From assembly GCF_900110865.1 (NCBI RefSeq), contig NZ_FOFD01000003.1, positions 372,001-436,000 on the forward strand: a stretch of 64,000 nucleotides of DNA, given 5' to 3'. The translations under genes and the position numbers were made by a program. The notes under the pieces were generated by a model. The model did no database searches and was not told the origin of the DNA. It worked only from the letters and a program-made list of their open reading frames with translations. Positions 1 to 64,000 of this stretch are shown here, in pieces (positions within the stretch are counted from its first letter, which is position 1; every line of letters begins with the position of its first letter). Source of the DNA: Natrinema salaciae (GTDB taxonomy: Archaea > Halobacteriota > Halobacteria > Halobacteriales > Natrialbaceae).

Positions 1-85
1 TGAACGCGTTCTTGTACGCCTGCTGGAGTTCGGGAAAGTAGTTGGCGTATTTGTCCTCGAACTTCTCGGGATCGAAGTCGGCCAT
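1..85 (-). CDS. 5' part of a small haloarchaeal protein (DUF5783-like), cut by the window edge
   Basis: The minus strand opens with ATG at 85-83 and reads 28 codons to the window edge. The visible N-terminus is acidic and aromatic (MADFDPEKFEDKYANYFPEL, then more), matching from memory a conserved haloarchaeal family of about 100 aa named DUF5783. The function of that family is not known. Only the first quarter is visible, so length and C-terminus cannot be judged. It diverges from the hypothetical gene at 298. Confidence 0.7.
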   Translation of the reverse strand, partial: MADFDPEKFEDKYANYFPELQQAYKNAF

Positions 86-297
86 ACGCTAGTGCAACGG
101 TAGCGAGGACAAAAGTCGGACGATCGGTCCGTCCGACGACTGCTGCTAGTGGCCGACGCGTGAGAACCGCGCTGCGGTCGATCTCGACACGGTGTCTCGA
201 GAACACACCAACTCGCTGACGCTGTAGGCACTCCCTATATAGATACCCGCGCTTGCAAGCGGAACGAACACTCCCGCTCTCGGCGAACCCGACGTGT

Positions 298-687
298 ATG
301 CTCGCAGATCAGGACCCCATTCCGCGGGAGGCGCTCCCGCCGAAATGGGGGCTCGCCGACCGCTGTGACGATCGGCTCATCTATCGACACCGCCGTCCGG
401 CGATCGAACTGATCGCGGAGGCCACCAGTGCCGATCGAGCCCACCCGGGGCTCGGAATCTGTCGATGCTGGGAGCTTCGCTATCGCTACTTCCTCGTGGA
501 TCGATCGATCACCGAGTCGATCGGTCGTGTCTCGACCCAGCGGGCCGCCGTCGACGGAGTACTCGAGTGCATGCACCGAATTCACGACACTATTTCGGCG
601 GCAGACGGGCCGGTCGAGGTCGGCGACGTCCTCGATACCGTTTGCCTCTCCGATCTCGTCCCGTCCGACTTCTCCCAGTCGAAGTAA
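298..687 (+). CDS. Hypothetical haloarchaeal protein, 129 aa
   Basis: I do not recognise a named function. The reading frame runs from ATG 298 to a stop at 687. An upstream in-frame TTG at 253 is possible but less likely. A TATA-like stretch (CTATATAGATA, about 233-243) lies 55-65 nt before the ATG, so there may be a short leader. The protein has no membrane segment or signal. It has two Cys close together in a GICRCWELRYRYF stretch and an acidic C-terminal half, as expected of a soluble haloarchaeal protein. It converges on the gene ending at 723. It is judged real from composition and from the poor quality of competing frames. Confidence 0.6.
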   Translation: MLADQDPIPREALPPKWGLADRCDDRLIYRHRRPAIELIAEATSADRAHPGLGICRCWELRYRYFLVDRSITESIGRVSTQRAAVDGVLECMHRIHDTISAADGPVEVGDVLDTVCLSDLVPSDFSQSK

Positions 688-722
688 TCGGGTCGACCGC
701 TCGTTCCCGCTCTCCACCCGAC

Positions 723-1532
723 TTAGACGCGTCGCGTCAGATGCGCTCGAACCGTGCGCTGACACCCGCCACAGATCTCGTTCAGGCGGGTCGCACTCGA
801 GAGCACTGGGTGCCGCACCGAGAGGTCGGCGTAAATCGAAGTTACCACCGTTCGGCGCTGCGTCCCGCCCCTGCCGTAGCGGTTCGTGGATTCGGTAAGC
901 TGTGCTTGCCGCTCCGCCGCGAGGGTTTCGAGCCGCGACCGATACCCCTCGAGTCGCTCGTGTTTCCGGCGTAACGCGTCGAAGTCACACTGCAGCAGCG
1001 ATTCGTCGGCCGTCGACCGAAGCCACGCGGTAATCTCCTCGATCGAATCGATGGCATCTTCGACGGTGTGGCGTTCGCTTCGCAGGAGCTCCTGCAGCGA
1101 CTCCACTTCCCGTCGTCTGGTCGCGACCGACTCGAGGACGGCTCGTTTGAGCGCCGGCGTCCAGCCGGTCTCCGTCGCGAGCGCGACGGCGACGTCTTCG
1201 GTCAACTCCGCCGCGAGCGTTTCGACGAGCGATTCGTCCGTCTCGTGATCGGCGATACTGTGTGGACGAACCGTCTCCGCGAAGGCCTCGCGGACGGTAA
1301 CGCAGCGATCGGCGGCCGTCGCCGCGGTCGTTTCCCGCGTCGATCTCTCCGTCGCCATCGCGACCGGCGTCGCCGCGGTTGCGTGCCCGGAGACGGTCGA
1401 CACCGGCCGCTCCGCGGGGACGGCTCGAACGCGCCGTGCGAACGTTTCGAACGCCGCCCCCCGGTCCGTTACGGCCGTCCGTTCCTCGTCGATGCACTCG
1501 AGCGCCCCGTGGACGGCGGTCGATCCGTTCAT
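723..1532 (-). CDS. Haloarchaeal helical protein (DUF7260-like), 269 aa
   Basis: Start ATG 1532 is supported by a strong AGGAGGAG ribosome site just upstream and by the ATGA overlap with the preceding gene's stop at 1529. The N-terminus (MNGSTAVHGALECIDEERTA) and a long helical, Glu/Arg-rich centre (about residues 100-200) fit the family called DUF7260 in haloarchaea; this recognition is from memory. A Cys pair (CGGC) with following Arg residues lies near the C-terminus and could be half of a metal site. It forms a translationally coupled two-gene unit with the gene at 1529-2443, whose promoter carries two iron-box palindromes. Function unknown. Confidence 0.72.
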   Translation of the reverse strand: MNGSTAVHGALECIDEERTAVTDRGAAFETFARRVRAVPAERPVSTVSGHATAATPVAMATERSTRETTAATAADRCVTVREAFAETVRPHSIADHETDESLVETLAAELTEDVAVALATETGWTPALKRAVLESVATRRREVESLQELLRSERHTVEDAIDSIEEITAWLRSTADESLLQCDFDALRRKHERLEGYRSRLETLAAERQAQLTESTNRYGRGGTQRRTVVTSIYADLSVRHPVLSSATRLNEICGGCQRTVRAHLTRRV

Positions 1533-2443
1533 CTCGGCTCCTCCTGTGTACAGACGAGTCCGCCCGTGGACCCGTCGTCGCTCGTCAGCACGAACTCCCA
1601 GTCGCCGTCGCCGAGCGCAGTGACGTCGGTCACGCCCAGCGCGTCGTCCGGCGCTGCCGACCGACGCAGGATATCGATCCCGATCGGGAGCGTCGGGAAC
1701 CGTCGCTCGCCGCACTCGATCGCGTACCCCCGCAGAGAGACCGTCCAGACGGGACCGTCGGCCGCCTCGATCGAGTCGCGCGTGACGCCGTACTCCCGTA
1801 TCAGCGACAGCGAGTCCAGAAACCCGAGGCTCGCTTCGACCGGATCGTCGGCCGGTTCGACCGGCGGGAGGTTCGCCGCCGCGGCCTCGAGCAACCGCGT
1901 TCGCTCGGCGGCCTCGAGGTGCCGCTCGAGCTCCGACGCCACGGTCTCGAGCAACACCAGACAGAGCGTGTTCCGATCGGTCGTCGCTTCGGCCGCGGCC
2001 AGGTACGTCTCCATGATCGCCCGTTCGGCGGCCTCGTGATCGCGGGCCGAGAGCGTCTCGAAGATGGCCCCCGAGACGTCGTGACAGAAGCTAATTAGCG
2101 GGGTATCGCTCGGGACCTCGTGCGTGCGGTCGGCCCCTGATCGCGTTCGGGCTTCCGCGGTCGGACGATCCGAATCGCGGTGACCGGCGTCCGCGTCTGC
2201 CGGCCGTTCCTGACAGGCGACCGGATCGTAAAACGGCAACTGGGGATCGTACCGTCTGAGCGCGGCGCGGTACTGTTCGGTCGCCCGTGCGGCGTCCGCC
2301 GCGGCCGTCCGCGTGGGGAACCGTTCGCCGGCGACGGGAACGGGCCGTTCGCCGGAGCGAGCACAGACCACGTAGTACTTGCCGTCGTCGCTGGCCAGTC
2401 GTTCGATGTGCGTGCGAATTTCTCGGAGCGTGGTTCCGACCAT
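1529..2443 (-). CDS. Haloarchaeal conserved protein (DUF7551/DUF7552-like), 304 aa
   Basis: The N-terminal 60 residues (MVGTTLREIRTHIERLASDD, then a stretch around YYVVCARSGERPVPVAGERF) belong to a haloarchaea-restricted family that I recall as DUF7551 or DUF7552. The rest contains a helical middle (about 115-200) and a C-terminal HalOD1-like small domain (about 215-300, beginning near LIREYGVTRDSIEAADGPVW); the last assignment is tentative. Start ATG 2443 has GGAGG eight nt upstream. The 5' leader is about 120 nt if transcription starts near 2560, just below the paired iron boxes at 2565-2616, which suggests iron-dependent repression. No transport or enzyme motif is visible. Confidence 0.72.
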   Translation of the reverse strand: MVGTTLREIRTHIERLASDDGKYYVVCARSGERPVPVAGERFPTRTAAADAARATEQYRAALRRYDPQLPFYDPVACQERPADADAGHRDSDRPTAEARTRSGADRTHEVPSDTPLISFCHDVSGAIFETLSARDHEAAERAIMETYLAAAEATTDRNTLCLVLLETVASELERHLEAAERTRLLEAAAANLPPVEPADDPVEASLGFLDSLSLIREYGVTRDSIEAADGPVWTVSLRGYAIECGERRFPTLPIGIDILRRSAAPDDALGVTDVTALGDGDWEFVLTSDDGSTGGLVCTQEEPR

Positions 2444-2564
2444 GGTGTTCCTCCAGACGTACCCGGTCTCCGTACCCGATGGTCTCTCCGTACGAACGGT
2501 GCCGCGTACGGCGACCGCCGCCGTCGAGTGATTGCGTCGGCGCTCGGAGACCGTCGCCTCACCA

Positions 2565-2616
2565 TTTAGGCCAACCTAAAACATGATAAGTCCACCGAAC
2601 TTTAGGCCAGCCTAAT
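2565..2616 (-). promoter_or_regulatory. Paired iron-box (DtxR/IdeR-type) operators
   Basis: Two near-palindromes, TTTAGGCCAACCTAAA at 2565-2580 and TTTAGGCCAGCCTAAT at 2601-2616, have centres 36 bp apart. A TATA-like TTATCA (minus strand, 2589-2584) lies between them. The half-site TTAGG...CCTAA matches the known DtxR/IdeR/SirR operator family. The same pair with the same spacing precedes the siderophore operon at 47.9 kb. The likely target is the minus-strand unit starting at 2443. No plus-strand gene is visible to the right. Confidence 0.8.
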
Positions 2617-3340
2617 TAACCGCCGCTCGGGCCTGCGATCCGACGGCCGCCCCCATTACGTATATCGATATACGGTTTCGCTTTTCCGGGTCGGTGCGAG
2701 GTCGGGACGGCCGCGCCCCGAACCGGTTGTACTGTGGCTCGAGGGTCGTCTGCGGTCGGCCGGTACCGAGCAGCCGTCTGCGTCTCCGAAAACGTCCGGC
2801 TCTGACGCCGTGGCCGAACCGCCCGCGACGAACCGCGGTCGGATGCTCGAGTGCAGTCACACTCGCGGACGACTCCGCGGAGAGACCGGACGGCGTCGGT
2901 ACCGCGCGTCGGCTGCGGGCGGATCGCTCTCGGAACCGACGCACTCGCGATCGGTGTCGCCGAACGGGCCGCGCGAGCAAGCCAGCGTTCCGCACACGCG
3001 CACGAAGAGTGTACGCAGCTCGTCGCAAGGGCGACCGTGGTCGTCGACGCCCGCGCCCGCGTTCGAACCGACAACGGCGACCCCTCCTGTTACTCGCTCG
3101 CCGTCGACGCTCCCTGCGGCTGGCACCCGCTCCGACGCGAACTCGAGTTCGGCCTCCGCGCTCGCCGTTTCGCCCCCGAGTCCGCCCTGCTCGGGCACCG
3201 ACTGGGTCACACGATTCGCGCGCACGGCAGGCTCCGCCCCCTCGAGCGCCGATCACACGCGTGGCCGCTCACTGATAAACTGGGTAATGATATATTAAAA
3301 CCGGCCAGCACGCGGCTGCCGGCCGGCAGCACAGTGTTTA
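2617..3340. other. Gene-free stretch, possibly decayed coding DNA
   Basis: About 700 bp without a supportable gene. All long frames are Arg-rich shadows. The minus-strand frame at 2857-3225 has a short acidic part (ASAEAELEFASERVPAAG) that would suit a halophile, but it degrades into Arg/Ser/Pro-rich sequence and has no convincing start. A TATA-like GTATATCGATATACGG palindrome lies at about 2659-2674. The next promoter, for the PHP gene, begins near 3333. Confidence 0.4.
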
Positions 3341-3400
3341 TGCGGGTCAACACGCTATTGGTGGTAGCGCCTCCCGCTGCACCTGATACACGGCATCCCC

Positions 3401-4156
3401 ATGACCACTCAGATTCCGTTCGCGATCGACTTTCACGTCCACTCCGACGACTCCTACGACGGGCACGAACCGATCGAACTCATTCTCGAGCAGGCCGCCG
3501 ATATCGGACTCGACGGGGTCGTTATCACCGACCACGACGAGATCGACGAGTCGCGCCGCGCCGCCGATCTCGCACCCGACTACGGACTGATCGGGATCCC
3601 CGGTGTCGAAGTCTCGACGCGCCACGGCCACCTCCTGGCGATCGGCGTCGAGGAACGCCCCGACCCCGGCCGGCCGTTCATGGACACCGTCGAAATCGTC
3701 CGCGGACTCGGCGGCGTGGCGATCGTTCCCCATCCCTTCCAGCGCAGCCGTCACGGCGTCCGGAAACGACACATCGACGACGCCGACGCCATCGAAACCT
3801 ACAACTCGATGGTCTTTACCGGCTACCGCAACCGCCGCGCTCGCACCTTCGCCACGCGTCGCGACTATCCACAGATCGGTGCCAGCGACGCCCACTACTT
3901 GCCGAACGTGGGAAAGGCCTACACCGAAGTCCTCGTCACGCCGGACACGAAGAACCCGACCAAGGCCGATATCGACGGCGCGGACCTCGTCGAGGCGATC
4001 CTCGAGGGCCGGACCCAGATCCGCGGCAAGCGCACGCCGATCCGGAAGAGCGTCGTCCAGTACGGCAAGGGGGCGGTGCGGAAGACGGCCTACACGTTCA
4101 CGTCGCGCGCGCCGTTGCTCCCGACGGTACCGGCGTCGATGGATAGATCGACCTGA
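3401..4156 (+). CDS. PHP-domain metal-dependent phosphoesterase, 251 aa
   Basis: The protein shows the PHP metal-site signatures in order: HVHSDDS near residue 12, TDHDE near 46, EVS at about 69, PHPF near 109, and GASDAH near 164. These residues bind two or three metal ions for phosphoester hydrolysis in the PHP superfamily. No extra polymerase or other domain is attached, so it is a stand-alone archaeal PHP protein. The substrate is not evident. The start at ATG 3401 gives the metal motif at its usual distance from the N-terminus. It is monocistronic and converges on the DHH nuclease. Confidence 0.88.
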   Translation: MTTQIPFAIDFHVHSDDSYDGHEPIELILEQAADIGLDGVVITDHDEIDESRRAADLAPDYGLIGIPGVEVSTRHGHLLAIGVEERPDPGRPFMDTVEIVRGLGGVAIVPHPFQRSRHGVRKRHIDDADAIETYNSMVFTGYRNRRARTFATRRDYPQIGASDAHYLPNVGKAYTEVLVTPDTKNPTKADIDGADLVEAILEGRTQIRGKRTPIRKSVVQYGKGAVRKTAYTFTSRAPLLPTVPASMDRST

Positions 4157-4231
4157 TTCGACGACTGCGTCGAACGACGCGGTCCGGACGCTTCGTCCAC
4201 GACGATCACGGAGCGGCGGTCTCGCTGCCGG

Positions 4232-5767
4232 CTAGGACAGTTGCTCGCCGACGATTTCGTCGGCGCGCTCGATGAACGCTTCTTCCTGTCCGGTCGGCAC
4301 CGTCGCCCCCGCTGCGACGTCGTGGCCGCCGCCGTCGCCGCCGACCGCTCGCGAGGCCTCGCCCATCACGACCGAGAGGTCCAGTCCCTTCCGGACGAGC
4401 GAGTGGGTGCCGCGGGCGGAGACCTTGACTTCGTCCTCGTTTTTCTCCGCGAAGGCGATGATCGGCTTCGAGCGGCTGATCCCCGCGTTGCCCATCGCCA
4501 TCCCCGCGACGATTCCGACGATGGTCTCGCGGATCTCGTCGCTCGCGTGGAACCACTGGACGTGCTCCGCCTGCGTCGCCCCCTCGCGAGTGACGAGATC
4601 GATCCCGTTCGAGAGGTTCCGCCGGTGCTCGCGCAGAAGCTGTCGGGCGCGGTCGAGCGCCTCGTTCCGATCGCCGAGACAAACTGCGAGTCCGACGTCG
4701 GCCCGCTCGTAGCGGGCGGTCGCGTTCAACAGCGTCGAGAACTCGCTGGCGTCCCGGAGTTCGCTTCCGACCGGCTCCTCGCTGAGGACGTAGGCGGTGC
4801 TGACGAGTCCGTCGATCTTCGTCGCGGGGACGCCGCTCGAGACGGCTCGCCGGACGAGCGCGCTGGCGACGGTCCGCTTCTCCTCGTTCGTCAGCCCGGC
4901 CCAGCGCCGCCACTCGCCGTCGCGTTTCAACTCGAGATCCAGCCCGTCGAGAAAGCGCAACGCGCCGTTCTCGTCGTTCGAGATGCCGGGGATGTGGACG
5001 TCGGTGGCGTACTCCAGGAGCTTGGGGAGGGGACGGGTCTGTTTCCCGTAGAGCGCGAGGTCCTTGCCCGTCTCCAGGACGCCGGCGTCGACGCCCTCGT
5101 CGACGATCCGCTGGTTCGCGCCGTGGAGTTCGCCGCCGGACGCTTGCATGTCGCCGACGGCACCGACCACCGCGAGGGCGGCGAGGTCGCGGTTGTCGGC
5201 GCGGGCGTTCGCGACACCCGACGCGGTGACGATACCGCCGTCGGAGCGCGGTGCCGACGAGGATCGCGAACTGTCGGTTTCCTCGCCCCCATCAGCTGCG
5301 ACCGAGGGACTCGTCGCCTCGGACGAGACGGCCGCGAGCGCCCGCGCGAGGACGTAACTCGCGCCAGCACCCGAGAGCTCGGCGGCACCGTTGATGCCGA
5401 CCAGGAGCGGGTTGAGGTGGAACTCGGTCTCGCGGTCGGCAGGCTGGTGGTGGTCCGCGATGACGGGCGTGAGATCGCCCGCCGCCTCGTGGTCGCCGAT
5501 GATATCGAGCTGGCCGCTCCCGAAGTCGGTAAAGAGGACGGTCTCGTAGTCGGTCGCCGCGATCTCGGCGATCGCGTCCTCGTCGAGCTGTTTCTCGAAG
5601 ACCGTCTCGAACGGAATTCCCGCCCGCTCGAGTGCGCTGGCTGCGATCGCCGCGCTGGTGAGGCCGTCGGCGTCGATGTGCGACGCGAGCAGCACGCGAT
5701 CGGCGTCGCACAGCCGCTCGGCGCACGCTACCGCGCGATCCTCGAGTTCCGGAACCGGCCCTGCCAT
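4232..5767 (-). CDS. RecJ-like DHH/DHHA1 single-strand exonuclease, 511 aa
   Basis: Motif I of the DHH family (SHIDADGLTSAA, residues 29-40) and the name-giving motif (VIADHHQP, about 100-107) carry the Mn-binding Asp/His residues. A C-terminal DHHA1-type region (about 400-505, ending with a GGDGGGHDVAAGA glycine motif) binds the nucleic acid end. This is the haloarchaeal RecJ-like architecture (relatives of GAN, the GINS-associated nuclease), expected to act as a 5'-3' exonuclease in repair or replication. An acidic, low-complexity insertion follows the DHH motif (about residues 155-185). It ends 75 bp from the convergent PHP gene. Confidence 0.85.
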   Translation of the reverse strand: MAGPVPELEDRAVACAERLCDADRVLLASHIDADGLTSAAIAASALERAGIPFETVFEKQLDEDAIAEIAATDYETVLFTDFGSGQLDIIGDHEAAGDLTPVIADHHQPADRETEFHLNPLLVGINGAAELSGAGASYVLARALAAVSSEATSPSVAADGGEETDSSRSSSAPRSDGGIVTASGVANARADNRDLAALAVVGAVGDMQASGGELHGANQRIVDEGVDAGVLETGKDLALYGKQTRPLPKLLEYATDVHIPGISNDENGALRFLDGLDLELKRDGEWRRWAGLTNEEKRTVASALVRRAVSSGVPATKIDGLVSTAYVLSEEPVGSELRDASEFSTLLNATARYERADVGLAVCLGDRNEALDRARQLLREHRRNLSNGIDLVTREGATQAEHVQWFHASDEIRETIVGIVAGMAMGNAGISRSKPIIAFAEKNEDEVKVSARGTHSLVRKGLDLSVVMGEASRAVGGDGGGHDVAAGATVPTGQEEAFIERADEIVGEQLS

Positions 5768-5959
5768 CGAGGAATGGTGGGGCGGCTTCCGGGATAAAGG
5801 TGCGGTCCTGCGGATCGTGACGGAACGGTATCGCTGCTACTCGCAGTAGTGACGCTCGCATCGACGCTGGGTACCGACGCTGTCGTCGCCGTGACGTCGC
5901 CGACCGAGCGGGCAGCTATCAGTCAGTACCGTTATACTATCGTGACGGCAAGACACGAT

Positions 5960-6838
5960 ATGGACGTCCTGGTTGCGGGTGGCACGGGGTTCATCGGCCG
6001 GGCGCTGTGTCGCGTCCTGATCGATCGCGGTCACGGCGTCACGGCAGTCTCGCGGACCCCGGACGCGGACGATCTCCCGGGGGCCGTCGAGACGGTTGCA
6101 GCCGACGTGACGGGTCCGAACCTCGGGTCGATCGTGGACGGTCACGACGGAGTCGTGAATCTCGTCGCGCTCCCGTCGCACGTCCAGCCGCGGGACCGGA
6201 GTCACGACGCGGTCCACTTCGAGGCGACCCGCCGGCTCGTGGCGGCCAGCGAACGGACCGGAGTCGAGCGATTCGTCCAGTTGAGCGGCCTGGGTGTCGA
6301 ATCGGGAATCGAGACGGCCTACTTTCGGGCGAAACGGCGGTCCGAACGCGTCGTTCGCGAGTCCGACCTCGAGTGGGTGATCTACCGCCCCTCCGTCGTC
6401 TTCGGCGACGGCTGTGCGTTCGTTCCGTTCGTCGAGCGGATGGTACCGCCGCTGGTGACGCCGCTGCCGGGGGGCGGACGAATGGCCCTGCAGCCGATCT
6501 GGGTCGACGATCTCGCGCCGATGCTCGCGGACGGACTCGAGGCCGATCGTCACGTCGGGCAGTGCTACGAGATCGGCGGGCCCGAACGGCTCACGCTCGC
6601 CGAGACGGTCACGCTGATCCGCGGCGGGGGCGTCGTCGTCCCGATCCCGATGTCGGTGGCGGCAGTTGCGGCGATGCTCGTCGATCCCGTCCCGTGGATC
6701 CCGTTCGGTCGCGACCAGTACCGCGTGCTGACGGTGGACAACACGACGGCCGACAACGACGTTACGGCGTTCGGAGTCGCGCCGGAGTCGCTCCGAACGC
6801 TGTCGGCGTCTCTCGAGGGGCCGGAGGTGTCGCTGTGA
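5960..6838 (+). CDS. NAD(P)-binding NDUFA9-like epimerase/dehydratase, 292 aa
   Basis: The N-terminus MDVLVAGGTGFIGRALC is a Rossmann GxxGxxG dinucleotide site directly after the start. The fold continues like the atypical short-chain dehydrogenases of the complex-I NDUFA9 / NAD-dependent epimerase group (YRPSVVFGDG and PIWVDDLAPML are typical stretches). A TATA element (GTTATACTATC, about 5931-5941) lies about 25 nt before ATG 5960, implying a leaderless mRNA and fixing the start. Its stop overlaps the GTG of the next gene (GTGA). It is the first gene of a three-gene operon with DUF4166 and YndJ-like products. Confidence 0.85.
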   Translation: MDVLVAGGTGFIGRALCRVLIDRGHGVTAVSRTPDADDLPGAVETVAADVTGPNLGSIVDGHDGVVNLVALPSHVQPRDRSHDAVHFEATRRLVAASERTGVERFVQLSGLGVESGIETAYFRAKRRSERVVRESDLEWVIYRPSVVFGDGCAFVPFVERMVPPLVTPLPGGGRMALQPIWVDDLAPMLADGLEADRHVGQCYEIGGPERLTLAETVTLIRGGGVVVPIPMSVAAVAAMLVDPVPWIPFGRDQYRVLTVDNTTADNDVTAFGVAPESLRTLSASLEGPEVSL

Positions 6839-7512
6839 CGGGTCTGTTCGAACGCGAGATCGGCGACGACTGGCGGACGCTCCACCCTCGAATCCGGGAC
6901 CGGTACGGGCTCGAGTCGGGGACGGGCCGCGAAGCGGTGGGCACCGGTCGCATGTACGAACTCGACAGGAGTCCCCTCGCGGTGCCGGCCCTCTGGCTCG
7001 GTTCGCTCGACGATTTTCTCGTTCCCGAACGGGGGACCGACGTTCCGTTTACCATCGTGACGTCGCCGTTCGTCGACGCCGCGGGGAACGAGGCGCTGGT
7101 CCTCCGCCGGCGCTTCGAGACCTCGCCGCCGCGAACGTTCGTCGACACGCTGCGGTGGAACCCGGATCGCGGCTGTCTCACCGATCTGTTCGGCAGGAGC
7201 GGCCACCTCGCTGCTGACGTTCGTATCGGTGCCGACGACGGCGCGTTAGCGCTCTCGATTGGCACACAGTGGCTCCGGGTGAACGGCCGGTACGTCGAAC
7301 TCCCGTCCCCGCTGTCGGTCGACGGCACCCTCCGGGACTGGTACGACGACGACGCCGGCCGGTTTCGGGTCTCGGCAGCGATCACGAATCCGCTGCTCGG
7401 AACGGTCTTCGGGTACGACGGTGTGTTCGAGAACGACCTTCGACCAGCCACACGGGCTGTAACGGGGCGACCGCCCCTCGGCGGAATCGAGCTGCCCGGT
7501 GAGAACGCGTGA
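6835..7512 (+). CDS. DUF4166-family protein, 225 aa
   Basis: GTG 6835 overlaps the upstream stop by 4 nt. The sequence (LHPRIRDRYGLESG near residue 15, a GTGRMYE turn, a central FPFVDAAGNE-like segment and an RFRVSAAITNPLLGTVFGYDG C-terminal stretch) matches the DUF4166 pattern. That domain is often paired or fused with an NDUFA9-like epimerase, as the neighbouring gene is here. No catalytic role is established. The product is soluble with no signal. Translational coupling on both sides suggests a complex or a shared pathway, perhaps at the membrane with the YndJ-like protein. Confidence 0.8.
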   Translation: MTGLFEREIGDDWRTLHPRIRDRYGLESGTGREAVGTGRMYELDRSPLAVPALWLGSLDDFLVPERGTDVPFTIVTSPFVDAAGNEALVLRRRFETSPPRTFVDTLRWNPDRGCLTDLFGRSGHLAADVRIGADDGALALSIGTQWLRVNGRYVELPSPLSVDGTLRDWYDDDAGRFRVSAAITNPLLGTVFGYDGVFENDLRPATRAVTGRPPLGGIELPGENA

Positions 7513-8528
7513 CTGACGTCGAGGCGGCTACCGGTCGTCTGCCGCGTTCGGCGGCGATCCCACACCCTCGAGTCGCGGGTCGGCGCGTCGCTGACGTGAC
7601 CGCGGCGGTGGGTGGTGTCCTCTGGCTCGGCCTCGTCGCCGGCACGGTCAGCGGAGCGGTTCCCGTCCCCGTCCCGGCGCTGTACGTGTGCCTCGCCGCG
7701 CTCGTGCTCGTCCCGCTCGGTCTCGGACTGGTCGCGGTGCCTCGAGAGGTGGCTATCGCGACGACCGCCTATCGAGCCGCCGTCTTCGGACAGCTGCCGG
7801 CCGCGCTGGCGCTCGCTATCGCGCTCGCCACGCCACGGGGATCGATCGGCGGGATCGCGCTCACTTTCCCGTGGCTCGGCGTTACCGGTGCAATCGCGCT
7901 CTGTGGCGTCGGCCGGCTCGCGTCCCGCAGCGGCGGCCCGATACCCGAACTCGCGATCGATGCCGGCCTGTTGTACGTTCCGGTCGCCGCGACGTTCCTC
8001 GTCCTGCACGCGGCCGGCATCAGTCTCAGATTCGCGCCGATACTCGTCCTCCTGACGGGCGTTCACTTCCACTACGCCGGATTCGCGTTGCCGCTCGTCG
8101 TCGGCCTGACGGGGCGACGCCTGACGGACGGAGACGGGCGGTTCCCGGCGACGATCACGGGACGGGTGACCGCCGTTGTCACGCCGGTCGTCGTCGGTGG
8201 CATCGGCCTGATCGCAGTCGGGATCACGTTCTCGCCGCTGCTCGAGGTCGTCGCGGTCGCCGCGTTCACGGCCGGCGTCGTAGGATTCGCGACGTGCACG
8301 CTCCGCGGCGTCGTTCCGGCGGTGCCGCGACTGCCGGGACTGCTTTTCGCCGTCGCCGCGCTGTCGCTGTGCTGGACGATGGCGCTGGCGTTCGCCTTCG
8401 CTTTCGGCTCGCTTTCGGGGACGCCGCCGCTCGTTTCGATTCCCGAGATGATCCGCTGGCACGGGAGCGTCAACGCGTTCGGGTTCGCACTCCCGTCTCT
8501 GGTCGCGTTCCGGCTGCTCGAGGCGTGA
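7509..8528 (+). CDS. YndJ-like polytopic membrane protein, 339 aa
   Basis: GTG 7509 overlaps the DUF4166 stop (GTGA). After a basic N-terminus of about 25 residues come roughly nine or ten hydrophobic segments filling the protein to its end. Two conserved patches fit the YndJ family: GVHFHYAGFALP near residue 185 and MIRWHGSVNAFGF near 316. Their buried His residues suggest a ligand or metal inside the membrane. Bacillus has yndJ in an operon with comparable partners. The function is unknown, so 'transporter' would be a guess. The operon ends here, 43 bp from the convergent CapA gene. Confidence 0.8.
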   Translation: MTDVEAATGRLPRSAAIPHPRVAGRRVADVTAAVGGVLWLGLVAGTVSGAVPVPVPALYVCLAALVLVPLGLGLVAVPREVAIATTAYRAAVFGQLPAALALAIALATPRGSIGGIALTFPWLGVTGAIALCGVGRLASRSGGPIPELAIDAGLLYVPVAATFLVLHAAGISLRFAPILVLLTGVHFHYAGFALPLVVGLTGRRLTDGDGRFPATITGRVTAVVTPVVVGGIGLIAVGITFSPLLEVVAVAAFTAGVVGFATCTLRGVVPAVPRLPGLLFAVAALSLCWTMALAFAFAFGSLSGTPPLVSIPEMIRWHGSVNAFGFALPSLVAFRLLEA

Positions 8529-8570
8529 TCAACCGGCTCCCGATCGTCGCGACGGGTCGACCCGCCGGCG

Positions 8571-9662
8571 TTACAGCGAGAGCACGAGGTCGTCACCGTC
8601 CCGTTCGTACGCGGTCCCGAACGGGGCAGAGCGGTCGCGCATCGTCTCCCGGAGCCAGGCCGCCTCGCTTTCCCCGGCGCGAGAGACGGCTTCGTCCGCG
8701 ATCACGACGGGGACCAGCCGTAGCTCCTCGAGGGTCCCGCCGTCGACGCCGACTTCGAAGAGGAAGCTGCGGTCGTTCCGGAGGTCGTCTTTGATCACGT
8801 AATCGTCGACGATATCGCCGGTGTCGTGGAGCACGACGCCGTCGCCGTATCGTTCGATCCCCTGAACGACGTGGGCGCTGTGACCGTGCACGAGGTCGAC
8901 GCCCTGATCGACGAGCCAGTGGCCGAACGCGACGAGATCGTCGTCGGGGTGTTCGACCCAGTTCGGCCCCCAGTGAACGGAGGCGACGAGGAGATCCGGA
9001 TCGGTCGCCGTCGCGCGCTCGATCGCGTTACCGACCAGACGCCGGGTCTCGGAGTCGTCCGGATCCGTCTCGACGTAGGCGGTTCCGGGTCGGTCGTCGG
9101 TCGCGCCGTACACCGCGTAGTGATCCGCGAACGAGACGACGGCGACGTCGACGTCGCCGACGGAAAACGTGGCCGGCGCGTAGGCGGCCGCCGGCGTCTC
9201 GCCGGCACCGGCCAGTTCGATCTCGCCGGCCGCGAGCGCGTCGAGGGTGTCCCGCAGTGCGTCCCTCCCGTAGTCCATCGCGTGATTGTTCGCCAGCGAC
9301 GCGAACCGAACGTTGCCGGCGTCGAGGGCTGGAACGGCCCACTCGGGGTCCGCTCGGAAGTAGTACGTCCGATCGGGAAACCGTTCGCCCCGCGTCGACA
9401 GGCAACACTCGAGGTTACAGCAGACGCCGTCGAGGGACTGCAGCCGCGGTCGGAGGTCGCCCCAGACGGTCGCCGGATCGACGCCCGCTCGTCCGTAGCG
9501 ATCGTCGAGGTTTCGGCCGAGCATCGCGTCGCCGACGAAACCGATCGTCGTCCCGGAGCGCTCGTGGTCCTCGAACGCGACCCGATCCGCCGCGGGCGCG
9601 GTACAGCCGCCGAGCACCGCGGCTCCGGTCGCCGCGAGGAACCGCCGGCGGGTTCCGCTCAT
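8571..9662 (-). CDS. CapA-like metallophosphatase, Tat lipoprotein, copy 1, 363 aa
   Basis: The protein belongs to the CapA / PGA_cap family: GFVGDAMLGRNLDDRYG near residue 40, NLECCLS, FASLANNHAMDYG, HWGPNWVEHP and HGHSAHVVQGIE carry the family's conserved Asp, His and Asn residues of a calcineurin-like metal site. A start at ATG 9662 places the Tat signal with lipobox (RRRFLAATGAAVLGGC) at the very N-terminus. An earlier ATG at 9731 would add an Arg-rich lead and is less likely. The mature lipoprotein would be anchored outside the cell, perhaps in handling a surface polymer. It is a tandem paralogue of 9852-10967. Confidence 0.87.
   Translation of the reverse strand: MSGTRRRFLAATGAAVLGGCTAPAADRVAFEDHERSGTTIGFVGDAMLGRNLDDRYGRAGVDPATVWGDLRPRLQSLDGVCCNLECCLSTRGERFPDRTYYFRADPEWAVPALDAGNVRFASLANNHAMDYGRDALRDTLDALAAGEIELAGAGETPAAAYAPATFSVGDVDVAVVSFADHYAVYGATDDRPGTAYVETDPDDSETRRLVGNAIERATATDPDLLVASVHWGPNWVEHPDDDLVAFGHWLVDQGVDLVHGHSAHVVQGIERYGDGVVLHDTGDIVDDYVIKDDLRNDRSFLFEVGVDGGTLEELRLVPVVIADEAVSRAGESEAAWLRETMRDRSAPFGTAYERDGDDLVLSL
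8814..8904 (-). repeat. 91-bp DNA identical to 10092-10182 (in capA copy 1)
   Basis: This stretch, encoding the region around VHGHSAHVVQGIERYGDGVV, is identical base for base to 10092-10182 in the neighbouring paralogue. Further long identical blocks occur near 8990-9035 and 10268-10315. Identity at third positions inside two otherwise diverged genes points to gene conversion or a recent partial duplication. Confidence 0.85.
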
Positions 9663-9851
9663 CGATTCGCCGGCCGCGGCCCCGCGACCGCGCCGGCGTC
9701 TCCGTTCGCGACCGCTCGAGTCAGGTGACATCGTCTCATCGATCTCCGGTTCACATTCCAGACGCAAATAGTCCGCCGGGCCGTCGGTCCCTCGATCGGC
9801 GCGGTTCCCCGTCCCCCACCGCTCCGGCGCGCGCCGACGCGACCCGGCCGG

Positions 9852-10967
9852 TCACAGCTGGACTACGAGCCCATCCCCGTCCCGTTCGTACGTCGTCTCG
9901 AACAGCACGGACCGAGCGCGCATCGTCTCCCGGAGCCACGCCGCCGCCTCCTCGCTGGCGCGGGAGACGCCGTCGTCGATTTCGATCGGGACGAGCCGTA
10001 TCTCCTGGAGCGCTCCGTCCTCGAGCGTCACTTCGAAGAGGTAGCTGCGGTTGTTGCCGAGGTCGTCTTTGATCCCGAAATCGTCGACGAAATCGCCGGT
10101 GTCGTGGAGCACGACGCCGTCGCCGTATCGTTCGATCCCCTGAACGACGTGGGCGCTGTGACCGTGCACGAGGTCGACGCCCCGATCGACGAGCCAGTGA
10201 TCGAACGCGATGAGCTGTCCGCTGGGACGCTCGACCCAGTTTGGTCCCAGGTGGACGGAGGCGACGAGGAGATCCGGATCGGTCGCCGTCGCGCGCTCGA
10301 TCGCGTCGCCGACGACCCGCTGGGTTTCGGCATTCGACGGGTCCGGATCGATGTGCGCGATTCCCGGCCGATCGTCGGTCGCAGCGTAGCCCACGTATCG
10401 GTCCGCGAACGAGACGACGGCGACGTCGACGTCGCCGACGGAAAACGTGGCCGGCGCGCGGGCGGCCGCCGGCGTCTCGCCGGCACCCGCGACGTCGATT
10501 CCCGCGTCGGTGAGCACGTCTCTCGTATCGGTCAGTGAAACCGGCCCGAAATCCATCGCGTGATTGTTCGCTAGCGATGCGAACTGAACGTTCCCCGCGC
10601 TGAGCGCGGGGACCGCCCACTCCGGATCGCCGCGAAAGTGATACGTCCGTCCGGGGGCCGGTTCGCCGCGCGTCGACAGACAGCACTCGAGGTTACAGCA
10701 GACGCCGTCCAGGGACTCGAGCCGGGGCCGGAGATCGCCCCAGATCGTCGCCGGGTCGACGTCGGACCGCCCGTACTGCTGGTTGAGCTCCCGTCCGACC
10801 ATTGTATCGCCGGCGAAGCCGATCGTCGTTTCGGTGCGCCCGCCGCCGTCGCGATCGGTCGCGGAATCGCGGTCGTCGGTGACGGCCGGATCGACTTTGG
10901 GTGCGACGCAGCCGCCGACTGCGACCGCGGGAGCGGTCGCGAGGAACGTTCGTCGGTGTCGACTCAT
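9852..10967 (-). CDS. CapA-like metallophosphatase, Tat lipoprotein, copy 2, 371 aa
   Basis: It has the same fold and motifs as the downstream copy: GFAGDTMVGRELNQQYG, NLECCLSTRGE, FASLANNHAMDFG, HLGPNWVE and HGHSAHVVQG. ATG 10967 starts a Tat lipoprotein signal (SRHRRTFLATAPAVAVGGC). A GTG at 11042 would add 25 residues and hide the signal, so I prefer 10967. A Ser/Asp/Arg-rich linker follows the lipid Cys. In the second His block, His-Leu-Gly-Pro replaces His-Trp-Gly-Pro of copy 1. About 190 bp separate the two copies, enough for separate promoters. Confidence 0.86.
   Translation of the reverse strand: MSRHRRTFLATAPAVAVGGCVAPKVDPAVTDDRDSATDRDGGGRTETTIGFAGDTMVGRELNQQYGRSDVDPATIWGDLRPRLESLDGVCCNLECCLSTRGEPAPGRTYHFRGDPEWAVPALSAGNVQFASLANNHAMDFGPVSLTDTRDVLTDAGIDVAGAGETPAAARAPATFSVGDVDVAVVSFADRYVGYAATDDRPGIAHIDPDPSNAETQRVVGDAIERATATDPDLLVASVHLGPNWVERPSGQLIAFDHWLVDRGVDLVHGHSAHVVQGIERYGDGVVLHDTGDFVDDFGIKDDLGNNRSYLFEVTLEDGALQEIRLVPIEIDDGVSRASEEAAAWLRETMRARSVLFETTYERDGDGLVVQL
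10092..10182 (-). repeat. 91-bp DNA identical to 8814-8904 (in capA copy 2)
   Basis: Partner of the identical block in copy 1. The identity ends abruptly on both sides, although the encoded proteins remain alignable, which is the pattern expected from local gene conversion. Confidence 0.85.
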
Positions 10968-11194
10968 GGGTTCGCTGGCGTCGGGTGTGGGAGCCGGCCG
11001 CGCCCCCGGATCGCAGCCGTTCGGTTCCACTGTGTTCGCCACATAGACCTATTGTCGAATGGACCGGTCAAAACGTTTGCCATTATCATGTCGGTGACGG
11101 AGAATTACCTGTTCGCCGAAACCGATCACCCGACGGGCAGCCGTCGACGGTCGACACCGGCGGGCCGTCGTTCTCGCGGGTCGCCGTCGCCGTC

Positions 11195-11962
11195 CTACTC
11201 CTCGCGGGTCGCCGTCGCCGCTGCCACCGTTTCGCGCGCGAGCGCGTCGAAGGTCGCCTCGTCGGGGACCACAGTGACATCGATCCCTCGCTCGGCGGCG
11301 GTCGTCGCCGTCGGCTCGCCGATGGCGCCCACGGTGGCGTCCGCGAGTCCCGCGACCGCCGCCTCCCGGATGCCCCGTTCCGCGGCGGCCTCGAGGAAGT
11401 GCTCGACGGTCAGCGACGAGGTGAAACACGCGGCGTCGAGCCCGCCCTCGGCGGCCAGCTCCGTCGACGTCCCGCTTCCGTCGGGTCGAACCAACCGGTA
11501 CAGGACGGTCTCGTGGACGTACGCGCCCGCGTCGTCGAGTCCCTCGAGCAGCACGCGACTGCCGTGGTCGCTGCGGGCGACCTCGACGCGTGCCCCGTCG
11601 ACTCGTGGCTCCGCGGTCCCCGCGAGCGCCGCGACGAGGCCGCTCGAGGTGAACTCCTCGGGGACGAGGTCGACCGGGTACCCCTCGTCGCGGAGCGCCT
11701 CGGCCGTCGCGGGGCCGATGGCACAGACGGTCTCGCCGCGGGGTTCCCAGCCCGCTTCGGCGACGAGTTCGGCCCCCGTTTTGCTCGTAAAGACGACGTA
11801 GTCGGCATCGGTTCGGGGGAGTTCGCCGGTCGGCTTCACCGCGAGCATCGGGTCCGCGACCGGCTCGGCACCGAGGTCCGCGAGCAACGCCGCGGCTCGC
11901 TCGAGGCGATCGTCGTCGGGCCGGAAGACGGCGACTGTGGGTGTCGTGGGGGTCTCGCTCAT
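11195..11962 (-). CDS. hemD: Uroporphyrinogen-III synthase, 255 aa
   Basis: HemD closes and inverts ring D of hydroxymethylbilane to give uroporphyrinogen III. The sequence is weakly conserved, as usual for the family, but shows two alpha/beta lobes, the DYVVFTSKTGAE segment in lobe 1, and FTSSLTVEHFLEAA plus VGAIGEPTATTAAERG in lobe 2, which are typical. Its position four nt after cobA and downstream of hemC makes the assignment firm. The order hemC-cobA-hemD supplies the substrate of CobA directly. Start ATG 11962 is next to the cobA stop, consistent with coupling. Confidence 0.9.
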   Translation of the reverse strand: MSETPTTPTVAVFRPDDDRLERAAALLADLGAEPVADPMLAVKPTGELPRTDADYVVFTSKTGAELVAEAGWEPRGETVCAIGPATAEALRDEGYPVDLVPEEFTSSGLVAALAGTAEPRVDGARVEVARSDHGSRVLLEGLDDAGAYVHETVLYRLVRPDGSGTSTELAAEGGLDAACFTSSLTVEHFLEAAAERGIREAAVAGLADATVGAIGEPTATTAAERGIDVTVVPDEATFDALARETVAAATATREE

Positions 11963-11966
11963 CGGT

Positions 11967-12788
11967 TTACCCCTCCTTCCCCTCCCCGTCGCCGCCGTCG
12001 GCGTCGGCTGCGCCGTACTCGTTCCCCAGGAACTCGACGACCGACTCGCGCGTTCCCGCGACGTCGCCGATCACCGTCACCGCCGGCGGCGAAATGCCCG
12101 CTTCGTCCCGGGCGTCGACGATGGTCTCGAGGGTACCCGTCGCAACCTGCTGGCCGGGCCAAGTCCCCCGTTCGACGAGCGCGACCGGCGTCTCGGGAGC
12201 CATTCCGGCCTCGAGTAACGCCGTCGTGTAATCGGGGAGTCGACCGACGCCCATCAGGACGACGATCGTTCCGCCGGTCGCGGCTAGCGCCTCCCAGTCG
12301 ACCGCGGACTCCGCTTTGGTCGGATCTTCGTGGCCCGTGACGAAGGAGACCGAGGAGGCGTGATCGCGGTGCGTGACGGGGATGCCGGCGACGGCGGGCG
12401 CGGCGATCGCCGAGGTGACGGCGGGGACGACCTCGAAGGGGACCTCGTGGGCCGCCAGATACTCCGCTTCCTCGCCGCCGCGGCCGAAGACGAAGGAGTC
12501 GCCGCCTTTGAGTCGGACGACCGACTTCCCCTCGCGGGCGAGTTCGACCAGTCGCTTGTTGATCTCCGACTGGGGCGTGCGCTCGCCGCCCGCGCGCTTG
12601 CCGACGTCCTCGCGGCGGTCCTCGGGGAGCGCCTCGATGATCTCCGGTCCGGGCAGCTTGTCGTGGAGGACGACGTCCGCGGCCTCGAGCAGGCGGCTCG
12701 CCCTGACGGTGAGGAGGTCGGGATCGCCGGGGCCGCTGCCGACGAGATAGACGGTACCGGGGTCCGCGTCGCGAGTATCTCCTGGCAT
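11967..12788 (-). CDS. cobA: Uroporphyrinogen-III C-methyltransferase (SUMT), 273 aa
   Basis: This tetrapyrrole methylase carries the N-terminal YLVGSGPGDPDLLTVRA motif (about 14-30), VVRLKGGDSFVFGRGGEE (about 91-108) and the PVTHRDHASSVSFVTGH SAM-binding segment. It makes precorrin-2, the branch point to sirohaem, cobalamin and, in archaea, the sirohaem-dependent haem route. There is no fused dehydrogenase/chelatase domain (it is not CysG). It lies 14 nt after hemC and 4 nt before hemD in one transcription unit. Confidence 0.94.
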   Translation of the reverse strand: MPGDTRDADPGTVYLVGSGPGDPDLLTVRASRLLEAADVVLHDKLPGPEIIEALPEDRREDVGKRAGGERTPQSEINKRLVELAREGKSVVRLKGGDSFVFGRGGEEAEYLAAHEVPFEVVPAVTSAIAAPAVAGIPVTHRDHASSVSFVTGHEDPTKAESAVDWEALAATGGTIVVLMGVGRLPDYTTALLEAGMAPETPVALVERGTWPGQQVATGTLETIVDARDEAGISPPAVTVIGDVAGTRESVVEFLGNEYGAADADGGDGEGKEG

Positions 12789-12802
12789 TCGTTGCTCGCT
12801 AG

Positions 12803-13942
12803 CTATTTCCCCTCGGGTTTATCTCCCTCGGAGACGCCGTCCGTGCCGCTCCCGTCGTTCTCGCGGGCCGCTTCGATCAGGGCCGCAGCACCGCGGTCCG
12901 CGAGGTCCCGCGCGAACTCGCGGGCGGCCTCCGCGTGCGTCTCGATCGGCAGGTCTCGGCTTCCCGTCACCGACTCCTCGCCGTCGCGGTCGAAGACGCT
13001 CGCGGTCGCGTGGACGTGTTCGCCCTGGACGATCGCGTAGATGCCGACCGGGGCGATGCAGCCGCCGCCCAGTTCCGCCAGAATCGTTCGCTCGACAGTC
13101 GTCTCGACGCGGCTCCGCGGGTGATCGATGGCGCTCTGGATCTCGCGGGCGGTCTCCCCGTCCGGGGCGGTCACCGCGAGCGCACCCTGCCCCGGTGCCG
13201 GGACGAACGTCGACGTCGGTAGCTCCCGATACTCGACGGAGTGGGTCAGCCCGCTGCGCTCGAGGCCGGCCTGTGCGAGGACGACCGCGTCGTACGCCGT
13301 CTCGACCTCGCGGCCGAGCGCCCGCCGCTCGAGTTCCGAGCGGTCGTCGAACCACTCCTCGACGGTGCGATCGTACGCGGGTTCGAAGTCGTCGTCACCG
13401 ACGTTCCCCTTCCGTTCCTTGTCCGCGTCCGTCCGCTTCTGGTGTTCCGCCTGGAGCGCGGGCGCGAGCAGTTTCTCGAGGCGCGTGTCGACGTTTCCGC
13501 GCAGCGGCTCGACCGAGAGATCCGGCCGCTCCGAGAGCAGTTGCGCGCGCCGGCGGAGACTCGAGGTGCCGACGGTCGCGTCCGCGGGGAGTTCCTCGAG
13601 CGTCGCCCCGTCGGGGGTGACGATGACGTCGCCCGGGTGTCCCCGTTCCGGGACCGCGGCGGTCACGAGCTCCGCGGGCTGTTCGGTCGGCATGTCCTTC
13701 ATCGAGTGGACCGCGGCGTCGAGGTCCCCCTCGAGGACGCGCTCGTCCAGCTCGCGGACGAACGCGCCGGTCTTCCCGAGTCGGTGGATCAACTCGTCCC
13801 TGATCTGGTCCCCGGTCGTCTCGACGGTGACGAGTTCGACCTCGTACCGGCGCTCCTCCAGGGCGTCGGCCACCAGAGCGGCCTGTCGCCGGGCGAGTGC
13901 GGACCCCCTCGTCGCCAGTCGCAGCGTCCCGCGCGTTCTCAT
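12803..13942 (-). CDS. hemC: Hydroxymethylbilane synthase (porphobilinogen deaminase), 379 aa
   Basis: HemC joins four porphobilinogen units on a dipyrromethane cofactor. The cofactor-binding Cys is in LGGGCIAPVG; LRLATRGSALARRQA marks the N-terminus and TVGTSSLRRRAQL the active-site arginines. ATG 13942 (MRTRGTLRLATRGS) is the right start; upstream in-frame codons lack the family N-terminus. The protein is about 60 residues longer than the usual 310. The extra length is a charged insertion around residues 190-250 (EHQKRTDADKERKGNVGDDD...), probably a haloarchaeal surface loop. It heads the hemC-cobA-hemD unit and diverges from the globin gene. Confidence 0.94.
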   Translation of the reverse strand: MRTRGTLRLATRGSALARRQAALVADALEERRYEVELVTVETTGDQIRDELIHRLGKTGAFVRELDERVLEGDLDAAVHSMKDMPTEQPAELVTAAVPERGHPGDVIVTPDGATLEELPADATVGTSSLRRRAQLLSERPDLSVEPLRGNVDTRLEKLLAPALQAEHQKRTDADKERKGNVGDDDFEPAYDRTVEEWFDDRSELERRALGREVETAYDAVVLAQAGLERSGLTHSVEYRELPTSTFVPAPGQGALAVTAPDGETAREIQSAIDHPRSRVETTVERTILAELGGGCIAPVGIYAIVQGEHVHATASVFDRDGEESVTGSRDLPIETHAEAAREFARDLADRGAAALIEAARENDGSGTDGVSEGDKPEGK

Positions 13943-14153
13943 AGACACCAGTCGGTCCCTCGGGTATGAAAAGCGCACGCTTGTCCGACGCGGGTGAGAG
14001 CCGCTCCCGGGACCGACCCGGAACCGGCGGACGCAGCTGGGTGGGGCCGCCGGTACCCGCCCCGACGATACGTGCGTGTGAATAACATGCATGTTTTTTC
14101 CACAACGTGTTCGCCATGGTGTTTATCTACGTGAAGCGAAGATATGCGACCGA

Positions 14154-14519
14154 ATGACCGACTCACTGTACGAGCGACTCGGCGGCGACGACGCGATCAC
14201 GGCCGTCGTCGACGAGTTCTACGATCGCGTCATGGACGACGAACAGGTCGCAGGCTACTTCGACGACGTCGACATGCAGAAACAGCGCGCCCACCAGGCC
14301 CAGTTTATCAGTTCGGTCACCGGCGGACCGGTCGAGTACTCGGGCGGTGAGATGGAATCGGTCCACGCGGATATGGGCATCACCCCGTCGGACTTCCGGG
14401 CGATCGCGACGCACCTCGACGACGCGCTCGCCGCGTTCGACGTCGACGAGGACGACCGGGAGGCGGTCCTCGAGGAGATCGGCAGCTATCAGGACGCGAT
14501 CGTTACGGCGGCGGATTGA
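14154..14519 (+). CDS. Truncated haemoglobin, group I, 121 aa
   Basis: The short 2-on-2 globin begins SLYERLGGDDAITAVVDEFY and contains FISSVTGGPVEYSG. The proximal haem ligand is the His in ESVHADMGITPSDF. Group I truncated globins bind O2 or NO and often detoxify NO. The location between haem-synthesis genes and an NO reductase supports that here, as inference. ATG 14154 lies about 30 nt after a TATA-like TTTATC (about 14122-14127), so a leaderless or near-leaderless start is likely. Length fits the family. Confidence 0.9.
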   Translation: MTDSLYERLGGDDAITAVVDEFYDRVMDDEQVAGYFDDVDMQKQRAHQAQFISSVTGGPVEYSGGEMESVHADMGITPSDFRAIATHLDDALAAFDVDEDDREAVLEEIGSYQDAIVTAAD

Positions 14520-14728
14520 TCGCCATGCTCCTCGAGTGCGACGGCGCTGGGCGCTGAAACTGCCCATCGGGTCCGCGTCGATGCCGCATTGCTAGACGGC
14601 GAACGAGCGAGACGGCGAGTACGAGGGCTCTTCCCCTAACCGCTGTCGCGAACCTGTTCGCCCCTTCTTCCAGATCGTAGGAATCCACGGGCCGTTTGAC
14701 GGGGTTTTAGCGTCGAGTTTCAGTCGTC

Positions 14729-17047
14729 ATGCAAGTATCCAGAAAGCAACTCGCCACGTTCCTCGCGACGATTTTCGTCGTCAATCTCATCGTTATGGGC
14801 GGCGGGGCGTGGCTCTCGTACGCGAACGAACCGGACATTCCGGACACGATCGTCGGTCCGGACGGCGAAACGGTCGCGACGAGCGACGACGTCCGGACCG
14901 GAAAGACGGTCTTCCAGGAGAACGGTCTGATGAATCAGGGCTCGATCCTGGGTCGTGGCAGTTACTACGATACCGACTACACCGCCGACGCGCTCGAGTT
15001 GAAGGCCGAGTACATGCGCGAGTACTACGCGCAGGAGCGCCACGACGAGAACTACACGGCGCTGAACGCCTCGGTACAGGCCGGCATCGATCAGCAGGTC
15101 CGGCAGGAACTGCAGTCGAGCAGTTACGAACCCGACCGGGTCGAGTACTCCGCCGCGGAAGTCTACGCCCACCAGCAGGTGCGGCAGGACTACGTCGAGC
15201 GCTACTACGAGGGTGACCGCGAGCGCGGCGTGCCCGAAGGGCAGGTCCCGAGCGCCGAGGGGGCCGAGGAGTTCGCCGACTTCGCGCTGTGGACCGCCTG
15301 GATCTCTCACACCGACCGCCCCGACTCGGACACGTCGTTCACGAACGACTGGCCGTACTCGCCTGCCGCGGGCAACGACCCCGGGGGCTCGATCATGACC
15401 TGGAGCGTCATCGCGATGGTGCTGCTGGTCGGCGGTGCGGGAATCGCTATCTGGCTCTACCAGAGCGTCGAACTCCCCGAACCCGAGGCCGACGGCGTCT
15501 CCATCCCCCACCCGTCGGAGATCGATCTGACGCCGAGTCAGCTGTTGAGTACCAGGTTCGTCCTCATCGGCGCCGTGCTGTTCGCCGCCCAGACGTTCCT
15601 CGGCGGCTTGCTCGCCCACTACTACGTCGAGCGCGACGGGTTCTTCGGTATGCGGGAGCTGATCGGGGTCGACATCCTCCAGTGGCTCCCCTGGTCGATC
15701 GCCCGGACCTGGCACGTCGACCTCGGCGTGCTCTGGATCGCCACGATGTGGCTCGGTGCGGGGCTGTTCCTCGCCCCGCTGCTGACCGGTCGCGAACCGC
15801 CTAAACAGGCGCTGTACGTGAAGGGATTGATCGGTGCGTTGCTGGTCGTCGCCGTTGGCGGACTGGCCGGCATCTGGCTCGGCATCAACAACGTCTTCGA
15901 CGGCCAGCTCTGGTGGCTGCTCGGCAACGAGGGACTGGAGTACCTCGAGATCGGCCGAATCTGGCAGTTCGGCCTGCTGGCCGGCTTCGTCGGCTGGACC
16001 GTCCTCGTGGCCCGCGGGTTCAAACCGTTGCTGGACCGCGAACCCCGCTACGGGCTGGGCCACATGATCGTCTACGCGGGCGGCTCGATCGGCCTGCTGT
16101 TCACCGCGGGCTTCCTCTACACGCCCCGGAGCAACATCGTCACGACCGAGTTCTGGCGCTGGTGGGTCGTCCACATGTGGGTCGAAGGCGTCTTCGAGTT
16201 CTTCATCGTCGTCGTCATCGCGCTGACGCTGGTCTCGATGAACCTCCTGTCGAAGAAGTCCGCCGAGAAGGCCGTCATCTTCCAGGCCGCGCTCGTGATG
16301 GGCAGCGGGATCATCGGCGTCTCCCACCACTACTGGTGGGCCGGCCTCCCCGAAGTCTGGCTCCCCATCGGGAGCGTCTTCTCCACGCTCGAGTTCATCC
16401 CGCTCCTGTTCATCCTCTACGAGGCGCTCGGCCAGTACCGCGCGATGGACACCGCGGGGACCGACTTCCCCTACCGGATGACCTTCTACTTCATCGTCGC
16501 CTCGTCCGTCTGGAACTTCTTCGGGGCCGGCGTGATCGGCTTCTTCATCAACCTGCCGCTGATCAGTTACTACGAGACCGGGACGTACCTCACCGTGGCC
16601 CACGCCCACGGCGCGATGTTCGGCGCGTTCGGCCTGCTCGCGATGGGGATGGCCGTCTACATCCTCCGGCTCACGACCCGGACCGAGCACTGGACCGACC
16701 GACGGCTCCGCTGGTCGTTCTGGCTGTGCAACGTCGGGCTAGCGCTGATGATCTTCCTGTCGCTGCTGCCAATCGGCTTCCTCCAGCTCGAGACCGGCTT
16801 CACGCAGGGGTACGCCGCCTCGCGGAGCCTCGAGTTCTACGAGGGCGGGCTGATCCAGGCGCTGTTCTGGCTGCGCATGCCCGGCGACACGCTGTTGATC
16901 GCCGGTTCGGTGCTCTTCGCCTGGGACGTGGCCACGAAACTGCTCCTCCAGCGGAAGGCGACCGCAACGGAGACGACCGGACACGTCATCGCCGATCGGA
17001 TCGTCGGCGACCGCGATCCCGTCGACCCGATCAGCGACGACGACTGA
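14729..17047 (+). CDS. norB: Quinol-dependent nitric oxide reductase, 772 aa
   Basis: A single-chain haem-copper oxidase relative that reduces NO to N2O. About 14 membrane segments are visible. The long extracytoplasmic N-terminal region (about 35-220) without a CxxCH haem site is the quinol-NOR signature. Expected haem and non-haem-iron ligands are His329 (WHVDLGVLW), His482 (HMWVEGVFEFF), His533/His534 (SHHYWWAG) and His625/His627 (AHAHGAMFGAFG), with Glu residues in the VEGVFEF segment. The gene is monocistronic. The globin lies just upstream and a histidine kinase just downstream. Nothing else of a denitrification cluster is nearby, so NO detoxification is as likely as respiration. Confidence 0.93.
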   Translation: MQVSRKQLATFLATIFVVNLIVMGGGAWLSYANEPDIPDTIVGPDGETVATSDDVRTGKTVFQENGLMNQGSILGRGSYYDTDYTADALELKAEYMREYYAQERHDENYTALNASVQAGIDQQVRQELQSSSYEPDRVEYSAAEVYAHQQVRQDYVERYYEGDRERGVPEGQVPSAEGAEEFADFALWTAWISHTDRPDSDTSFTNDWPYSPAAGNDPGGSIMTWSVIAMVLLVGGAGIAIWLYQSVELPEPEADGVSIPHPSEIDLTPSQLLSTRFVLIGAVLFAAQTFLGGLLAHYYVERDGFFGMRELIGVDILQWLPWSIARTWHVDLGVLWIATMWLGAGLFLAPLLTGREPPKQALYVKGLIGALLVVAVGGLAGIWLGINNVFDGQLWWLLGNEGLEYLEIGRIWQFGLLAGFVGWTVLVARGFKPLLDREPRYGLGHMIVYAGGSIGLLFTAGFLYTPRSNIVTTEFWRWWVVHMWVEGVFEFFIVVVIALTLVSMNLLSKKSAEKAVIFQAALVMGSGIIGVSHHYWWAGLPEVWLPIGSVFSTLEFIPLLFILYEALGQYRAMDTAGTDFPYRMTFYFIVASSVWNFFGAGVIGFFINLPLISYYETGTYLTVAHAHGAMFGAFGLLAMGMAVYILRLTTRTEHWTDRRLRWSFWLCNVGLALMIFLSLLPIGFLQLETGFTQGYAASRSLEFYEGGLIQALFWLRMPGDTLLIAGSVLFAWDVATKLLLQRKATATETTGHVIADRIVGDRDPVDPISDDD

Positions 17048-17145
17048 TCCCCGATCCGGTTCTTCCGACGCCGCGACCGCCCGTGACGACCAGCCCGGAC
17101 GCTGATGGCCGGAACTGCTAACCGATTCGAACCGAGTTAGCTGGT

Positions 17146-18330
17146 ATGCGACGTCCCGAGAACACTGGTATCCTCTCCAGCGACCGGATTCCCCAGTACT
17201 TGATCGGTTTCGCAACGGGACTGACGTTCGTGATGCTCGTCGAAATCGTTCTGCTGTTTTCCGCCGATCCGATGCCCATCGACAGCGGCCCGTTTCTGAC
17301 GGGCGTCGCGACGACGATTCCCTTTCTCGTCGGAATCGTCTACGCCGGCTATTGGCTCCGCTCGTCCGCGCTCTCGACGGCCCGGTATCCGCGTATCGCG
17401 GGGTGGTCTCTCGGCGGGTTGGCCACCTTTCTGTTTATCAACCTCGTCCTGATCGTTACCATTCCGGCCGAATCGTGGATCGTCGCCGTTTCGTGGGTTC
17501 GGTGGGCCGTCGCCTTCGGCGCCGGGATCGGGTTGCTCGTCGGCTCTCTCGAAGGACGCGCAATCGAGCGCGCGATCACCGCCGAACGGGCCGCGCTCCG
17601 AGCCGAACACCTCGAGGAGCAGCGCGATTACCTCGATTATCTCAACAGCATCCTCCGACACGAGGTGTTGAACACCGCGACGGTCATCGACGGCTACGCG
17701 TCGCGAGTCCTCGAGGAGGAGTCGACGCTGGACGACCGGAGCCGCCAGTGGCTCGAGATCGTCATCGACCAGTCCGAGGAGATGTCGACGGTGATCGACG
17801 ACGTGCGCACCCTCCTCCGGACGACCGACGGGCACTCCCGGCTCGAGCGGGTCGACGCCGCTCGAGTGCTGGCTACGGAAATCAAAAAGCTGGAGACCGA
17901 GTGGGAAGCGGTCGAGGTCGAGGCGTCGATCCCGGAGCACGCCTTCGTCCGTGCCGACGACCTCGTCGCCCGGATCTTCAGCAACCTCCTCTCGAACGCG
18001 GTCGAACACAACGATGCCGCGACGCCGCAGGTCACGGTCACGGTCGAGTCCACCCACGAAACCGTCCGATTCGAGATCGCGGACAACGGATCCGGGGTCC
18101 CGGAATCGGAGCAAGAGACCCTCTTCGACCGGGTCGAAAGCCGCGGGAGCACGCACGGACTGGGGCTCTATCTGGTCGATCAGTTGGTCACTCGCTACGA
18201 CGGGACCGTCGAACTCGTGGACGCCGGCCCGGCGGGGAGCCGCTTCGCGGTCGAACTCCCGGCGGCCGCGAGCGACTGCGCGGTCGAACCGTTCGGGGAA
18301 CCCGCGACGGCGGCGCTCGTCCTGGACTGA
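17146..18330 (+). CDS. Membrane sensor histidine kinase, 394 aa
   Basis: Four hydrophobic segments in the first 130 residues form an integral membrane sensor with no large extracellular domain. The H-box is ILRHEVLNTATVIDGYA (about residues 167-183, phospho-acceptor His), followed by an N-box (RIFSNLLSNAVEHN), G1 box (ADNGSGVPESE) and G2 box (GSTHGLGLYLV). This is the haloarchaeal RHEVLN-type kinase. No response regulator is adjacent, so the partner is unknown. The start at ATG 17146 gives a plausible short cytoplasmic tail before the first helix. It follows norB by about 100 bp, but co-regulation is unproven. Confidence 0.9.
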   Translation: MRRPENTGILSSDRIPQYLIGFATGLTFVMLVEIVLLFSADPMPIDSGPFLTGVATTIPFLVGIVYAGYWLRSSALSTARYPRIAGWSLGGLATFLFINLVLIVTIPAESWIVAVSWVRWAVAFGAGIGLLVGSLEGRAIERAITAERAALRAEHLEEQRDYLDYLNSILRHEVLNTATVIDGYASRVLEEESTLDDRSRQWLEIVIDQSEEMSTVIDDVRTLLRTTDGHSRLERVDAARVLATEIKKLETEWEAVEVEASIPEHAFVRADDLVARIFSNLLSNAVEHNDAATPQVTVTVESTHETVRFEIADNGSGVPESEQETLFDRVESRGSTHGLGLYLVDQLVTRYDGTVELVDAGPAGSRFAVELPAAASDCAVEPFGEPATAALVLD

Positions 18331-18366
18331 GCCGCTTTCGCCCCGTCCCGGGTCTGACGCGCTCGC

Positions 18367-19713
18367 CTACAGGGCTTCCTTGTACGCCTCGAGCGTCTCC
18401 TCGACGTCTTCCTCGGTGTGGCCGTAACTGACGAACTGGCACTCGAACTGGTTCTGCGAGAGGAAGACGTCCTGCGCTTTCATCTTCCCCCAGAAGATGC
18501 GCCGCCACCGTTCGGTCTCGGCGTGTTTCACGTCGGCGGCGTTCTTCGGACAGTAGTCGTAGCGCGGGCAGGTCGGGTCCTGCCGGCAGCCCGCCTCGCA
18601 CTGTTCCTCGAGCGAGTCCGGTCCCGGTCCCTCTCGCGTGAAGATCACTTTGAACATGCTGTCGGTGCCGGTGACGGTGTACCCCGGCGCTTGATCGGCG
18701 ACGATCTCGCTCAGCCCGCGCCGGAGCCGGTCGCCGAGCCCGTTGACGTGCTCGTAGACGTCGTTCTCGGCGGCGAATTTCAGGGTCTCGAGGCCGGCAG
18801 CCATCGTGACGGGATGGCCGGAGAAGGTGCCGGCCTGGAAGACGTCGCCGGCGGGGGCGAAGTGCTCGATGATCTCGGCGCGGCCGCCGATCGCCCCGAC
18901 GGGGAAGCCGCCGCCGACGATCTTCCCGAAGGTCGTCAGGTCGGGCGTGACGCCGAACTCGCTCTGCGCGCAGCCGAGGCCGCCGACGCGGAAGCCGGTG
19001 ATCACTTCGTCGAAGACCAGCAGGGAGCCGTGCTCGTCGGTGATCTCCCGGAGGAACTCGTGATACCCTTCTTCCGGGTAGACGATACCGTAGTTGCCCA
19101 GGATCGGCTCGGTGAGGACGGCCGCGATGTCGTCGCCGTGTTCTTCGAAGACGTCTCGCATCGCGTCTTCGTCGTTGAACGGTACCGGGAGGGTGTGTTC
19201 GGCGAAGGACTGCGGAACGCCGGCCGATGACGGTTTCGGATCGTCGGCGTCGCCCTCGACCAGCGTCGACTCCTGTGCCCCGTGGTAGCCGCCCTGCATG
19301 ACGACGATCTTGTTCCGACCGGTGTACCCCCGCGCGAGCCGCACGGCGGAGGTAGTGGCCTCGGTCCCCGAGTTGACGAACCGGACCTTCTCGACGCTGG
19401 GGACGTGGCGGACGACGAACTCCGCGAGGTCGACCTCGACCTCGGTCGGCGTTGCGTACATCGGTCCCTCGCTCGCGTTCCGCTGGATGCCGGCCCGAAC
19501 AGGCTCTGGGAGGTCGTGACCCAGCAGCAGCGGGCCGAGCCCCATGACCCAGTCGATGTAGCGGTTGCCGTCGGCGTCGATGACGTGGCCGCCCTCGCCC
19601 CGCCGGACGAAGAACGGATAGGGTTCGACGGCCGCGCGGACCGCGGAGTTGACGCCGCCGGGCATCACCGACAGCGCCCGGTCGTACAGCTCGCGTGAGT
19701 TATCCTCGGTCAT
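18367..19713 (-). CDS. hemL: Glutamate-1-semialdehyde 2,1-aminomutase, 448 aa
   Basis: This PLP enzyme makes 5-aminolevulinate from glutamate-1-semialdehyde in the C5 pathway. [11 protein letters not shown] near residue 17, the [11 protein letters not shown] segment and the PLP lysine in [14 protein letters not shown] are diagnostic. ATG 19713 ([13 protein letters not shown]) is preferred over the upstream in-frame ATG 19740. A Cys-rich insertion before the C-terminus ([17 protein letters not shown], about residues 373-389) is absent from ordinary HemL; it looks like a metal- or redox-active element. The gene is monocistronic and convergent with the kinase gene. Confidence 0.93.
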
Positions 19714-19977
19714 GCCACGAACTTCGGATTCCCACGGCAAAGTAGTACCGAGGTTCGTCTGCGAAGCGCCGAACGTGTGCGCCTTGCGGACGGCTCGAGC
19801 CCTGCCGGCCGCGGGGCCCCTGTCGCTCGCGGACGCTCGACGAACTGCGAGAAACGCGACGAACGCCGCACGGGAGAGCTGTGACGAGAACGCACGGGTT
19901 CGGTACAGGGCTGTCCGATCGAACTCACAGTGGACTGCACCGGGGATCGGCCGCGATCGGTCGACCGTGTCCGGGAC

Positions 19978-21711
19978 TCAGACGGCGTCGGGACCGGTCT
20001 TGCCGGTGCGGATCTGCATCGCGCTCTCGACGGGCATGACGAAGATCTTGCCGTCGCCGGGTTCGCCGGTTTCGGCCCCCTCACGGATGGCCTCGACGAC
20101 CTCTTCGGCCGGGATATCGGCGACGACGCACTCGATCTTGACCTTCTGGTGGAGGTCGACCGTGTACTCCTCGCCGCGCCACTGCCCCTTCTTCGCGGGC
20201 TGGGAGCCGCGGCCGGAGACGTTGGTGACCGTCAGCGACGGCGCGCCGGCTTCGGCCAGCGACTGCTTGATCTCACCGAGTCGGTCCGGACGAACGATCG
20301 CCGTGACCATCTTGATCCGTCCGTCGTTCGGCTCGCCGCCGTCGGTGCGGACGATCTCGTCCGAACTGCCGCCGTCGGTACGGAGTTCCGACGAGGTGCG
20401 CGAGTCGCCGAATCGCTCGCCGCCGTCGGTAGCGACGTCGGGCTGCCCGAACTCGGGGTAGGTGTCGACGCCGTGTTCGGAGACGTCGAGCCCGTCACGC
20501 TCGTGTTCGGGCGTGACGCGGGCCTGGCCGATCGCCTTGAGCCCGCCCCAGACGAGTGCGGTCGCGGCGATCGTCCAGACGGCGATGACGGCGACGCCGA
20601 CGATCTGCGCGATGAACACGTCGACCCGACTCCCGCTAATCCCGCTCATGTATTCGGGCGAGGCCACGACCGGGAGCAGCAGCGTCCCGAGGACGCCGGC
20701 CGAGCCGTGGACGGGGAAGACCGCACAGACGTCGTCGATCTTCAGGTAGTTCTCGACGAACCCGAAGACGAGCGGGAGCTGCGCCCCCGCCAGGCCGCCG
20801 ACGAGGAACGCACCCCACCAGGTCGACGCGTGTGGGATCGCGGTGATCCCGACGAGGCCCGCTAGCAGCCCGTTTGCGACGTACAGCGTGTCGACTTTCC
20901 CGGTCTTGAGCCACGCGACGAGTCCGGCACCCATCGCTCCACAGGCCATCGCGATCGTCGTGGTCATGGCGACGCGACCGACGTAGGCGAAGTCGCCGAG
21001 CGCCAGCCCGTCGTCGGTAACCGTGATGACCTCCGCGGCGGTGCCGACGTTGAAGCCGTACCACCCGAACGCGAGGATGAGCGTTCCGAGTACGGCGAAG
21101 GTCAGCGAGTGACCCGGAATGACGTTCGCGGAGCCGTCCTCGTTGTACCGGTCGAGGCGCGGCCCGAGCATCCAGGCGGCGGTGAGTCCGGCGATGCCGC
21201 CCATCCCGTGGACGATCATCCCGCCGGCGAAGTCGTCGAACAACACGCCGTTGTACGACAGCAGCTCGCCCGCCCAGGTGAGTCCGGTGACGACCGGGTA
21301 GATTACCGCGGCCAGCAGGAAGGTGTACAGGATGTACGCGCGGAGCTTCGCGCGGCCGGCCACCGCCCCGGAGACGATCGTCGCGGCCGTCATCGCGAAG
21401 ACGGCGCCGAACAGCCAGACGCTGGCCCATTCGTTCACGTTCGCGACGTCGAACCCGGGAGCGAATCCGTTTCCGGCAACGACTCCCTCGACGCCGACGC
21501 CGATCAGGAAGAACACCGTCACGCCGACCGACCAGGTCAGCAGGTTCTTCGTCAGCTGGTTCGCGACGTTCTTCGAGCGCACCTGCCCCGCTTCGAGCAT
21601 CGCGAAGCCGGCGTGCATGAAGAAGATCAGGAACGTCACCGTCAGCACCCACACGAGGTTGATGCCTTCCGCGAGAACTTCCACGTCCGACTGCAACAGC
21701 GTCGGTTCCAT
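19978..21711 (-). CDS. Ammonium channel fused to a PII signalling domain, 577 aa
   Basis: Residues 1 to about 420 are an Amt/Rh channel with eleven membrane helices, starting with the family's [18 protein letters not shown], and the pore histidines in MIVHGMGG and FPVHGSAG. An acidic linker of about 45 residues leads to a complete GlnB/GlnK-type PII domain (about 464-577): [20 protein letters not shown], a T-loop with Tyr516 ([11 protein letters not shown]), and the ATP-site [14 protein letters not shown] normally blocks Amt as a separate trimer; here it is tethered. ATG 21711 overlaps the stop of a 26-codon upstream ORF (TGATG). Confidence 0.9.
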
Positions 21712-21791
21712 CAGGCGCTCACCTCGGTTTCCCGCGCACCGCATCGACTATCGACCAAACGATCGTCTTGTTCAGCCCCAATCTCGACCAT
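21711..21791 (-). CDS. 26-codon leader ORF upstream of the Amt-PII gene
   Basis: On the minus strand, ATG 21791 opens a 26-codon frame ([20 protein letters not shown], then six more) whose TGA at 21713-21711 overlaps the channel's ATG as TGATG. No Shine-Dalgarno site stands before the amt ATG except GAGGTGAG inside this frame, so terminating ribosomes could reinitiate on amt. I have no homology evidence; it may be fortuitous. A TATA-like CTTAAAT lies near 21835-21829, some 40 nt upstream. Confidence 0.4.
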
Positions 21792-22209
21792 GTTTGTCTT
21801 CTTAATCACGTTAGGGTGGGTTGTCCCTGCACCATTTAAGGGTTAGTGTTGACAAATATGGGAAATTGCCTCTATAATAGGGTAATCCGTCCAAAGCTAA
21901 ATCAGATATATTGTGTATAAGGGTATTGAAAATCACGTCCTTTTCGACCAACGGTTATATTCTACGTCTTTGTAAACCACCGATTCGGGTGGAATCCGTT
22001 CGAAACCGAGACAGTTACGGCGAAAACTCCGCCTCAAAGGGACAGAGTTGCGCAGCCTCGCTCGCGCGCGGCAGATATTGTCAGCCCGCGTCGCGAGTCG
22101 GGCCAGTAGTTGACGTTCGTCTAATTGACCTCGCCAAACCGAGTGTGTGTGTGTGTGTGGTCGGTTTACTGTCGGTCGTCCCCGCAGCGAAGGTGCCGGA
22201 GCCGCCGAC
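21792..22209. other. AT-rich promoter region of the Amt-PII gene and hemB 3' flank
   Basis: About 420 bp with no gene. The part from about 21790 to 22010 is much more AT-rich than its surroundings and holds TATA-like elements on the minus strand (CTTAAATGG near 21835; CTATTATAGAGG near 21880-21870), suitable for a regulated amt promoter. Nearer hemB is a short GT dinucleotide run (about 22143-22158). No operator could be named. Confidence 0.5.
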
Positions 22210-23223
22210 CTACAGTCGCGCCGCGACGTCCTCCGCGAAGTACGTGAGGATCAGGTCCGCCCCAGCCCGTTTGATCGACAGCAGCGATTCCGCGGCGACC
22301 TCCTCGAGTTCGAGCCAGCCCTTCTCGGCGGCGGCGTGGAGCATGGCGTACTCGCCGGAGACGTTGTAGGCGGCGACGGGATGGTCGAACTCCCGGCGGA
22401 CGGCGCTGACGATGTCGAGGTACGGCAGCGCGGGCTTGACCATCATCACGTCCGCGCCCTGCTCGGCATCCAGTCGGACCTCCCGCAGGGCTTCGCGGGA
22501 GTTCGCGGGATCCATCTGGTAGTGTCGTCGGTTGCCGAAGGCGGGCGCGCCGTCGGCGGCGTCCCGGAACGGCCCGTAGAACGCGCTCTCGTACTTGGCC
22601 GCGTAGCTCATGATCGGAACGTGCTCGAACCCCTCGCGGTCGAGGGCGTCGCGGATGATCCCGACCATGCCGTCCATCATCCCGCTCGGCGCGACCATGT
22701 CGGCACCCGCACGGGCGTGCGAGGTGACGATTTTCTCGAGCGCGGCGAGCGTCGCGTCGTTGTCGACGGTCGTCGTCGGTTCGCAGGCGGGACCGGCCTC
22801 GGCGACGGCGCTCTCGCCTCGCAGTTCTTCCTCGAGCGGCCCGCAGTGACCGTGGTCGGTGTACTCACAGAGGCAGACGTCGGTGATGACGTAGGCGTCG
22901 GTCTCGCTCGTGATCCGGCGTAGCGCCTCCTGTACGACGCCGTCATCGGCCCAGGCGCGGGTTCCCTCGGGGTCCTTCGACGTCGGAATCCCGAAGAGCA
23001 TGACGGCCTCGACGCCGGTCTCGAGGATCTCCTCGACGCGGGCGACGATCTCGCCGGTCGGGACGCGCTCGTGGCCGGGCATCGACTCGATCGGGACGCG
23101 CTCGTGGGTCGTCGCGTCGACGAACACCGGGGCAATCAGGTCGGCGGGCGCGAGGCTCGTCTCGCTGACGAGGCCGCGAACCCGGTCCTGTCGGAGCCGC
23201 CGGGGGCGATGTGTGAGATCCAT
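22210..23223 (-). CDS. hemB: Porphobilinogen synthase (5-aminolevulinate dehydratase), 337 aa
   Basis: HemB condenses two 5-aminolevulinate molecules to porphobilinogen, linking HemL to HemC. The zinc site CLCEYTDHGHC (about residues 117-127) shows the Zn-type enzyme. The two active-site lysines lie in MSYAAKYESAFYGPFRDA and MMVKPALPYLD. MRRTR-type N-terminal variation is normal; ATG 23223 starts MDLTHRPRRLRQ, a typical archaeal form. Length matches the family. The gene is alone, separated from the divergent TrmB gene by 326 bp. Confidence 0.95.
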   Translation of the reverse strand: MDLTHRPRRLRQDRVRGLVSETSLAPADLIAPVFVDATTHERVPIESMPGHERVPTGEIVARVEEILETGVEAVMLFGIPTSKDPEGTRAWADDGVVQEALRRITSETDAYVITDVCLCEYTDHGHCGPLEEELRGESAVAEAGPACEPTTTVDNDATLAALEKIVTSHARAGADMVAPSGMMDGMVGIIRDALDREGFEHVPIMSYAAKYESAFYGPFRDAADGAPAFGNRRHYQMDPANSREALREVRLDAEQGADVMMVKPALPYLDIVSAVRREFDHPVAAYNVSGEYAMLHAAAEKGWLELEEVAAESLLSIKRAGADLILTYFAEDVAARL

Positions 23224-23549
23224 ATGTACGCACCTACAGACGGACGGGTCAAAAGCGGCGCGCTCTCTCGAGGCGTCTCGCGGCGAGTCTGGGCCGCCGA
23301 CCGGGATCTCGTCCGGCCCGCCGACGGCGTCGTCGGCGCTGGCGGCTACCTGAACGGTCTCGCTGGTCTACTCGCGGCCACCCATCCGGACGGCTGTAGT
23401 ATGGCTCTCGTCGGACGAGGTCCGTCCGATCGGGAGCACTGGCGGCTGTCCCTGTGGCGGGACTTCCGTTCGCGTCTTCTGCTGCCGTCACCTAACGGCG
23501 TGGCGATAGAAAGCCACGGCCTTTCGCCCATTCTGGGCATGAATCAACC
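23224..23549. other. Divergent hemB / TrmB intergenic region
   Basis: 326 bp of GC-rich sequence without a credible gene. Frames on both strands are Arg/Ser-rich and lack starts with promoter support. A candidate plus-strand promoter for the TrmB gene is not obvious. No palindrome resembling the iron boxes is present. Confidence 0.5.
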
Positions 23550-24326
23550 GTGTCAAACGCCGAGGAAGCGGTCGCCACCCTCGAGGAACTTGGCCTGACG
23601 GAGTACGAGGCCCGCTGTTTCGTGGCGCTCGTCCGCCTCTCCAAGGGCACCGCCAAGGAGATCAGCCAGGTCGCTGATATCCCCCGGTCGCGGGTGTACG
23701 ACACCATCGAACGCCTCGATCGGAAGGGGCTGGTCAGCGTCCAGCAGACCGAACCACGCGAGTACAAGGCCGTCTCGGTCGACACGGCGTGTCGGCGAAT
23801 CCGCGAGGACTACGACTCACGGATCAACGCCGCCGAGAACGCGCTCGGTCAACTCGAGGAACCGGACTCGCGGGACGACGAGGGGATGTGGGCGATCACG
23901 CAGAAGGAACACGTCACCGAACGCATCGTCATGTTTCTCCAGGAGGCCGAGGACACGATTCACTACCTCGTCCCGGCGACCGATGTGGCCGAACAGCGGA
24001 TCCTCGAGGATCTCGCGTCGGCAGCCGACCGCGGCGTCGACGTCTATATCGAAGTCCCGACCGAGGAGGATCGGGAGACGTTCGCGGCCGCGGCTCCGGT
24101 TGCGGACGTCGTCGTCGCACCCGATCTCGGGACGACGAACGAGGTCTACTCCGAGTGGCCGGCCCAGTTGCTACTGGTCGATCAGCAAGCGATCGTCGCG
24201 GCCGGGATCAAGGAGAGCGAACTCCCGGACGTCGTCAACGAGATGGCCATCTGGACCTACGGCCGCGATCACGGCTTCGCCGTCTGGATCCGCGAACTGC
24301 TCGACGACCGCCTCGGGGACCGCTGA
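23550..24326 (+). CDS. TrmB-family transcriptional regulator, 258 aa
   Basis: GTG 23550 begins a winged-helix domain (about 1-80: LEELGLTEYEARCFVALVRL, then AKEISQVADIPRSRVYDTIE, the recognition helix) followed by a short coiled segment and a C-terminal TrmB effector-like domain (about 110-255). TrmB proteins in archaea sense sugars or other metabolites. This one lacks the long sugar-binding extension of canonical TrmB (about 340 aa), so its ligand is unclear. It stands divergent from hemB, which could be a target; that is inference from position only. Confidence 0.86.
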   Translation: MSNAEEAVATLEELGLTEYEARCFVALVRLSKGTAKEISQVADIPRSRVYDTIERLDRKGLVSVQQTEPREYKAVSVDTACRRIREDYDSRINAAENALGQLEEPDSRDDEGMWAITQKEHVTERIVMFLQEAEDTIHYLVPATDVAEQRILEDLASAADRGVDVYIEVPTEEDRETFAAAAPVADVVVAPDLGTTNEVYSEWPAQLLLVDQQAIVAAGIKESELPDVVNEMAIWTYGRDHGFAVWIRELLDDRLGDR

Positions 24327-24383
24327 CTCGAGGCGATCGGGCGTCGCGCGGCCCGTTTTGCGTACTGGCGGCCGCTCGAGCCG

Positions 24384-26801
24384 CTACTCCACGACGATCG
24401 TGCCGACCATGCCGGCTCTCTCGTGGGGGATACAGAGATACTCGTGTTCGCCGGTCGTCTCGACGGTGTGGACGTACGACTGGCCCGACTGTACCGCACC
24501 CGTTCCGTTTTCCCAGCCCTCACGGGCGCTCGACTCGCTCTCGAAGCCGCCCGAGGCCCAGTACGCGGCACCGTCCGGAATCCCGTCTTCGACGGCCGTC
24601 ACCGAGTGTGGCTCGCCTCCGACGTGTTTCCAGGCGATGGTGTCACCCGTTTCGACGGTGAGTTCCGCGGGCTCGAACGCCACGGCCGTCATGTCGACGA
24701 CGTGGTCGGCGTCCTCGGGAACGCCCTCGACGACGTTCGGACCGCCGGCCAGGTCGGGCTCGCTTCCGCTCTCGCTTTCCCCCTCGCCGCCGGGCACTGC
24801 GTTCGGCGCGCCGGCGACCGCGAACTGCGCTCGCAGCGCCGCCGTCGCGAACGTTTCGGCGGCCGCGCTCACGCCCGACCCCGACTCGAGCGCGCCGACG
24901 AAGTCGTTCAGCGCCGCTTCGAACCCCTCGTAGGCCTCCGTGTCGGCCGCTTCGAGGAGTTCGTGGACGCGCGCTTCCTCGAACCGGGCGAACGCGTCCC
25001 GTCCGATCGACGCGGCCGCGCCGTCGAACGAGCCGCCGGCCGCCGCGACCACGGCGTAGATCGCCTCGACCGCCTCCGCGTTGAACTCGCCGCTCGCCGT
25101 CGGAACGTCTCCACCGCTCCCCGCAGCGCTGCTGGCCGCCTCGAGCGCGCCCTCGAACGACTCGTAGCGGTCGTGGTCGGCCTCTTCGAGCGCCTCGTGG
25201 AAGCCGCCCGCGCCGCCCTCGAAGTGCTGGAACGCTGCCTGAACGACGGTCTCGGCGCGTCCGGTTTCGCCGAGGACGGCCAGGACGCCCGCGTCGAACA
25301 CCCGCGCGGCCATGTAGCCGCTCTCGACGGCGCTGACCTGCGCCGTCGTTCCGGCGGTCGTCTCGAACTCGAGCAGCGTCTCGCGGATGCCGGCGACGTG
25401 TTCGTCGACGCTCGCCGCGTCGTCGTTCTCGAACGCCGTGATGAGTCCGTTCAAGTGCTCTTCCTCGAAGGACTCGTACAGCGATTCGTCGGTCTCCTCG
25501 AGCGTCTCGTGAAAGTCGGCCTCGTTGCCCTCGAAGGTCTGGAACAGCCCGCGAGCGGTCTCGGCCGCGACCCCGTTCTCGCCGAGCCGATAGCGCTCGT
25601 ACGCGTCCTCGACGCGGGCTTTGACGAACCCGGCCTCGAGCAGTGCGGGTTCGACGCCGGTGCCGAGGGTTTCGATCCCGGTGACGAGCGCGCCGTCGAT
25701 CGTCTCGACCGCGCTGCTGACGCCGTCCGCGTCGTCGTTCTCGATGGCCGTCGAGAGCGCCTCCAGTCCCTCGTGTTCGAACCGCTGGTAGGCGTCTTCG
25801 CTGGCCTCTTCGAGGGCCTCGTGTGCCCGTGCCTCCTCGAAGTGGGCGAACACGTTCTCGACGATCCGCTTCGCCGCGTCCGACCGGCCGTGCTCGAAGA
25901 GCCACGCGGCATCTCGCACCCGTAATCGATAGACGTTCAGCGCGGCCGCGTGGGCGAACGCCGTCGACGGCCCCCCGAGACTCGCGAGGGCGGCGGCGTC
26001 CCACCCCTCTGCCTGGAACGTCGCGACGTGGCCGGCGGCCGCGGCCGCCTCGGACGGCGCGACCGCGTACGCGCCGTCGACCGCGGCCGCGAGCCCGTCG
26101 CTCGCGCTCGAGCGCACCGCGTCGACGTCCTCGTTTTCCGCGGCGGTGACGACGCCGTCGACCGCCTCCTCGAGCCGTCCGGCCGCATCGCCGTCCGCGC
26201 TTTCGAGCGTCTCGGAGACGTCCGATTCCTCGAATCGGCTCCCCGTCCCCGAGGCGACCGTCGCGGCGGCGTCGACGGCACCGGCCGAGGCGAGTACGGC
26301 GGCGTTGCGGAGCGTGTCGCCGAACAACTGGAGGTCCAGCGCTTGCGTCACCTCGTCGCCGACGAGCGATCGCTGGGCCGACCGGAGCTGATCGGTCGCG
26401 ATCACAGCTTCCTCTCGAGCGCGCTCGAGGTCCCCGTCTTCGAGTCCGGCCGTCCGGAGTTCGCCGAGCGCCTCCTCGAACTCGGCGTAATTGTCCTCGC
26501 TCGTCTCCGCTAACGTTTCGTGGGCGTTGTTCGAACCCGACGCGTTCTCGAACCGTTCGAGGGTCGCCCGCGCGACGGTCGCACCGGCGTCGGCGTGGCC
26601 GCCGCGACCGAGCGCGAACGCGTCCCACACGCGGGCCCGGATCGCGTTCCATTCGGCCGCGACGCCGAGTTCGGCCGGCTTTGCCGTCCCGCTGTCCGTC
26701 GCTGACTGCTCTCCACCGAACGGACTGGCGCAGCCGGCGAGGCCGAGCGCGAGGACCGTTGCACCGCTCCCCTTCAACCAATCGCGTCGCGTTCGTTCCA
26801 T
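24384..26801 (-). CDS. Iron-box-controlled Tat lipoprotein with helical repeats and a C-terminal cupredoxin (DUF5059-like), 805 aa
   Basis: ATG 26801 starts a Tat lipoprotein signal (RRDWLKGSGATVLALGLAGC; lipid Cys24). Residues about 48-640 contain six related helical units with the pattern Phe-Glu, 5-10 residues, His-Glu-x-Leu-Glu. The His-Glu pairs are at 94/95, 327/328, 431/432, 535/536 and 613/614; the second unit (about 190) has lost its His. Residues 700-805 form a halocyanin-like cupredoxin with ligands His732, Cys790, His793 and Met798. I recall this family as DUF5059. The promoter bears two iron boxes and the mRNA would be leaderless. Repeated metal-type residues plus a cupredoxin suggest surface iron or copper handling, comparable in logic to EfeO; this is inference. 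Confidence 0.85.
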   Translation of the reverse strand: MERTRRDWLKGSGATVLALGLAGCASPFGGEQSATDSGTAKPAELGVAAEWNAIRARVWDAFALGRGGHADAGATVARATLERFENASGSNNAHETLAETSEDNYAEFEEALGELRTAGLEDGDLERAREEAVIATDQLRSAQRSLVGDEVTQALDLQLFGDTLRNAAVLASAGAVDAAATVASGTGSRFEESDVSETLESADGDAAGRLEEAVDGVVTAAENEDVDAVRSSASDGLAAAVDGAYAVAPSEAAAAAGHVATFQAEGWDAAALASLGGPSTAFAHAAALNVYRLRVRDAAWLFEHGRSDAAKRIVENVFAHFEEARAHEALEEASEDAYQRFEHEGLEALSTAIENDDADGVSSAVETIDGALVTGIETLGTGVEPALLEAGFVKARVEDAYERYRLGENGVAAETARGLFQTFEGNEADFHETLEETDESLYESFEEEHLNGLITAFENDDAASVDEHVAGIRETLLEFETTAGTTAQVSAVESGYMAARVFDAGVLAVLGETGRAETVVQAAFQHFEGGAGGFHEALEEADHDRYESFEGALEAASSAAGSGGDVPTASGEFNAEAVEAIYAVVAAAGGSFDGAAASIGRDAFARFEEARVHELLEAADTEAYEGFEAALNDFVGALESGSGVSAAAETFATAALRAQFAVAGAPNAVPGGEGESESGSEPDLAGGPNVVEGVPEDADHVVDMTAVAFEPAELTVETGDTIAWKHVGGEPHSVTAVEDGIPDGAAYWASGGFESESSAREGWENGTGAVQSGQSYVHTVETTGEHEYLCIPHERAGMVGTIVVE

Positions 26802-26804
26802 GCT

Positions 26805-27269
<465 letters not shown>

Positions 27270-27280
27270 GAAGGAGCGCG

Positions 27281-27445
27281 TTACTCGGCGCGATCGACGT
27301 CGACTTTCTCCTTGAGACTCTCGAGCCCGTCGGCTTCGGCGAGCTCCTGTAACCGCTCCCTAAAGTGTTCCTCGCAGAGGCCGACTTTGAGTCCGTCGGA
27401 CTCCGCGGCGAAGGCAGCTTCGCGGTCACAATAGTGGCAGTTCAT
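27281..27445 (-). CDS. Small zinc-ribbon-like protein (DUF6757-like), 54 aa
   Basis: ATG 27445 to TAA 27281 gives 54 codons starting MNCHYCDREAAFAAESDGLK and containing LCEEHF. The Cys-x2-Cys and Cys-x2-His pairs form a likely zinc site, followed by an amphipathic helix (RERLQELAEADGLESLKEKV). I recall near-identical haloarchaeal proteins named DUF6757. The function is unknown; protein or nucleic-acid binding is plausible. It converges on the ferredoxin gene with only 11 bp between stops. Confidence 0.85.
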   Translation of the reverse strand: MNCHYCDREAAFAAESDGLKVGLCEEHFRERLQELAEADGLESLKEKVDVDRAE

Positions 27446-27501
27446 ACTCGCTCGTTAGGACCACGGTGCATTGAACCCTCCGCTAGCGGCCATGCTTTGG
27501 G

Positions 27502-28281
27502 TTAATCAGTTGTCAGATCGAGACGCTCGTAGGCTCGGCGAGAGAGCCCGTCGACGCCGAGGCGCTCGTCGTGGGCGTCGCTCCCACCGGTGGCGAGGAG
27601 GCCGTGGCGTTCGATCGTCCGCTCGACGGGCTCGCGGTCGACCTCGCGGCCGTAGGGATACTGCAACTCGACGGCGTCGAGTTCGGCCGCCAGCGCGAGC
27701 GCGCTCGCGGGATCGCGGTACCGAAGCGGGTGCGCCAGCGAGACGAGCCGACACGACTCGGCCAGCGCCGCTCGTCCGCGTTCGAACGACGGGACGTCTC
27801 GAGGCACGTAACACGGACAGTCGGAGCCGATGAGGTGATCGAACGCGTCCTGATAGTCGGCCTCGGTCTCGGGATGGGCATCGATTGCACGCGCGATGTG
27901 TGGTCGCCCGAATCCGCTCTCGACCGTCACGTCGAGGTCGACGCCGAGCCGCGATTCCACGCAGTCGACGATCGCTCGCCCGCGCTCGATGCGGTTCGTC
28001 TGAACGGCCTCGAGGATCGCCTCGAGAGCCGCGCTCGGCTCGAGCCCGTAGCCGAGCAAGTCGATCCGCTGTCCCCCCGCGGTTTCGACGCGGAGCTCGA
28101 TCCCGTGGACGAGGGTCACCCCGTCGCGCTCGACGATCGGCTCGTCGAACGGCTGCGCTCGATCGTGGTCCGTCACCGCGACGACGTCGACGTCGGCGCG
28201 GCGAGCGGCGTCGGGAACCGCCGCGAGCTCGAGGCTGCCGTCCGAGCGCGTCGTGTGGACGTGCAAGTCCGCGTAGGGCAT
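27502..28281 (-). CDS. PHP-domain phosphoesterase (TrpH / RNase AM-like), 259 aa
   Basis: PHP motifs are clear: DLHVHTTRSDGS (residues 5-16), VTDHDRAQPF, HGIELRVE, SLAHPLRY and the C-terminal TGGSDAHDE. This order with a small helical insertion matches the TrpH/YciV class, in which the E. coli member is a 5'-3' exoribonuclease/3',5'-nucleotide phosphatase (RNase AM). The substrate here is unproven. ATG 28281 puts the HxH motif at residue 7, the usual place. It differs clearly from the other PHP protein at 3401. Confidence 0.87.
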   Translation of the reverse strand: MPYADLHVHTTRSDGSLELAAVPDAARRADVDVVAVTDHDRAQPFDEPIVERDGVTLVHGIELRVETAGGQRIDLLGYGLEPSAALEAILEAVQTNRIERGRAIVDCVESRLGVDLDVTVESGFGRPHIARAIDAHPETEADYQDAFDHLIGSDCPCYVPRDVPSFERGRAALAESCRLVSLAHPLRYRDPASALALAAELDAVELQYPYGREVDREPVERTIERHGLLATGGSDAHDERLGVDGLSRRAYERLDLTTD

Positions 28282-28440
28282 ACGCTACCCGAACGGGCCC
28301 GTTCGGAAAGGCGTTTCCTCGTCCCTGCGTCCGTTTTCCGGCCAGATATAGTCGTATATTAGGTATATTAGGAATGCAGTGCCACTAGGAAACATAGATG
28401 GACAATGTTTATAATTATCGTTCACGGAGGATAGGGCGTA

Positions 28441-28728
28441 ATGCTGCTCAACGGCACCGGCGACGTCATCGACGACTACGAGTACCCCGCCACGACCGAG
28501 GAACTGATCGACGACCACGGGGACCGTACCCTCGAACTCCCCAACGGGTCCGAGACGGTCGGCGACGTACTCGCCCGCCTCGAGCCCGAAACCTTCGAAA
28601 ATGCGGAGGATGCGCGCTTCGCCGTCTACTCCGCCGTCAGCGACAAGGCCATCGGCCGCGTCGGCTACAGCGACCGCGACCCGACCCCGGTCGGTAGTCC
28701 GTACTCGCCGGACGCCGTTTCCTTCTAA
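28441..28728 (+). CDS. DUF5789-family haloarchaeal protein, 95 aa
   Basis: Small acidic protein starting MLLNGTGDVIDDYEYPATTE with a conserved VGDVLARLEPETFENAEDAR block and C-terminal GRVGYSDRDPTPVG. I recall this as DUF5789, found across haloarchaea with unknown function. Start ATG 28441 is preceded by GGAGGA (about 28426) and a TATA element GTTTATAATTA (about 28406-28416), so the mRNA has a short leader with a ribosome site. A T-run follows the stop. Confidence 0.85.
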   Translation: MLLNGTGDVIDDYEYPATTEELIDDHGDRTLELPNGSETVGDVLARLEPETFENAEDARFAVYSAVSDKAIGRVGYSDRDPTPVGSPYSPDAVSF

Positions 28729-28729
28729 G

Positions 28730-28745
28730 AACGAAGTTTTTTACG
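28730..28745 (+). terminator. T-run terminator after the DUF5789 gene
   Basis: A run of six T (28737-28742) begins eight nt after the stop codon, the usual signature of archaeal factor-independent termination. A GGTCGGCC-GGA-GGCCGACC hairpin follows (about 28751-28769). Confidence 0.5.
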
Positions 28746-28934
28746 CTCGGGTCGGCCGGAGGCCGACCGCTCGAGCAAAAAATTCGATTAAAAAAGGCCG
28801 AGCGCGCCGACGGCACGCTCGGTACAACGGCTTGCGCTTACCCCAAGTAGAGAAGCACCGTTAGCATCCGCGAGCGAACGCAGTGAGCGAGCGGGCCGAC
28901 GACCGACCCGTAGGGGAGGGAGGAGTGCTTTTAT

Positions 28935-28985
28935 ACTAAATTTTGCCGAGGGCCGCCGAATGCGGCCCGCAGAGCAAAATTTAGT
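28935..28985. repeat. Nested inverted repeat at the 3' end of the alcohol dehydrogenase gene
   Basis: ACTAAATTTTGC (28935-28946) is perfectly complementary to GCAAAATTTAGT (28974-28985). Inside, GGGCCGC (28950-28956) pairs with GCGGCCC (28962-28968). The right arm overlaps the minus-strand TAA stop at 28981. The strong hairpin with U-rich flanks could terminate the dehydrogenase mRNA or protect its 3' end. Confidence 0.65.
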
Positions 28986-30039
28986 TCTTGATGACCGGAA
29001 TGCCGACCGTCTCGAAGTCGGTCATCGCGTCGAGTTTGTCGTTGACGTCCTCGAGCCCGATCGTCTCGGAGACGACGGCCTCGGGCCGGAGTTTGTCGGT
29101 CGCGACCATGCGGAAGATCTCGTCGTAGCGGGTCGGCGGCATGCCGAGCGAGCCGATGAACTCGATCTCGCCCATGACCATCGCGTCGGTCGGCAGGTGA
29201 ATCATGCCCTGTTCGTCCTGCGTCGTGAGCCCGACCTGGATGTGCTGGCCGCGCGTCCCGAGACTCATGACGGAGTTCTGGCTGGTCGTCTCGATTCCGA
29301 GGGCATCCATCGCGACGCCGGCCCCGCCGTCGGTGATCGCTTTCACCTCGCCGGGGACGTTCTCTATCTCCTCGGCGTTGACCGTCTCGACGGCCCCGAG
29401 TTCGCGGGCTTTCTCGAGTTTCTCGTCTTTCAGGTCGACCGCGACGACGTTGCCGCCCAGCGCGTCGGCGATGTGGACCGCCGAGAGGCCGACGCCCCCG
29501 CAGCCGTGGATCGCGACCCAGTCGCCCGCACCGATATCGGCGCGGTGAGCCAGCGCGTGAAACGACGTCATAAAGCGGCAGCCGAGCCCGGCCATGTCGA
29601 CGGACGAGACGCCGTCTGGGAGGGCCACGAGGTTGTGGTCGGCGGACGGGACGTGGACCTGCTCGGCGAACGCGCCCTGTGCCTCCTCGATGAATCCCAG
29701 CGGCATCACGTTCTCGCAGGTGTTCGAGTGGCCGCGCTGGCACTGCGGACAGGTCCCGTCGCCCAGGTTGAACGGGACCGCGACGTGATCGCCTTCCGCG
29801 ACGTTCTCGACGTCGGCACCGACGGCCGCGACGCGCCCGGCGGGTTCGTGACCGAGAATCTGCCCCGGCTGGGTCTCGAGGCCGAGCCACCCCCAGTCGC
29901 CCTGCCAGCCGTGCCAGTCGCTCCGGCAGACGCCGCAGGCTTCGACGTCCACGACTGCGCCGTCCGGCGCCGGCTCGGGTGCGTCGACGGCTTCGATCGA
30001 CAGCGGTTCGCCGTGTTCCTCGAGGACAGCTGCGCGCAT
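28981..30039 (-). CDS. Zinc-dependent alcohol dehydrogenase, 352 aa
   Basis: Medium-chain dehydrogenase. ACGVCRSDWHGW (about residues 35-46) holds the catalytic Zn Cys, and GHEPAGRV the second ligand. The structural Zn site is reduced to CPQCQRGHSNTC (about 95-106; three Cys). The cofactor motif is IHGCGGVGLSAV (about 171-182). The loss of one Cys may mean a three-ligand or partly lost structural Zn site. ATG 30039 is the family start; upstream in-frame codons read Arg-rich sequence. The substrate is unknown; an NAD(P)-dependent alcohol or aldehyde enzyme is expected. No operon partners. Confidence 0.9.
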   Translation of the reverse strand: MRAAVLEEHGEPLSIEAVDAPEPAPDGAVVDVEACGVCRSDWHGWQGDWGWLGLETQPGQILGHEPAGRVAAVGADVENVAEGDHVAVPFNLGDGTCPQCQRGHSNTCENVMPLGFIEEAQGAFAEQVHVPSADHNLVALPDGVSSVDMAGLGCRFMTSFHALAHRADIGAGDWVAIHGCGGVGLSAVHIADALGGNVVAVDLKDEKLEKARELGAVETVNAEEIENVPGEVKAITDGGAGVAMDALGIETTSQNSVMSLGTRGQHIQVGLTTQDEQGMIHLPTDAMVMGEIEFIGSLGMPPTRYDEIFRMVATDKLRPEAVVSETIGLEDVNDKLDAMTDFETVGIPVIKN

Positions 30040-30649
30040 GTTCTGTGTCCCGTTGTCACTCCACAAATACCTGGGAGTCAGTTTCATCGGCTGAGAGTTC
30101 GGCTCCGTCGAGCCATCCCGATCGGAAATCCGTCCTCGCTCGACGTCGCCTCGTTTCGGAGTTGAGTTTCGATCGAGGGTCTCGTCCGTTCTTCGAGTTT
30201 CACGATTCCCGACCCTCTGCTCGCATACGGCTGTGTCGGCTGTTAGCAGGACGTATTCGTAGCCTGTCGATACTCTCCGGAGGCGACGGTCACCGCTCAG
30301 TTGTCGTTCCTGGGATCGGCCCCGGAACGAAATTGATGCTAGCGAAACGATCGTTAGCTGCCCGTCGCAGTGCACCGATCGGAGGTCCGTCCGCCGCTTC
30401 CGTCTCGCCTGGCCATACGAGTCACCGAATCAGCGACTGCCGAACCGAGTTGACAACGGAACTCCACTTCGCCTGACTGTTCGTTCGCGGGGCGCAGGTG
30501 GACAGCGGTATCAGTTTGCTCTCTGCGTGCCGGGAGTTCTCTCTTGAATGAGGCACAATTATTTCGCGACGGACGTCGCCGGCTGTTTTGTTGCAGACCA
30601 GTGTTTTATCGGTCCTATTACTATAGGGGCTGTTTTCGGACAGTAAGGT
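30040..30649. other. 610-bp intergenic region
   Basis: No gene is supported. Frames on both strands are short, Arg/Ser-rich and lack promoters. Base composition is lower in GC than the surroundings. The right end holds the promoter of the next gene (TTATTACTATAGGGG, about 30615-30629). No repeat or tRNA is seen. Confidence 0.5.
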
Positions 30650-32497
30650 ATGGAAGAAAGGCGGCAGGAAGGCGATGGGAATCGGCCGGTCGTGACTGTG
30701 GTAGACCGCCGGCGGTTCCTCCACGGGACGACGGGGATCGGTATGCTGGCAGCGACGGGTATTGGAAGCGTTGCGTCGATTGCGTCACGGAACACCTCGA
30801 GTGCTGGACCACGATGGCAGCGAGAATCGCCGTCGCCCGGACCACATCATATCACGGTGGGAGACGAGTGCGTCTTCGCCTCTCGTTCGAAAGGGGAGGG
30901 GACGGATGGCGAATCCGTGATCGCTGTGGATATCGACACTGGAGACGAAGCGTGGCGGGTCGACCTCGGGGGTCGGCCTCTCGGGAGTTTGACCCTCGCG
31001 AACGATACGTTGTTCGTGAAAACCGAATTCGGCCCCGGGGAACGGGGCGTCTTGCGAGCGCTGGATGCGACGACAGGTGACGAACTCTGGCGTGTTGGCC
31101 CCGATACTATCGGTGTCGAAATTGCCCGAATCGGGGTGGTGGGCGGCGTTGTCTGTGTGGAAACTCCCCTCTACAAAACGGCTATGATGCTCGCACTCGA
31201 TGCGGACACGGGCGAGGAACGATGGCGCATCGAATCCGAGGCCCACTACTCGTTCCACGATTTCTCCTACCACTACCACACGACGTTGCCGAGTGCTGGT
31301 GGGAATGTCTTCGTCCGAGAAACCGGTGGTGGCGTCGATGGTTCCCTGCTCGCCCTGGATCTGACCACGGGCGAGAAAGTATGGACGTTCACTCCAGAAA
31401 CGGGGTATGTACATCTCGTCCATAACGGCACCGTCTATCATGGGAGCGGCGGGACCATGCACGCACTGGACGCGACGACGGGTGAGGAAGAATGGACGTT
31501 CGAGACTGGGGACGCGGAGGCGACTCCGTTGACTGCTGCTGAGGGGACCCTCTTCGTAGAGGGGATGTTTTATGAGCAGACGCCGACGGATGGCATGGTA
31601 GATCGTGGCAGGATATATGCGGTCGATCCTCAAACCGGTGAGGAACAGTGGCAGTACGCCGAGATACTTCCGTCTCTGGTCACGGTCTCTGACGGCACGG
31701 TCCTCGCGATGGAAAACGACAGCGTGTACGGTATCGACGCGTCCACGGGGGAGGAAGAATGGAGCACCACAGGTGAGAACGGCTTTGACTACGTAACGAA
31801 ATACCCGGGAGTACTAAATTACAACACCATCGCGCCGTTGGTAGACGACACGCTCTTCTTGATGAGTGTTCACCGGTCGGAATCCGGGTTTACTGTAGAC
31901 GCGCTGGACAGGGGGAGCGGGAAGACGGAGCGATTCTTTACGACGGACAGCCCCTTTACTGAACTGAAAGCCCGGGACGGGACACTTCTCGTCGGAACCG
32001 AATCCCACCTGTACGCGCTGGACGTCGACGGTGGCTCGAACGAGGACGGAGGCGATTCCGGCTCCGGCGGTTCGGGAGACGAATCGTCGGACGACGGAAG
32101 CGACGACGAATCCGGCGGTTCGGGAGACGAATCGTCGGACGACGGAAGCGACGACGAATCCGGCGGTTCGGGAGACGATTCGAAAGGAGGTGACACCGGC
32201 GGTGAATCCGGCGGTTCGAGATCCGGATCGGGGGGTTCCGCAGGCGATGCACCCGATACCGGATCCGACGACGACGCTACGGGCGGTAGCGACACCGACC
32301 CGGAGGATAATTCCTCGGGGGCTGCCGACGACGGTTCCACCGACCCCTCGAGTGATGCAGGGAACGGACCGGACGATCCGGCGGCGAACGGGGACGAGAC
32401 GCCCGGAATGGGGATTCCCGCGGCAGTAACGAGCCTCGGCGGCGTCGGCTACGTGTTGCGTCGACGCCTCGAACGCCTCGGATCGGACGACTCGTAG
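30650..32497 (+). CDS. Tat-exported PQQ-like beta-propeller protein with Ser/Asp/Gly stalk and archaeosortase-like C-terminus, 615 aa
   Basis: ATG 30650 lies about 25 nt after a TATA element. A Tat signal (VDRRRFLHGTTGIGMLAATG) is preceded by an 18-residue lead. Residues about 55-465 contain repeated blades of the form ALDATTGEEEWTF typical of PQQ/YncE-like propellers. About residues 466-580 are a low-complexity Asp/Ser/Gly stalk that includes a 16-residue tandem repeat. The end, TPGMGIPAAVTSLGG, a short hydrophobic helix and RRRLERL, resembles PGF-CTERM sorting signals, but Met replaces Phe. So it is probably cell-surface anchored, perhaps by archaeosortase. Codon use is less GC-biased than in neighbours, hinting at transfer. 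Confidence 0.83.
   Translation: MEERRQEGDGNRPVVTVVDRRRFLHGTTGIGMLAATGIGSVASIASRNTSSAGPRWQRESPSPGPHHITVGDECVFASRSKGEGTDGESVIAVDIDTGDEAWRVDLGGRPLGSLTLANDTLFVKTEFGPGERGVLRALDATTGDELWRVGPDTIGVEIARIGVVGGVVCVETPLYKTAMMLALDADTGEERWRIESEAHYSFHDFSYHYHTTLPSAGGNVFVRETGGGVDGSLLALDLTTGEKVWTFTPETGYVHLVHNGTVYHGSGGTMHALDATTGEEEWTFETGDAEATPLTAAEGTLFVEGMFYEQTPTDGMVDRGRIYAVDPQTGEEQWQYAEILPSLVTVSDGTVLAMENDSVYGIDASTGEEEWSTTGENGFDYVTKYPGVLNYNTIAPLVDDTLFLMSVHRSESGFTVDALDRGSGKTERFFTTDSPFTELKARDGTLLVGTESHLYALDVDGGSNEDGGDSGSGGSGDESSDDGSDDESGGSGDESSDDGSDDESGGSGDDSKGGDTGGESGGSRSGSGGSAGDAPDTGSDDDATGGSDTDPEDNSSGAADDGSTDPSSDAGNGPDDPAANGDETPGMGIPAAVTSLGGVGYVLRRRLERLGSDDS
32066..32161 (+). repeat. Two perfect 48-bp direct repeats coding for a 16-aa stalk unit
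   Basis: Copies at 32066-32113 and 32114-32161 are identical and encode GGSGDESSDDGSDDES. A third, partial copy starts at 32162. They lie in frame in the surface protein stalk, so copy-number change would vary stalk length without a frameshift. Confidence 0.9.
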
Positions 32498-32524
32498 TCG
32501 GGTTCGCGTCCCGATCCCCCGTCG

Positions 32525-33532
32525 TCAGTCCAGAAACTCGAGCGCGCCGCCGAGCTCGAGGGGGACGCCTCCCTTCCGGTAGCCTTCCGCGTGACCGTTC
32601 GGCCGGACGCGGTAGACGACGGCGGGGCGGTGGCGCACGTCGGGTTGCTCGCCCCGTACCGCGGCCCACGAATCGTCCCGGAAGCTCGAGCAGTCGACGA
32701 AGAGTACCGCGCCGCCGCCGTGTTCGGCCAGCTGGCCGTTGGTCTTGGTCTCGGCGGTATCGCGGACGGCGGCCACGGGGCCGGACGCAGCGCGGTTCGC
32801 CGGCGGTTGCGGGCGCGTGACCTCGACGAGGACGTTCGTGTTCCCGTTTTCGGCCCGGAAGTCGAGCGAGTGACCGGTCGTCACCTCGATCTCCGGGACG
32901 ACGTCGTAGCCGGCCTCGGTGAGGATCTTCGCGGCGATGAACTCGGCCATCGCGGCGCTCATGCGGACGCGGTCGACGTGGTCGCTGGTGCCGAGTTTTC
33001 CGGACATGACGTGCCGGTACTCGTCCAGGACGCCGGTCGCCAGGAACGCCTCGAAGAAGCGGGTCGTCTCCCGGCGGCCGGCGTCGGGAAAGCCAGCGGC
33101 GTGTTCGCGGAAGAACGCCCGAGTCGAGTGACGGCCGTCTTTGGACATGAACACCGGCAGAAAGAACCACGAGAGGTGCGGGTAGTCGGCGAGCCACGGG
33201 TCTTCCTCGTGCAGCGTCGCGGTCAGTTCTCGCTGGGCCCACCGTGAGACGTGATAGGGTACTTCCCGCCAGCCGAACTTGTCGGTCTTCCACAGCGCGG
33301 AGGGCGTCTCGGTGTTGCCCATCCAGTACGCTTCCTCGTCGTTGCGTGCGAAAAGGGCGACGTCGCCGTTTTGCATCTCGAATCGGTGTCGCTGCCAGTC
33401 GCCGCCGATCTTGAACCACGGTGTGACGGACTGTGCACCGATATTCGATTGAAGCGGCTGTAGAATCTCGTGTCGCACTCGCCCGTCGCTCCACGACTGG
33501 GGCGAGTACCGAAAGCGAAGCGGCCGTGCCAC
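32525..33532 (-). CDS. DUF5784-family haloarchaeal protein, 335 aa
   Basis: I choose GTG 33532 (reads MARPLRFRYSPQSWSDGRVR) because a TATA element (CATATATGC, minus strand, about 33565-33557) lies about 27 nt upstream, giving a leaderless mRNA. The N-terminus matches the family I recall as DUF5784. The C-terminal half has a nuclease-like alpha/beta core: AAKILTEAGYDVVPEIEV, then HSLDFRAENGNTNVLVEVTRP, reminiscent of a PD-(D/E)XK fold (Asp, then Glu-x-Thr in place of ExK). This resemblance is tentative. The function is unknown and the gene stands alone. Confidence 0.82.
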   Translation of the reverse strand: MARPLRFRYSPQSWSDGRVRHEILQPLQSNIGAQSVTPWFKIGGDWQRHRFEMQNGDVALFARNDEEAYWMGNTETPSALWKTDKFGWREVPYHVSRWAQRELTATLHEEDPWLADYPHLSWFFLPVFMSKDGRHSTRAFFREHAAGFPDAGRRETTRFFEAFLATGVLDEYRHVMSGKLGTSDHVDRVRMSAAMAEFIAAKILTEAGYDVVPEIEVTTGHSLDFRAENGNTNVLVEVTRPQPPANRAASGPVAAVRDTAETKTNGQLAEHGGGAVLFVDCSSFRDDSWAAVRGEQPDVRHRPAVVYRVRPNGHAEGYRKGGVPLELGGALEFLD

Positions 33533-33716
33533 GAGCAATCGTAGGTGACGGGGGTGCATATATGGTTCGCTGTCGACCGACGGCGAATCCCCGGTCCGAG
33601 CGGCGAACTCGAGCGAATCGTTTCGATGCCCGCGCCTCGTTGTACTCACTCGGAGAACTGGTGTGATCGACCGTTACATTAATAATCGCGTCGCCCCTAC
33701 CATGTTCATACTTACC

Positions 33717-33890
33717 ATGTCAATGGGTGCCTATGACGAGGACGAGCACGAGCGCCGCGAACAGCAAGCGTCGACGGTCGACACGGACTTCGACGACGAG
33801 CGGACGATCTACCGCGGGCAGGTCGAGTACGACTCCGGCGACTCCGCCGAGGAACTGCTAGACAAGTTCGAGCAGATCAAGTCGGACTGA
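33717..33890 (+). CDS. DUF5786-family small acidic protein, 57 aa
   Basis: ATG 33717 (MSMGAYDEDEHERREQQAST) follows a TATA-like ACATTAATAATC (about 33675-33687) by about 30 nt. The conserved C-terminus is YDSGDSAEELLDKFEQIKSD. This is a ubiquitous haloarchaeal small protein that I recall as DUF5786, of unknown function. It is very acidic and probably partly helical. An alternative start at the second Met changes only two residues. Confidence 0.87.
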   Translation: MSMGAYDEDEHERREQQASTVDTDFDDERTIYRGQVEYDSGDSAEELLDKFEQIKSD

Positions 33891-33979
33891 CGGCGGTCGA
33901 CTCGCACCCTCCTCCTTTCCGCGGCCTTTCTGCCGAGCCGACTGTCCGGCTCCGGGAACCCCGAATCCACGCGGCTCCG

Positions 33980-34978
33980 TCAGTCGAGTGCGTCCCAGCC
34001 CGGCGTTTCGGGTGCTCCGCGCTCCGTCTCGACGGCGTCGGCGACGGTCGGCGACGGGACCGTCTCGCCGGCCGTCCGGGAGCGCCGATGCCAGTCGCGG
34101 ATCGCCGGTCCGATCCACGACCCGTCGTCCGTCCCGTCACCTCCCTCGAGCGCCGTCTCGTACCCCCGCTCGTAGTGGTCGTCGGAGATGGCTAGCGTCC
34201 CGGGACTCGAGGCGGCGGCGACCGCGACGATCTCGGCGCGATCCGCCCGCGTGAGGGTCCCGGTCGCGGCACGGGCGACGATCCCCTCGAGATCGGCCGG
34301 TCGCGGATGACAGAACAGTTTCGCGCCGATCGCCTGCGACCCGAGCAGCAGGCCGCCCGGATCGTCGTGATCGGCCTCGAGCAGGCGGTCGCCGCCGAAC
34401 GCCGACTCGACGCGTTCGCACTCGGTCTCCTGCTCGAGCGCGAGGTTGTGCTCCGGGTAGGCACCGCACTCGGCGGGATAGCGATCGCTTCCGTGGATCC
34501 GACACTGCAGCGTCGCGGGGTCGAGGAAGACGCAGGCCGGCAGCCACGTCGGCGAATCGCGACCGAACGGGGCGACCGGCTTCGGCGGTTTCCGCAGCCC
34601 CACGAAGAAGACCGGTCGACCCGCGACGGCGGCGAGGGTGTGGCCATCGACGTCGATCCCCTCGCTCTCGTCCCGGGCGTCCCAGAACCGCGGCGTCAGC
34701 GCGTCGATCATCCCCGCATCGAGGAACGTCCGCACCTCGTCGCGGGTTAGCGGGACGAAGTTGCTGTCCGCGTCGAGCGGCTCTCGGGAGACCCGTCGTT
34801 CGTCCCCGCCGCCGCGGTCGCCGAACGGCTCGTGCGGTCGTCGTCGCCGGCGGGAATCGCGACCGCGACTCCCGTCCGTTCCGCTGGCGGCGTCTCGAGC
34901 GGCGGTCGCTCTGTCGTCCTCGAGGAGCGATCGCCAGTCCATACAACACCCCGCACAGCCCTCGCAGTTCACCTCCAT
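33980..34978 (-). CDS. YkgJ-family cysteine-cluster protein, 332 aa
   Basis: ATG 34978 gives MEVNCEGCAGCCMDWRSLLE, the YkgJ-type first Cys cluster (C-x2-C-x2-CC). The second set of Cys lies in ACVFLDPATLQCRIHGSDRYPAECGAYPEHN-like spacing (about residues 170-200). These proteins are presumed to bind zinc or an Fe-S cluster; no activity is established. A 45-residue Arg/Asp-rich insertion follows the first cluster (about 25-70). A 110-residue C-terminal extension ends in acidic low complexity. It is divergent from the small zinc-finger protein at 35099. Confidence 0.83.
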   Translation of the reverse strand: MEVNCEGCAGCCMDWRSLLEDDRATAARDAASGTDGSRGRDSRRRRRPHEPFGDRGGGDERRVSREPLDADSNFVPLTRDEVRTFLDAGMIDALTPRFWDARDESEGIDVDGHTLAAVAGRPVFFVGLRKPPKPVAPFGRDSPTWLPACVFLDPATLQCRIHGSDRYPAECGAYPEHNLALEQETECERVESAFGGDRLLEADHDDPGGLLLGSQAIGAKLFCHPRPADLEGIVARAATGTLTRADRAEIVAVAAASSPGTLAISDDHYERGYETALEGGDGTDDGSWIGPAIRDWHRRSRTAGETVPSPTVADAVETERGAPETPGWDALD

Positions 34979-35098
34979 GTGCGACGGGTACGCCGCTCGC
35001 CCCCATAACCGCTGTGCGGGCACGTACCATTCGGTGCCTCGAGGGCGGCCGATAGCGCCGGGAGAACGACTTTCACCGCTCGGAACCGATGGTTCCGT

Positions 35099-35344
35099 AT
35101 GTCGAAGGACTCCTGTGACGGCTGCGGCCGAACGGTCACGGTTTCGGGCGGCATCGCGAACCTCTGGTCGTTCGGCACCGACGCCGGGACCGTCGGGACC
35201 GCGATGACGCTGGAGCTCGAGGACGGGACGTCGCACTTGCTGTGTTACCCGTGCATCGAGGCGGTGCCCGACCATCCGACCGCCGAGGACATCGAACGGT
35301 TGGAGCGGATCGACGACGAGACGTCGCGACTCGGGACGCTGTGA
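35099..35344 (+). CDS. Small CxxCG zinc-finger protein (DUF7561-like), 81 aa
   Basis: MSKDSCDGCGRTVTVSGGIA starts the protein with Cys-x2-Cys-Gly; LCYPCIEAVPDHPTAEDIE supplies the second Cys-x2-Cys, making a four-Cys zinc ribbon, followed by an acidic helical tail. I recall a haloarchaeal family DUF7561 of this shape. The function is unknown. A start with a GTATG context at 35099 lies close to a divergent promoter shared with the YkgJ gene. Confidence 0.8.
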   Translation: MSKDSCDGCGRTVTVSGGIANLWSFGTDAGTVGTAMTLELEDGTSHLLCYPCIEAVPDHPTAEDIERLERIDDETSRLGTL

Positions 35345-35490
35345 CGCCGGTCGCCGTCCCGGACGCTCGCCGGTCCGAATCGGTCGGGGCGTCGCAAAAA
35401 ATGTCGACGTCGGTATGGAGGCGAGTGTCGACGCACTGCGCGTGGCGATCACGGCTGCTGGCGCGACGCGGCAGCGGCCGCAATCGCAAG

Positions 35491-35579
35491 CGGAAGGGGT
35501 GGGATTTGAACGCCACGAGGCGAAATGCCGCCGCGGAACCAGGTGGCACCGCGGTGCTCTACCGCTGAGCGACCCTTCC
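35491..35579 (-). tRNA. tRNA-like sequence, possible glycine GCC anticodon, abnormal arms
   Basis: The minus strand folds as a cloverleaf: acceptor GGAAGGG/CCCTTCC (35573-35579 with 35492-35498), extended by two further pairs (GC/GC) outside; D arm GCTC-AGCGGTA-GAGC; anticodon stem CCGCG/CGCGG; T loop TTCAAAT with CCCAC. Compared with a normal tRNA of 72 nt there are three insertions: 7 nt in the anticodon loop, 9 nt in the variable region (otherwise CGG...TC) and one bulged C in the T stem. A U33-GCC-A37 anticodon would lie at 35547-35545. It could be an intron-bearing, unusual or decayed tRNA. Confidence 0.5.
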
Positions 35580-35769
35580 GCACGTCGGTCTGATGGCGGA
35601 GTTCGTATTTGTAATCGGTCGACTACCCTGCCGTCGACCGCCCCTCGGTTCCCGTAGGGCGTCGATACCGGCCGGTAGGCGTCGGCTTCCGGCTCGCATC
35701 CGATCGCGTACGACCGGGATCGACTGCAGTCGGCGCGACGGTCCGCAGCATTTAGGACGCGGCCGCGCC

Positions 35770-37635
35770 GTGAGTCGAACGGTGAATCCCGAGCGGATCT
35801 TCGAGGCGTTCCCCGCGCCGAGCTACCGCGGGAACCAGCAGGCTGCCCTCCGCGACATTCGCGACGCCTTCGCGGCCGACAACGACGTCGTGCTCGTTCG
35901 CGCGCCGACGGGCAGCGGCAAGTCCCTGCTCGCCCGTGCCGTCGCCGGCTGTGCCCGCCGCGCGGACGAGGGCGACCCCAGCGACGCCACGGGTGCCTAC
36001 TACACGACCCCGCAGGTCTCCCAGCTCGACGACGTGGCGGCCGACGACCTCCTGGCCGATCTCAACGTCATCCGCGGGAAGTCCAACTACACCTGCATCC
36101 TCCCGGAGGAACGCGATACGCCGGTCAATCAGGCCCCTTGCGTGCGAGAACGGGGGTACGACTGTTCGGTCAAACACCGGTGTCCCTACTTCTCGGACCG
36201 GGCGATCGCGTCGAACCGGGAGATCGCGGCGATGACGCTGGCCTACTTCATGCAAACCGCCGGAAGCGAGGTTTTCCGACGGCGCGACGTCGTCGTCGTC
36301 GACGAGGCCCACGGCCTCGCCGAGTGGGCCGAAATGTACGCGACGATTCAACTGGGGCCGCGGACCGTCCCGTTCTGGGACGACCTCCGCGTTCCCGAAG
36401 TCGAGACCGTCGACCGAGCCGTCCGATACGCCGAGAACCTCGCGGGGACTTGTTCCCGCCGCAAGGACGACCTGCTCGCACAGGACTCGCTCTCCCCCGC
36501 CGAAGTGCGCGAACGCGACCGCTTACAGGAGCTCATCGGCGAACTCGAGTGGTTCGTCTCCGACTACCGCGATCCGCAGAGCCCGACGACGTGGCTGGTC
36601 GATCAGTCCGAACCGCGCGCTCGCGACGCCGACGACGACGGCGACGAACCGCGAGGCGGTCCGCTGACGATCAAGCCGATGAACCCCGAGAAATACCTGC
36701 AGCACACCGTCTGGGACCGGGGCAACACGTTCGCGCTCCTGTCGGCGACCATCCTCAACAAGGCCGCTTTCTGCCGGCAGGTCGGGCTCGATCCGGACGA
36801 CGTCGCCCTCGTCGACGTCGGCCACACGTTCCCCGTCGAGAACCGGCCGCTGTACGACGTGACCCAGGGGAAGATGACCTACGAGCGGCGCGACGAGACG
36901 ACGCCGAAGATCGCCCGGACGATCGTCCGACTCATGCAGCGCCACCCCGACGAGAAGGGGCTGGTCCACGCCCACTCCTACGACATTCAGGAGCGTCTCG
37001 CCGACCTGTTGGCGGACTTCGGCGTCGGCGACCGGATCAGAACCCACGACCGCGACGGTCGCGACGCCGCCCTCGAGGCCTGGAAGGCCGCCGACGATCC
37101 CGACGTCTTCCTCTCGGTGAAGATGGAAGAGGCGCTGGATCTCAAGGGCGATCTCTGCCGCTGGCAGGTCCTCTGTAAGGCCCCCTTCCTCAACACCGGC
37201 GACTCCCGGGTTGCCCACCGCCTCGAGGAGGGACAGTGGGCGTGGTACTATCGGACGGCGCTCCGCACGGTAATTCAGGCCTGCGGCCGCGTCGTCCGCG
37301 CCCCGGACGATCACGGCGCGACGTATCTGGCCGACTCGAGTCTGGTGGATCTCTTCGACCGCGCCCGGACGGACATGCCGGACTGGTTCGAGGAACAGGT
37401 CGACCGCATGGAGCGACCGGAGCTGCCGGCGTTCGAGCCGCGGGCCGCGCTCGGCGAGTCGGCGGGCGGATCGGGCGGCCGCTCCGGCGTCGGCTCCGGA
37501 CCCGGCTCCTCGCGGCGGGGAGCGAACGCGGACGCCGACGGGAGGCGAACGGACCGTTCGTCGACGCGCTCGAGCCGGTCGCGGCGGTCCTCTCGCTCGA
37601 GTCCGTTAGCCGACGTCTGGGATACGGACGAGTGA
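35770..37635 (+). CDS. Fe-S superfamily-2 DNA helicase (XPD/DinG-like), 621 aa
   Basis: GTG 35770 (MSRTVNPERIFEAF) is preferred because upstream in-frame sequence is Arg-rich and overlaps the tRNA-like element. Walker A is APTGSGKS (45-52) and the Walker B DEAH box is 178-181. Four Cys between them (Cys109, 124, 132, 138) match the [4Fe-4S] domain of XPD/DinG/FancJ 5'-3' helicases. C-terminal motifs include SVKMEEALDLKGD and the QACGRVVRAPDDHG arginine-finger motif VI. The last 70 residues are a low-complexity Ser/Arg/Gly tail. A repair or replication role is expected. Confidence 0.9.
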   Translation: MSRTVNPERIFEAFPAPSYRGNQQAALRDIRDAFAADNDVVLVRAPTGSGKSLLARAVAGCARRADEGDPSDATGAYYTTPQVSQLDDVAADDLLADLNVIRGKSNYTCILPEERDTPVNQAPCVRERGYDCSVKHRCPYFSDRAIASNREIAAMTLAYFMQTAGSEVFRRRDVVVVDEAHGLAEWAEMYATIQLGPRTVPFWDDLRVPEVETVDRAVRYAENLAGTCSRRKDDLLAQDSLSPAEVRERDRLQELIGELEWFVSDYRDPQSPTTWLVDQSEPRARDADDDGDEPRGGPLTIKPMNPEKYLQHTVWDRGNTFALLSATILNKAAFCRQVGLDPDDVALVDVGHTFPVENRPLYDVTQGKMTYERRDETTPKIARTIVRLMQRHPDEKGLVHAHSYDIQERLADLLADFGVGDRIRTHDRDGRDAALEAWKAADDPDVFLSVKMEEALDLKGDLCRWQVLCKAPFLNTGDSRVAHRLEEGQWAWYYRTALRTVIQACGRVVRAPDDHGATYLADSSLVDLFDRARTDMPDWFEEQVDRMERPELPAFEPRAALGESAGGSGGRSGVGSGPGSSRRGANADADGRRTDRSSTRSSRSRRSSRSSPLADVWDTDE

Positions 37636-37721
37636 CGGCCGACTCGGCCGGTGAGCCGATCGAACCGGTACCCAGAATGCTCGCGGCTGAGATTCGCCGA
37701 GACGGCGACTCCACACTCGAC

Positions 37722-37808
37722 CTAGAAGAGAGACATCGCGCTCCAGGCGACCATCGAAGTCACCATGAGCAGCGCGAAGACGAGGGCGATGAGCTGGTTC
37801 CTGTCCAT
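37722..37808 (-). CDS. 28-residue single-helix membrane peptide
   Basis: ATG 37808 to TAG 37722 encodes MDRNQLIALVFALLMVTSMV followed by AWSAMSLF. The polar N-terminus MDRNQ plus one hydrophobic helix of about 22 residues is what I remember of a tiny conserved haloarchaeal protein. The high hydrophobicity is unusual in a region where random frames are Arg-rich. Function unknown. It sits between the convergent helicase end and the Trm5/TYW2-family gene end. Too short for usual gene callers. Confidence 0.65.
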   Translation of the reverse strand: MDRNQLIALVFALLMVTSMVAWSAMSLF

Positions 37809-37886
37809 ACGCGACGACAGTCGCTCCTCGAGTATCAATCCCACGACCGATAGGCGGGGACGGCCGGGTCCGCGGCCGACGGTCGC

Positions 37887-39074
37887 CTACTCGAAACGGG
37901 CATCGACCACGACGTGTGCGACGCCTGCGCTGTGACTCTTGACCCGTCGTGTCTCGAGGATCTCGAGTTCGCGGCCGGCGTCCGCGGCCGCCGCTTCGAG
38001 GCGCTCGAGCGGCCGCTCCCACAGGCGGGATTCGGGGGTCGCCTCGTGGTAGTGGACGACGCCGCCGGGGACCAGCGCCGCGAGGGCGTCGTCGAGGAAG
38101 TCGCGTGCCTCGTCCGTTCGCGTTCCGTGCCCCCTCTCGTCGCCCGTATCGGCGTCGGCGTCGGCGCCGTCCCCGCTCCCGTAGTAGCCCATCACGACCC
38201 GATCGGCGTCGATCTCCGTGGCGAGGTCGCGACAGTCGGTCATGTAGGCGTCGACGCGGTCGCCGACGTCGTTGAGCACGGCGTTCTCGAGCAGGTAGCG
38301 GAAGGCGGTCGGGTTGATCTCGGTCGCGGTCACCCGCGCGCCGGCTCGGGCCATCGGGAGGGTGAAGTAGCCGATGCCGGCGAACATGTCGAACACCCGC
38401 TCGCCCGAGTCGGCAAGATCGCCCATTCGGGCGCGTTCGGCCTGGTTGCCGGGCGAGAACATGACGGTCGCGGGGTCGAGCCCGTACTTCGTCCCGTGCT
38501 CGGTGTGGATCGTTTCCGTCTCCCGCTGGCCCGCGATGAGCCGGGTTCTGGGCTCGCGGTACGTTCCGGCGGTCCCGTCGTTTGCGATCCCCTCGTCGGC
38601 CAGCACGCTATCGGCCTCGCCGTGTACCTCGAGCAGGGCCTCCCCGAGTGCCGTCTCGTCCGGACAGCCCTCGGGCACCGCCACGAGGATCACCGAGCCG
38701 ATCACCGCCCACGAGCCGGGGGCCGACTCGAGGTCGGCGTCGCTCCAGCCCCGCTCGGCCAGCAGCGCCTCGAGGTCCGGACTGCGCGGCTCGGGGTCGA
38801 GTTGCCGGACGATCTCGAGCACCCGCGTCTCGGTCGGCGGCTCCGCGATCGGGAGCGCGACCCTGTCGGGCCCGTCCTCGCGGACGCGCCTCGAGTCGTC
38901 GTAGACGCCCTCGGCGCGCAGCGACTCGATTGCGGCCTCTGCGCGGGGCTTCGCGACGACGGCAGCGAGCGGCGCGTCCGCTTCCGCCCGCTCGAGCACG
39001 TCGTCGGCCGCGGGCTCGAGGGCGTGTCGCTTCTCGTCCGTGGGCCGATCGTCCCCCTCCGCGTCCTCAGTCAT
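37887..39074 (-). CDS. taw2: Trm5/TYW2-family tRNA(Phe) wyosine-pathway transferase, 395 aa
   Basis: SAM-binding Trm5-like domain with VFDMFAGIGYFTLPMARAGA (motif I), TEINPTAFRYLLENA and a C-terminal VHYHEATP segment. The FSPGNQAERARM stretch resembles the archaeal TYW2 group (aminocarboxypropyl transfer to demethylwyosine at G37) more than Trm5, although the two are close. An N-terminal region (about 30-180) would bind tRNA. A 15-residue Asp/Ala insertion interrupts the catalytic domain. Its start overlaps the nmd3 stop by 8 nt, so the two are cotranscribed, linking tRNA modification and ribosome maturation. Confidence 0.83.
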   Translation of the reverse strand: MTEDAEGDDRPTDEKRHALEPAADDVLERAEADAPLAAVVAKPRAEAAIESLRAEGVYDDSRRVREDGPDRVALPIAEPPTETRVLEIVRQLDPEPRSPDLEALLAERGWSDADLESAPGSWAVIGSVILVAVPEGCPDETALGEALLEVHGEADSVLADEGIANDGTAGTYREPRTRLIAGQRETETIHTEHGTKYGLDPATVMFSPGNQAERARMGDLADSGERVFDMFAGIGYFTLPMARAGARVTATEINPTAFRYLLENAVLNDVGDRVDAYMTDCRDLATEIDADRVVMGYYGSGDGADADADTGDERGHGTRTDEARDFLDDALAALVPGGVVHYHEATPESRLWERPLERLEAAAADAGRELEILETRRVKSHSAGVAHVVVDARFE

Positions 39075-40191
39075 CGCTCTCGTCGGGCAGAATGTGCACT
39101 CCGGCGCGGCTCTTCAGCACGGGGACGGTTTCGGCCTCGGCGTCGAAGTAGTCCGGTCGCGCGACGGTCGTGGCCCGAAACGTCTCGGGGTCGAGCACCT
39201 GCACGGCGTTGTCGTCCTCGACGGTGACGACCGTCGCTTCGTCCGCCTCCTCGAGGTGGCCGAGCCGTCGCGCGTCGGGCGAGTTCCCCTCCTCGTAGCT
39301 CGCCTCGTAGCGCTCGCCGGTCGTCACGCGGACGCCCTTGAGGTTGCCGCGGGCGCTGCGGACGAGGACGGGACCGCCGTCGTCGTCGGCGACCTCGATC
39401 ACTTCCCCCGGCGTGTACGGCGGTAGCCGAACGGCGAACGTGACGCGGTAGACCTCGTTGCCGTCCTGATCCTCCGTGACGAGGGTTTCGGCGTCGTTGA
39501 CGGTGCCGCCGAACTCCTCGATCATCTTGTTCGAGATCTTCTTGCCGATCTTGTTGGTCGATACCCGGATGTTCAGCCCGTCGTCGACCTCGCTCATCTC
39601 GGTGACGAAGGCGTTGCGGTCGCCCGTGGCCTCCATGTCGGCGACGATTGTGTTCGCGATCTCTTTCGCTCTCTCGACCTCGTCGGTCGTCGGGGTGCGG
39701 TCCTCGGCGCGGACCTGAACGATGCTGGCGTAGTAATCGCCGGCGATCCGCCCGCAGCGGGTGCAGGTCTGGCGGGCGATCTTGACCGGGACCGTCACCT
39801 GCTCCTCGACCGGCGTCCCGCGAACGACGCCGGTGAAGAAGCAGTGCATCCGGATCGTGTTCTGGTCGACCTGTTCGGGGTCGATCTGCCAGGCGACGTC
39901 CTCGACGTCGACGTGGACGCCCAGCGCCTCGCTGACCTCTTCGATGGCGATGTCGGTGTAGTCGTCCGCGCCGACGTCGACCCACCGGTTCCCCCGGTAG
40001 ACCGCACCGCAGCGGGCGCAGACGCGGACGTCGATCCGCTCCGGCGCGTCCACGAAGTCGAAGTCCTCGAAGTAACACGAATCGCAGAGCTCGACCTCCG
40101 CACCGGGGCGCAACGGACTATTCGCGTCGCTCGCCGACCGCTCGGGCACCGCGTCCCCGCATCGGGGACAGAACGCACGCGACTCACTCAT
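39067..40191 (-). CDS. nmd3: NMD3-like ribosomal-subunit factor, 374 aa
   Basis: Archaeal homologue of the eukaryotic 60S export adaptor NMD3, lacking the export tail. Paired zinc motifs CPRCG (about 8-12), CDSC (about 36-39), CARCG (about 61-65) and CTRCG (about 144-148) mark the treble-zinc N-terminal part. A beta-rich middle and an OB-like C-terminal domain follow. Archaea have no nucleus, so a role in large-subunit maturation or surveillance is likely. ATG 40191 follows a TATA-like CCTTAAC (minus, about 40222) by about 25 nt, favouring it over ATG 40212. Confidence 0.88.
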   Translation of the reverse strand: MSESRAFCPRCGDAVPERSASDANSPLRPGAEVELCDSCYFEDFDFVDAPERIDVRVCARCGAVYRGNRWVDVGADDYTDIAIEEVSEALGVHVDVEDVAWQIDPEQVDQNTIRMHCFFTGVVRGTPVEEQVTVPVKIARQTCTRCGRIAGDYYASIVQVRAEDRTPTTDEVERAKEIANTIVADMEATGDRNAFVTEMSEVDDGLNIRVSTNKIGKKISNKMIEEFGGTVNDAETLVTEDQDGNEVYRVTFAVRLPPYTPGEVIEVADDDGGPVLVRSARGNLKGVRVTTGERYEASYEEGNSPDARRLGHLEEADEATVVTVEDDNAVQVLDPETFRATTVARPDYFDAEAETVPVLKSRAGVHILPDESDD

Positions 40192-40212
40192 TGGCCCCGT
40201 TTGGAGGCTCAC

Positions 40213-40659
40213 GGAGTTAAGGGACGCGCTCCGCCCGTTTCGACCGTGATCGGTGCTCGAGCAACTCCGCCGGGGTTGCTCACCCTCTCCGACCAGTCAC
40301 CCAACGTGACGGTCGGTTCGCTCTACCCGAAACGAAGGGGTACCGGATCGAATCCGTCAGACGCGCGTCAGACATCGTCTCAGGTCCCTGTTGTCAGACG
40401 TGACCACGTCACGCGGTCTCCAGGCGAAACGAAGGGGTTGACCGGGTCGACTGCTACGGACGCTGATCGGTCAGTCGACGCGGACAGTGCCATCCCGATC
40501 TGACAGGTTCGGTGTCGGTTGCGGTATCACTATCCCATCCGTTCTCCAGTGGGATTCGGTAGAACAGTCGGCTACAGGTTCCTCTCGGAGGAGTAATTAG
40601 CGGTAAAACCACCACGTTCCCTGTTCAAAACCGTCTTCGACGTGCGCTCGGCACCTCTC
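40213..40659. other. Intergenic region of about 450 bp between nmd3 and vapC
   Basis: No gene is visible. A short direct repeat, CGAAACGAAGGGG, occurs twice about 96 bp apart (near 40329 and 40425). The surrounding text has several GTC/GAC-rich inverted segments. Nothing resembles a tRNA or a mobile-element end. Confidence 0.45.
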
Positions 40660-41040
40660 TCAGTAAGAGATCGTCTCGAGACCGGTGACGGTTTCGAAGT
40701 GGCTATCTCGAGTAACGAGCGATGCGCCGTGCCGTCGGCAGATCCCTGCGATGAGCACGTCCCCATCGCTGATCGGTTCACCCGCCGATCGGAGTTCGGC
40801 GATCAATCGGGCCGCTTCGATCGCCGCGTCGTGATCGAATTCGAGCGGCTCGATCCAATCGAGACCGTCACGAGCCGTCTCCAGATCGTCGCCGTCGTAG
40901 ATCGCAGCTCCCTCGTAGATCTCATACAGCGCGATCGCCGGAGCGTAATACACCGGTTCGTCGAGGCGCTTCAGGAGCTCTGCGGTCGCGCTTTCCCCCT
41001 CGAGGTAGTCTATCAGAAACGTCGAATCGAACGCGATCAC
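40660..41040 (-). CDS. vapC: PIN-domain toxin, VapC-like, 126 aa
   Basis: MIAFDSTFLIDYLEG carries the first PIN Asp (residue 5). A conserved Glu follows near YEIYEG (about 42), and GEPISDGDVLIAGICRRHGA plus LVTRDSHFETV supply the remaining acidic residues of the metal site. VapC toxins cut tRNA or rRNA. Its ATG overlaps the antitoxin's stop (ATGA), the standard coupled toxin-antitoxin arrangement. Its target is unknown. Confidence 0.88.
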   Translation of the reverse strand: MIAFDSTFLIDYLEGESATAELLKRLDEPVYYAPAIALYEIYEGAAIYDGDDLETARDGLDWIEPLEFDHDAAIEAARLIAELRSAGEPISDGDVLIAGICRRHGASLVTRDSHFETVTGLETISY

Positions 41041-41294
41041 TGGTCCGAACTCCGGCCGTGCCGTTCGCGCAGTCGTTCCCGGCGCTCTCGAACGCCGTCG
41101 TCCAGGTTTTCGCCCGCCTCCTCGACGGCTGCTCGGAATCCGTCGGCGTCGGCGAACGCACCGAACCCCTTCATGACGTCCCGGTTAGATTCGGTCAACC
41201 GAAGGACGGTGTCCGTGAAGCTCTCATCGTCGCGCTTGTGCGACTTCAGTCGTTCGTAGGCCTCCTCCGTGATGGTTACCGTCTTCGTGGACAT
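41037..41294 (-). CDS. vapB: VapB-like antitoxin, 85 aa
   Basis: ATG 41294 (MSTKTVTITEEAYERLKSHK) starts a short ribbon-helix-helix-type N-terminus, typical of archaeal VapB/DUF217 antitoxins, followed by a flexible charged C-terminus (REEAGENLDD-like, ending RERHGRSSDQ) that would wrap VapC. The upstream in-frame ATG at 41327 adds Cys/Thr-rich residues and is unlikely. It is translated first and probably autoregulates the pair. Confidence 0.85.
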   Translation of the reverse strand: MSTKTVTITEEAYERLKSHKRDDESFTDTVLRLTESNRDVMKGFGAFADADGFRAAVEEAGENLDDGVRERRERLRERHGRSSDQ

Positions 41295-41411
41295 ACGTGT
41301 ACACGTAAACATACACTGTACGTTCATAAAGATCTCGCGGTCCGGATGCGGCGTTCAACGTTCGAACGTCCCGTCAGGGCACTTATTTTACCGGAGCCCC
41401 TCATTTGGGGT

Positions 41412-42302
41412 ATGAACTGGCAGGCGGACTGGGGATTGCGGCTTCGAATGTTCGTGACGATGTTCCTGCTGTTCGCGCTGTACATCGTCTTCGCGGGTGT
41501 ACTCACCACAATTATTTCGGGCGGTGCGAACCTGCTCATCTTCGGGATGATCTTCGGCGGGTTCTCGCTCGTCCAGTACTACTTCAGCGACACGCTGACA
41601 CTGCGGAGCATGGGCGCGAAGACGGTCTCGGCTGACGAGTACCCGCAACTGCACGCCTCGATCGACCGGCTCTCCCAGCAGGCCGACCTCCCGAAGCCGA
41701 AGGTGGCGGTCGTCGACTCGAGGGTACCCAACGCCTTCGCGACCGGGCGCAACCAGAAAAACGCGGCCGTCTGCGTGACGACCGGACTGATGAACTCGCT
41801 CGAGCAGGACGAACTCGACGGCGTCCTCGCGCACGAACTCGCGCACGTGAAGAACCGCGACATGATGGTGATGACCATCGCCTCGTTCCTCTCGACCATC
41901 GCGTTCATGATGGTCCGCTGGGGGGCCTTCTTCGGCGGCGGGCACGGCCGCGGCCGCGAGGGCGGGGGCGGCGGCATCGTCGTCGCCATCCTCGTCTCGC
42001 TGATCGTCTGGATCATCAGCTACCTGCTCATTCGGGCGCTCTCCCGCTACCGCGAGTACGCCGCCGACCGCGGGGCCGCCGCCATCACCGGCAACCCCTC
42101 CGCGCTCGCCTCGGCGCTGCTGAAGATCTCCGGCGAGATGGACAAGGTCCCGAAAGACGACCTGCGCGAGGAGGCCGAGATGAACGCCTTCTTCATCATC
42201 CCGATCAAGTCCGGCATTGTTGGACGACTCTTTAGCACGCACCCGCCGACGGAAAGACGGGTCAATAAACTACGAAATATTCAACAAGAAATGTCTTTAT
42301 AG
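41412..42302 (+). CDS. htpX: HtpX-like membrane zinc metalloprotease, 296 aa
   Basis: M48-family protease with the HELAH zinc motif (VLAHELAHVKNRD, about residues 138-150) and the third ligand Glu in YREYAADRGAAAITGNP (about 216). Four membrane segments (about 12-32, 38-55, 155-175, 193-212) flank the active site. A Gly/Arg-rich loop (GGGHGRGREGGGGG) lies between helices 3 and 4. HtpX degrades damaged membrane proteins. ATG 41412 follows a TATA-like CTTATTTTACC (about 41381). Its likely functional partner, the pspAB-like gene, lies 1.85 kb downstream, beyond the AT-rich island. Confidence 0.92.
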   Translation: MNWQADWGLRLRMFVTMFLLFALYIVFAGVLTTIISGGANLLIFGMIFGGFSLVQYYFSDTLTLRSMGAKTVSADEYPQLHASIDRLSQQADLPKPKVAVVDSRVPNAFATGRNQKNAAVCVTTGLMNSLEQDELDGVLAHELAHVKNRDMMVMTIASFLSTIAFMMVRWGAFFGGGHGRGREGGGGGIVVAILVSLIVWIISYLLIRALSRYREYAADRGAAAITGNPSALASALLKISGEMDKVPKDDLREEAEMNAFFIIPIKSGIVGRLFSTHPPTERRVNKLRNIQQEMSL

Positions 42303-42385
42303 GGAGTAATACACTGAAGATAATAATATTGGTTAGTAGTAGATCAATTCAACAATTACAATAGATAACTACCTATTTGTGAAAT

Positions 42386-42826
42386 TTAGATCTCGTTTAC
42401 GACTACACGACCATTATCAGCCGTGTCAACAGGGACATTGGTATTCACCTCTCCATTCGTAAGTCCGATAACTTCTAAGCCAATTCGGTGCTCATTGTTG
42501 AAAAACCCATAAGCATCGAATTTAGCTTCTGTATATCCCCTGAGCTGGAGATCAGTCTCTTCTGAGTCTTTTTCAGTATAACCCAAAAAGCGCCAATCTA
42601 TCGCAGTACTCTGATTATGCGACACATGGCCATATGATATTTCTCCATTATCTACTTCCCATTCAAGTTCTACATCAACCCTTGAAGTACGTTGACCTAG
42701 ATTTCTCCTGACTGCCTCATAAGCAACGTTGTAATCACCTGATGAACTTCCTGCTGCAGGAAGGGTTCCGATACTCAAAGCAGTCACTGTTCCTCCGATC
42801 GACTTTAGGGCTTGTCTTCTATTCAT
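42386..42826 (-). CDS. Tat-exported unknown protein in the AT-rich island, 146 aa
   Basis: ATG 42826 gives MNRRQALKSIGGTVTALSIG, a Tat signal without lipobox Cys. A GTG at 42844 would add six residues. The mature part (about 110 aa) is rich in polar and aromatic residues and probably beta-stranded (VDVELEWEVDNGEISYGHVS). I find no known family. Its codons are AT-rich, unlike the flanking genes. It follows the 221-aa exported protein by about 20 nt, so both are likely one transcript and perhaps secreted together. Confidence 0.72.
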   Translation of the reverse strand: MNRRQALKSIGGTVTALSIGTLPAAGSSSGDYNVAYEAVRRNLGQRTSRVDVELEWEVDNGEISYGHVSHNQSTAIDWRFLGYTEKDSEETDLQLRGYTEAKFDAYGFFNNEHRIGLEVIGLTNGEVNTNVPVDTADNGRVVVNEI

Positions 42827-42845
42827 TTTTATTTTATAACTCACG

Positions 42846-43511
42846 CTATAATGGGGTACTCTCGTTGATTAGCTCTGCATTCCCATTATTCCAACATCTC
42901 TGGAGAATCTCAGCAGTTACATTCCGAACCGTGAAACCAACATTCAAAGAAAATTGGGCTCGCTCCCGTGCATCAAATCGTTCGCTGGTTTCATTCCGGA
43001 TCTGTGAACTAGCTTCACCATCATATGTTGTGAACGATTTGCCATAGCCATCCTGATCTGTACTTGCATTGCGCCAAGATTCTCCGTCAAATTCCCATTT
43101 AATTAGCTGTTCTAGTTCATATCTGACATTACCTGCAATTGTTGCCCTAGCTGTATGGATCGATTCCATAGATTCATAATCGTCTTCGGACATAATTCCA
43201 TACATTTCCTGGAGCTCTGTCGTCATTTCCCAATCAGGATTAAGTAGTACATCTATGACTGCCTCTTCTTGATCCTGATTTAATTTGTCCTCTAACTCAT
43301 CTGGGGCATTTGATTCATCGTGTGCTTCTATGAATTGTATCACTTCTTTCCGATTTTTAGGGTCAAAATCAGTAACACTCTTACTATTTTCTTTCTCACC
43401 ACTCACAGGTCCGACTAACCCATTACCTAGTGATAGTGCTGATACACCTAGTACTGTAATAGTCTTCCTTCTGGTTATGTCTGTATAACCATTATCGTCT
43501 TTTTCTACCAT
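42846..43511 (-). CDS. Exported unknown protein with Tat-like signal in the AT-rich island, 221 aa
   Basis: ATG 43511 starts a protein with TRRKTITVLGVSALSLGNG (about residues 13-31), a Tat-type signal with RRK. The mature part is acidic, largely helical and contains a single Cys (ILQRCWNN). No family is recognised. A TATA-like TTTATTATAT (minus strand, about 43533-43524) stands just upstream. Sequence is strikingly AT-rich relative to the chromosome, implying recent acquisition. It is first of a two-gene unit. Confidence 0.72.
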   Translation of the reverse strand: MVEKDDNGYTDITRRKTITVLGVSALSLGNGLVGPVSGEKENSKSVTDFDPKNRKEVIQFIEAHDESNAPDELEDKLNQDQEEAVIDVLLNPDWEMTTELQEMYGIMSEDDYESMESIHTARATIAGNVRYELEQLIKWEFDGESWRNASTDQDGYGKSFTTYDGEASSQIRNETSERFDARERAQFSLNVGFTVRNVTAEILQRCWNNGNAELINESTPL

Positions 43512-44153
43512 CCAGATAGATATAATAAACCTATGTATTTAGTTCTTTCCACTAGATATTGTATCTGGTTTTCACAATCACATACCATACATTAGAATAT
43601 TAAATTCAAGTATTTTGTTAGTTATTCACTAGCTTCATTTTGAGACTTATTTCTGGATAGGACGTTCATATCGGGGTGTATTCTAGACAATAGACTGTAA
43701 TATCAAAATATACTATTGTGCGGGTAGCTCATCAAAGTTAACCGAAATGCTAGAGATTCAGTGAGTGTTATTTCCGCAATGACAGCCACTACAAACCTGA
43801 ATACAACGAATGAACCGCGTCCATTAATTCCGCTGAGCTATGGCGACCATCTAGAGAAAACTAGCAACCTTAAACGGAGGAAAGTGGTCACAACAAGAAT
43901 GGAAATAGTAACGGGAAGACCCTGTCAACCACTCCGACTTTGCTGAAGTAAGATTGTATCTGAGCTAGAATCCCTTATAAGAGTTTCTGAAGCCTCTATT
44001 GTAATTTCAATCCAATAATTCTGGTTGTGAGATGTTGGTGTCACCGATAAATGTCGGAGTACTGCGCTTCACGGACTATTGCATTGATGACAGTACATGA
44101 GTTGCCATGGTAAGAACAGAGACTTTGAAGCCTGTGGTCGCTTGACATTGTGT
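43512..44153. other. AT-rich non-coding part of the island
   Basis: About 640 bp of strongly AT-rich DNA. The only frame of note (43761-43946, 61 aa) has no promoter or ribosome site and no recognisable relative. No terminal repeats, integrase or transposase remains are visible. GC content returns to the chromosomal level abruptly at about 44150, where the pspAB-like gene starts. Confidence 0.5.
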
Positions 44154-44759
44154 ATGGGACTACTGGACGGACTCCGCGCCATCCTCGGCTCGCGCGCCGA
44201 AGCCGACGCCGGACGCGACGCCGACCCCGACGACCTCTTCGGGATGAGCACCGCCTACCTCACGATGCAGGCCGATCTGGGCTACGAGTCGCTGGACGTC
44301 GGCGCACTCTGTTTCTCCGGCGTCGATTCGAGCGACTTCCGGAACGCCGTCGACGAGGTCGAGGCGATCCTCGAGGCGGGCCGGGAGGAGACCGGGACCG
44401 GCTTCTCGGTCACGTCGGACGATCACGGCTATCACTGGGTCGTCCTCACGGACGACGACCCGGAGGACCTGATCACGAGCATGCACTTCGCCGCGGACAC
44501 CTTCATCGAGCACGACTACGGCTCGCGGCTGCTGGCTGCCGTTTTCGCCTACGAAGATCGCGACGGGACCGCGTACTGGATCTACTCCTTCCGTCGCGGC
44601 CGGTTCTACCCCTTCGTGCCGCGGTCCGGCCGGGAACGCGACTCGAGCGCGGAGTTCAAACTCGAGTCGGCGCTGGACGGCGAACTCGAGATCGAGCGCG
44701 AGAAGGAGTACTGGTACCCGCTCTGGCCGAGCGAGCGCGGCACCCATCCCTGGGAGTAG
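44154..44759 (+). CDS. pspAB: PspA-associated protein PspAB-like, 201 aa
   Basis: MGLLDGLRAILGSRAEADAG followed by DPDDLFGMSTAYLTMQADLG is what I recall of the haloarchaeal protein named PspAB, linked to the PspA membrane-stress system and often next to htpX. The rest is a compact alpha/beta domain with HYHWVVLTDD-like and FYPFVPRSG segments. ATG 44154 is the family start; the longer frame from 44097 runs into the AT-rich island. The island's right edge abuts this gene, so its native promoter may have been replaced. Confidence 0.8.
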   Translation: MGLLDGLRAILGSRAEADAGRDADPDDLFGMSTAYLTMQADLGYESLDVGALCFSGVDSSDFRNAVDEVEAILEAGREETGTGFSVTSDDHGYHWVVLTDDDPEDLITSMHFAADTFIEHDYGSRLLAAVFAYEDRDGTAYWIYSFRRGRFYPFVPRSGRERDSSAEFKLESALDGELEIEREKEYWYPLWPSERGTHPWE

Positions 44760-45114
44760 ACCGGCCGTCCCGACCCGATCCCCGGATTCGACGGCGCTCG
44801 CCGGGCCGTCCGTTGGTTTCGATCGTCGCGATCGGTGGACGACCAAATTGTGTAGGAGTCACCGGTATTGCGGTTCCCGGTCTACGAGGGAGTACGCGGC
44901 AGGAAGCCAAACACCACATCATCACAACTGCGCCATACACCAGTTGCACCCCTTTTCCTGCCGCTGCGCTTTTCACCGTCGAGCCGAGGGCTCGAGCAGC
45001 GTCGGGGCTCGGCTCGAGACGAGTTCGTGCGGCACCGCCGCGCCACTGTGCCACTGCGCCACCGCAGGTCGGTGTCACCTACTGTTATAGCGATTCGGTC
45101 GGTATCCGCGGACA
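44760..45114. other. Intergenic region before the beta-propeller gene
   Basis: About 355 bp with no gene. Short GC-rich inverted segments (CTCGAGCAGCG...CTCGGCTCGAG, about 44990-45016) could form a hairpin. The TATA element for the next gene (GTTATAGCGATT) is at about 45082-45093. Confidence 0.45.
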
Positions 45115-46320
45115 GTGACTGAGTGGACTCAGTACAAGGCCGATCCGCACAACTCGGGGCTCCGGCGCGATCTCGGGGGGCCGGCCCGCGTCGCCGAGGC
45201 CTGGACGGTGGACCTCGTCGGACCGCCGGGGTCGCCGGTGCTCGATCGCGACACCGTCTACGTCGGCACGACCCGCGGGAACTGCTACGCGCTCGAGCGG
45301 GAGACGGGTCGCCGCCGATGGGTGTTCGAGACGCAACGTGCGACCGACGCGACGCCGGTCGTCACCCGCGAGCGGCTGTATCTGGGGACGGGCGACGGAG
45401 CGGTGTACGCGCTCGACCCCGCCACTGGCGACGAACGGTGGCAGGTGGAACTCCCCGATTCGCTCGCGTCCGCGCTCGCGCTCTCCGCGGGACGACTTTA
45501 CGCGGGGCACGCGGCCGGTCTCTCGGCGCTCGAGGCCGAGACGGGCACGGAGCTGTGGACCCACGAGACCGAGTCGGCCGTCGTCGGCTGTCCGGCGATC
45601 GCCGACGGCCGGGAGGGGGAGCAGCGTCGATCGGGGCTGGACGAGGGGGACGGCGTCCCCCTCGAGTCGATGGAGCCGTCGCTGCTCGAGGCGGAGCGAG
45701 TACAGGAGCCGGATCGACGGTGGGGAGCGAACGAGGAGCGGGTGTTCGCGGGGACCACGGCCGGAACGGTGCTGGCGCTCGCGGCCGAGACGGGCGAGGA
45801 GGCGTGGACCGCACCGGCGACCGGATCGATCGCCGGCGGACCGACGATCGCCGACGGACGGGTCTACGTCGGCGACGAGGGCGGAACGATGCTCGCGCTG
45901 GACGCCGGGACCGGGCAGACGTGGTTCACCTACGAGATCGGCGACGGATTCACGACGTCCGCGACCGTACTCGCGGCCGCCGAGACGACGTTCGTCGGCG
46001 CTGAGGACGGCTACCTCCACGTCACCGATACGACCGTCGGCCGGCGCAAACTGCGCGGTTGGCTGTTCTCCCGAAAGGGCGTCGAACTCGACGGCCCGAT
46101 CCGCTCCTGTCCCGTCGTCGCCGGCGACGTGATCTGCGTCGGCGACGCGAGCGGGTCGCTCTACGGGATCGACGCCGACGACCCCGAGCCGCTGTGGCGC
46201 TTCGCGGCCGACGACGCGATCAGGGGGACGCCCGCGCTCGGCGCGGAACGGCTCTACGTCGGCAGCGACGACGAACGCCTCTACTGTCTCGAGTGGGACG
46301 CCGACGAACCGCGTCGCTGA
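45115..46320 (+). CDS. Cytosolic PQQ-like beta-propeller repeat protein, 401 aa
   Basis: GTG 45115 lies about 28 nt after a TATA element, so the mRNA is probably leaderless. No signal peptide is present, unlike the propeller at 30650. Blades such as VYALDPATGDERWQVELP, ALAAETGEEAWTAPATG and LYGIDADDPEPLWRFAADD recur about every 40 residues through the protein. A 45-residue hydrophilic insertion (about 160-205) interrupts the propeller. Such proteins are usually binding scaffolds; whether PQQ is bound is doubtful. Function unknown. Confidence 0.82.
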   Translation: MTEWTQYKADPHNSGLRRDLGGPARVAEAWTVDLVGPPGSPVLDRDTVYVGTTRGNCYALERETGRRRWVFETQRATDATPVVTRERLYLGTGDGAVYALDPATGDERWQVELPDSLASALALSAGRLYAGHAAGLSALEAETGTELWTHETESAVVGCPAIADGREGEQRRSGLDEGDGVPLESMEPSLLEAERVQEPDRRWGANEERVFAGTTAGTVLALAAETGEEAWTAPATGSIAGGPTIADGRVYVGDEGGTMLALDAGTGQTWFTYEIGDGFTTSATVLAAAETTFVGAEDGYLHVTDTTVGRRKLRGWLFSRKGVELDGPIRSCPVVAGDVICVGDASGSLYGIDADDPEPLWRFAADDAIRGTPALGAERLYVGSDDERLYCLEWDADEPRR

Positions 46321-46468
46321 GACGGTCACCGATTCGCGTCGCCGACGCGCGCGCCTTCTTTCGTAAATCCATCGTCCGGATCTCGAACTACCCCGCCGCC
46401 CGCCGGCACTTTCACTTTCACTTCCCTGTTAACGAGGGTTTATGGGGGGTCCGGCACAACGAGGGAGT

Positions 46469-47500
46469 ATGCCAGAAGCAGACCTCGAAACTCTTCCCGG
46501 CGTCGGACCGGCCACCGCAGACAAACTCCACGATGCAGGCTTCGACTCCTTCCAGAGTCTGGCCGTCGCCGCCCCGTCGGAACTCTCGAACACGGCCGAC
46601 GTCGGCGAGTCGACCGCGTCCGACATCGTCCGTGCCGCCCGTGACGCGGCCGACATCGGCGGGTTCGAGACCGGCTCGACCGTTCTCGAGCGCCGGAACG
46701 AAATCGGCAAACTGAGCTGGCACATCGACGAGGTCGACGACCTGCTCGGTGGCGGTATCGAGACCCAGTCGATCACCGAGGTCTACGGTGAGTTCGGTGC
46801 CGGCAAGTCCCAGGTCACCCACCAGATGGCGGTCAACGTCCAGCTTCCGAAGGAGGTCGGCGGCCTCCACGGCTGTGCGATCTTCGTGGACAGCGAGGAC
46901 ACCTTCCGCCCCGAGCGGATCGACGACATGGTCCGCGGCCTGCCGGACGAGGCCATCGACGCGACGCTCGAGGACCGCGAGATCGAGGGCTCGGCCGACG
47001 ACGAGGAAGCGGTCGACGAACTCGTCGACGACGTCCTCGAGAAGATCCACGTCGCCAAGGCGTTCAACTCCAACCACCAGATGCTGCTGGCCGAGAAGGC
47101 CAAGGAACTCGCGGGCGAACACGAGGACTCGGAGTATCCGGTCCGCCTGCTCTGTGTCGACTCCCTGACGGCGCACTTCCGTGCGGAGTACGTCGGCCGT
47201 GGCGAACTCGCGGACCGACAGCAGAAGCTCAACAAGCACCTGCACGACCTCGACAAGGTCGGCAACCTCTACAACTGCGCGGTCATCGTCACGAACCAGG
47301 TCGCGTCGAACCCCGACTCGTTCTTCGGCGACCCGACCCAGCCGATCGGCGGCAACATCCTGGGTCACAAGTCGACGTTCCGGATCTACCTCCGCAAGTC
47401 CAAGGGTGACAAGCGGATCGTCCGACTGGTCGACGCACCGAACCTGGCCGACGGCGAGGCCGTCATGCGCGTTCAGGACGGCGGACTGAAGCCCGAATAA
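46469..47500 (+). CDS. radA: DNA repair and recombination protein RadA, 343 aa
   Basis: Archaeal RecA/Rad51 recombinase. An N-terminal helix-hairpin-helix domain (about 1-60, [12 protein letters not shown]) precedes the polymerisation linker and the ATPase core with Walker A GEFGAGKS (107-114), Walker [16 protein letters not shown] and the L2-region [15 protein letters not shown]. Length and order are standard, with no intein. ATG 46469 ([14 protein letters not shown]) is the family start; a TATA-like GTTTATGG at about 46437-46444 suggests a near-leaderless message. Confidence 0.97.
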
Positions 47501-47873
47501 CGCGCTCCCGTCCGAACGACCGACCGCTCTCTTTTCCGTCCTGTCTCGGGTTCGCACGAGCGTGGACGGTTCCGTCCCGCTCCGGCCATCGCTGCGCTCG
47601 GCGACCGTCCCGACGTTGTTCTCGTACCCGTACCCGAACCCCGGCGCTCGGCGACCCGGCGTCACCGTCACCAGTCGTCTGCAACTGGGCCGATCAATCT
47701 CTCGCGCGTCGCCGTCTCACGCCTCCCCGTCAGTTCGCCTCGACGAGCGACTGCCGGGCATCGGTCGGTTCGCGGTCGTCCACCCCTCGAGTCGGCCGTC
47801 GCCTGTGGGTCGCGGTCGCCGCGTCGCGCCGCTCCGTTCCGATTCCGTTTCTTTCACCGGCTCCGATATAAGC
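47501..47873. other. radA 3' flank, no gene
   Basis: A T-rich CTCTTTTCC at about 47529 may end radA transcription. The rest is GC-rich with only Arg/Ser-rich frames. It leads into the paired iron boxes of the siderophore operon. Confidence 0.5.
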
Positions 47874-47925
47874 TTTAGGTTAGCCTAAAAACCGGTACGC
47901 TTTTATCGGTTTAGGCCGGCCTAAA
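47874..47925 (+). promoter_or_regulatory. Paired iron-box operators and promoter of the siderophore operon
   Basis: TTTAGGTTAGCCTAAA (47874-47889) and the perfect palindrome TTTAGGCCGGCCTAAA (47910-47925) have centres 36 bp apart, with TATA element CTTTTATCG (about 47900-47908) between. Transcription is expected to start about 25 nt after the TATA, essentially at ATG 47932. A DtxR/IdeR/SirR-type iron-loaded repressor on both boxes would block TBP/TFB access and the start site. Confidence 0.9.
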
Positions 47926-47931
47926 ACTCGC

Positions 47932-48000
47932 ATGACGACGGAACAATTACCATCGGAGCCGATCACGGATCGGTCGCCGAACGGCGGTGAGCGGCCGTGA
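47932..48000 (+). CDS. 22-residue leader ORF of the siderophore operon
   Basis: ATG 47932 is placed exactly where a leaderless transcript from the iron-controlled promoter should begin. The 22-codon frame (MTTEQLPSEPITDRSPNGGE, then Arg-Pro) stops at TGA 47998-48000, overlapping GTG 47997 of the aminotransferase (GTGA). It is in a different frame from that gene. GGTGAG lies inside it shortly before the GTG as a possible ribosome site. It may act as a coupling device for translation of the operon. No homologue is known to me. Confidence 0.55.
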   Translation: MTTEQLPSEPITDRSPNGGERP

Positions 48001-49370
48001 CTGACGGCGGTTCGGCGGCCGACCGTCTCCTCGCACAGCAGGCGCGTCGCGAGTCGAACGCGCGAACCTACCCCCGATCGTTGCCGCTCGCGATCGAGCG
48101 CGCCGAGGGCGCGATCGTCGAGGACGTCGACGGGAACGAGTACATCGACTGTCTGGCGGGTGCCGGGACGCTCGCGCTCGGCCACAACCACCCTGCGGTG
48201 GTCGAACGGATGGAAGCGCTCCTCGATCGGGGGCGGGCCATCCACACGCTCGATCTGACGACGCCGGTCAAGGAACGGTTCGTCGACGAGTTGCTCGAGA
48301 GCCTCCCGGACGAGTTCGCCGAGACGGCGAAAGTACAGTTCTGTAGCCCCGCCGGGACGGACGCGGTCGAAGCGGCGCTGAAACTGGTCAAGACGGCCAC
48401 GGGTAACCGGTCGATGCTGGCGTTTCAGGGTGGATACCACGGGATGACCCACGGTGCCCTCGGGCTGATGGGCGATACGGCGGCGAAAGAACCGATTCCG
48501 GGACTGCTGCCGGACGTCCACCACCTGCCCTATCCCCACGCCTACCGCTGTCCGTTCGGACTCGGCGGCGAAGACTGCTGGCAGACGAGCGCCGAGTACG
48601 TCGAGCGCACGCTTTCGAACCCCGACAGCGGCATCGTCGACCCCGCGGGGATGATCCTCGAGCCCGTGCAGGGCGAGGGCGGTTCGGTACCGGCACCCGA
48701 CGACTGGCTGCGGGAGATGCGCCGGATCACCCGCGAGCGCGATATCCCGCTGATCGTCGACGAGATTCAGACCGGACTCGGCCGCACCGGCGAACTGTAC
48801 GCGGTCGAGCACGCCGATATCGTCCCGGACGTGATGACGCTCTCGAAGGCCGTCGGCGGCGGGCTCCCCCTGTCGGTCGTCGTCTACGACGAGTCGCTGG
48901 ACGTCTGGGAGCCCGGCGCACACGCCGGCACGTTCCGCGGCAACCAGCTCGGCATGGCAGCCGGCGCGGCGACCATCGAGTACGTCCTCGAGCACGACCT
49001 CGAGGCGCACGCGGCGGCGATGGGCGACCGGCTGCGAGCGCGGCTCGAGGAGACCGCCGCGACGTTCGAGGCGGTCGGCGACGTTCGCGGGCGCGGGCTG
49101 TTGCTCGGAATGGAACTCGTCGATCCCGACGGGGACCCCGACTCGCTCGGCCACGCACCCGCGGACGGCGAGCTGGCGGCCGCCGTCCAGTCGGCGGCGT
49201 TCGACCGCGGCCTGGTCGTCGAGACCGGCGGCCGCCACGGCAGCGTCGTCCGGTTTCTCCCCCCGCTTTCGATCTCGCCGTCGCGCATCGACGAGATCGG
49301 TGAAATCGTCCACGAGAGCGTCCGCGCGGCCGTCGCGGGGGAGCGCGATCGGACGGAGGCACCGGCATGA
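47997..49370 (+). CDS. dat: Diaminobutyrate-2-oxoglutarate aminotransferase, 457 aa
   Basis: Class-III PLP aminotransferase that makes L-2,4-diaminobutyrate from aspartate semialdehyde, the first step to 1,3-diaminopropane. EGAIVEDVDGNEYIDCLAGA near residue 35, the substrate-site segment FCSPAGTDAVEAALKL, FQGGYHGMTHG, VDEIQTGLGRTG and the PLP Lys284 (TLSKAVGGGLPLS) identify it. It corresponds to RhbA of the rhizobactin pathway. GTG 47997 overlaps the leader ORF; the ATGA at 49367 couples it to the decarboxylase. Confidence 0.92.
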   Translation: MTDGGSAADRLLAQQARRESNARTYPRSLPLAIERAEGAIVEDVDGNEYIDCLAGAGTLALGHNHPAVVERMEALLDRGRAIHTLDLTTPVKERFVDELLESLPDEFAETAKVQFCSPAGTDAVEAALKLVKTATGNRSMLAFQGGYHGMTHGALGLMGDTAAKEPIPGLLPDVHHLPYPHAYRCPFGLGGEDCWQTSAEYVERTLSNPDSGIVDPAGMILEPVQGEGGSVPAPDDWLREMRRITRERDIPLIVDEIQTGLGRTGELYAVEHADIVPDVMTLSKAVGGGLPLSVVVYDESLDVWEPGAHAGTFRGNQLGMAAGAATIEYVLEHDLEAHAAAMGDRLRARLEETAATFEAVGDVRGRGLLLGMELVDPDGDPDSLGHAPADGELAAAVQSAAFDRGLVVETGGRHGSVVRFLPPLSISPSRIDEIGEIVHESVRAAVAGERDRTEAPA

Positions 49371-50938
49371 CGAGCAACGAGCTGGCGGGACAGGTCCGTT
49401 CCGCCGACGAGCCGACGCCGCCGGCCGCCGCGAGCGCCTTCCTCGGCAGCGCGGACGGAAACGCGGCGTACGCGGACGCGATCGATCTGGCACGCGAGTG
49501 TCTCCTCGAGTCGTTTGCGACGGTCGAGGGCCCCTACGCGGGGACCGACCACGAGCGGCTCCGCGAACGGATCGACGACCTGGCGGTCTTCCCCGCGGAG
49601 GGCGAGGCGCTCTCGGACACCCTCGAGACGGTCGCAGACGAGGTACTCGCGGACTCGGTCCGCGTCCACGACCCCGGCTGCGTCGCCCACCTCCATTGTC
49701 CGCCGGCGATCCCGGCGCTGGCCGCAGCGGTGCTGCTGTCGGGGACGAACCAGTCGATGGACTCGTTCGACCAGGCCCCCGCGGCGTCGGTCCTGGAGGA
49801 GCGCGTCGTCGACGCCTGCTGCGAGCTATTCGAGTATCCGGCCGGCGCGGACGGCGTCTTCACGGGCGGGGGCACGGAGTCGAATTTTCTCGGGCTCTTG
49901 CTCGCTCGCGACTGGTACTGCGAGACGCGGTTCGATCGATCCGTCCAGACCGCCGGGCTGGGACCCGCGGCCGGGGACCTCCGCGTGTGCTGTTCGGAGG
50001 CGGCCCACTTCACCGCCGAACAGGCCGCTCACCACCTCGGACTCGGCGAGGACGCCGTCGTCACGGTCCCGACCGACGACGACCGACGGATCGACCTCGC
50101 GGCGCTCGACGACACGCTCGAGCGGCTCGAGGCCGCGGGCCGGCACCCATTCGCGATCGTCGGCACCGCCGGGACGACGGACTTCGGCAGCATCGACCCG
50201 CTCGAGGGGCTGGCGGATCGCGCCGCCGATCGGGGTCTGTGGCTCCACGTCGACGCCGCCTACGGCGGGGCGTGTGCGATCAGCGACCGGCTCCGCCCGA
50301 AGCTCGCGGGGATCGATCGCGCCGACTCGATCGCCGTGGACTTCCACAAGCTGTTCTACCAGCCGATCAGCTGTGGCGCGTTTCTGCTGCGCGACGGCGA
50401 CCGCTATCGGTTCCTCGAGCGCAACGCGGCCTATCTCAATCCCGAACGCGACGACGCGGCGGGCGTCCCGAACCTCGTCTCGAAGTCCACGCGAACGACC
50501 CGCCGGTTCGACGCGCTGAAGCCGTTCGTGACGTTCAACGCGCTGGGTCGGACGGGCGTGGCCGACTGCGTGGAGTACGTCTGCGAACTGGCCGACGCGG
50601 TCGCCGCCGCGATCCGAGCCGAGCCGGCGCTGGAACTGTGCTGCGAGCCCGAACTGAGCACGGTGGTCTTCCGGTATCGACCGGACCGGCCGGCCCACTC
50701 CGACGATCGAACCGAGCCGCTTCCCGCGGCCGCCATCGACCGCGTGAACCGCGCCGTCCGCGACGAGCTGTTGGCCGACGGCGAGGTACTCCTCGCTCGC
50801 ACGACCGTCGACGGCGCTGCCGCACTGAAGTTCACGCTCTTGAACCCCCGAACGACCCGTTCGGACCTCGACGCTGCGCTCGCGGCGGTTGTCGACCGCG
50901 GCGAGGCGCTCGAACGCGAGGTGATCGATTCCGTATGA
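49367..50938 (+). CDS. ddc: L-2,4-diaminobutyrate decarboxylase, 523 aa
   Basis: Group-II PLP decarboxylase that converts diaminobutyrate to 1,3-diaminopropane. The PLP lysine is Lys328 in AVDFHKLFYQP; FTGGGTESNFLGLLLARDWY and VGTAGTTDFGSIDPL are typical of the family, and LHVDAAYGGA carries the cofactor Asp. It is the RhbB counterpart. The ATG overlaps the aminotransferase stop (ATGA), and its own stop overlaps the next ATG. The diamine produced is the backbone of schizokinen- and rhizobactin-type siderophores. Confidence 0.92.
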   Translation: MTSNELAGQVRSADEPTPPAAASAFLGSADGNAAYADAIDLARECLLESFATVEGPYAGTDHERLRERIDDLAVFPAEGEALSDTLETVADEVLADSVRVHDPGCVAHLHCPPAIPALAAAVLLSGTNQSMDSFDQAPAASVLEERVVDACCELFEYPAGADGVFTGGGTESNFLGLLLARDWYCETRFDRSVQTAGLGPAAGDLRVCCSEAAHFTAEQAAHHLGLGEDAVVTVPTDDDRRIDLAALDDTLERLEAAGRHPFAIVGTAGTTDFGSIDPLEGLADRAADRGLWLHVDAAYGGACAISDRLRPKLAGIDRADSIAVDFHKLFYQPISCGAFLLRDGDRYRFLERNAAYLNPERDDAAGVPNLVSKSTRTTRRFDALKPFVTFNALGRTGVADCVEYVCELADAVAAAIRAEPALELCCEPELSTVVFRYRPDRPAHSDDRTEPLPAAAIDRVNRAVRDELLADGEVLLARTTVDGAAALKFTLLNPRTTRSDLDAALAAVVDRGEALEREVIDSV

Positions 50939-52833
50939 CGCCACGACAACACCCATCGACGACCACGACCGACGAGCAGCGCATCGATGCGACGCGCGTC
51001 GCACGCGATGCGACGCTGCACAGCTTCCTGAACTGCTACTGCCACGAGACCGGCACCGGCGAGTTCGTCACCGCTGCGGACGCGCCCCTCGAGCGTCGGC
51101 CGGCGAGCGGGCTCGTGTTGCGGTGCCCGCTGCCGAACCAGGGGATCGCGCTCCTCGTTCCCGTGGCCTACCGCTCCCCGACCGGTCGCCACCTGTTCGA
51201 CCTGCCCGCGTACTACCGGCCCGGCGGCGACGGCGACCCGGTCGAACTGGACTACGCCACGCTCGCGACGCTCGCGACGAAGGAACTCGCGCTCGAGCGC
51301 GGTGCGGACGGGAACCGCGACGATCTCGTCGAACGAGTCGTCCGCTCGTGTCGGAACGTCGAGCGGTACGTCGACGCCCGCGCGGCCGACGCGGAGACGC
51401 TGTACGGAACGGACGTCACCTTCCGCGAGGCCGAACAGTCGCTCGTCTTCGGACACCACCGCCACCCGACGCCGAAGAGCCGCCGGGGGATGGAGCGCGA
51501 CGCCGAGCGCTACGCCCCGGAACTCGAGGGCTCGTTCCAGTTGCACTACGTCCGTGCCGATCCGGAGATCGTCGAGAGCGAGTCCGAGCGCGCCGAATCC
51601 GCCGCGGAGTGGGTCCGCGAGACGCTGTGCGACGATCCGACCGTCGCCGAGTCGGTCCTCGAGGGGTACCTGACCGAGGACGATATCCTCCTGCCGGTCC
51701 ACCCGTGGCAGGCCGACCGGCTGCTCGAGCGCCCCGCCGTTCGGGACCTCGTTTCGGCCGGGAGCCTCGAGTCGCTCGGCGAACTGGGCCGGGAGTTCTA
51801 CCCGACGACGTCCGTCCGAACGCTGTACGCCCCCGAGTCGCCGTTCATGGTCAAGGGGTCGCTCGCCGTCGAGATCACCAACTCGCTGCGGACGAACAAG
51901 CGCCCGGAACTCGAGCGCGGCGTCGCGATCTCGGCGCTACTGGCGACCGAACTCGGCGACGACCTGCGCGAGCGGTTCCCCGCGTTCGACGTGATCCGGG
52001 ACCCTGCCTACTTGACGATCGACCCCGACGCGCTGGGCGTCGACGGCGACGAATCCGGCTTCGAGGTCGTCCTCCGGGAGAACCCGTTCCGGGGTGCGGA
52101 CGCCCGGCGGGCGACACCCGTCGTCGCGCTCTGTCAGGACGCGATCGGGGACGGTCGTTCCCGTCTCGGTCGCACCGTCGCGTCGATCGCCGAGCGCGAG
52201 GGCCGCGATGCCGCCGCCGTCAGCGAGGAGTGGTTCCGGCGCTACCTCGAGATCTCGATCCGGCCGCTGCTGTGGCTCTACCTCGAGCGGGGGATCGGGC
52301 TCGAGGCCCACCAGCAGAACAGCGTGCTCACGCTCGACGACGGGGGCTACCCCGACGAGTTCCGCTACCGGGACAACCAGGGCTACTACTTTCCCGAGAG
52401 CACCTACGATCGGCTCGAGGCGGTCTGTCCCGGTGTCGGCGAGCGGGCGAACTCGATCTGTCCCGACGCGGTCGCCGACGAGCGGATCCGCTACTACGTC
52501 GTGTGCAACAACGCGTTCGGCGTGATCAACGCCTTCGGGACCGCGGGACTGGTCGACGAGAACCGGCTGCTCGCCGTGCTCCGCGAGGAACTCGAGTCCC
52601 TCCGGGAGTTCGACCGCCCCGGCACGTCGATCCTCGACCCGCTGCTCGAGTCGTCGACCGTCCCCTGCAAGGCCAACCTGTTGACTCGCTTCCGCGGCCT
52701 GGACGAACTCGACGCGCCGTCGCTCGACGAGCAGTCGGTCTACGCCGACGTGCGGAACCCGCTCGTCGCGCCGCCGGAGCCGGCCGAATCGGTCGGCTCG
52801 ACCGCGACCGGCGACACGGAGGCGAGCCGATGA
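50935..52833 (+). CDS. IucA/IucC-family siderophore synthetase 1, 632 aa
   Basis: NRPS-independent siderophore synthetase that activates citrate with ATP and joins it to an amine. Conserved patches are LLPVHPWQADRL (about 255-266), FMVKGSLAVEITNSLRTNKR near 305-324, EAHQQNSVL (about 458-466) and a C-terminal FerIII-like domain with KANLLTRF. It corresponds to RhbC. ATG 50935 overlaps the decarboxylase stop; ATGA at 52830 leads into the acetyltransferase. Which of the two synthetases in this operon acts first cannot be told from sequence. Confidence 0.92.
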   Translation: MTPRQHPSTTTTDEQRIDATRVARDATLHSFLNCYCHETGTGEFVTAADAPLERRPASGLVLRCPLPNQGIALLVPVAYRSPTGRHLFDLPAYYRPGGDGDPVELDYATLATLATKELALERGADGNRDDLVERVVRSCRNVERYVDARAADAETLYGTDVTFREAEQSLVFGHHRHPTPKSRRGMERDAERYAPELEGSFQLHYVRADPEIVESESERAESAAEWVRETLCDDPTVAESVLEGYLTEDDILLPVHPWQADRLLERPAVRDLVSAGSLESLGELGREFYPTTSVRTLYAPESPFMVKGSLAVEITNSLRTNKRPELERGVAISALLATELGDDLRERFPAFDVIRDPAYLTIDPDALGVDGDESGFEVVLRENPFRGADARRATPVVALCQDAIGDGRSRLGRTVASIAEREGRDAAAVSEEWFRRYLEISIRPLLWLYLERGIGLEAHQQNSVLTLDDGGYPDEFRYRDNQGYYFPESTYDRLEAVCPGVGERANSICPDAVADERIRYYVVCNNAFGVINAFGTAGLVDENRLLAVLREELESLREFDRPGTSILDPLLESSTVPCKANLLTRFRGLDELDAPSLDEQSVYADVRNPLVAPPEPAESVGSTATGDTEASR

Positions 52834-53495
52834 CGGATCGAGCCCCCAACCGCGGCCCGCACGCCACGGTCGTCTCGGACTACGACTTCGAGCACTACGA
52901 CGAGACGATCGATCGCCACATCGGGTTCCGGCGGGTCTCGCTCGAGCGCGATCTCGGCCGCTTGCACGCGTGGCTGGGATCGACCCACGTCGCACCGTAC
53001 TGGGACCTCGACGAGCCGCTGCTCGAGTTCCGCGAGACGCTCCGAGCGAAACTCGCGGACGACCATCAAACGCTGTACGTCGGCTGTCTGGACCACGTCC
53101 CGATGAGCTACTGGGAGCGCTACTGGGCCGTCGAGGACGATCTGGCGGCGTACTACGACGCCGAGCCCGGCGATCAGGGGATGCATCTCCTGTTCGGCCC
53201 CGAGGAGTACCTCGGTTGCGGGTACGCCGTCCCCCTGATCCGGGCGATGCTCGCGTTCCAGTTCAGGCATCCAGAGACCGATCGAATCGTCGCCGAACCC
53301 GACGCCCGGAACGACGCCGTGCTCGCGAGCGCCGACCGATGCGGCTTCGAGTTCCGCCGCGAGTTCGAGTTCGAGGAGGAGGACAAGACGGCGACATTCG
53401 CCGTCTGTCCGCGTGAACGGTTCGAACGAGATATCTGGCCGCCGACCGCGGACCGTGCGGACGGGCGACCGGCCGAGGTGGGCGACGATGACTGA
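52830..53495 (+). CDS. Siderophore acyltransferase (IucB/RhbD-like GNAT), 221 aa
   Basis: Acetylates the N-hydroxylated diamine to give the hydroxamate. The AlcB/IucB-type motif GFRRVSLERDLGRLHAWLGS with HVAPYWDLDEP, then YVGCLDHVPMSYWERYWAVE and the acyl-CoA region YLGCGYAVPLIRAML, are characteristic. Cys/His near ADRCGFEFRREFE are common in the family. The ATG overlaps the upstream stop, and the stop overlaps the monooxygenase start by 8 nt, so translation is tightly coupled. Confidence 0.9.
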   Translation: MTDRAPNRGPHATVVSDYDFEHYDETIDRHIGFRRVSLERDLGRLHAWLGSTHVAPYWDLDEPLLEFRETLRAKLADDHQTLYVGCLDHVPMSYWERYWAVEDDLAAYYDAEPGDQGMHLLFGPEEYLGCGYAVPLIRAMLAFQFRHPETDRIVAEPDARNDAVLASADRCGFEFRREFEFEEEDKTATFAVCPRERFERDIWPPTADRADGRPAEVGDDD

Positions 53496-54996
53496 CGACG
53501 GCGACGCCACCACTGCCGTCCGTCTCGGCGACGATGGAACGGACGATCCGTCGGACGTCGCGACGAGCGACGAGACGGTCATCGACCGCGGCCACTACGA
53601 CGTGCTCGGCGTCGGTCTCGGCCCGTTCAACCTCGGCCTCGCGGCGCTGCTCGACGGTGCCGATCCCGCACTCGAGCTCGATGCCGTCTTCCTCGAGCGC
53701 GAGCCCGCGTTCGCCTGGCACGAGGGAATGCTGATCGAGGGGGCCACGCTCGAGGTGCCGTTCCTCGCGGACCTGGTGACGATGGCCGATCCCACCAATC
53801 CGTACAGCTTCCTCAACTACGTCCGCGAGCGCGATCGCATCTACGAGTTCTACGTCTACGAGACGTTCCAGATACCCCGCCGCGAGTACGACGAGTACCT
53901 GCGCTGGGTCGCCGAAACCGTCCCGACGACGCAGTTCGACCGGGAGGTGACGAGCGTCGAGTACGAGGCTTCGAGCGGGAGCTCCGACGGCTCGGAGACC
54001 ACCGGAACGTTCGTCGTCGAGGCCGTCGCCCCCGAGACTGGCCAGCGCTACCGCTACCGCGCCGACGACCTCGTCGTGGGCGTCGGCTCCCGTCCGTCGC
54101 TTCCCGAGTTCGCCCGCGAACACGCCGGCGCGGACGGGCCGCTGTTCCACACCGCCGACTACCTCGAGCGCCGTGACGACGCCCTCGACGCCGGGTCGAT
54201 CACCGTCGTCGGCTCCGGTCAGAGCGCCGCCGAGGTGGTCCTCGACCTGCTCGAGCGCCAGTCGACCCACGACTATCGGCTCGACTGGCTCACCCGCTCG
54301 GACGGCTTCTTCCCGATGGAGTACTCGAAACTCGGACTGCAGCACTTCACCCCGGAGTACACGCGGTACTTCTACGAGCTGCCGCAGTCGCGGAAGGACG
54401 ACCTGCTGGCCGATCAGGACCTGCTGTACAAGGGGATCGATCCCGAGACCAGCGAGCGGATCTACGACACGCTCTACGAGCGTTCGATCGGCGACCCCGA
54501 CCCCGACTTCGGGATGCTCGCGACGACCGCCGTCGTCGATATCGAACGGGCGGACGGCAGCTACTGGCTGGACTGTGAGCAGCGCCAGCAGGGCCGGGCG
54601 TTCGCCCTCGAGACCGACGCCGTGATCCTCGGCACGGGCTACCACCGGCCGACGCCGACGTTCCTCGAGCCGATCGCGGATCGAATCGCGTTCGACGATC
54701 GGGGGCGGTTCCGCGTGAGCGAGGACTACCGTCTCGAGGGTGATTTCGGGGGTGCGGACGACGCCGGCGGCCGGGTGTTCGTCCAGAACGCCGCGCTCCA
54801 CACTCACGGCGTCGGGACGCCGGACCTCGGCCTCGGCTGTTACCGGAACGCGGTGATCGTCGATCGGCTCGCCGGCCGCGAAGTGTACCCGATCGACCGG
54901 GACACCGTCTTCCAGACCTTCGACGTCGAACAGTTCGCCGACCACGCGCCGGTTCGCACCGACGGCGCGCAACCGCTCTCACTCGATACGGAGTAA
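53488..54996 (+). CDS. Siderophore N-hydroxylase (IucD/RhbE-like flavin monooxygenase), 502 aa
   Basis: FAD- and NADPH-dependent amine N-monooxygenase. The FAD site is GVGLGPFNLG (41-50), the NADPH site VVGSGQSAAEVV (about 240-251), and the C-terminal FATGY-like motif is VILGTGYHRPTP. An unusual acidic N-terminal tail of about 35 residues precedes the FAD domain. In the pathway it hydroxylates 1,3-diaminopropane before acetylation. ATG 53488 lies inside the end of the acetyltransferase gene. Confidence 0.92.
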   Translation: MTDDGDATTAVRLGDDGTDDPSDVATSDETVIDRGHYDVLGVGLGPFNLGLAALLDGADPALELDAVFLEREPAFAWHEGMLIEGATLEVPFLADLVTMADPTNPYSFLNYVRERDRIYEFYVYETFQIPRREYDEYLRWVAETVPTTQFDREVTSVEYEASSGSSDGSETTGTFVVEAVAPETGQRYRYRADDLVVGVGSRPSLPEFAREHAGADGPLFHTADYLERRDDALDAGSITVVGSGQSAAEVVLDLLERQSTHDYRLDWLTRSDGFFPMEYSKLGLQHFTPEYTRYFYELPQSRKDDLLADQDLLYKGIDPETSERIYDTLYERSIGDPDPDFGMLATTAVVDIERADGSYWLDCEQRQQGRAFALETDAVILGTGYHRPTPTFLEPIADRIAFDDRGRFRVSEDYRLEGDFGGADDAGGRVFVQNAALHTHGVGTPDLGLGCYRNAVIVDRLAGREVYPIDRDTVFQTFDVEQFADHAPVRTDGAQPLSLDTE

Positions 54997-54999
54997 CTC

Positions 55000-56880
55000 A
55001 TGGAGAACACCTCACGCAACACCGATCGCGACGATCTCGAGCACGGACTCGACGGAATCGATACGCTGGACCGCGTACTGACCGCGGACCGCTGGAACGA
55101 CGTCTCGCGGGAACTCCTCGCCAAGATCCTGCGGGAGTTCACCTACGAGGACATCCTCGAGCCGGCCCCGATCGACGACGCCGCGGACGGCGAGTGGACC
55201 ACCTACGAGATCGACCTCGAGGGAACGCGCTACCGCTTCGACGCCGTCGAGCGGTTCTGGGACAGTCTCAGCGTCAGCGTCGACTCGATCGAACGCGACG
55301 CGGGCGATGGGTTCGAGCCCGCCGCCGATCCGCTCCAGTTCGTCGTGGATCTCGAGCCGGCGGTGGAGATGGATTCCATCACGGCCGGCCACCTCGTGCG
55401 CGAGTACGCCAAGACGCTGCTCGCGGACGCGCATCTCGAGGCCGATACTGCCGGCGCGACCACCGCTGGCAGCGACGCCGGCGGGACCGAGGAATCGGTC
55501 GTCGACATGTCCTACGCCGAGATCGAGGGCGAGATGACCGGCCACCCGTGGCTCACTTTCAACAAGGGGCGGGTCGGCTGGGGGTACGACGACTACCGCG
55601 ACTACGCGCCCGAGCGCGCCGAACCGATCCGGCTCTCGTGGTGTGCCGTCTCGCGCGAGGCGGCCTCGTTCGTGAGCGTCGACGGGCTCGACCACGAGGC
55701 CCTGCTCGAGTCGGAACTCGGGGCCCGCTACGACGAGTTCCGCGGCGAACTCGAGCGCCGCGGGCTCGAGCCGGACGACTACCGCTTCCTGCCGGTCCAC
55801 GACTGGCAGTGGGAGCAGACGGTCGTTCCCCTGTTCGGGAACCAGCTCGCGGCTGACGAGATCGTCCCGCTGGGGCGGGGACCCGACGAGTACCTGCCGA
55901 TGCAGTCGGTCCGGACGTTCGTCAACGTCGACGCGCCGGCCAAACACAACGTGAAGCTGCCGATGCGGATCAGCAACACGCTCGTCTGGCGCGGGCTCCC
56001 CGGCGAGCGCACCGAAGCCGCGCCGCTGGTCACGGCGTACATCAAGGGCGTTCGGGACGATGATCCGTTCCTGCGCGACGAGTGCCAGGTCGTCCTCCCC
56101 GGCGAAATCGCGGGCGTGAACGTCGACCACCCGACGTTCGACGCGCTCGAGGGTCCGCCCTACCAGTACACCGAACTGCTGGGCTGTGTCTGGCGGGAGA
56201 GCGTCACGGACCTGATCGACGACGACGAGCGGGCGATGACCCTCTCCGCGCTGCTGCACGTCGAGGACGGCGACCCGGTTGTCTCGAAACTGGTCGCCCG
56301 CTCCGACCTGTCGCTCTCCGAGTGGCTCGACGAACTGTTCGCCACGATGCTCCCGCCGCTCTTGCACTACCTCTATCGGTACGGAACCGCGTTCTCGCCC
56401 CACGGGGAGAACACGATCCTCGTCCTCGAGGACGACCGGCCGTCCCGGCTCGCCGTCAAGGACTTCGTCGACGACGTCAACGTCGCCGAGGCACCCCTCG
56501 AGGAACTCCAGGGCCTACCGGACGACCTCGACGACGTGCTCCTCTCGGTCCCCCCGGACGAACTGCGGCTGTTCGTCGTCTACGGCCTGTTCGTCGGCGT
56601 CTACCGCTACCTGGCGGAGTTGCTGGTTCGACACCACGACTACTCGGAAGAACGCTTCTGGGGGCAGGTCCGAGCCGCGATCGAGGACTACCACGCGCGG
56701 TTCCCCGACCTCGAGGACCGGTTCGAACTGTTCGACCTGCTCGAGCCGACGGTGCCGAAGCTGACTCTGAACCGCAATCGGATCGTCGACATCGGCTACG
56801 GCGACCGCCCGGAGCGGCCCCACGCCATCGAGCACGGGACCGTTCCGAACCCGCTGTCCGAAGTCGAACCCGAGCGGTGA
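55000..56880 (+). CDS. IucA/IucC-family siderophore synthetase 2, 626 aa
   Basis: Second citrate-amide synthetase, the RhbF counterpart, expected to add the second hydroxamate arm. FLPVHDWQWEQTVVP (about 264-278), AKHNVKLPMRISNTLVWRG (about 312-330) and FSPHGENTILV (about 464-474) are the family's ATP- and substrate-site patches; LTLNRNRIVDIGY lies at the end. It is more diverged at the N-terminus than its paralogue (long acidic linker at about 145-170). It begins 3 nt after the monooxygenase stop and ends the operon. No transporter gene is cotranscribed. Confidence 0.92.
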   Translation: MENTSRNTDRDDLEHGLDGIDTLDRVLTADRWNDVSRELLAKILREFTYEDILEPAPIDDAADGEWTTYEIDLEGTRYRFDAVERFWDSLSVSVDSIERDAGDGFEPAADPLQFVVDLEPAVEMDSITAGHLVREYAKTLLADAHLEADTAGATTAGSDAGGTEESVVDMSYAEIEGEMTGHPWLTFNKGRVGWGYDDYRDYAPERAEPIRLSWCAVSREAASFVSVDGLDHEALLESELGARYDEFRGELERRGLEPDDYRFLPVHDWQWEQTVVPLFGNQLAADEIVPLGRGPDEYLPMQSVRTFVNVDAPAKHNVKLPMRISNTLVWRGLPGERTEAAPLVTAYIKGVRDDDPFLRDECQVVLPGEIAGVNVDHPTFDALEGPPYQYTELLGCVWRESVTDLIDDDERAMTLSALLHVEDGDPVVSKLVARSDLSLSEWLDELFATMLPPLLHYLYRYGTAFSPHGENTILVLEDDRPSRLAVKDFVDDVNVAEAPLEELQGLPDDLDDVLLSVPPDELRLFVVYGLFVGVYRYLAELLVRHHDYSEERFWGQVRAAIEDYHARFPDLEDRFELFDLLEPTVPKLTLNRNRIVDIGYGDRPERPHAIEHGTVPNPLSEVEPER

Positions 56881-56939
56881 CCCGAGACCCCGCGTGATCG
56901 TCCCCGACCCCACCGCTTCCCGTCCGTCGGTGGCGAGGA

Positions 56940-57695
56940 TCAGTCACCGCCGTCGTCGCCGGCGGCCGCCACGTCGACGAGGCGCTGTCCCTCGAGTTTC
57001 GGGACGACCGATCGGCTGTCGAACGCGAGGGTGTACTCGTAGAGGTCCGTCCGCTTGATGGGGGGTTTGTCCTCGTACTTCGGCCCCTTGCCGAACTGCA
57101 CGACCGAGCGGTAGGCCTCGCGCCGCTCGTCAGTGAGTGGTATTCCGTACAGGTGGTGTGCGATGACCAGTGCGCCGACGGTGTCCTCCGGCGAGGGTTT
57201 CCCCCTCGAACCGGCGGCGACGAGGAACGTCTCGCGATCGCTGTCCCGGAGGTGTTCCGCGACGGCTTTACCGTTCGTCAGCCCGCCGACGTAGATTGCC
57301 ACGTCGTCGCCGCCCGCCTGCCGGAGATCGGTAACGGCGTTCCCGCCGTTGGTCGACGTCATCGCCGTCGGCCGTCCCTCGACGTCGACGTCCTGAACGA
57401 AGCTGGGCGAGTTGAAGAAGTCGTACCCCGATTCACCCTCGTAGTTCGGACCGGATCCCCCGCCGATCTTCGCTCGCGGGTGTTCGTCTTTGAACGCGGG
57501 CTCGTTACCCCGTTCCTCGGTGATGTAGACGTACTCCGCACCGTTGGCCAACAGCTCGGGCACGGTGGTCGAAAACTGGGCGACGTCGATGACGACGTAC
57601 TCTCCCGGGGCCGGATCGTCGGGAATCCGCGCCCGCGAGGGGATGATCGTCTCGAGCAACGTCGATTCGAGCATCTCGTCTATCACTGGGCTCAT
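56940..57695 (-). CDS. ComB-like 2-phosphosulfolactate phosphatase family protein, 251 aa
   Basis: Matches the ComB fold by the VVIDVAQFSTTVPELLANGAE opening, FFNSPSFVQD, AMTSTNGGNAVTDL, AAGSRGKPSPEDTVGALVIA and YRSVVQFGKGPKYEDKPP stretches. ComB removes phosphate in coenzyme M synthesis, but haloarchaea do not make methane, so the true substrate may differ. ATG 57695 is chosen because a TATA-like TATTCA lies about 25 nt upstream. It converges on the siderophore operon with 59 bp between. Confidence 0.8.
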   Translation of the reverse strand: MSPVIDEMLESTLLETIIPSRARIPDDPAPGEYVVIDVAQFSTTVPELLANGAEYVYITEERGNEPAFKDEHPRAKIGGGSGPNYEGESGYDFFNSPSFVQDVDVEGRPTAMTSTNGGNAVTDLRQAGGDDVAIYVGGLTNGKAVAEHLRDSDRETFLVAAGSRGKPSPEDTVGALVIAHHLYGIPLTDERREAYRSVVQFGKGPKYEDKPPIKRTDLYEYTLAFDSRSVVPKLEGQRLVDVAAAGDDGGD

Positions 57696-57950
57696 ACTGT
57701 CGACTCCAATCCGAGCGTGAATAGGCTGACTAAGAGTGGTACACACCCGTTCCATCGGGTACTGACGACTATATACCCGAGCGCGACCCCGCATGTGCCC
57801 GTCGGGTCCGCCTCCGCAGCGCTCGGCTGCGACAGCGGGCTCCCATCGGACAACGGTCGTCCCCGACGGTCGACCGCCACGGCTCGTCAGCCTGCTACTC
57901 GAGGCGGGTTCACAATCGGTCACGCTGTGGAAACCGAACGGGCCGGTGGC

Positions 57951-58760
57951 CTACAGCATCAGCGCGATCCCGGCCACGATACTCAACGACCCGCCGAAAA
58001 AGACGACGTCGACCGGCCGGATCCGAAGGTCCGCCAGCTGGAGTTCCTTGCTCGCCTCGTCGTGCAGCGAGTGAGAGAACCCCCGCGTCTCCATGGCTTC
58101 GACCGTGACCCGACTGCGTTTGGCGACGTTGAATATCATCGGGTAGAACGCTCGCATCGAGAGTTTCAACAGGTACGCGTAGTGTCGCCAGCGGAAGCGG
58201 CCGGGCGACTCCGGGGCGGCGCTGCGCAGCCGATACGAGTTTACGAGATCGTGGTACTCCTCGAACAGCACCGGCAGCATCCGGTAGCCGTAGGTGATGA
58301 GGAAGGTGAACTGTCGTGGTACCCCGAGACTCCGCAGCCCGTGTGCGAGCGTCTTCGGCCCCATGCTCGAGAAGACGGCCAGACTCGAGACCGAGATGAT
58401 CGTCAGTTTGAGCGTGAACGGGATCAGCGCCCGGACCGCGGCGACGGGATCGCCGGTGACCGCGGTCACGGCGGCGTATGAGGCGAGCGTCGAGCCGACG
58501 CTGAACGCCATCAGCCCGACGAGAAAGAGGCTCACGCGCGAAAGGACCGCGAGTGCCGAGACGAATGCGAGCAGTCCCAGTAACACCCTCACGTCGTAGA
58601 ACAGCCAGGGTACGAACAGGAAGACGACGTACCACAGGAGCAAGACCCGCGGGTCGAGGCGATGGAGGAACGACCCCTCGTTCTCGTAGGCCGTTCGGAG
58701 CAGATCGGTCTTGATCGCGTCGATCGACGTGGCGTCTCTGAGTTCGTCCAGGGCGCTCAC
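57951..58760 (-). CDS. ecfT: ECF transporter T component (EcfT/CbiQ-like), 269 aa
   Basis: Membrane coupling subunit with five or six hydrophobic segments (about 40-60, 65-85, 90-115, 125-140, 245-265). The two Ala-Arg-Gly-type coupling helices appear as DLVNSYRLRSAAPE and VEAMETRGFSHS. It links the ATPase to a substrate-binding S protein. ATG 58760 overlaps the ATPase gene stop (ATGA). It is last in the S-A-T operon. Confidence 0.88.
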   Translation of the reverse strand: MSALDELRDATSIDAIKTDLLRTAYENEGSFLHRLDPRVLLLWYVVFLFVPWLFYDVRVLLGLLAFVSALAVLSRVSLFLVGLMAFSVGSTLASYAAVTAVTGDPVAAVRALIPFTLKLTIISVSSLAVFSSMGPKTLAHGLRSLGVPRQFTFLITYGYRMLPVLFEEYHDLVNSYRLRSAAPESPGRFRWRHYAYLLKLSMRAFYPMIFNVAKRSRVTVEAMETRGFSHSLHDEASKELQLADLRIRPVDVVFFGGSLSIVAGIALML

Positions 58761-60514
58761 TGCGATCCCCCCTCGACCGGTGCCGGCGCAGAGTCGGTTG
58801 CACCGAGACGCTCGGCGAACGCCTCGACGGTCAACGGTGCGGGGTCGAGGCCGAGCGCCTCGCCCAGGCGGACGACCTGCGGCGGACGGAGGTTCGCCCG
58901 CTCGAGGACCGCGAGGTCGGCGAAGACGGCTTCGGGTGGGCCGTCAGCGATGACGTCACCCTCGTCGAGGACGACCACGCGACTCGCCCAGGCTGCCGCG
59001 AGCTCGAGGTCGTGGGTCGCGACGACGACCGTTTCGACGCGCTCCCCGGCCCGCTCGATCGTCCGGCCGACCTCCTCGCGGCTCGCGAGGTCGAGGCTGC
59101 CGGTCGGCTCGTCGAGCAGGACGATCGAGGGCTCCGTCGCCAGCCCGATCGCCAGCGAGGCGCGCCGCTGCTGGCCGACGCTGAGGAGGCGACCGTCGCG
59201 GTCCTCTAACGCGGCGAGATCGAGGAACTCGATCACGTCGTCGACGCGTCCGTCTACGTCCGCGTACGCCCGCTCTTCGAGGTAGTGGGCGACGTCCGCT
59301 CGCACCGCGTCGTCGATGAACATCTCCTCGGGATTCTGGTGAACGTAGACGACGTCGTCCGCGAGCCGTTCCGGGAGCACCGACGCCGTGTCGATCCCGT
59401 CGACGGTGACGGTCCCGGAATCGGGCTTCTCGAGGCCGGTGATCAACTGGAGGAGCGTCGACTTCCCGGCACCGTTGCTTCCGACGAGGGCGACCCGCTC
59501 GTCGGGGTACAGCTCGAGCGACAGGTCGTCGAGGACCTCCCGGGTCCCGCTCCGGAGCGTCTGATAGGTGTGGGACACGCCGTCGAACGAGACGACCGGG
59601 TCGGCGCGGCTTTCGGTTGTCGCCGCCGCTGTGGCGGTCCCGTCGGTTCGACCCGTCGTCTCGGATACCCGTCGTTCGAACCGGGTTAGCCCGTCGTCCA
59701 GCGTCACCGGCAGGTCCCCGTCGCCGTCGAAAACGCGCTCGGCGATCCGGGTCACCTGCGGCGGGTGGACGTCCTGTGCCCGCAGGTCACCGAGCCTGTT
59801 CAGCGCCTCGTCGACCGGCAGCTTCCAGCTGACGGCACCGTCTTCGACGAGGACCACCTGCTCACAGTACTCGGCGATGAACTCCGTCTGGTGTTCGATC
59901 GCGACGACCGTCTTCCCGAACTCCTCGTTGAGCCGGGCGAGGTGGTCGTAGGTTTCGCGAGCGGTGACCGGATCGAGCTGTGCGGCCGGCTCGTCGACGA
60001 CGACGATCTCCGGGTCGAGGGAGAGCGACGCGGCCAGCGCGACGAGGTGTTTCTGGCCGCCAGACAGCTCCCAGACGAATCGGTCCTCGAGCCCGTCGAG
60101 CTCGAGGGTATCGAGCGTCCGGTGAACTCGCTCGCGGTAGTCCTCGTGGCCGTAGTTCAGCGGTGCGAACGCCACTTCCTCGAACACCGTCGGACTGACC
60201 AGTTGGTTGTCGAACTCCTGGAACACGTAACCGACGTGTCGCGACAGCTCCGACACCGAACTCTCCGCCACGTCGAGTCCCGCGACCGTCACCGAGCCGT
60301 CGAACGTCCCCTCGTAGAAGTGCGGGACGATCCCGTTGAACGTCTTGCAAAGCGTCGTCTTACCGGAACCGTTACCGCCGACGACGGCGACGAACTCCCC
60401 GGGCTCGATCTCGAGGTCGGCACCCGACAGCACGGCGTCGTCGGTCCCAGGGTACCGAAACGAGAGGTCGTCGACGGCGATCACGGCGTCGTCGGTCCCA
60501 GCCATCGATGTCAT
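58757..60514 (-). CDS. ECF transporter fused double ATPase (EcfA-A'), 585 aa
   Basis: Two complete ABC ATPases in one chain. Domain 1 has Walker A GGNGSGKTT (about 46-54), ELSGGQKHLVALAASLSL and VVDEPAAQLD; domain 2 has Walker A GSNGAGKST (about 344-352), signature LSVGQQRRASLAIGL (Val replacing the usual Gly) and LLDEPTGSLD. Fusing the A and A' subunits occurs in archaeal ECF systems. ATG 60514 overlaps the S gene stop (ATGA); an alternative ATG lies three codons further in. Confidence 0.9.
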   Translation of the reverse strand: MTSMAGTDDAVIAVDDLSFRYPGTDDAVLSGADLEIEPGEFVAVVGGNGSGKTTLCKTFNGIVPHFYEGTFDGSVTVAGLDVAESSVSELSRHVGYVFQEFDNQLVSPTVFEEVAFAPLNYGHEDYRERVHRTLDTLELDGLEDRFVWELSGGQKHLVALAASLSLDPEIVVVDEPAAQLDPVTARETYDHLARLNEEFGKTVVAIEHQTEFIAEYCEQVVLVEDGAVSWKLPVDEALNRLGDLRAQDVHPPQVTRIAERVFDGDGDLPVTLDDGLTRFERRVSETTGRTDGTATAAATTESRADPVVSFDGVSHTYQTLRSGTREVLDDLSLELYPDERVALVGSNGAGKSTLLQLITGLEKPDSGTVTVDGIDTASVLPERLADDVVYVHQNPEEMFIDDAVRADVAHYLEERAYADVDGRVDDVIEFLDLAALEDRDGRLLSVGQQRRASLAIGLATEPSIVLLDEPTGSLDLASREEVGRTIERAGERVETVVVATHDLELAAAWASRVVVLDEGDVIADGPPEAVFADLAVLERANLRPPQVVRLGEALGLDPAPLTVEAFAERLGATDSAPAPVEGGSQ

Positions 60515-61362
60515 GCGGCTCGGGCCGCTCGATACCAGACGAGTGCTGCGACGATCGCGGAGGCGACGATGGGGACCGCGATGAAGGTCTGGCCGTACGT
60601 GTCGAGGAACTCGGGTTCCCAGATCACGTTGACCGCCCCGCCGACCTCGCTTCCGGCTTCGGCCACGAACGCCAGCGGGAAGGCGACGACCACCGCCACC
60701 AGGGCCGTGATCGAGAAGCCACGACGCATCGACGCGCCGCGCTCGCCCTCGAACGGCTCCATGCCTAGCAGCGGCTCGACTTTCCCGTGGAGTTTCGGGT
60801 ACAGGTACAGCGCGGGGACGACGCCGAAGACGATGCCGGTGATCACCATCTGCGTGACGAAGTCGACCCCCTCGAGGATGATGATGCTCTCCGGGAGGCC
60901 GGGGACCGCTTCCAGTTCCTCGACGCCGATGTACACTTTCCCGATGTCGATGAACGTCGCGAAGAACTCCTCGAGAGCCTCCGCGAGGAAGACGACGATC
61001 GCCAACTGTCTGGTGTTCTCCGGATCCTGCAGGAGCATCGCGGCGAAGTAGTAACAGACCGGGATCAACAGGAGTCCCTCCATCGCTCCCAGCCCGTCGA
61101 ACTCGCCCAGCAGGATCTCGCCGAACACGATCTCGCCGACCGGAACGGCCAGCGCCGCCCAGTAGGTCCGAAAGAGAAGTACCAGCACGATCGGAATGAA
61201 AACGAACCCGCCGACCCCCAGCTCGAGCGGCCCGACCGAAAACTCCGGCAGGATCTCCGTGACGGCGTTCTGTAGTCCCGTGAGCGACATCACGAGTATG
61301 AACACCATCATATCGTGTTTCCCGATCTCGAACCGACTCCCCGTTGCTGTCGATGTACTCAT
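60511..61362 (-). CDS. Putative ECF transporter S (substrate-binding) membrane component, 283 aa
   Basis: Polytopic membrane protein with about seven hydrophobic segments, translationally coupled to the ATPase, so it is almost certainly the S component. Charged residues inside the membrane region (FLAEALEEFFATFIDIGKVY) may form the ligand pocket. No vitamin- or metal-specific family is recognised, so the substrate is open. ATG 61362 is preferred over 61434; an AT-rich promoter (ATTATAATTATTC, minus, about 61406-61394) precedes it. Confidence 0.78.
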   Translation of the reverse strand: MSTSTATGSRFEIGKHDMMVFILVMSLTGLQNAVTEILPEFSVGPLELGVGGFVFIPIVLVLLFRTYWAALAVPVGEIVFGEILLGEFDGLGAMEGLLLIPVCYYFAAMLLQDPENTRQLAIVVFLAEALEEFFATFIDIGKVYIGVEELEAVPGLPESIIILEGVDFVTQMVITGIVFGVVPALYLYPKLHGKVEPLLGMEPFEGERGASMRRGFSITALVAVVVAFPLAFVAEAGSEVGGAVNVIWEPEFLDTYGQTFIAVPIVASAIVAALVWYRAARAA

Positions 61363-61585
61363 ATCCGGGTGAGTGTCACTTGTGCCCGTATTTGAATAAT
61401 TATAATAGTGATACGTTCTCGAATTTGTCGACACCTTCTCCCAATAGTTCGTGCAACTAGTATGTTAGATATATATCACTCATAGTCGCGCTTACCTACC
61501 GATCGCCCTCACCTGGAGACGATGCACCCATTCGACGACGGCCGATCCGAGACGCCAACCGTGCTCCGCAGACGGACGGGGGCCG

Positions 61586-62356
61586 ATGGCTGAACCGACG
61601 CCCCGGTTCGGTGCTGCGATGGACGTTCGGTTCGACGCATCCGTCGCGGCGTTCGCCGAGTTTCTGACCGACCGCGGCTTGGACCACATCGAACTCCGCG
61701 CCGGCTATCTGGACGTCCGCGAAGACGGTCCCACCCCGGCGACGCTTCGGAACGTCGCCGACGACTACGGCGTGACGTACTCGGTGCACGCGCCCCATCT
61801 CGACGTCGCGCCCGGCAACGTCAACGAACGGCTCCGGTCGGCGGTCGTCGACGCGACGGTCGACGCGCTCGACTTCGCCGCCGCCATCGACGCCGTCGGC
61901 GTCGTCACGCACGGCGGTGGCGCGCGGACGCGGTATCCGTCCCACGTCCGCGAACACGTCCGATCGCAGGCGGTCGAGACGATTCGGGCGTGCGCCCGCC
62001 ACGCCGCAGCGGTAGACGTCCCGCTCTGTCTCGAGAACCAGCGAACGAAGCCCGACGTCCGCCGGTTCACTGCGACTCCCGATCGGCTAGCGTCCATTCT
62101 CGAGGCCGTCGACGTCGGTCCGGACGCGCTTCGGGTCACCCTCGACGTCGGCCACGCGAAGGCCAGCGGTATCGAGTACGGACGGTTCGTCGATCGGTTC
62201 GGTGATCGGATTCACCTCGTCCACCTCCACGACAACGACGGGGAGACGGACGCCCACGACCCGCTTCCCTCGTTTCGGTCGGTCGGTGACGACGTCGGCG
62301 CTCCGTACAACGTCCTCGAGATGAAGTCCCGCGCCGACATCGACCGATCGCTCTGA
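61586..62356 (+). CDS. TIM-barrel xylose-isomerase-like (AP endonuclease 2 family) protein, 256 aa
   Basis: Sugar-phosphate isomerase/epimerase-type barrel: YSVHAPHLDVAPGN, GVVTHGGGARTRYP, PLCLENQRTKP, RVTLDVGHAKASG and HLVHLHDNDGETDAHDP bring the Glu/Asp/His metal ligands of the fold. The reaction is undefined. An internal ATG at 61619 is an alternative start that would trim eleven residues. It is divergent from the ECF operon, so it may work on the imported compound; that is only a positional guess. Confidence 0.85.
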   Translation: MAEPTPRFGAAMDVRFDASVAAFAEFLTDRGLDHIELRAGYLDVREDGPTPATLRNVADDYGVTYSVHAPHLDVAPGNVNERLRSAVVDATVDALDFAAAIDAVGVVTHGGGARTRYPSHVREHVRSQAVETIRACARHAAAVDVPLCLENQRTKPDVRRFTATPDRLASILEAVDVGPDALRVTLDVGHAKASGIEYGRFVDRFGDRIHLVHLHDNDGETDAHDPLPSFRSVGDDVGAPYNVLEMKSRADIDRSL

Positions 62357-62496
62357 CGGCCGTCACCGGTCGCTGTCGACCCGGTTCTCCGTCCCCCGTC
62401 GAAGCGGCGGGACTGGACTGCGTCGAACCGTCTCGTCCCGTCGCGTCGTCCGATCCCAGACCGACGGCAAAAGGCGTCTCCCGACTACAAATCGCG

Positions 62497-62916
62497 TTAG
62501 TCTTCGGTCGTCGTCTTCTCGACGTCGAGGTCGCCCTCGTAGATCTCCGCGCCGTCCTGTGCGACCTTCTCGGCGAGCACCGCGCACTTGACTCGCATCG
62601 GCGAGATCTCGACCCCGAGCATGTCGATCACGTCGTCGCGGTCCATCTCGTGGAGTTCCGCGAGGGTCTTGCCGGCCAGTTTCCCCGAGAGCATGCTGGC
62701 CGAGGCCTGGCTGATCGCGCAGCCGTCGCCCTGGAAGGCGACCCGCTCGATCGTCTCCTCGTCGTCGGCGAGTTCGACGTCCATGCGAATCTCGTCGCCG
62801 CACATCGGGTTCTCGCCGACGTGGGTGAACGTGGGATCCTCGAGTTCCCCGTAGTTGCGCGGGTTCTTGTAGTGGTCGAGGATCTGCTGTCGGTACATAT
62901 CGGAGCCCAGTCCCAT
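62497..62916 (-). CDS. IscU/SufU-type Fe-S cluster scaffold, 139 aa
   Basis: The three cluster or zinc cysteines are Cys39 (NPMCGDEI), Cys66 (GDGCAISQAS) and Cys111 (RVKCAVLAEKV), with Asp41. The spacing between Cys66 and Cys111 lacks the 18-20-residue insertion of Bacillus SufU and is closer to IscU, although IscU's LPPVK motif reads ISPMRVK. It should hold nascent clusters made by a cysteine desulfurase; none is adjacent here. ATG 62916 (MGLGSDMYRQQILDHYKNPR) is the family start. Confidence 0.9.
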   Translation of the reverse strand: MGLGSDMYRQQILDHYKNPRNYGELEDPTFTHVGENPMCGDEIRMDVELADDEETIERVAFQGDGCAISQASASMLSGKLAGKTLAELHEMDRDDVIDMLGVEISPMRVKCAVLAEKVAQDGAEIYEGDLDVEKTTTED

Positions 62917-63062
62917 CGTTGGATACGGATAGGCCAGTGAGTTGTAAAAGGGTTCCGGGGCTGATACGGGCAGTCAAACCCGGATTCGACGTGTTCGAGG
63001 CTGTCGCTCGATTCTCGTCGACCGGACGATCCGGCCACTGTACACCCGGGGCCGATGGGTCG

Positions 63063-63695
63063 TCACGTCTCGCCCGCGACCTCCACCTCGAACCGCTCGA
63101 GGTACTCGCGAACGAACCCGACGCGATCCGCAGCGAGGTCCCGGCCAACGTCGGTGTACATCCGCGCCGGCAGGTCGAGGATCTTCTTGTGGAAGTGGTT
63201 GTACTGTGTCGCGCCGGCGTCGGTGTCGTCTTCCGCGATCGGCTGGGCGGGATCGTGGATCGGCTCGCCGATCTCGCCGCCGTAGGCGAACACGCGAGCG
63301 ATGCCGACCGCGCCGAGCGCGTCGAGGTTGTCCGCGTCGGCGACGAGTTTCGCCTCGAGCGACGCGGGTTCGGTACCGGTCGAGTAGCGGTGAGCACGGA
63401 TACAGTGCTGGACGCGTTCGACCGTGTCCGTCGCCGCACCGAGATCGCGCAGGATTCGTCCGCCCTCCCGGGCACCCCAGCTCGCGTGATCGTCGATCTC
63501 CCCGCGATCTTCGCGTGTTCGGCCGATATCGTGGAGGGCAACGGCGAGGTGGACCACGGGTTCCTCGACCGACTCGGGGTGCTGTTCGACGAGCGTCTCG
63601 GCGAGCGCGTCGACTCGCTGGACGTGGTGCCAGTCGTGAGCCGGTGAGGCGTCGGTAAAATACGGACGGGCACGGTCGCGAACTGCCTCGAGCAT
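63063..63695 (-). CDS. HD-domain metal phosphohydrolase, 210 aa
   Basis: HD superfamily: HDWHHVQRV (about residues 20-28) gives the first His, AVALHDIGRTRED the His-Asp pair, HCIRAHRYS and KLVADADNLDALG the later ligands. The arrangement matches stand-alone archaeal/YedJ-like HD hydrolases acting on nucleotides or other phosphates. The substrate is unknown. The gene is single, with 146 bp to the Fe-S scaffold gene. Confidence 0.88.
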   Translation of the reverse strand: MLEAVRDRARPYFTDASPAHDWHHVQRVDALAETLVEQHPESVEEPVVHLAVALHDIGRTREDRGEIDDHASWGAREGGRILRDLGAATDTVERVQHCIRAHRYSTGTEPASLEAKLVADADNLDALGAVGIARVFAYGGEIGEPIHDPAQPIAEDDTDAGATQYNHFHKKILDLPARMYTDVGRDLAADRVGFVREYLERFEVEVAGET

Positions 63696-63835
63696 GGTCG
63701 AGCGTGTTTCGGCGGCCGGAACATAAACGCGCCGTCACGCGTGTCTGCCGATCACGACTGCAGGGTCGAACGCGCGGTGCGAGACGCTTCGTCCCTGCGT
63801 TCAATGGTTGGAACGGAACTCACTCGAACTGTCGG

Positions 63836-64000
63836 TCAGGCCTGGTCTTCAGTGATCACCTCACCGTTTCGCGTAACGACCACGTCACCGTACGTAGTGA
63901 GATCCTCGAGCGTGCCGGAGTAGACGTATGTGTCCGTGCCGCGGTTGACCAAACCAGAGGCAGTCGTGTCGGACACGCTATCCTCGCTAGTGAGGCCGAA
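63836..64000 (-). CDS. 3' end of an unidentified gene, cut by the window edge
   Basis: The minus strand is open from the edge to TGA 63838-63836, giving the last 54 residues, including NRGTDTYVYSGTLEDLTTYG and ending GEVITEDQA. The Thr/Asp/Gly/Tyr-rich, strand-forming text is typical of an exported or surface protein, but no family is recognised. Base use is somewhat less GC-rich than neighbours. Confidence 0.6.
   Translation of the reverse strand, partial: FGLTSEDSVSDTTASGLVNRGTDTYVYSGTLEDLTTYGDVVVTRNGEVITEDQA

What the first reader, a model, noticed from the sequence alone, without database searches (positions are those of the whole stretch)
42303..44153. AT-rich island with two exported unknown proteins between htpX and pspAB
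Base composition drops sharply from about 42300 to 44150 and returns at the start of the pspAB-like gene. The two island genes encode Tat-type exported proteins without recognisable family and with foreign codon use. htpX and pspAB are, as I recall, usually neighbours, so this looks like an insertion into a membrane-stress locus. No integrase or repeats remain. Two small coupled secreted proteins could be a toxin-like pair or surface factors.
Basis: partly seen in the sequence, partly recalled or inferred. Interest (0 to 1): 0.62.

Follow-up and report, generated by a model that had tools for sequence, protein, structure and literature searches.

The report
Imported haloarchaeal secreted-protein pair at htpX
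A salt-loving archaeon has picked up a short AT-rich piece of foreign DNA between two membrane-stress genes; it encodes two exported proteins of a patchy, undescribed family whose relatives usually sit beside dedicated membrane proteins, which suggests, but does not prove, a secreted weapon with self-protection.

Summary
GC falls from 0.67 to 0.40 over 42.26-44.15 kb (z = -11). 24 of 28 congeners have htpX and pspAB 24 bp apart; none carries these genes there. The import begins inside htpX: its last ~15 codons are foreign but still HtpX-like. Four other congeners hold different inserts at this spot, so it is a gene-exchange site. pspAB keeps its own TATA-like element.

The exported proteins, A and B, are not orphans. 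A belongs to a patchy Tat-exported family (44 of 392 order genomes) matched by no Pfam, NCBIfam or PADLOC model. Of 31 A-type loci examined, 14 adjoin an ABC-2 ATPase plus permease and 9 others a small multi-spanning membrane gene. B occurs convincingly in 5 of 392 genomes, always beside A. Relatives carry A, a 3-TM gene C, and B; another genome keeps C intact with A decayed; the window lacks C.

Most likely: an acquired secreted-effector (halocin-like) cassette that lost its membrane partner. The acquisition is well supported; the antagonistic function is inference (~0.4). No activity, fold or known toxin homology was shown.

The parts
41412..42302 (+). htpX (M48 metalloprotease); last ~15 codons of foreign, AT-rich origin
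   Evidence: Pfam PF01435; blastn homology to relatives ends about 42253; mean identity to congeners falls to 0.51 at 42264-42293
42254..44153 (.). imported AT-rich segment
   Evidence: ML composition change 42262-44155; homology to relatives ends 42253 and resumes 44152/44153
42386..42844 (-). gene B, Tat-exported, 152 aa (GTG start; ATG at 42826 possible)
   Evidence: ORF; convincing homologues in 5 of 392 order genomes, always beside A
42846..43511 (-). gene A, Tat-exported, 221 aa: signal, helical FDP domain, predicted beta domain
   Evidence: ORF; family in 44 of 392 order genomes; low-confidence model
43512..44153 (.). unique AT-rich stretch without an evident gene, upstream of A and pspAB
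   Evidence: 43512-44150 has no match in 124 other family genomes; no Rfam match
44123..44130 (+). TATA-like element of pspAB (CTTTGAAG, -31 to -24 from the ATG)
   Evidence: AT-rich core at -30 to -25 in 22 aligned relatives with spacers
44154..44759 (+). pspAB, native GC; start by comparison with relatives (one search lists an upstream ATG)
   Evidence: Pfam PF22742; relatives

Best explanation
A ~1.9-kb AT-rich cassette was acquired horizontally at the htpX 3' end, in a spot where haloarchaea repeatedly exchange genes between the conserved anchors htpX and pspAB. It replaced the htpX tail and the 24-bp spacer and left pspAB a promoter-like element (shown by comparison). The cassette encodes A and B, Tat-exported proteins without a lipobox. 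In relatives such proteins are coupled to a membrane protein: an ABC-2 exporter, or a small 2-4-TM protein such as C. Inferred: A (with B) is a secreted antagonistic effector of halocin or bacteriocin type, and the ABC-2 or TM partner gives self-protection or export. The window copy kept A and B but lacks C, so it is a relic, relies on another protection, or A and B act differently.
For: Insertion: composition; 24 of 28 congeners compact, 4 with other inserts; foreign in-frame HtpX tail. Function: of 31 A loci, 14 have ABC-2 ATPase plus permease within 3.5 kb (16 ATPase hits in 210 kb near A against 3 in 220 kb far), in several orders and orientations. Small >=2-TM ORFs lie within 1 kb of 9 of 17 loci tested, against 120 of 1468 random placements. 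One ATPase scored best on daunorubicin-resistance drrA and second on lantibiotic protection, both below cut-off. A-C-B in G081 and G083; A-B-2TM in G288 and G235. In G079 C is open, A decayed, B not detected. A and B look to be under purifying selection in G081/G083 (NG86 dN and dS 0.036/0.338 and 0.069/0.238).
Against: No toxin, enzyme or bacteriocin model matched. No fold match: model A pLDDT 51, best Foldseek E 0.12; model B pLDDT 29. C, the putative protector, is absent from the whole genome holding the window (0 matches), which is awkward if A and B are toxic to self. 8 of 31 A loci, the window included, have neither partner. In G081 it is B that is broken by an insertion sequence. C shows only weak constraint (dN and dS 0.051/0.089). 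No antagonism data exist for these proteins.
Confidence: 0.42

Rival explanations
1. A is an extracellular partner of the ABC-2 exporters or small membrane proteins (pump accessory, envelope biogenesis or drug resistance), not an effector.
For: The constant feature is membrane-gene linkage; one ATPase scored best on DrrA, a drug-efflux subfamily.
Against: The signals show no cysteine in most members, whereas I recall that haloarchaeal binding proteins are usually lipoproteins; gene order and partner type vary; A and B stand without any partner in the window.
Confidence: 0.25
2. The segment is the relic of an integrative element that targeted the htpX 3' end and restored the htpX tail; A and B are its cargo. 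(This concerns the route of arrival and can be true together with any function.)
For: The foreign in-frame htpX tail is what 3'-end integration leaves; four congeners have inserts at the same place; L039 repeats the htpX end before pspAB.
Against: No integrase in the island; no direct repeat spans it; inserts read in relatives contain ordinary genes; the repeated TTCTAAGG is explained by the pspAB promoter. Homologous recombination through the anchors explains the tail equally well.
Confidence: 0.25
3. A-B are surface or adhesion factors, or decaying passengers without present function.
For: Patchy presence; C absent; broken copies elsewhere (L119, G079).
Against: Both frames are intact; A and B look to be under purifying selection in relatives; membrane-gene linkage.
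Confidence: 0.25

Closest known systems
Halocins and halocin-like precursors (HalH4, HalC8, HFX_0892/HmHapP; PMC12893001: abstract, sections 9, 10 and 14 and passages read)
   Same: exported haloarchaeal proteins; the HmHapP activity lies in an N-terminal two-helix segment, and A has a predicted helical domain after its signal
   Different: no sequence match to any curated family; activity unknown; HFX_0892 itself was not compared (sequence not held)
Lactococcin 972-like bacteriocins (streptococcin B; PMC11796350: passages read)
   Same: secreted beta-sandwich protein in an operon with presumed immunity and transport proteins; A is predicted beta-rich and its relatives sit by ABC-2 genes
   Different: no Pfam match; Tat export, larger, archaeal; fold not established; lipid II, their target, is not an archaeal molecule (recalled)
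Archaeal 'dark matter' islands (PMC4158269: passages read)
   Same: fast-evolving secreted proteins with ABC transporters in variable loci, some read there as inter-microbial conflict
   Different: that paper does not mention HtpX or Halobacteria in its main text

Membership tests
halocin / archaeal bacteriocin | exported by signal peptide | tested here: met
   RR motifs in A and B by inspection; B of G235 passes the NCBIfam TAT_signal_seq cut-off
halocin / archaeal bacteriocin | match to a curated family model | tested here: not met
   no credible Pfam or NCBIfam match for A or B
halocin / archaeal bacteriocin | linked immunity determinant | tested here: inconclusive
   membrane partner at 23 of 31 A loci; absent in the window; immunity itself untested
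halocin / archaeal bacteriocin | inhibits related strains | not testable with these tools
   needs a bench assay
lactococcin 972-like bacteriocin | family profile match | tested here: not met
   no such Pfam hit in the A and B proteins scanned
lactococcin 972-like bacteriocin | beta-sandwich fold | tested here: inconclusive
   A model beta-rich but pLDDT 51, pTM 0.37; no Foldseek match at E <= 0.001
integrative mobile element | integrase or transposase | tested here: not met
   only A and B as evident genes in the island
integrative mobile element | flanking direct repeats | tested here: not met
integrative mobile element | restored 3' end of the target gene | tested here: met
   foreign but HtpX-like tail; homologous recombination would give the same
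anti-phage defence system | match to PADLOC models | tested here: not met
   0 of 6 proteins

The most novel reading that the evidence does not exclude
A defines an undescribed, modular haloarchaeal secreted-toxin family: Tat signal, a semi-conserved helical FDP module, and a diverging beta domain, sometimes with a second exported protein B. Its protection is interchangeable: an ABC-2 pump in some lineages, tiny multi-spanning proteins in others. It is traded through anchor-flanked gene-exchange spots such as htpX-pspAB, and leaves orphan protector genes (G079) behind.
Probability: 0.33. Interest if true: 0.68.

Novelty: new variant of a known kind. Interest (0 to 1): 0.45.

Why it matters
Few archaeal bacteriocins are known at gene level and their immunity is mostly undefined (recalled). 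A family of exported proteins with repeated, differently arranged ABC-2 or small-TM partners gives ready candidate pairs to test. The htpX-pspAB interval is also a clear case of an anchor-flanked exchange spot in which relatives hold different cassettes without a visible recombinase.

Tried and rejected
Site-specific attachment repeats: the TTCTAAGG motif repeated before pspAB looked like an att core, but alignment of 22 relatives with spacers places it as an AT-rich element at -30 to -25 from the ATG, that is, a promoter. Only the longer htpX-end repeat in L039 is left unexplained.

A and B as paralogues of one fold: profile comparison gave only the signal peptide (probability 2.7). B of the window group against B of G235: probability 83, E 9e-6, partly signal; single-sequence BLASTP of the same kind E 0.006.

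Virus or plasmid origin: no relative in viral contigs, no credible phage hit, no DNA match in phages or plasmids; two haloarchaeal plasmids hold distant A homologues. RNA family: none. tRNA: none in the window.

Structures: model B useless (pLDDT 29); model A poor, Foldseek nothing significant. Solved-structure profiles: one match for A over the signal region at E 0.017 and one for B at E 0.88, neither useful.

Literature: six searches found no description of this family or of an archaeal htpX-pspAB insertion in the titles and abstract starts listed. That says nothing about papers outside the library.

Full report
Observation. The stretch 42303-44153 has GC 0.397; all other stretches of that length in the window average 0.674 (sd 0.025, minimum 0.588), and the best-fitting segment is 42262-44155. 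It carries two genes on the minus strand, A (42846-43511, 221 aa) and B (42386-42844, 152 aa), one base apart, with GC3 of 0.32 and 0.33 against 0.87-0.90 in htpX, pspAB and two further neighbours, and a 640-bp stretch without an evident gene that no other of 125 family genomes holds. The neighbours are htpX and pspAB.

Insertion. In 28 congeneric genomes (29 loci; G072 is represented twice), htpX ends 24 bp before the pspAB start in 24 (give or take a few bases), and is separated by 374-981 bp (measured from HtpX residue 294) in four: G053, G077, G078 and G069. None of the 28 has B. Two, G062 and G066, have a distant A relative elsewhere in the genome. Homology of the window to relatives stops at about 42253, inside htpX, and resumes at 44152/44153. 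The last codons of the window's htpX are AT-rich and encode a divergent but recognisable HtpX tail. The incoming DNA therefore carried an htpX 3' end: either a donor with the cassette beside its own htpX, brought in by recombination through the flanks, or an element restoring its target. No integrase and no flanking direct repeat was seen.

The site. Across the family the interval varies from tens of bases to about 2.2 kb where the genes are neighbours, and in some genera the two genes are far apart. The contents I read in 20 chosen genomes with spacers were ordinary genes: a recurring membrane protein, a methyltransferase-like gene, others (part of that output was cut). I name these by eye, not by a family search. 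Aligned upstream of pspAB, 22 spacer-bearing relatives share an AT-rich element at -30 to -25 (two of 24 were left out because the start was misplaced by the script). The window keeps CTTTGAAG there, so pspAB probably retains its own promoter.

What A and B are. A has close relatives in G081 and G083 (genus g16; 56 and 55% identity). A profile found the family in 44 of 392 genomes of the order at E <= 1e-4, very patchily; the weakest of these matches cover little more than the signal peptide. B was found in 6 of 392 at E <= 0.001; the sixth match (G279, E 4e-4) covers only the signal-peptide end. The other five, the window included, all lie beside A. Neither matches Pfam, NCBIfam or PADLOC at a credible level; PHROGs gave only weak matches to unnamed families (best E 0.009). 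Members share a Tat signal, mostly without cysteine, then an FDP-type helical stretch and a predicted beta-rich part; the model is of low confidence and gave no significant fold match.

Membrane partners. In G081 and G083 a 109-aa 3-TM gene, C, lies between A and B; in G081 an insertion sequence splits B. In G288 and G235 A overlaps B and a 55-aa 2-TM gene follows. The G235 A matches the A profile at E 7e-20, and the G235 B matches the B group at E 9e-6, probability 83%. For 31 A loci I counted DrrA-like ATPases: 16 within 3.5 kb of A in 210 kb, against 3 in 220 kb further off. 14 loci have an ATPase with a permease. One such pair was checked: ABC2_membrane_2 and ABC_tran in Pfam, drrA best and lantibiotic-protection ATPase second in NCBIfam, both below cut-off. 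Of 17 loci tested for small genes with at least two predicted TM segments within 1 kb, 9 had one, against 120 of 1468 random placements (crude hydropathy). Some loci are near-duplicates (L068/L069, L070/L071, L065/L066, L105/L106), so the counts are not independent events. Eight loci have neither: the window, L073, L111, L113, L114, L116, L119 and L121; L116 and L121 have a permease match alone, and L111 an ATPase match alone. L121 was tested for ABC genes only.

Losses. C was found in 3 of 125 family genomes and not in the genome of the window, nor as a remnant in the island. In G079 C is open (61-67% identical), while only a broken 3' remnant of A precedes it and B was not detected. Loss of the exported protein with a surviving membrane gene is what a toxin-protector pair would leave. 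Absence of C in the window, with A and B intact, is the opposite and counts against the simplest version. Between G081 and G083, dN and dS by NG86 are 0.036/0.338 (A), 0.069/0.238 (B, partial) and 0.051/0.089 (C).

Reading. Shown: foreign DNA at this junction, homologous genes elsewhere, linkage of A to membrane genes. Inferred: that A and B act outside the cell against competitors and that the membrane gene protects the producer. Precedents are the halocin precursors activated by halolysin (PMC12893001: abstract, sections 9, 10, 14 and passages) and the lactococcin-972 type with presumed immunity and transport genes (PMC11796350: passages). I found no sequence relation to either. Organism names (Natribaculum breve for G049, Halopiger djelfimassiliensis for G012, Natrialba chahannaoensis for G044, Halobacterium hubeiense for G209) rest on equal contig lengths.

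Noticed in passing
window 40660-41327 (-): A VapBC-type pair (PIN domain and VapB-like antitoxin) sits just upstream of htpX.
   Followed up: no
L020, L045, L055, L056, L057, L059 (htpX-pspAB interval): The same ~185-aa membrane protein gene occurs at this site in several genera, a sign of exchange or ancient presence; G069 (L026) has a different insert that looks by eye like a toxin-antitoxin pair.
   Followed up: partly
L119:4773-5482 (own genome, G000:C4): A second, distant A-family copy has a TGA at the twin-arginine site of its signal, so it is probably broken.
   Followed up: partly
L065:9258-10331: An insertion sequence with a 330-aa transposase-like ORF splits gene B in G081.
   Followed up: partly
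window 42354-42365 and 43995-44006: A perfect 12-nt inverted repeat near both ends of the island; chance is not excluded in AT-rich DNA.
   Followed up: no
L132:5241-5759 (G079): An open C gene beside a decayed A remnant, without B: a possible orphan protector gene.
   Followed up: yes
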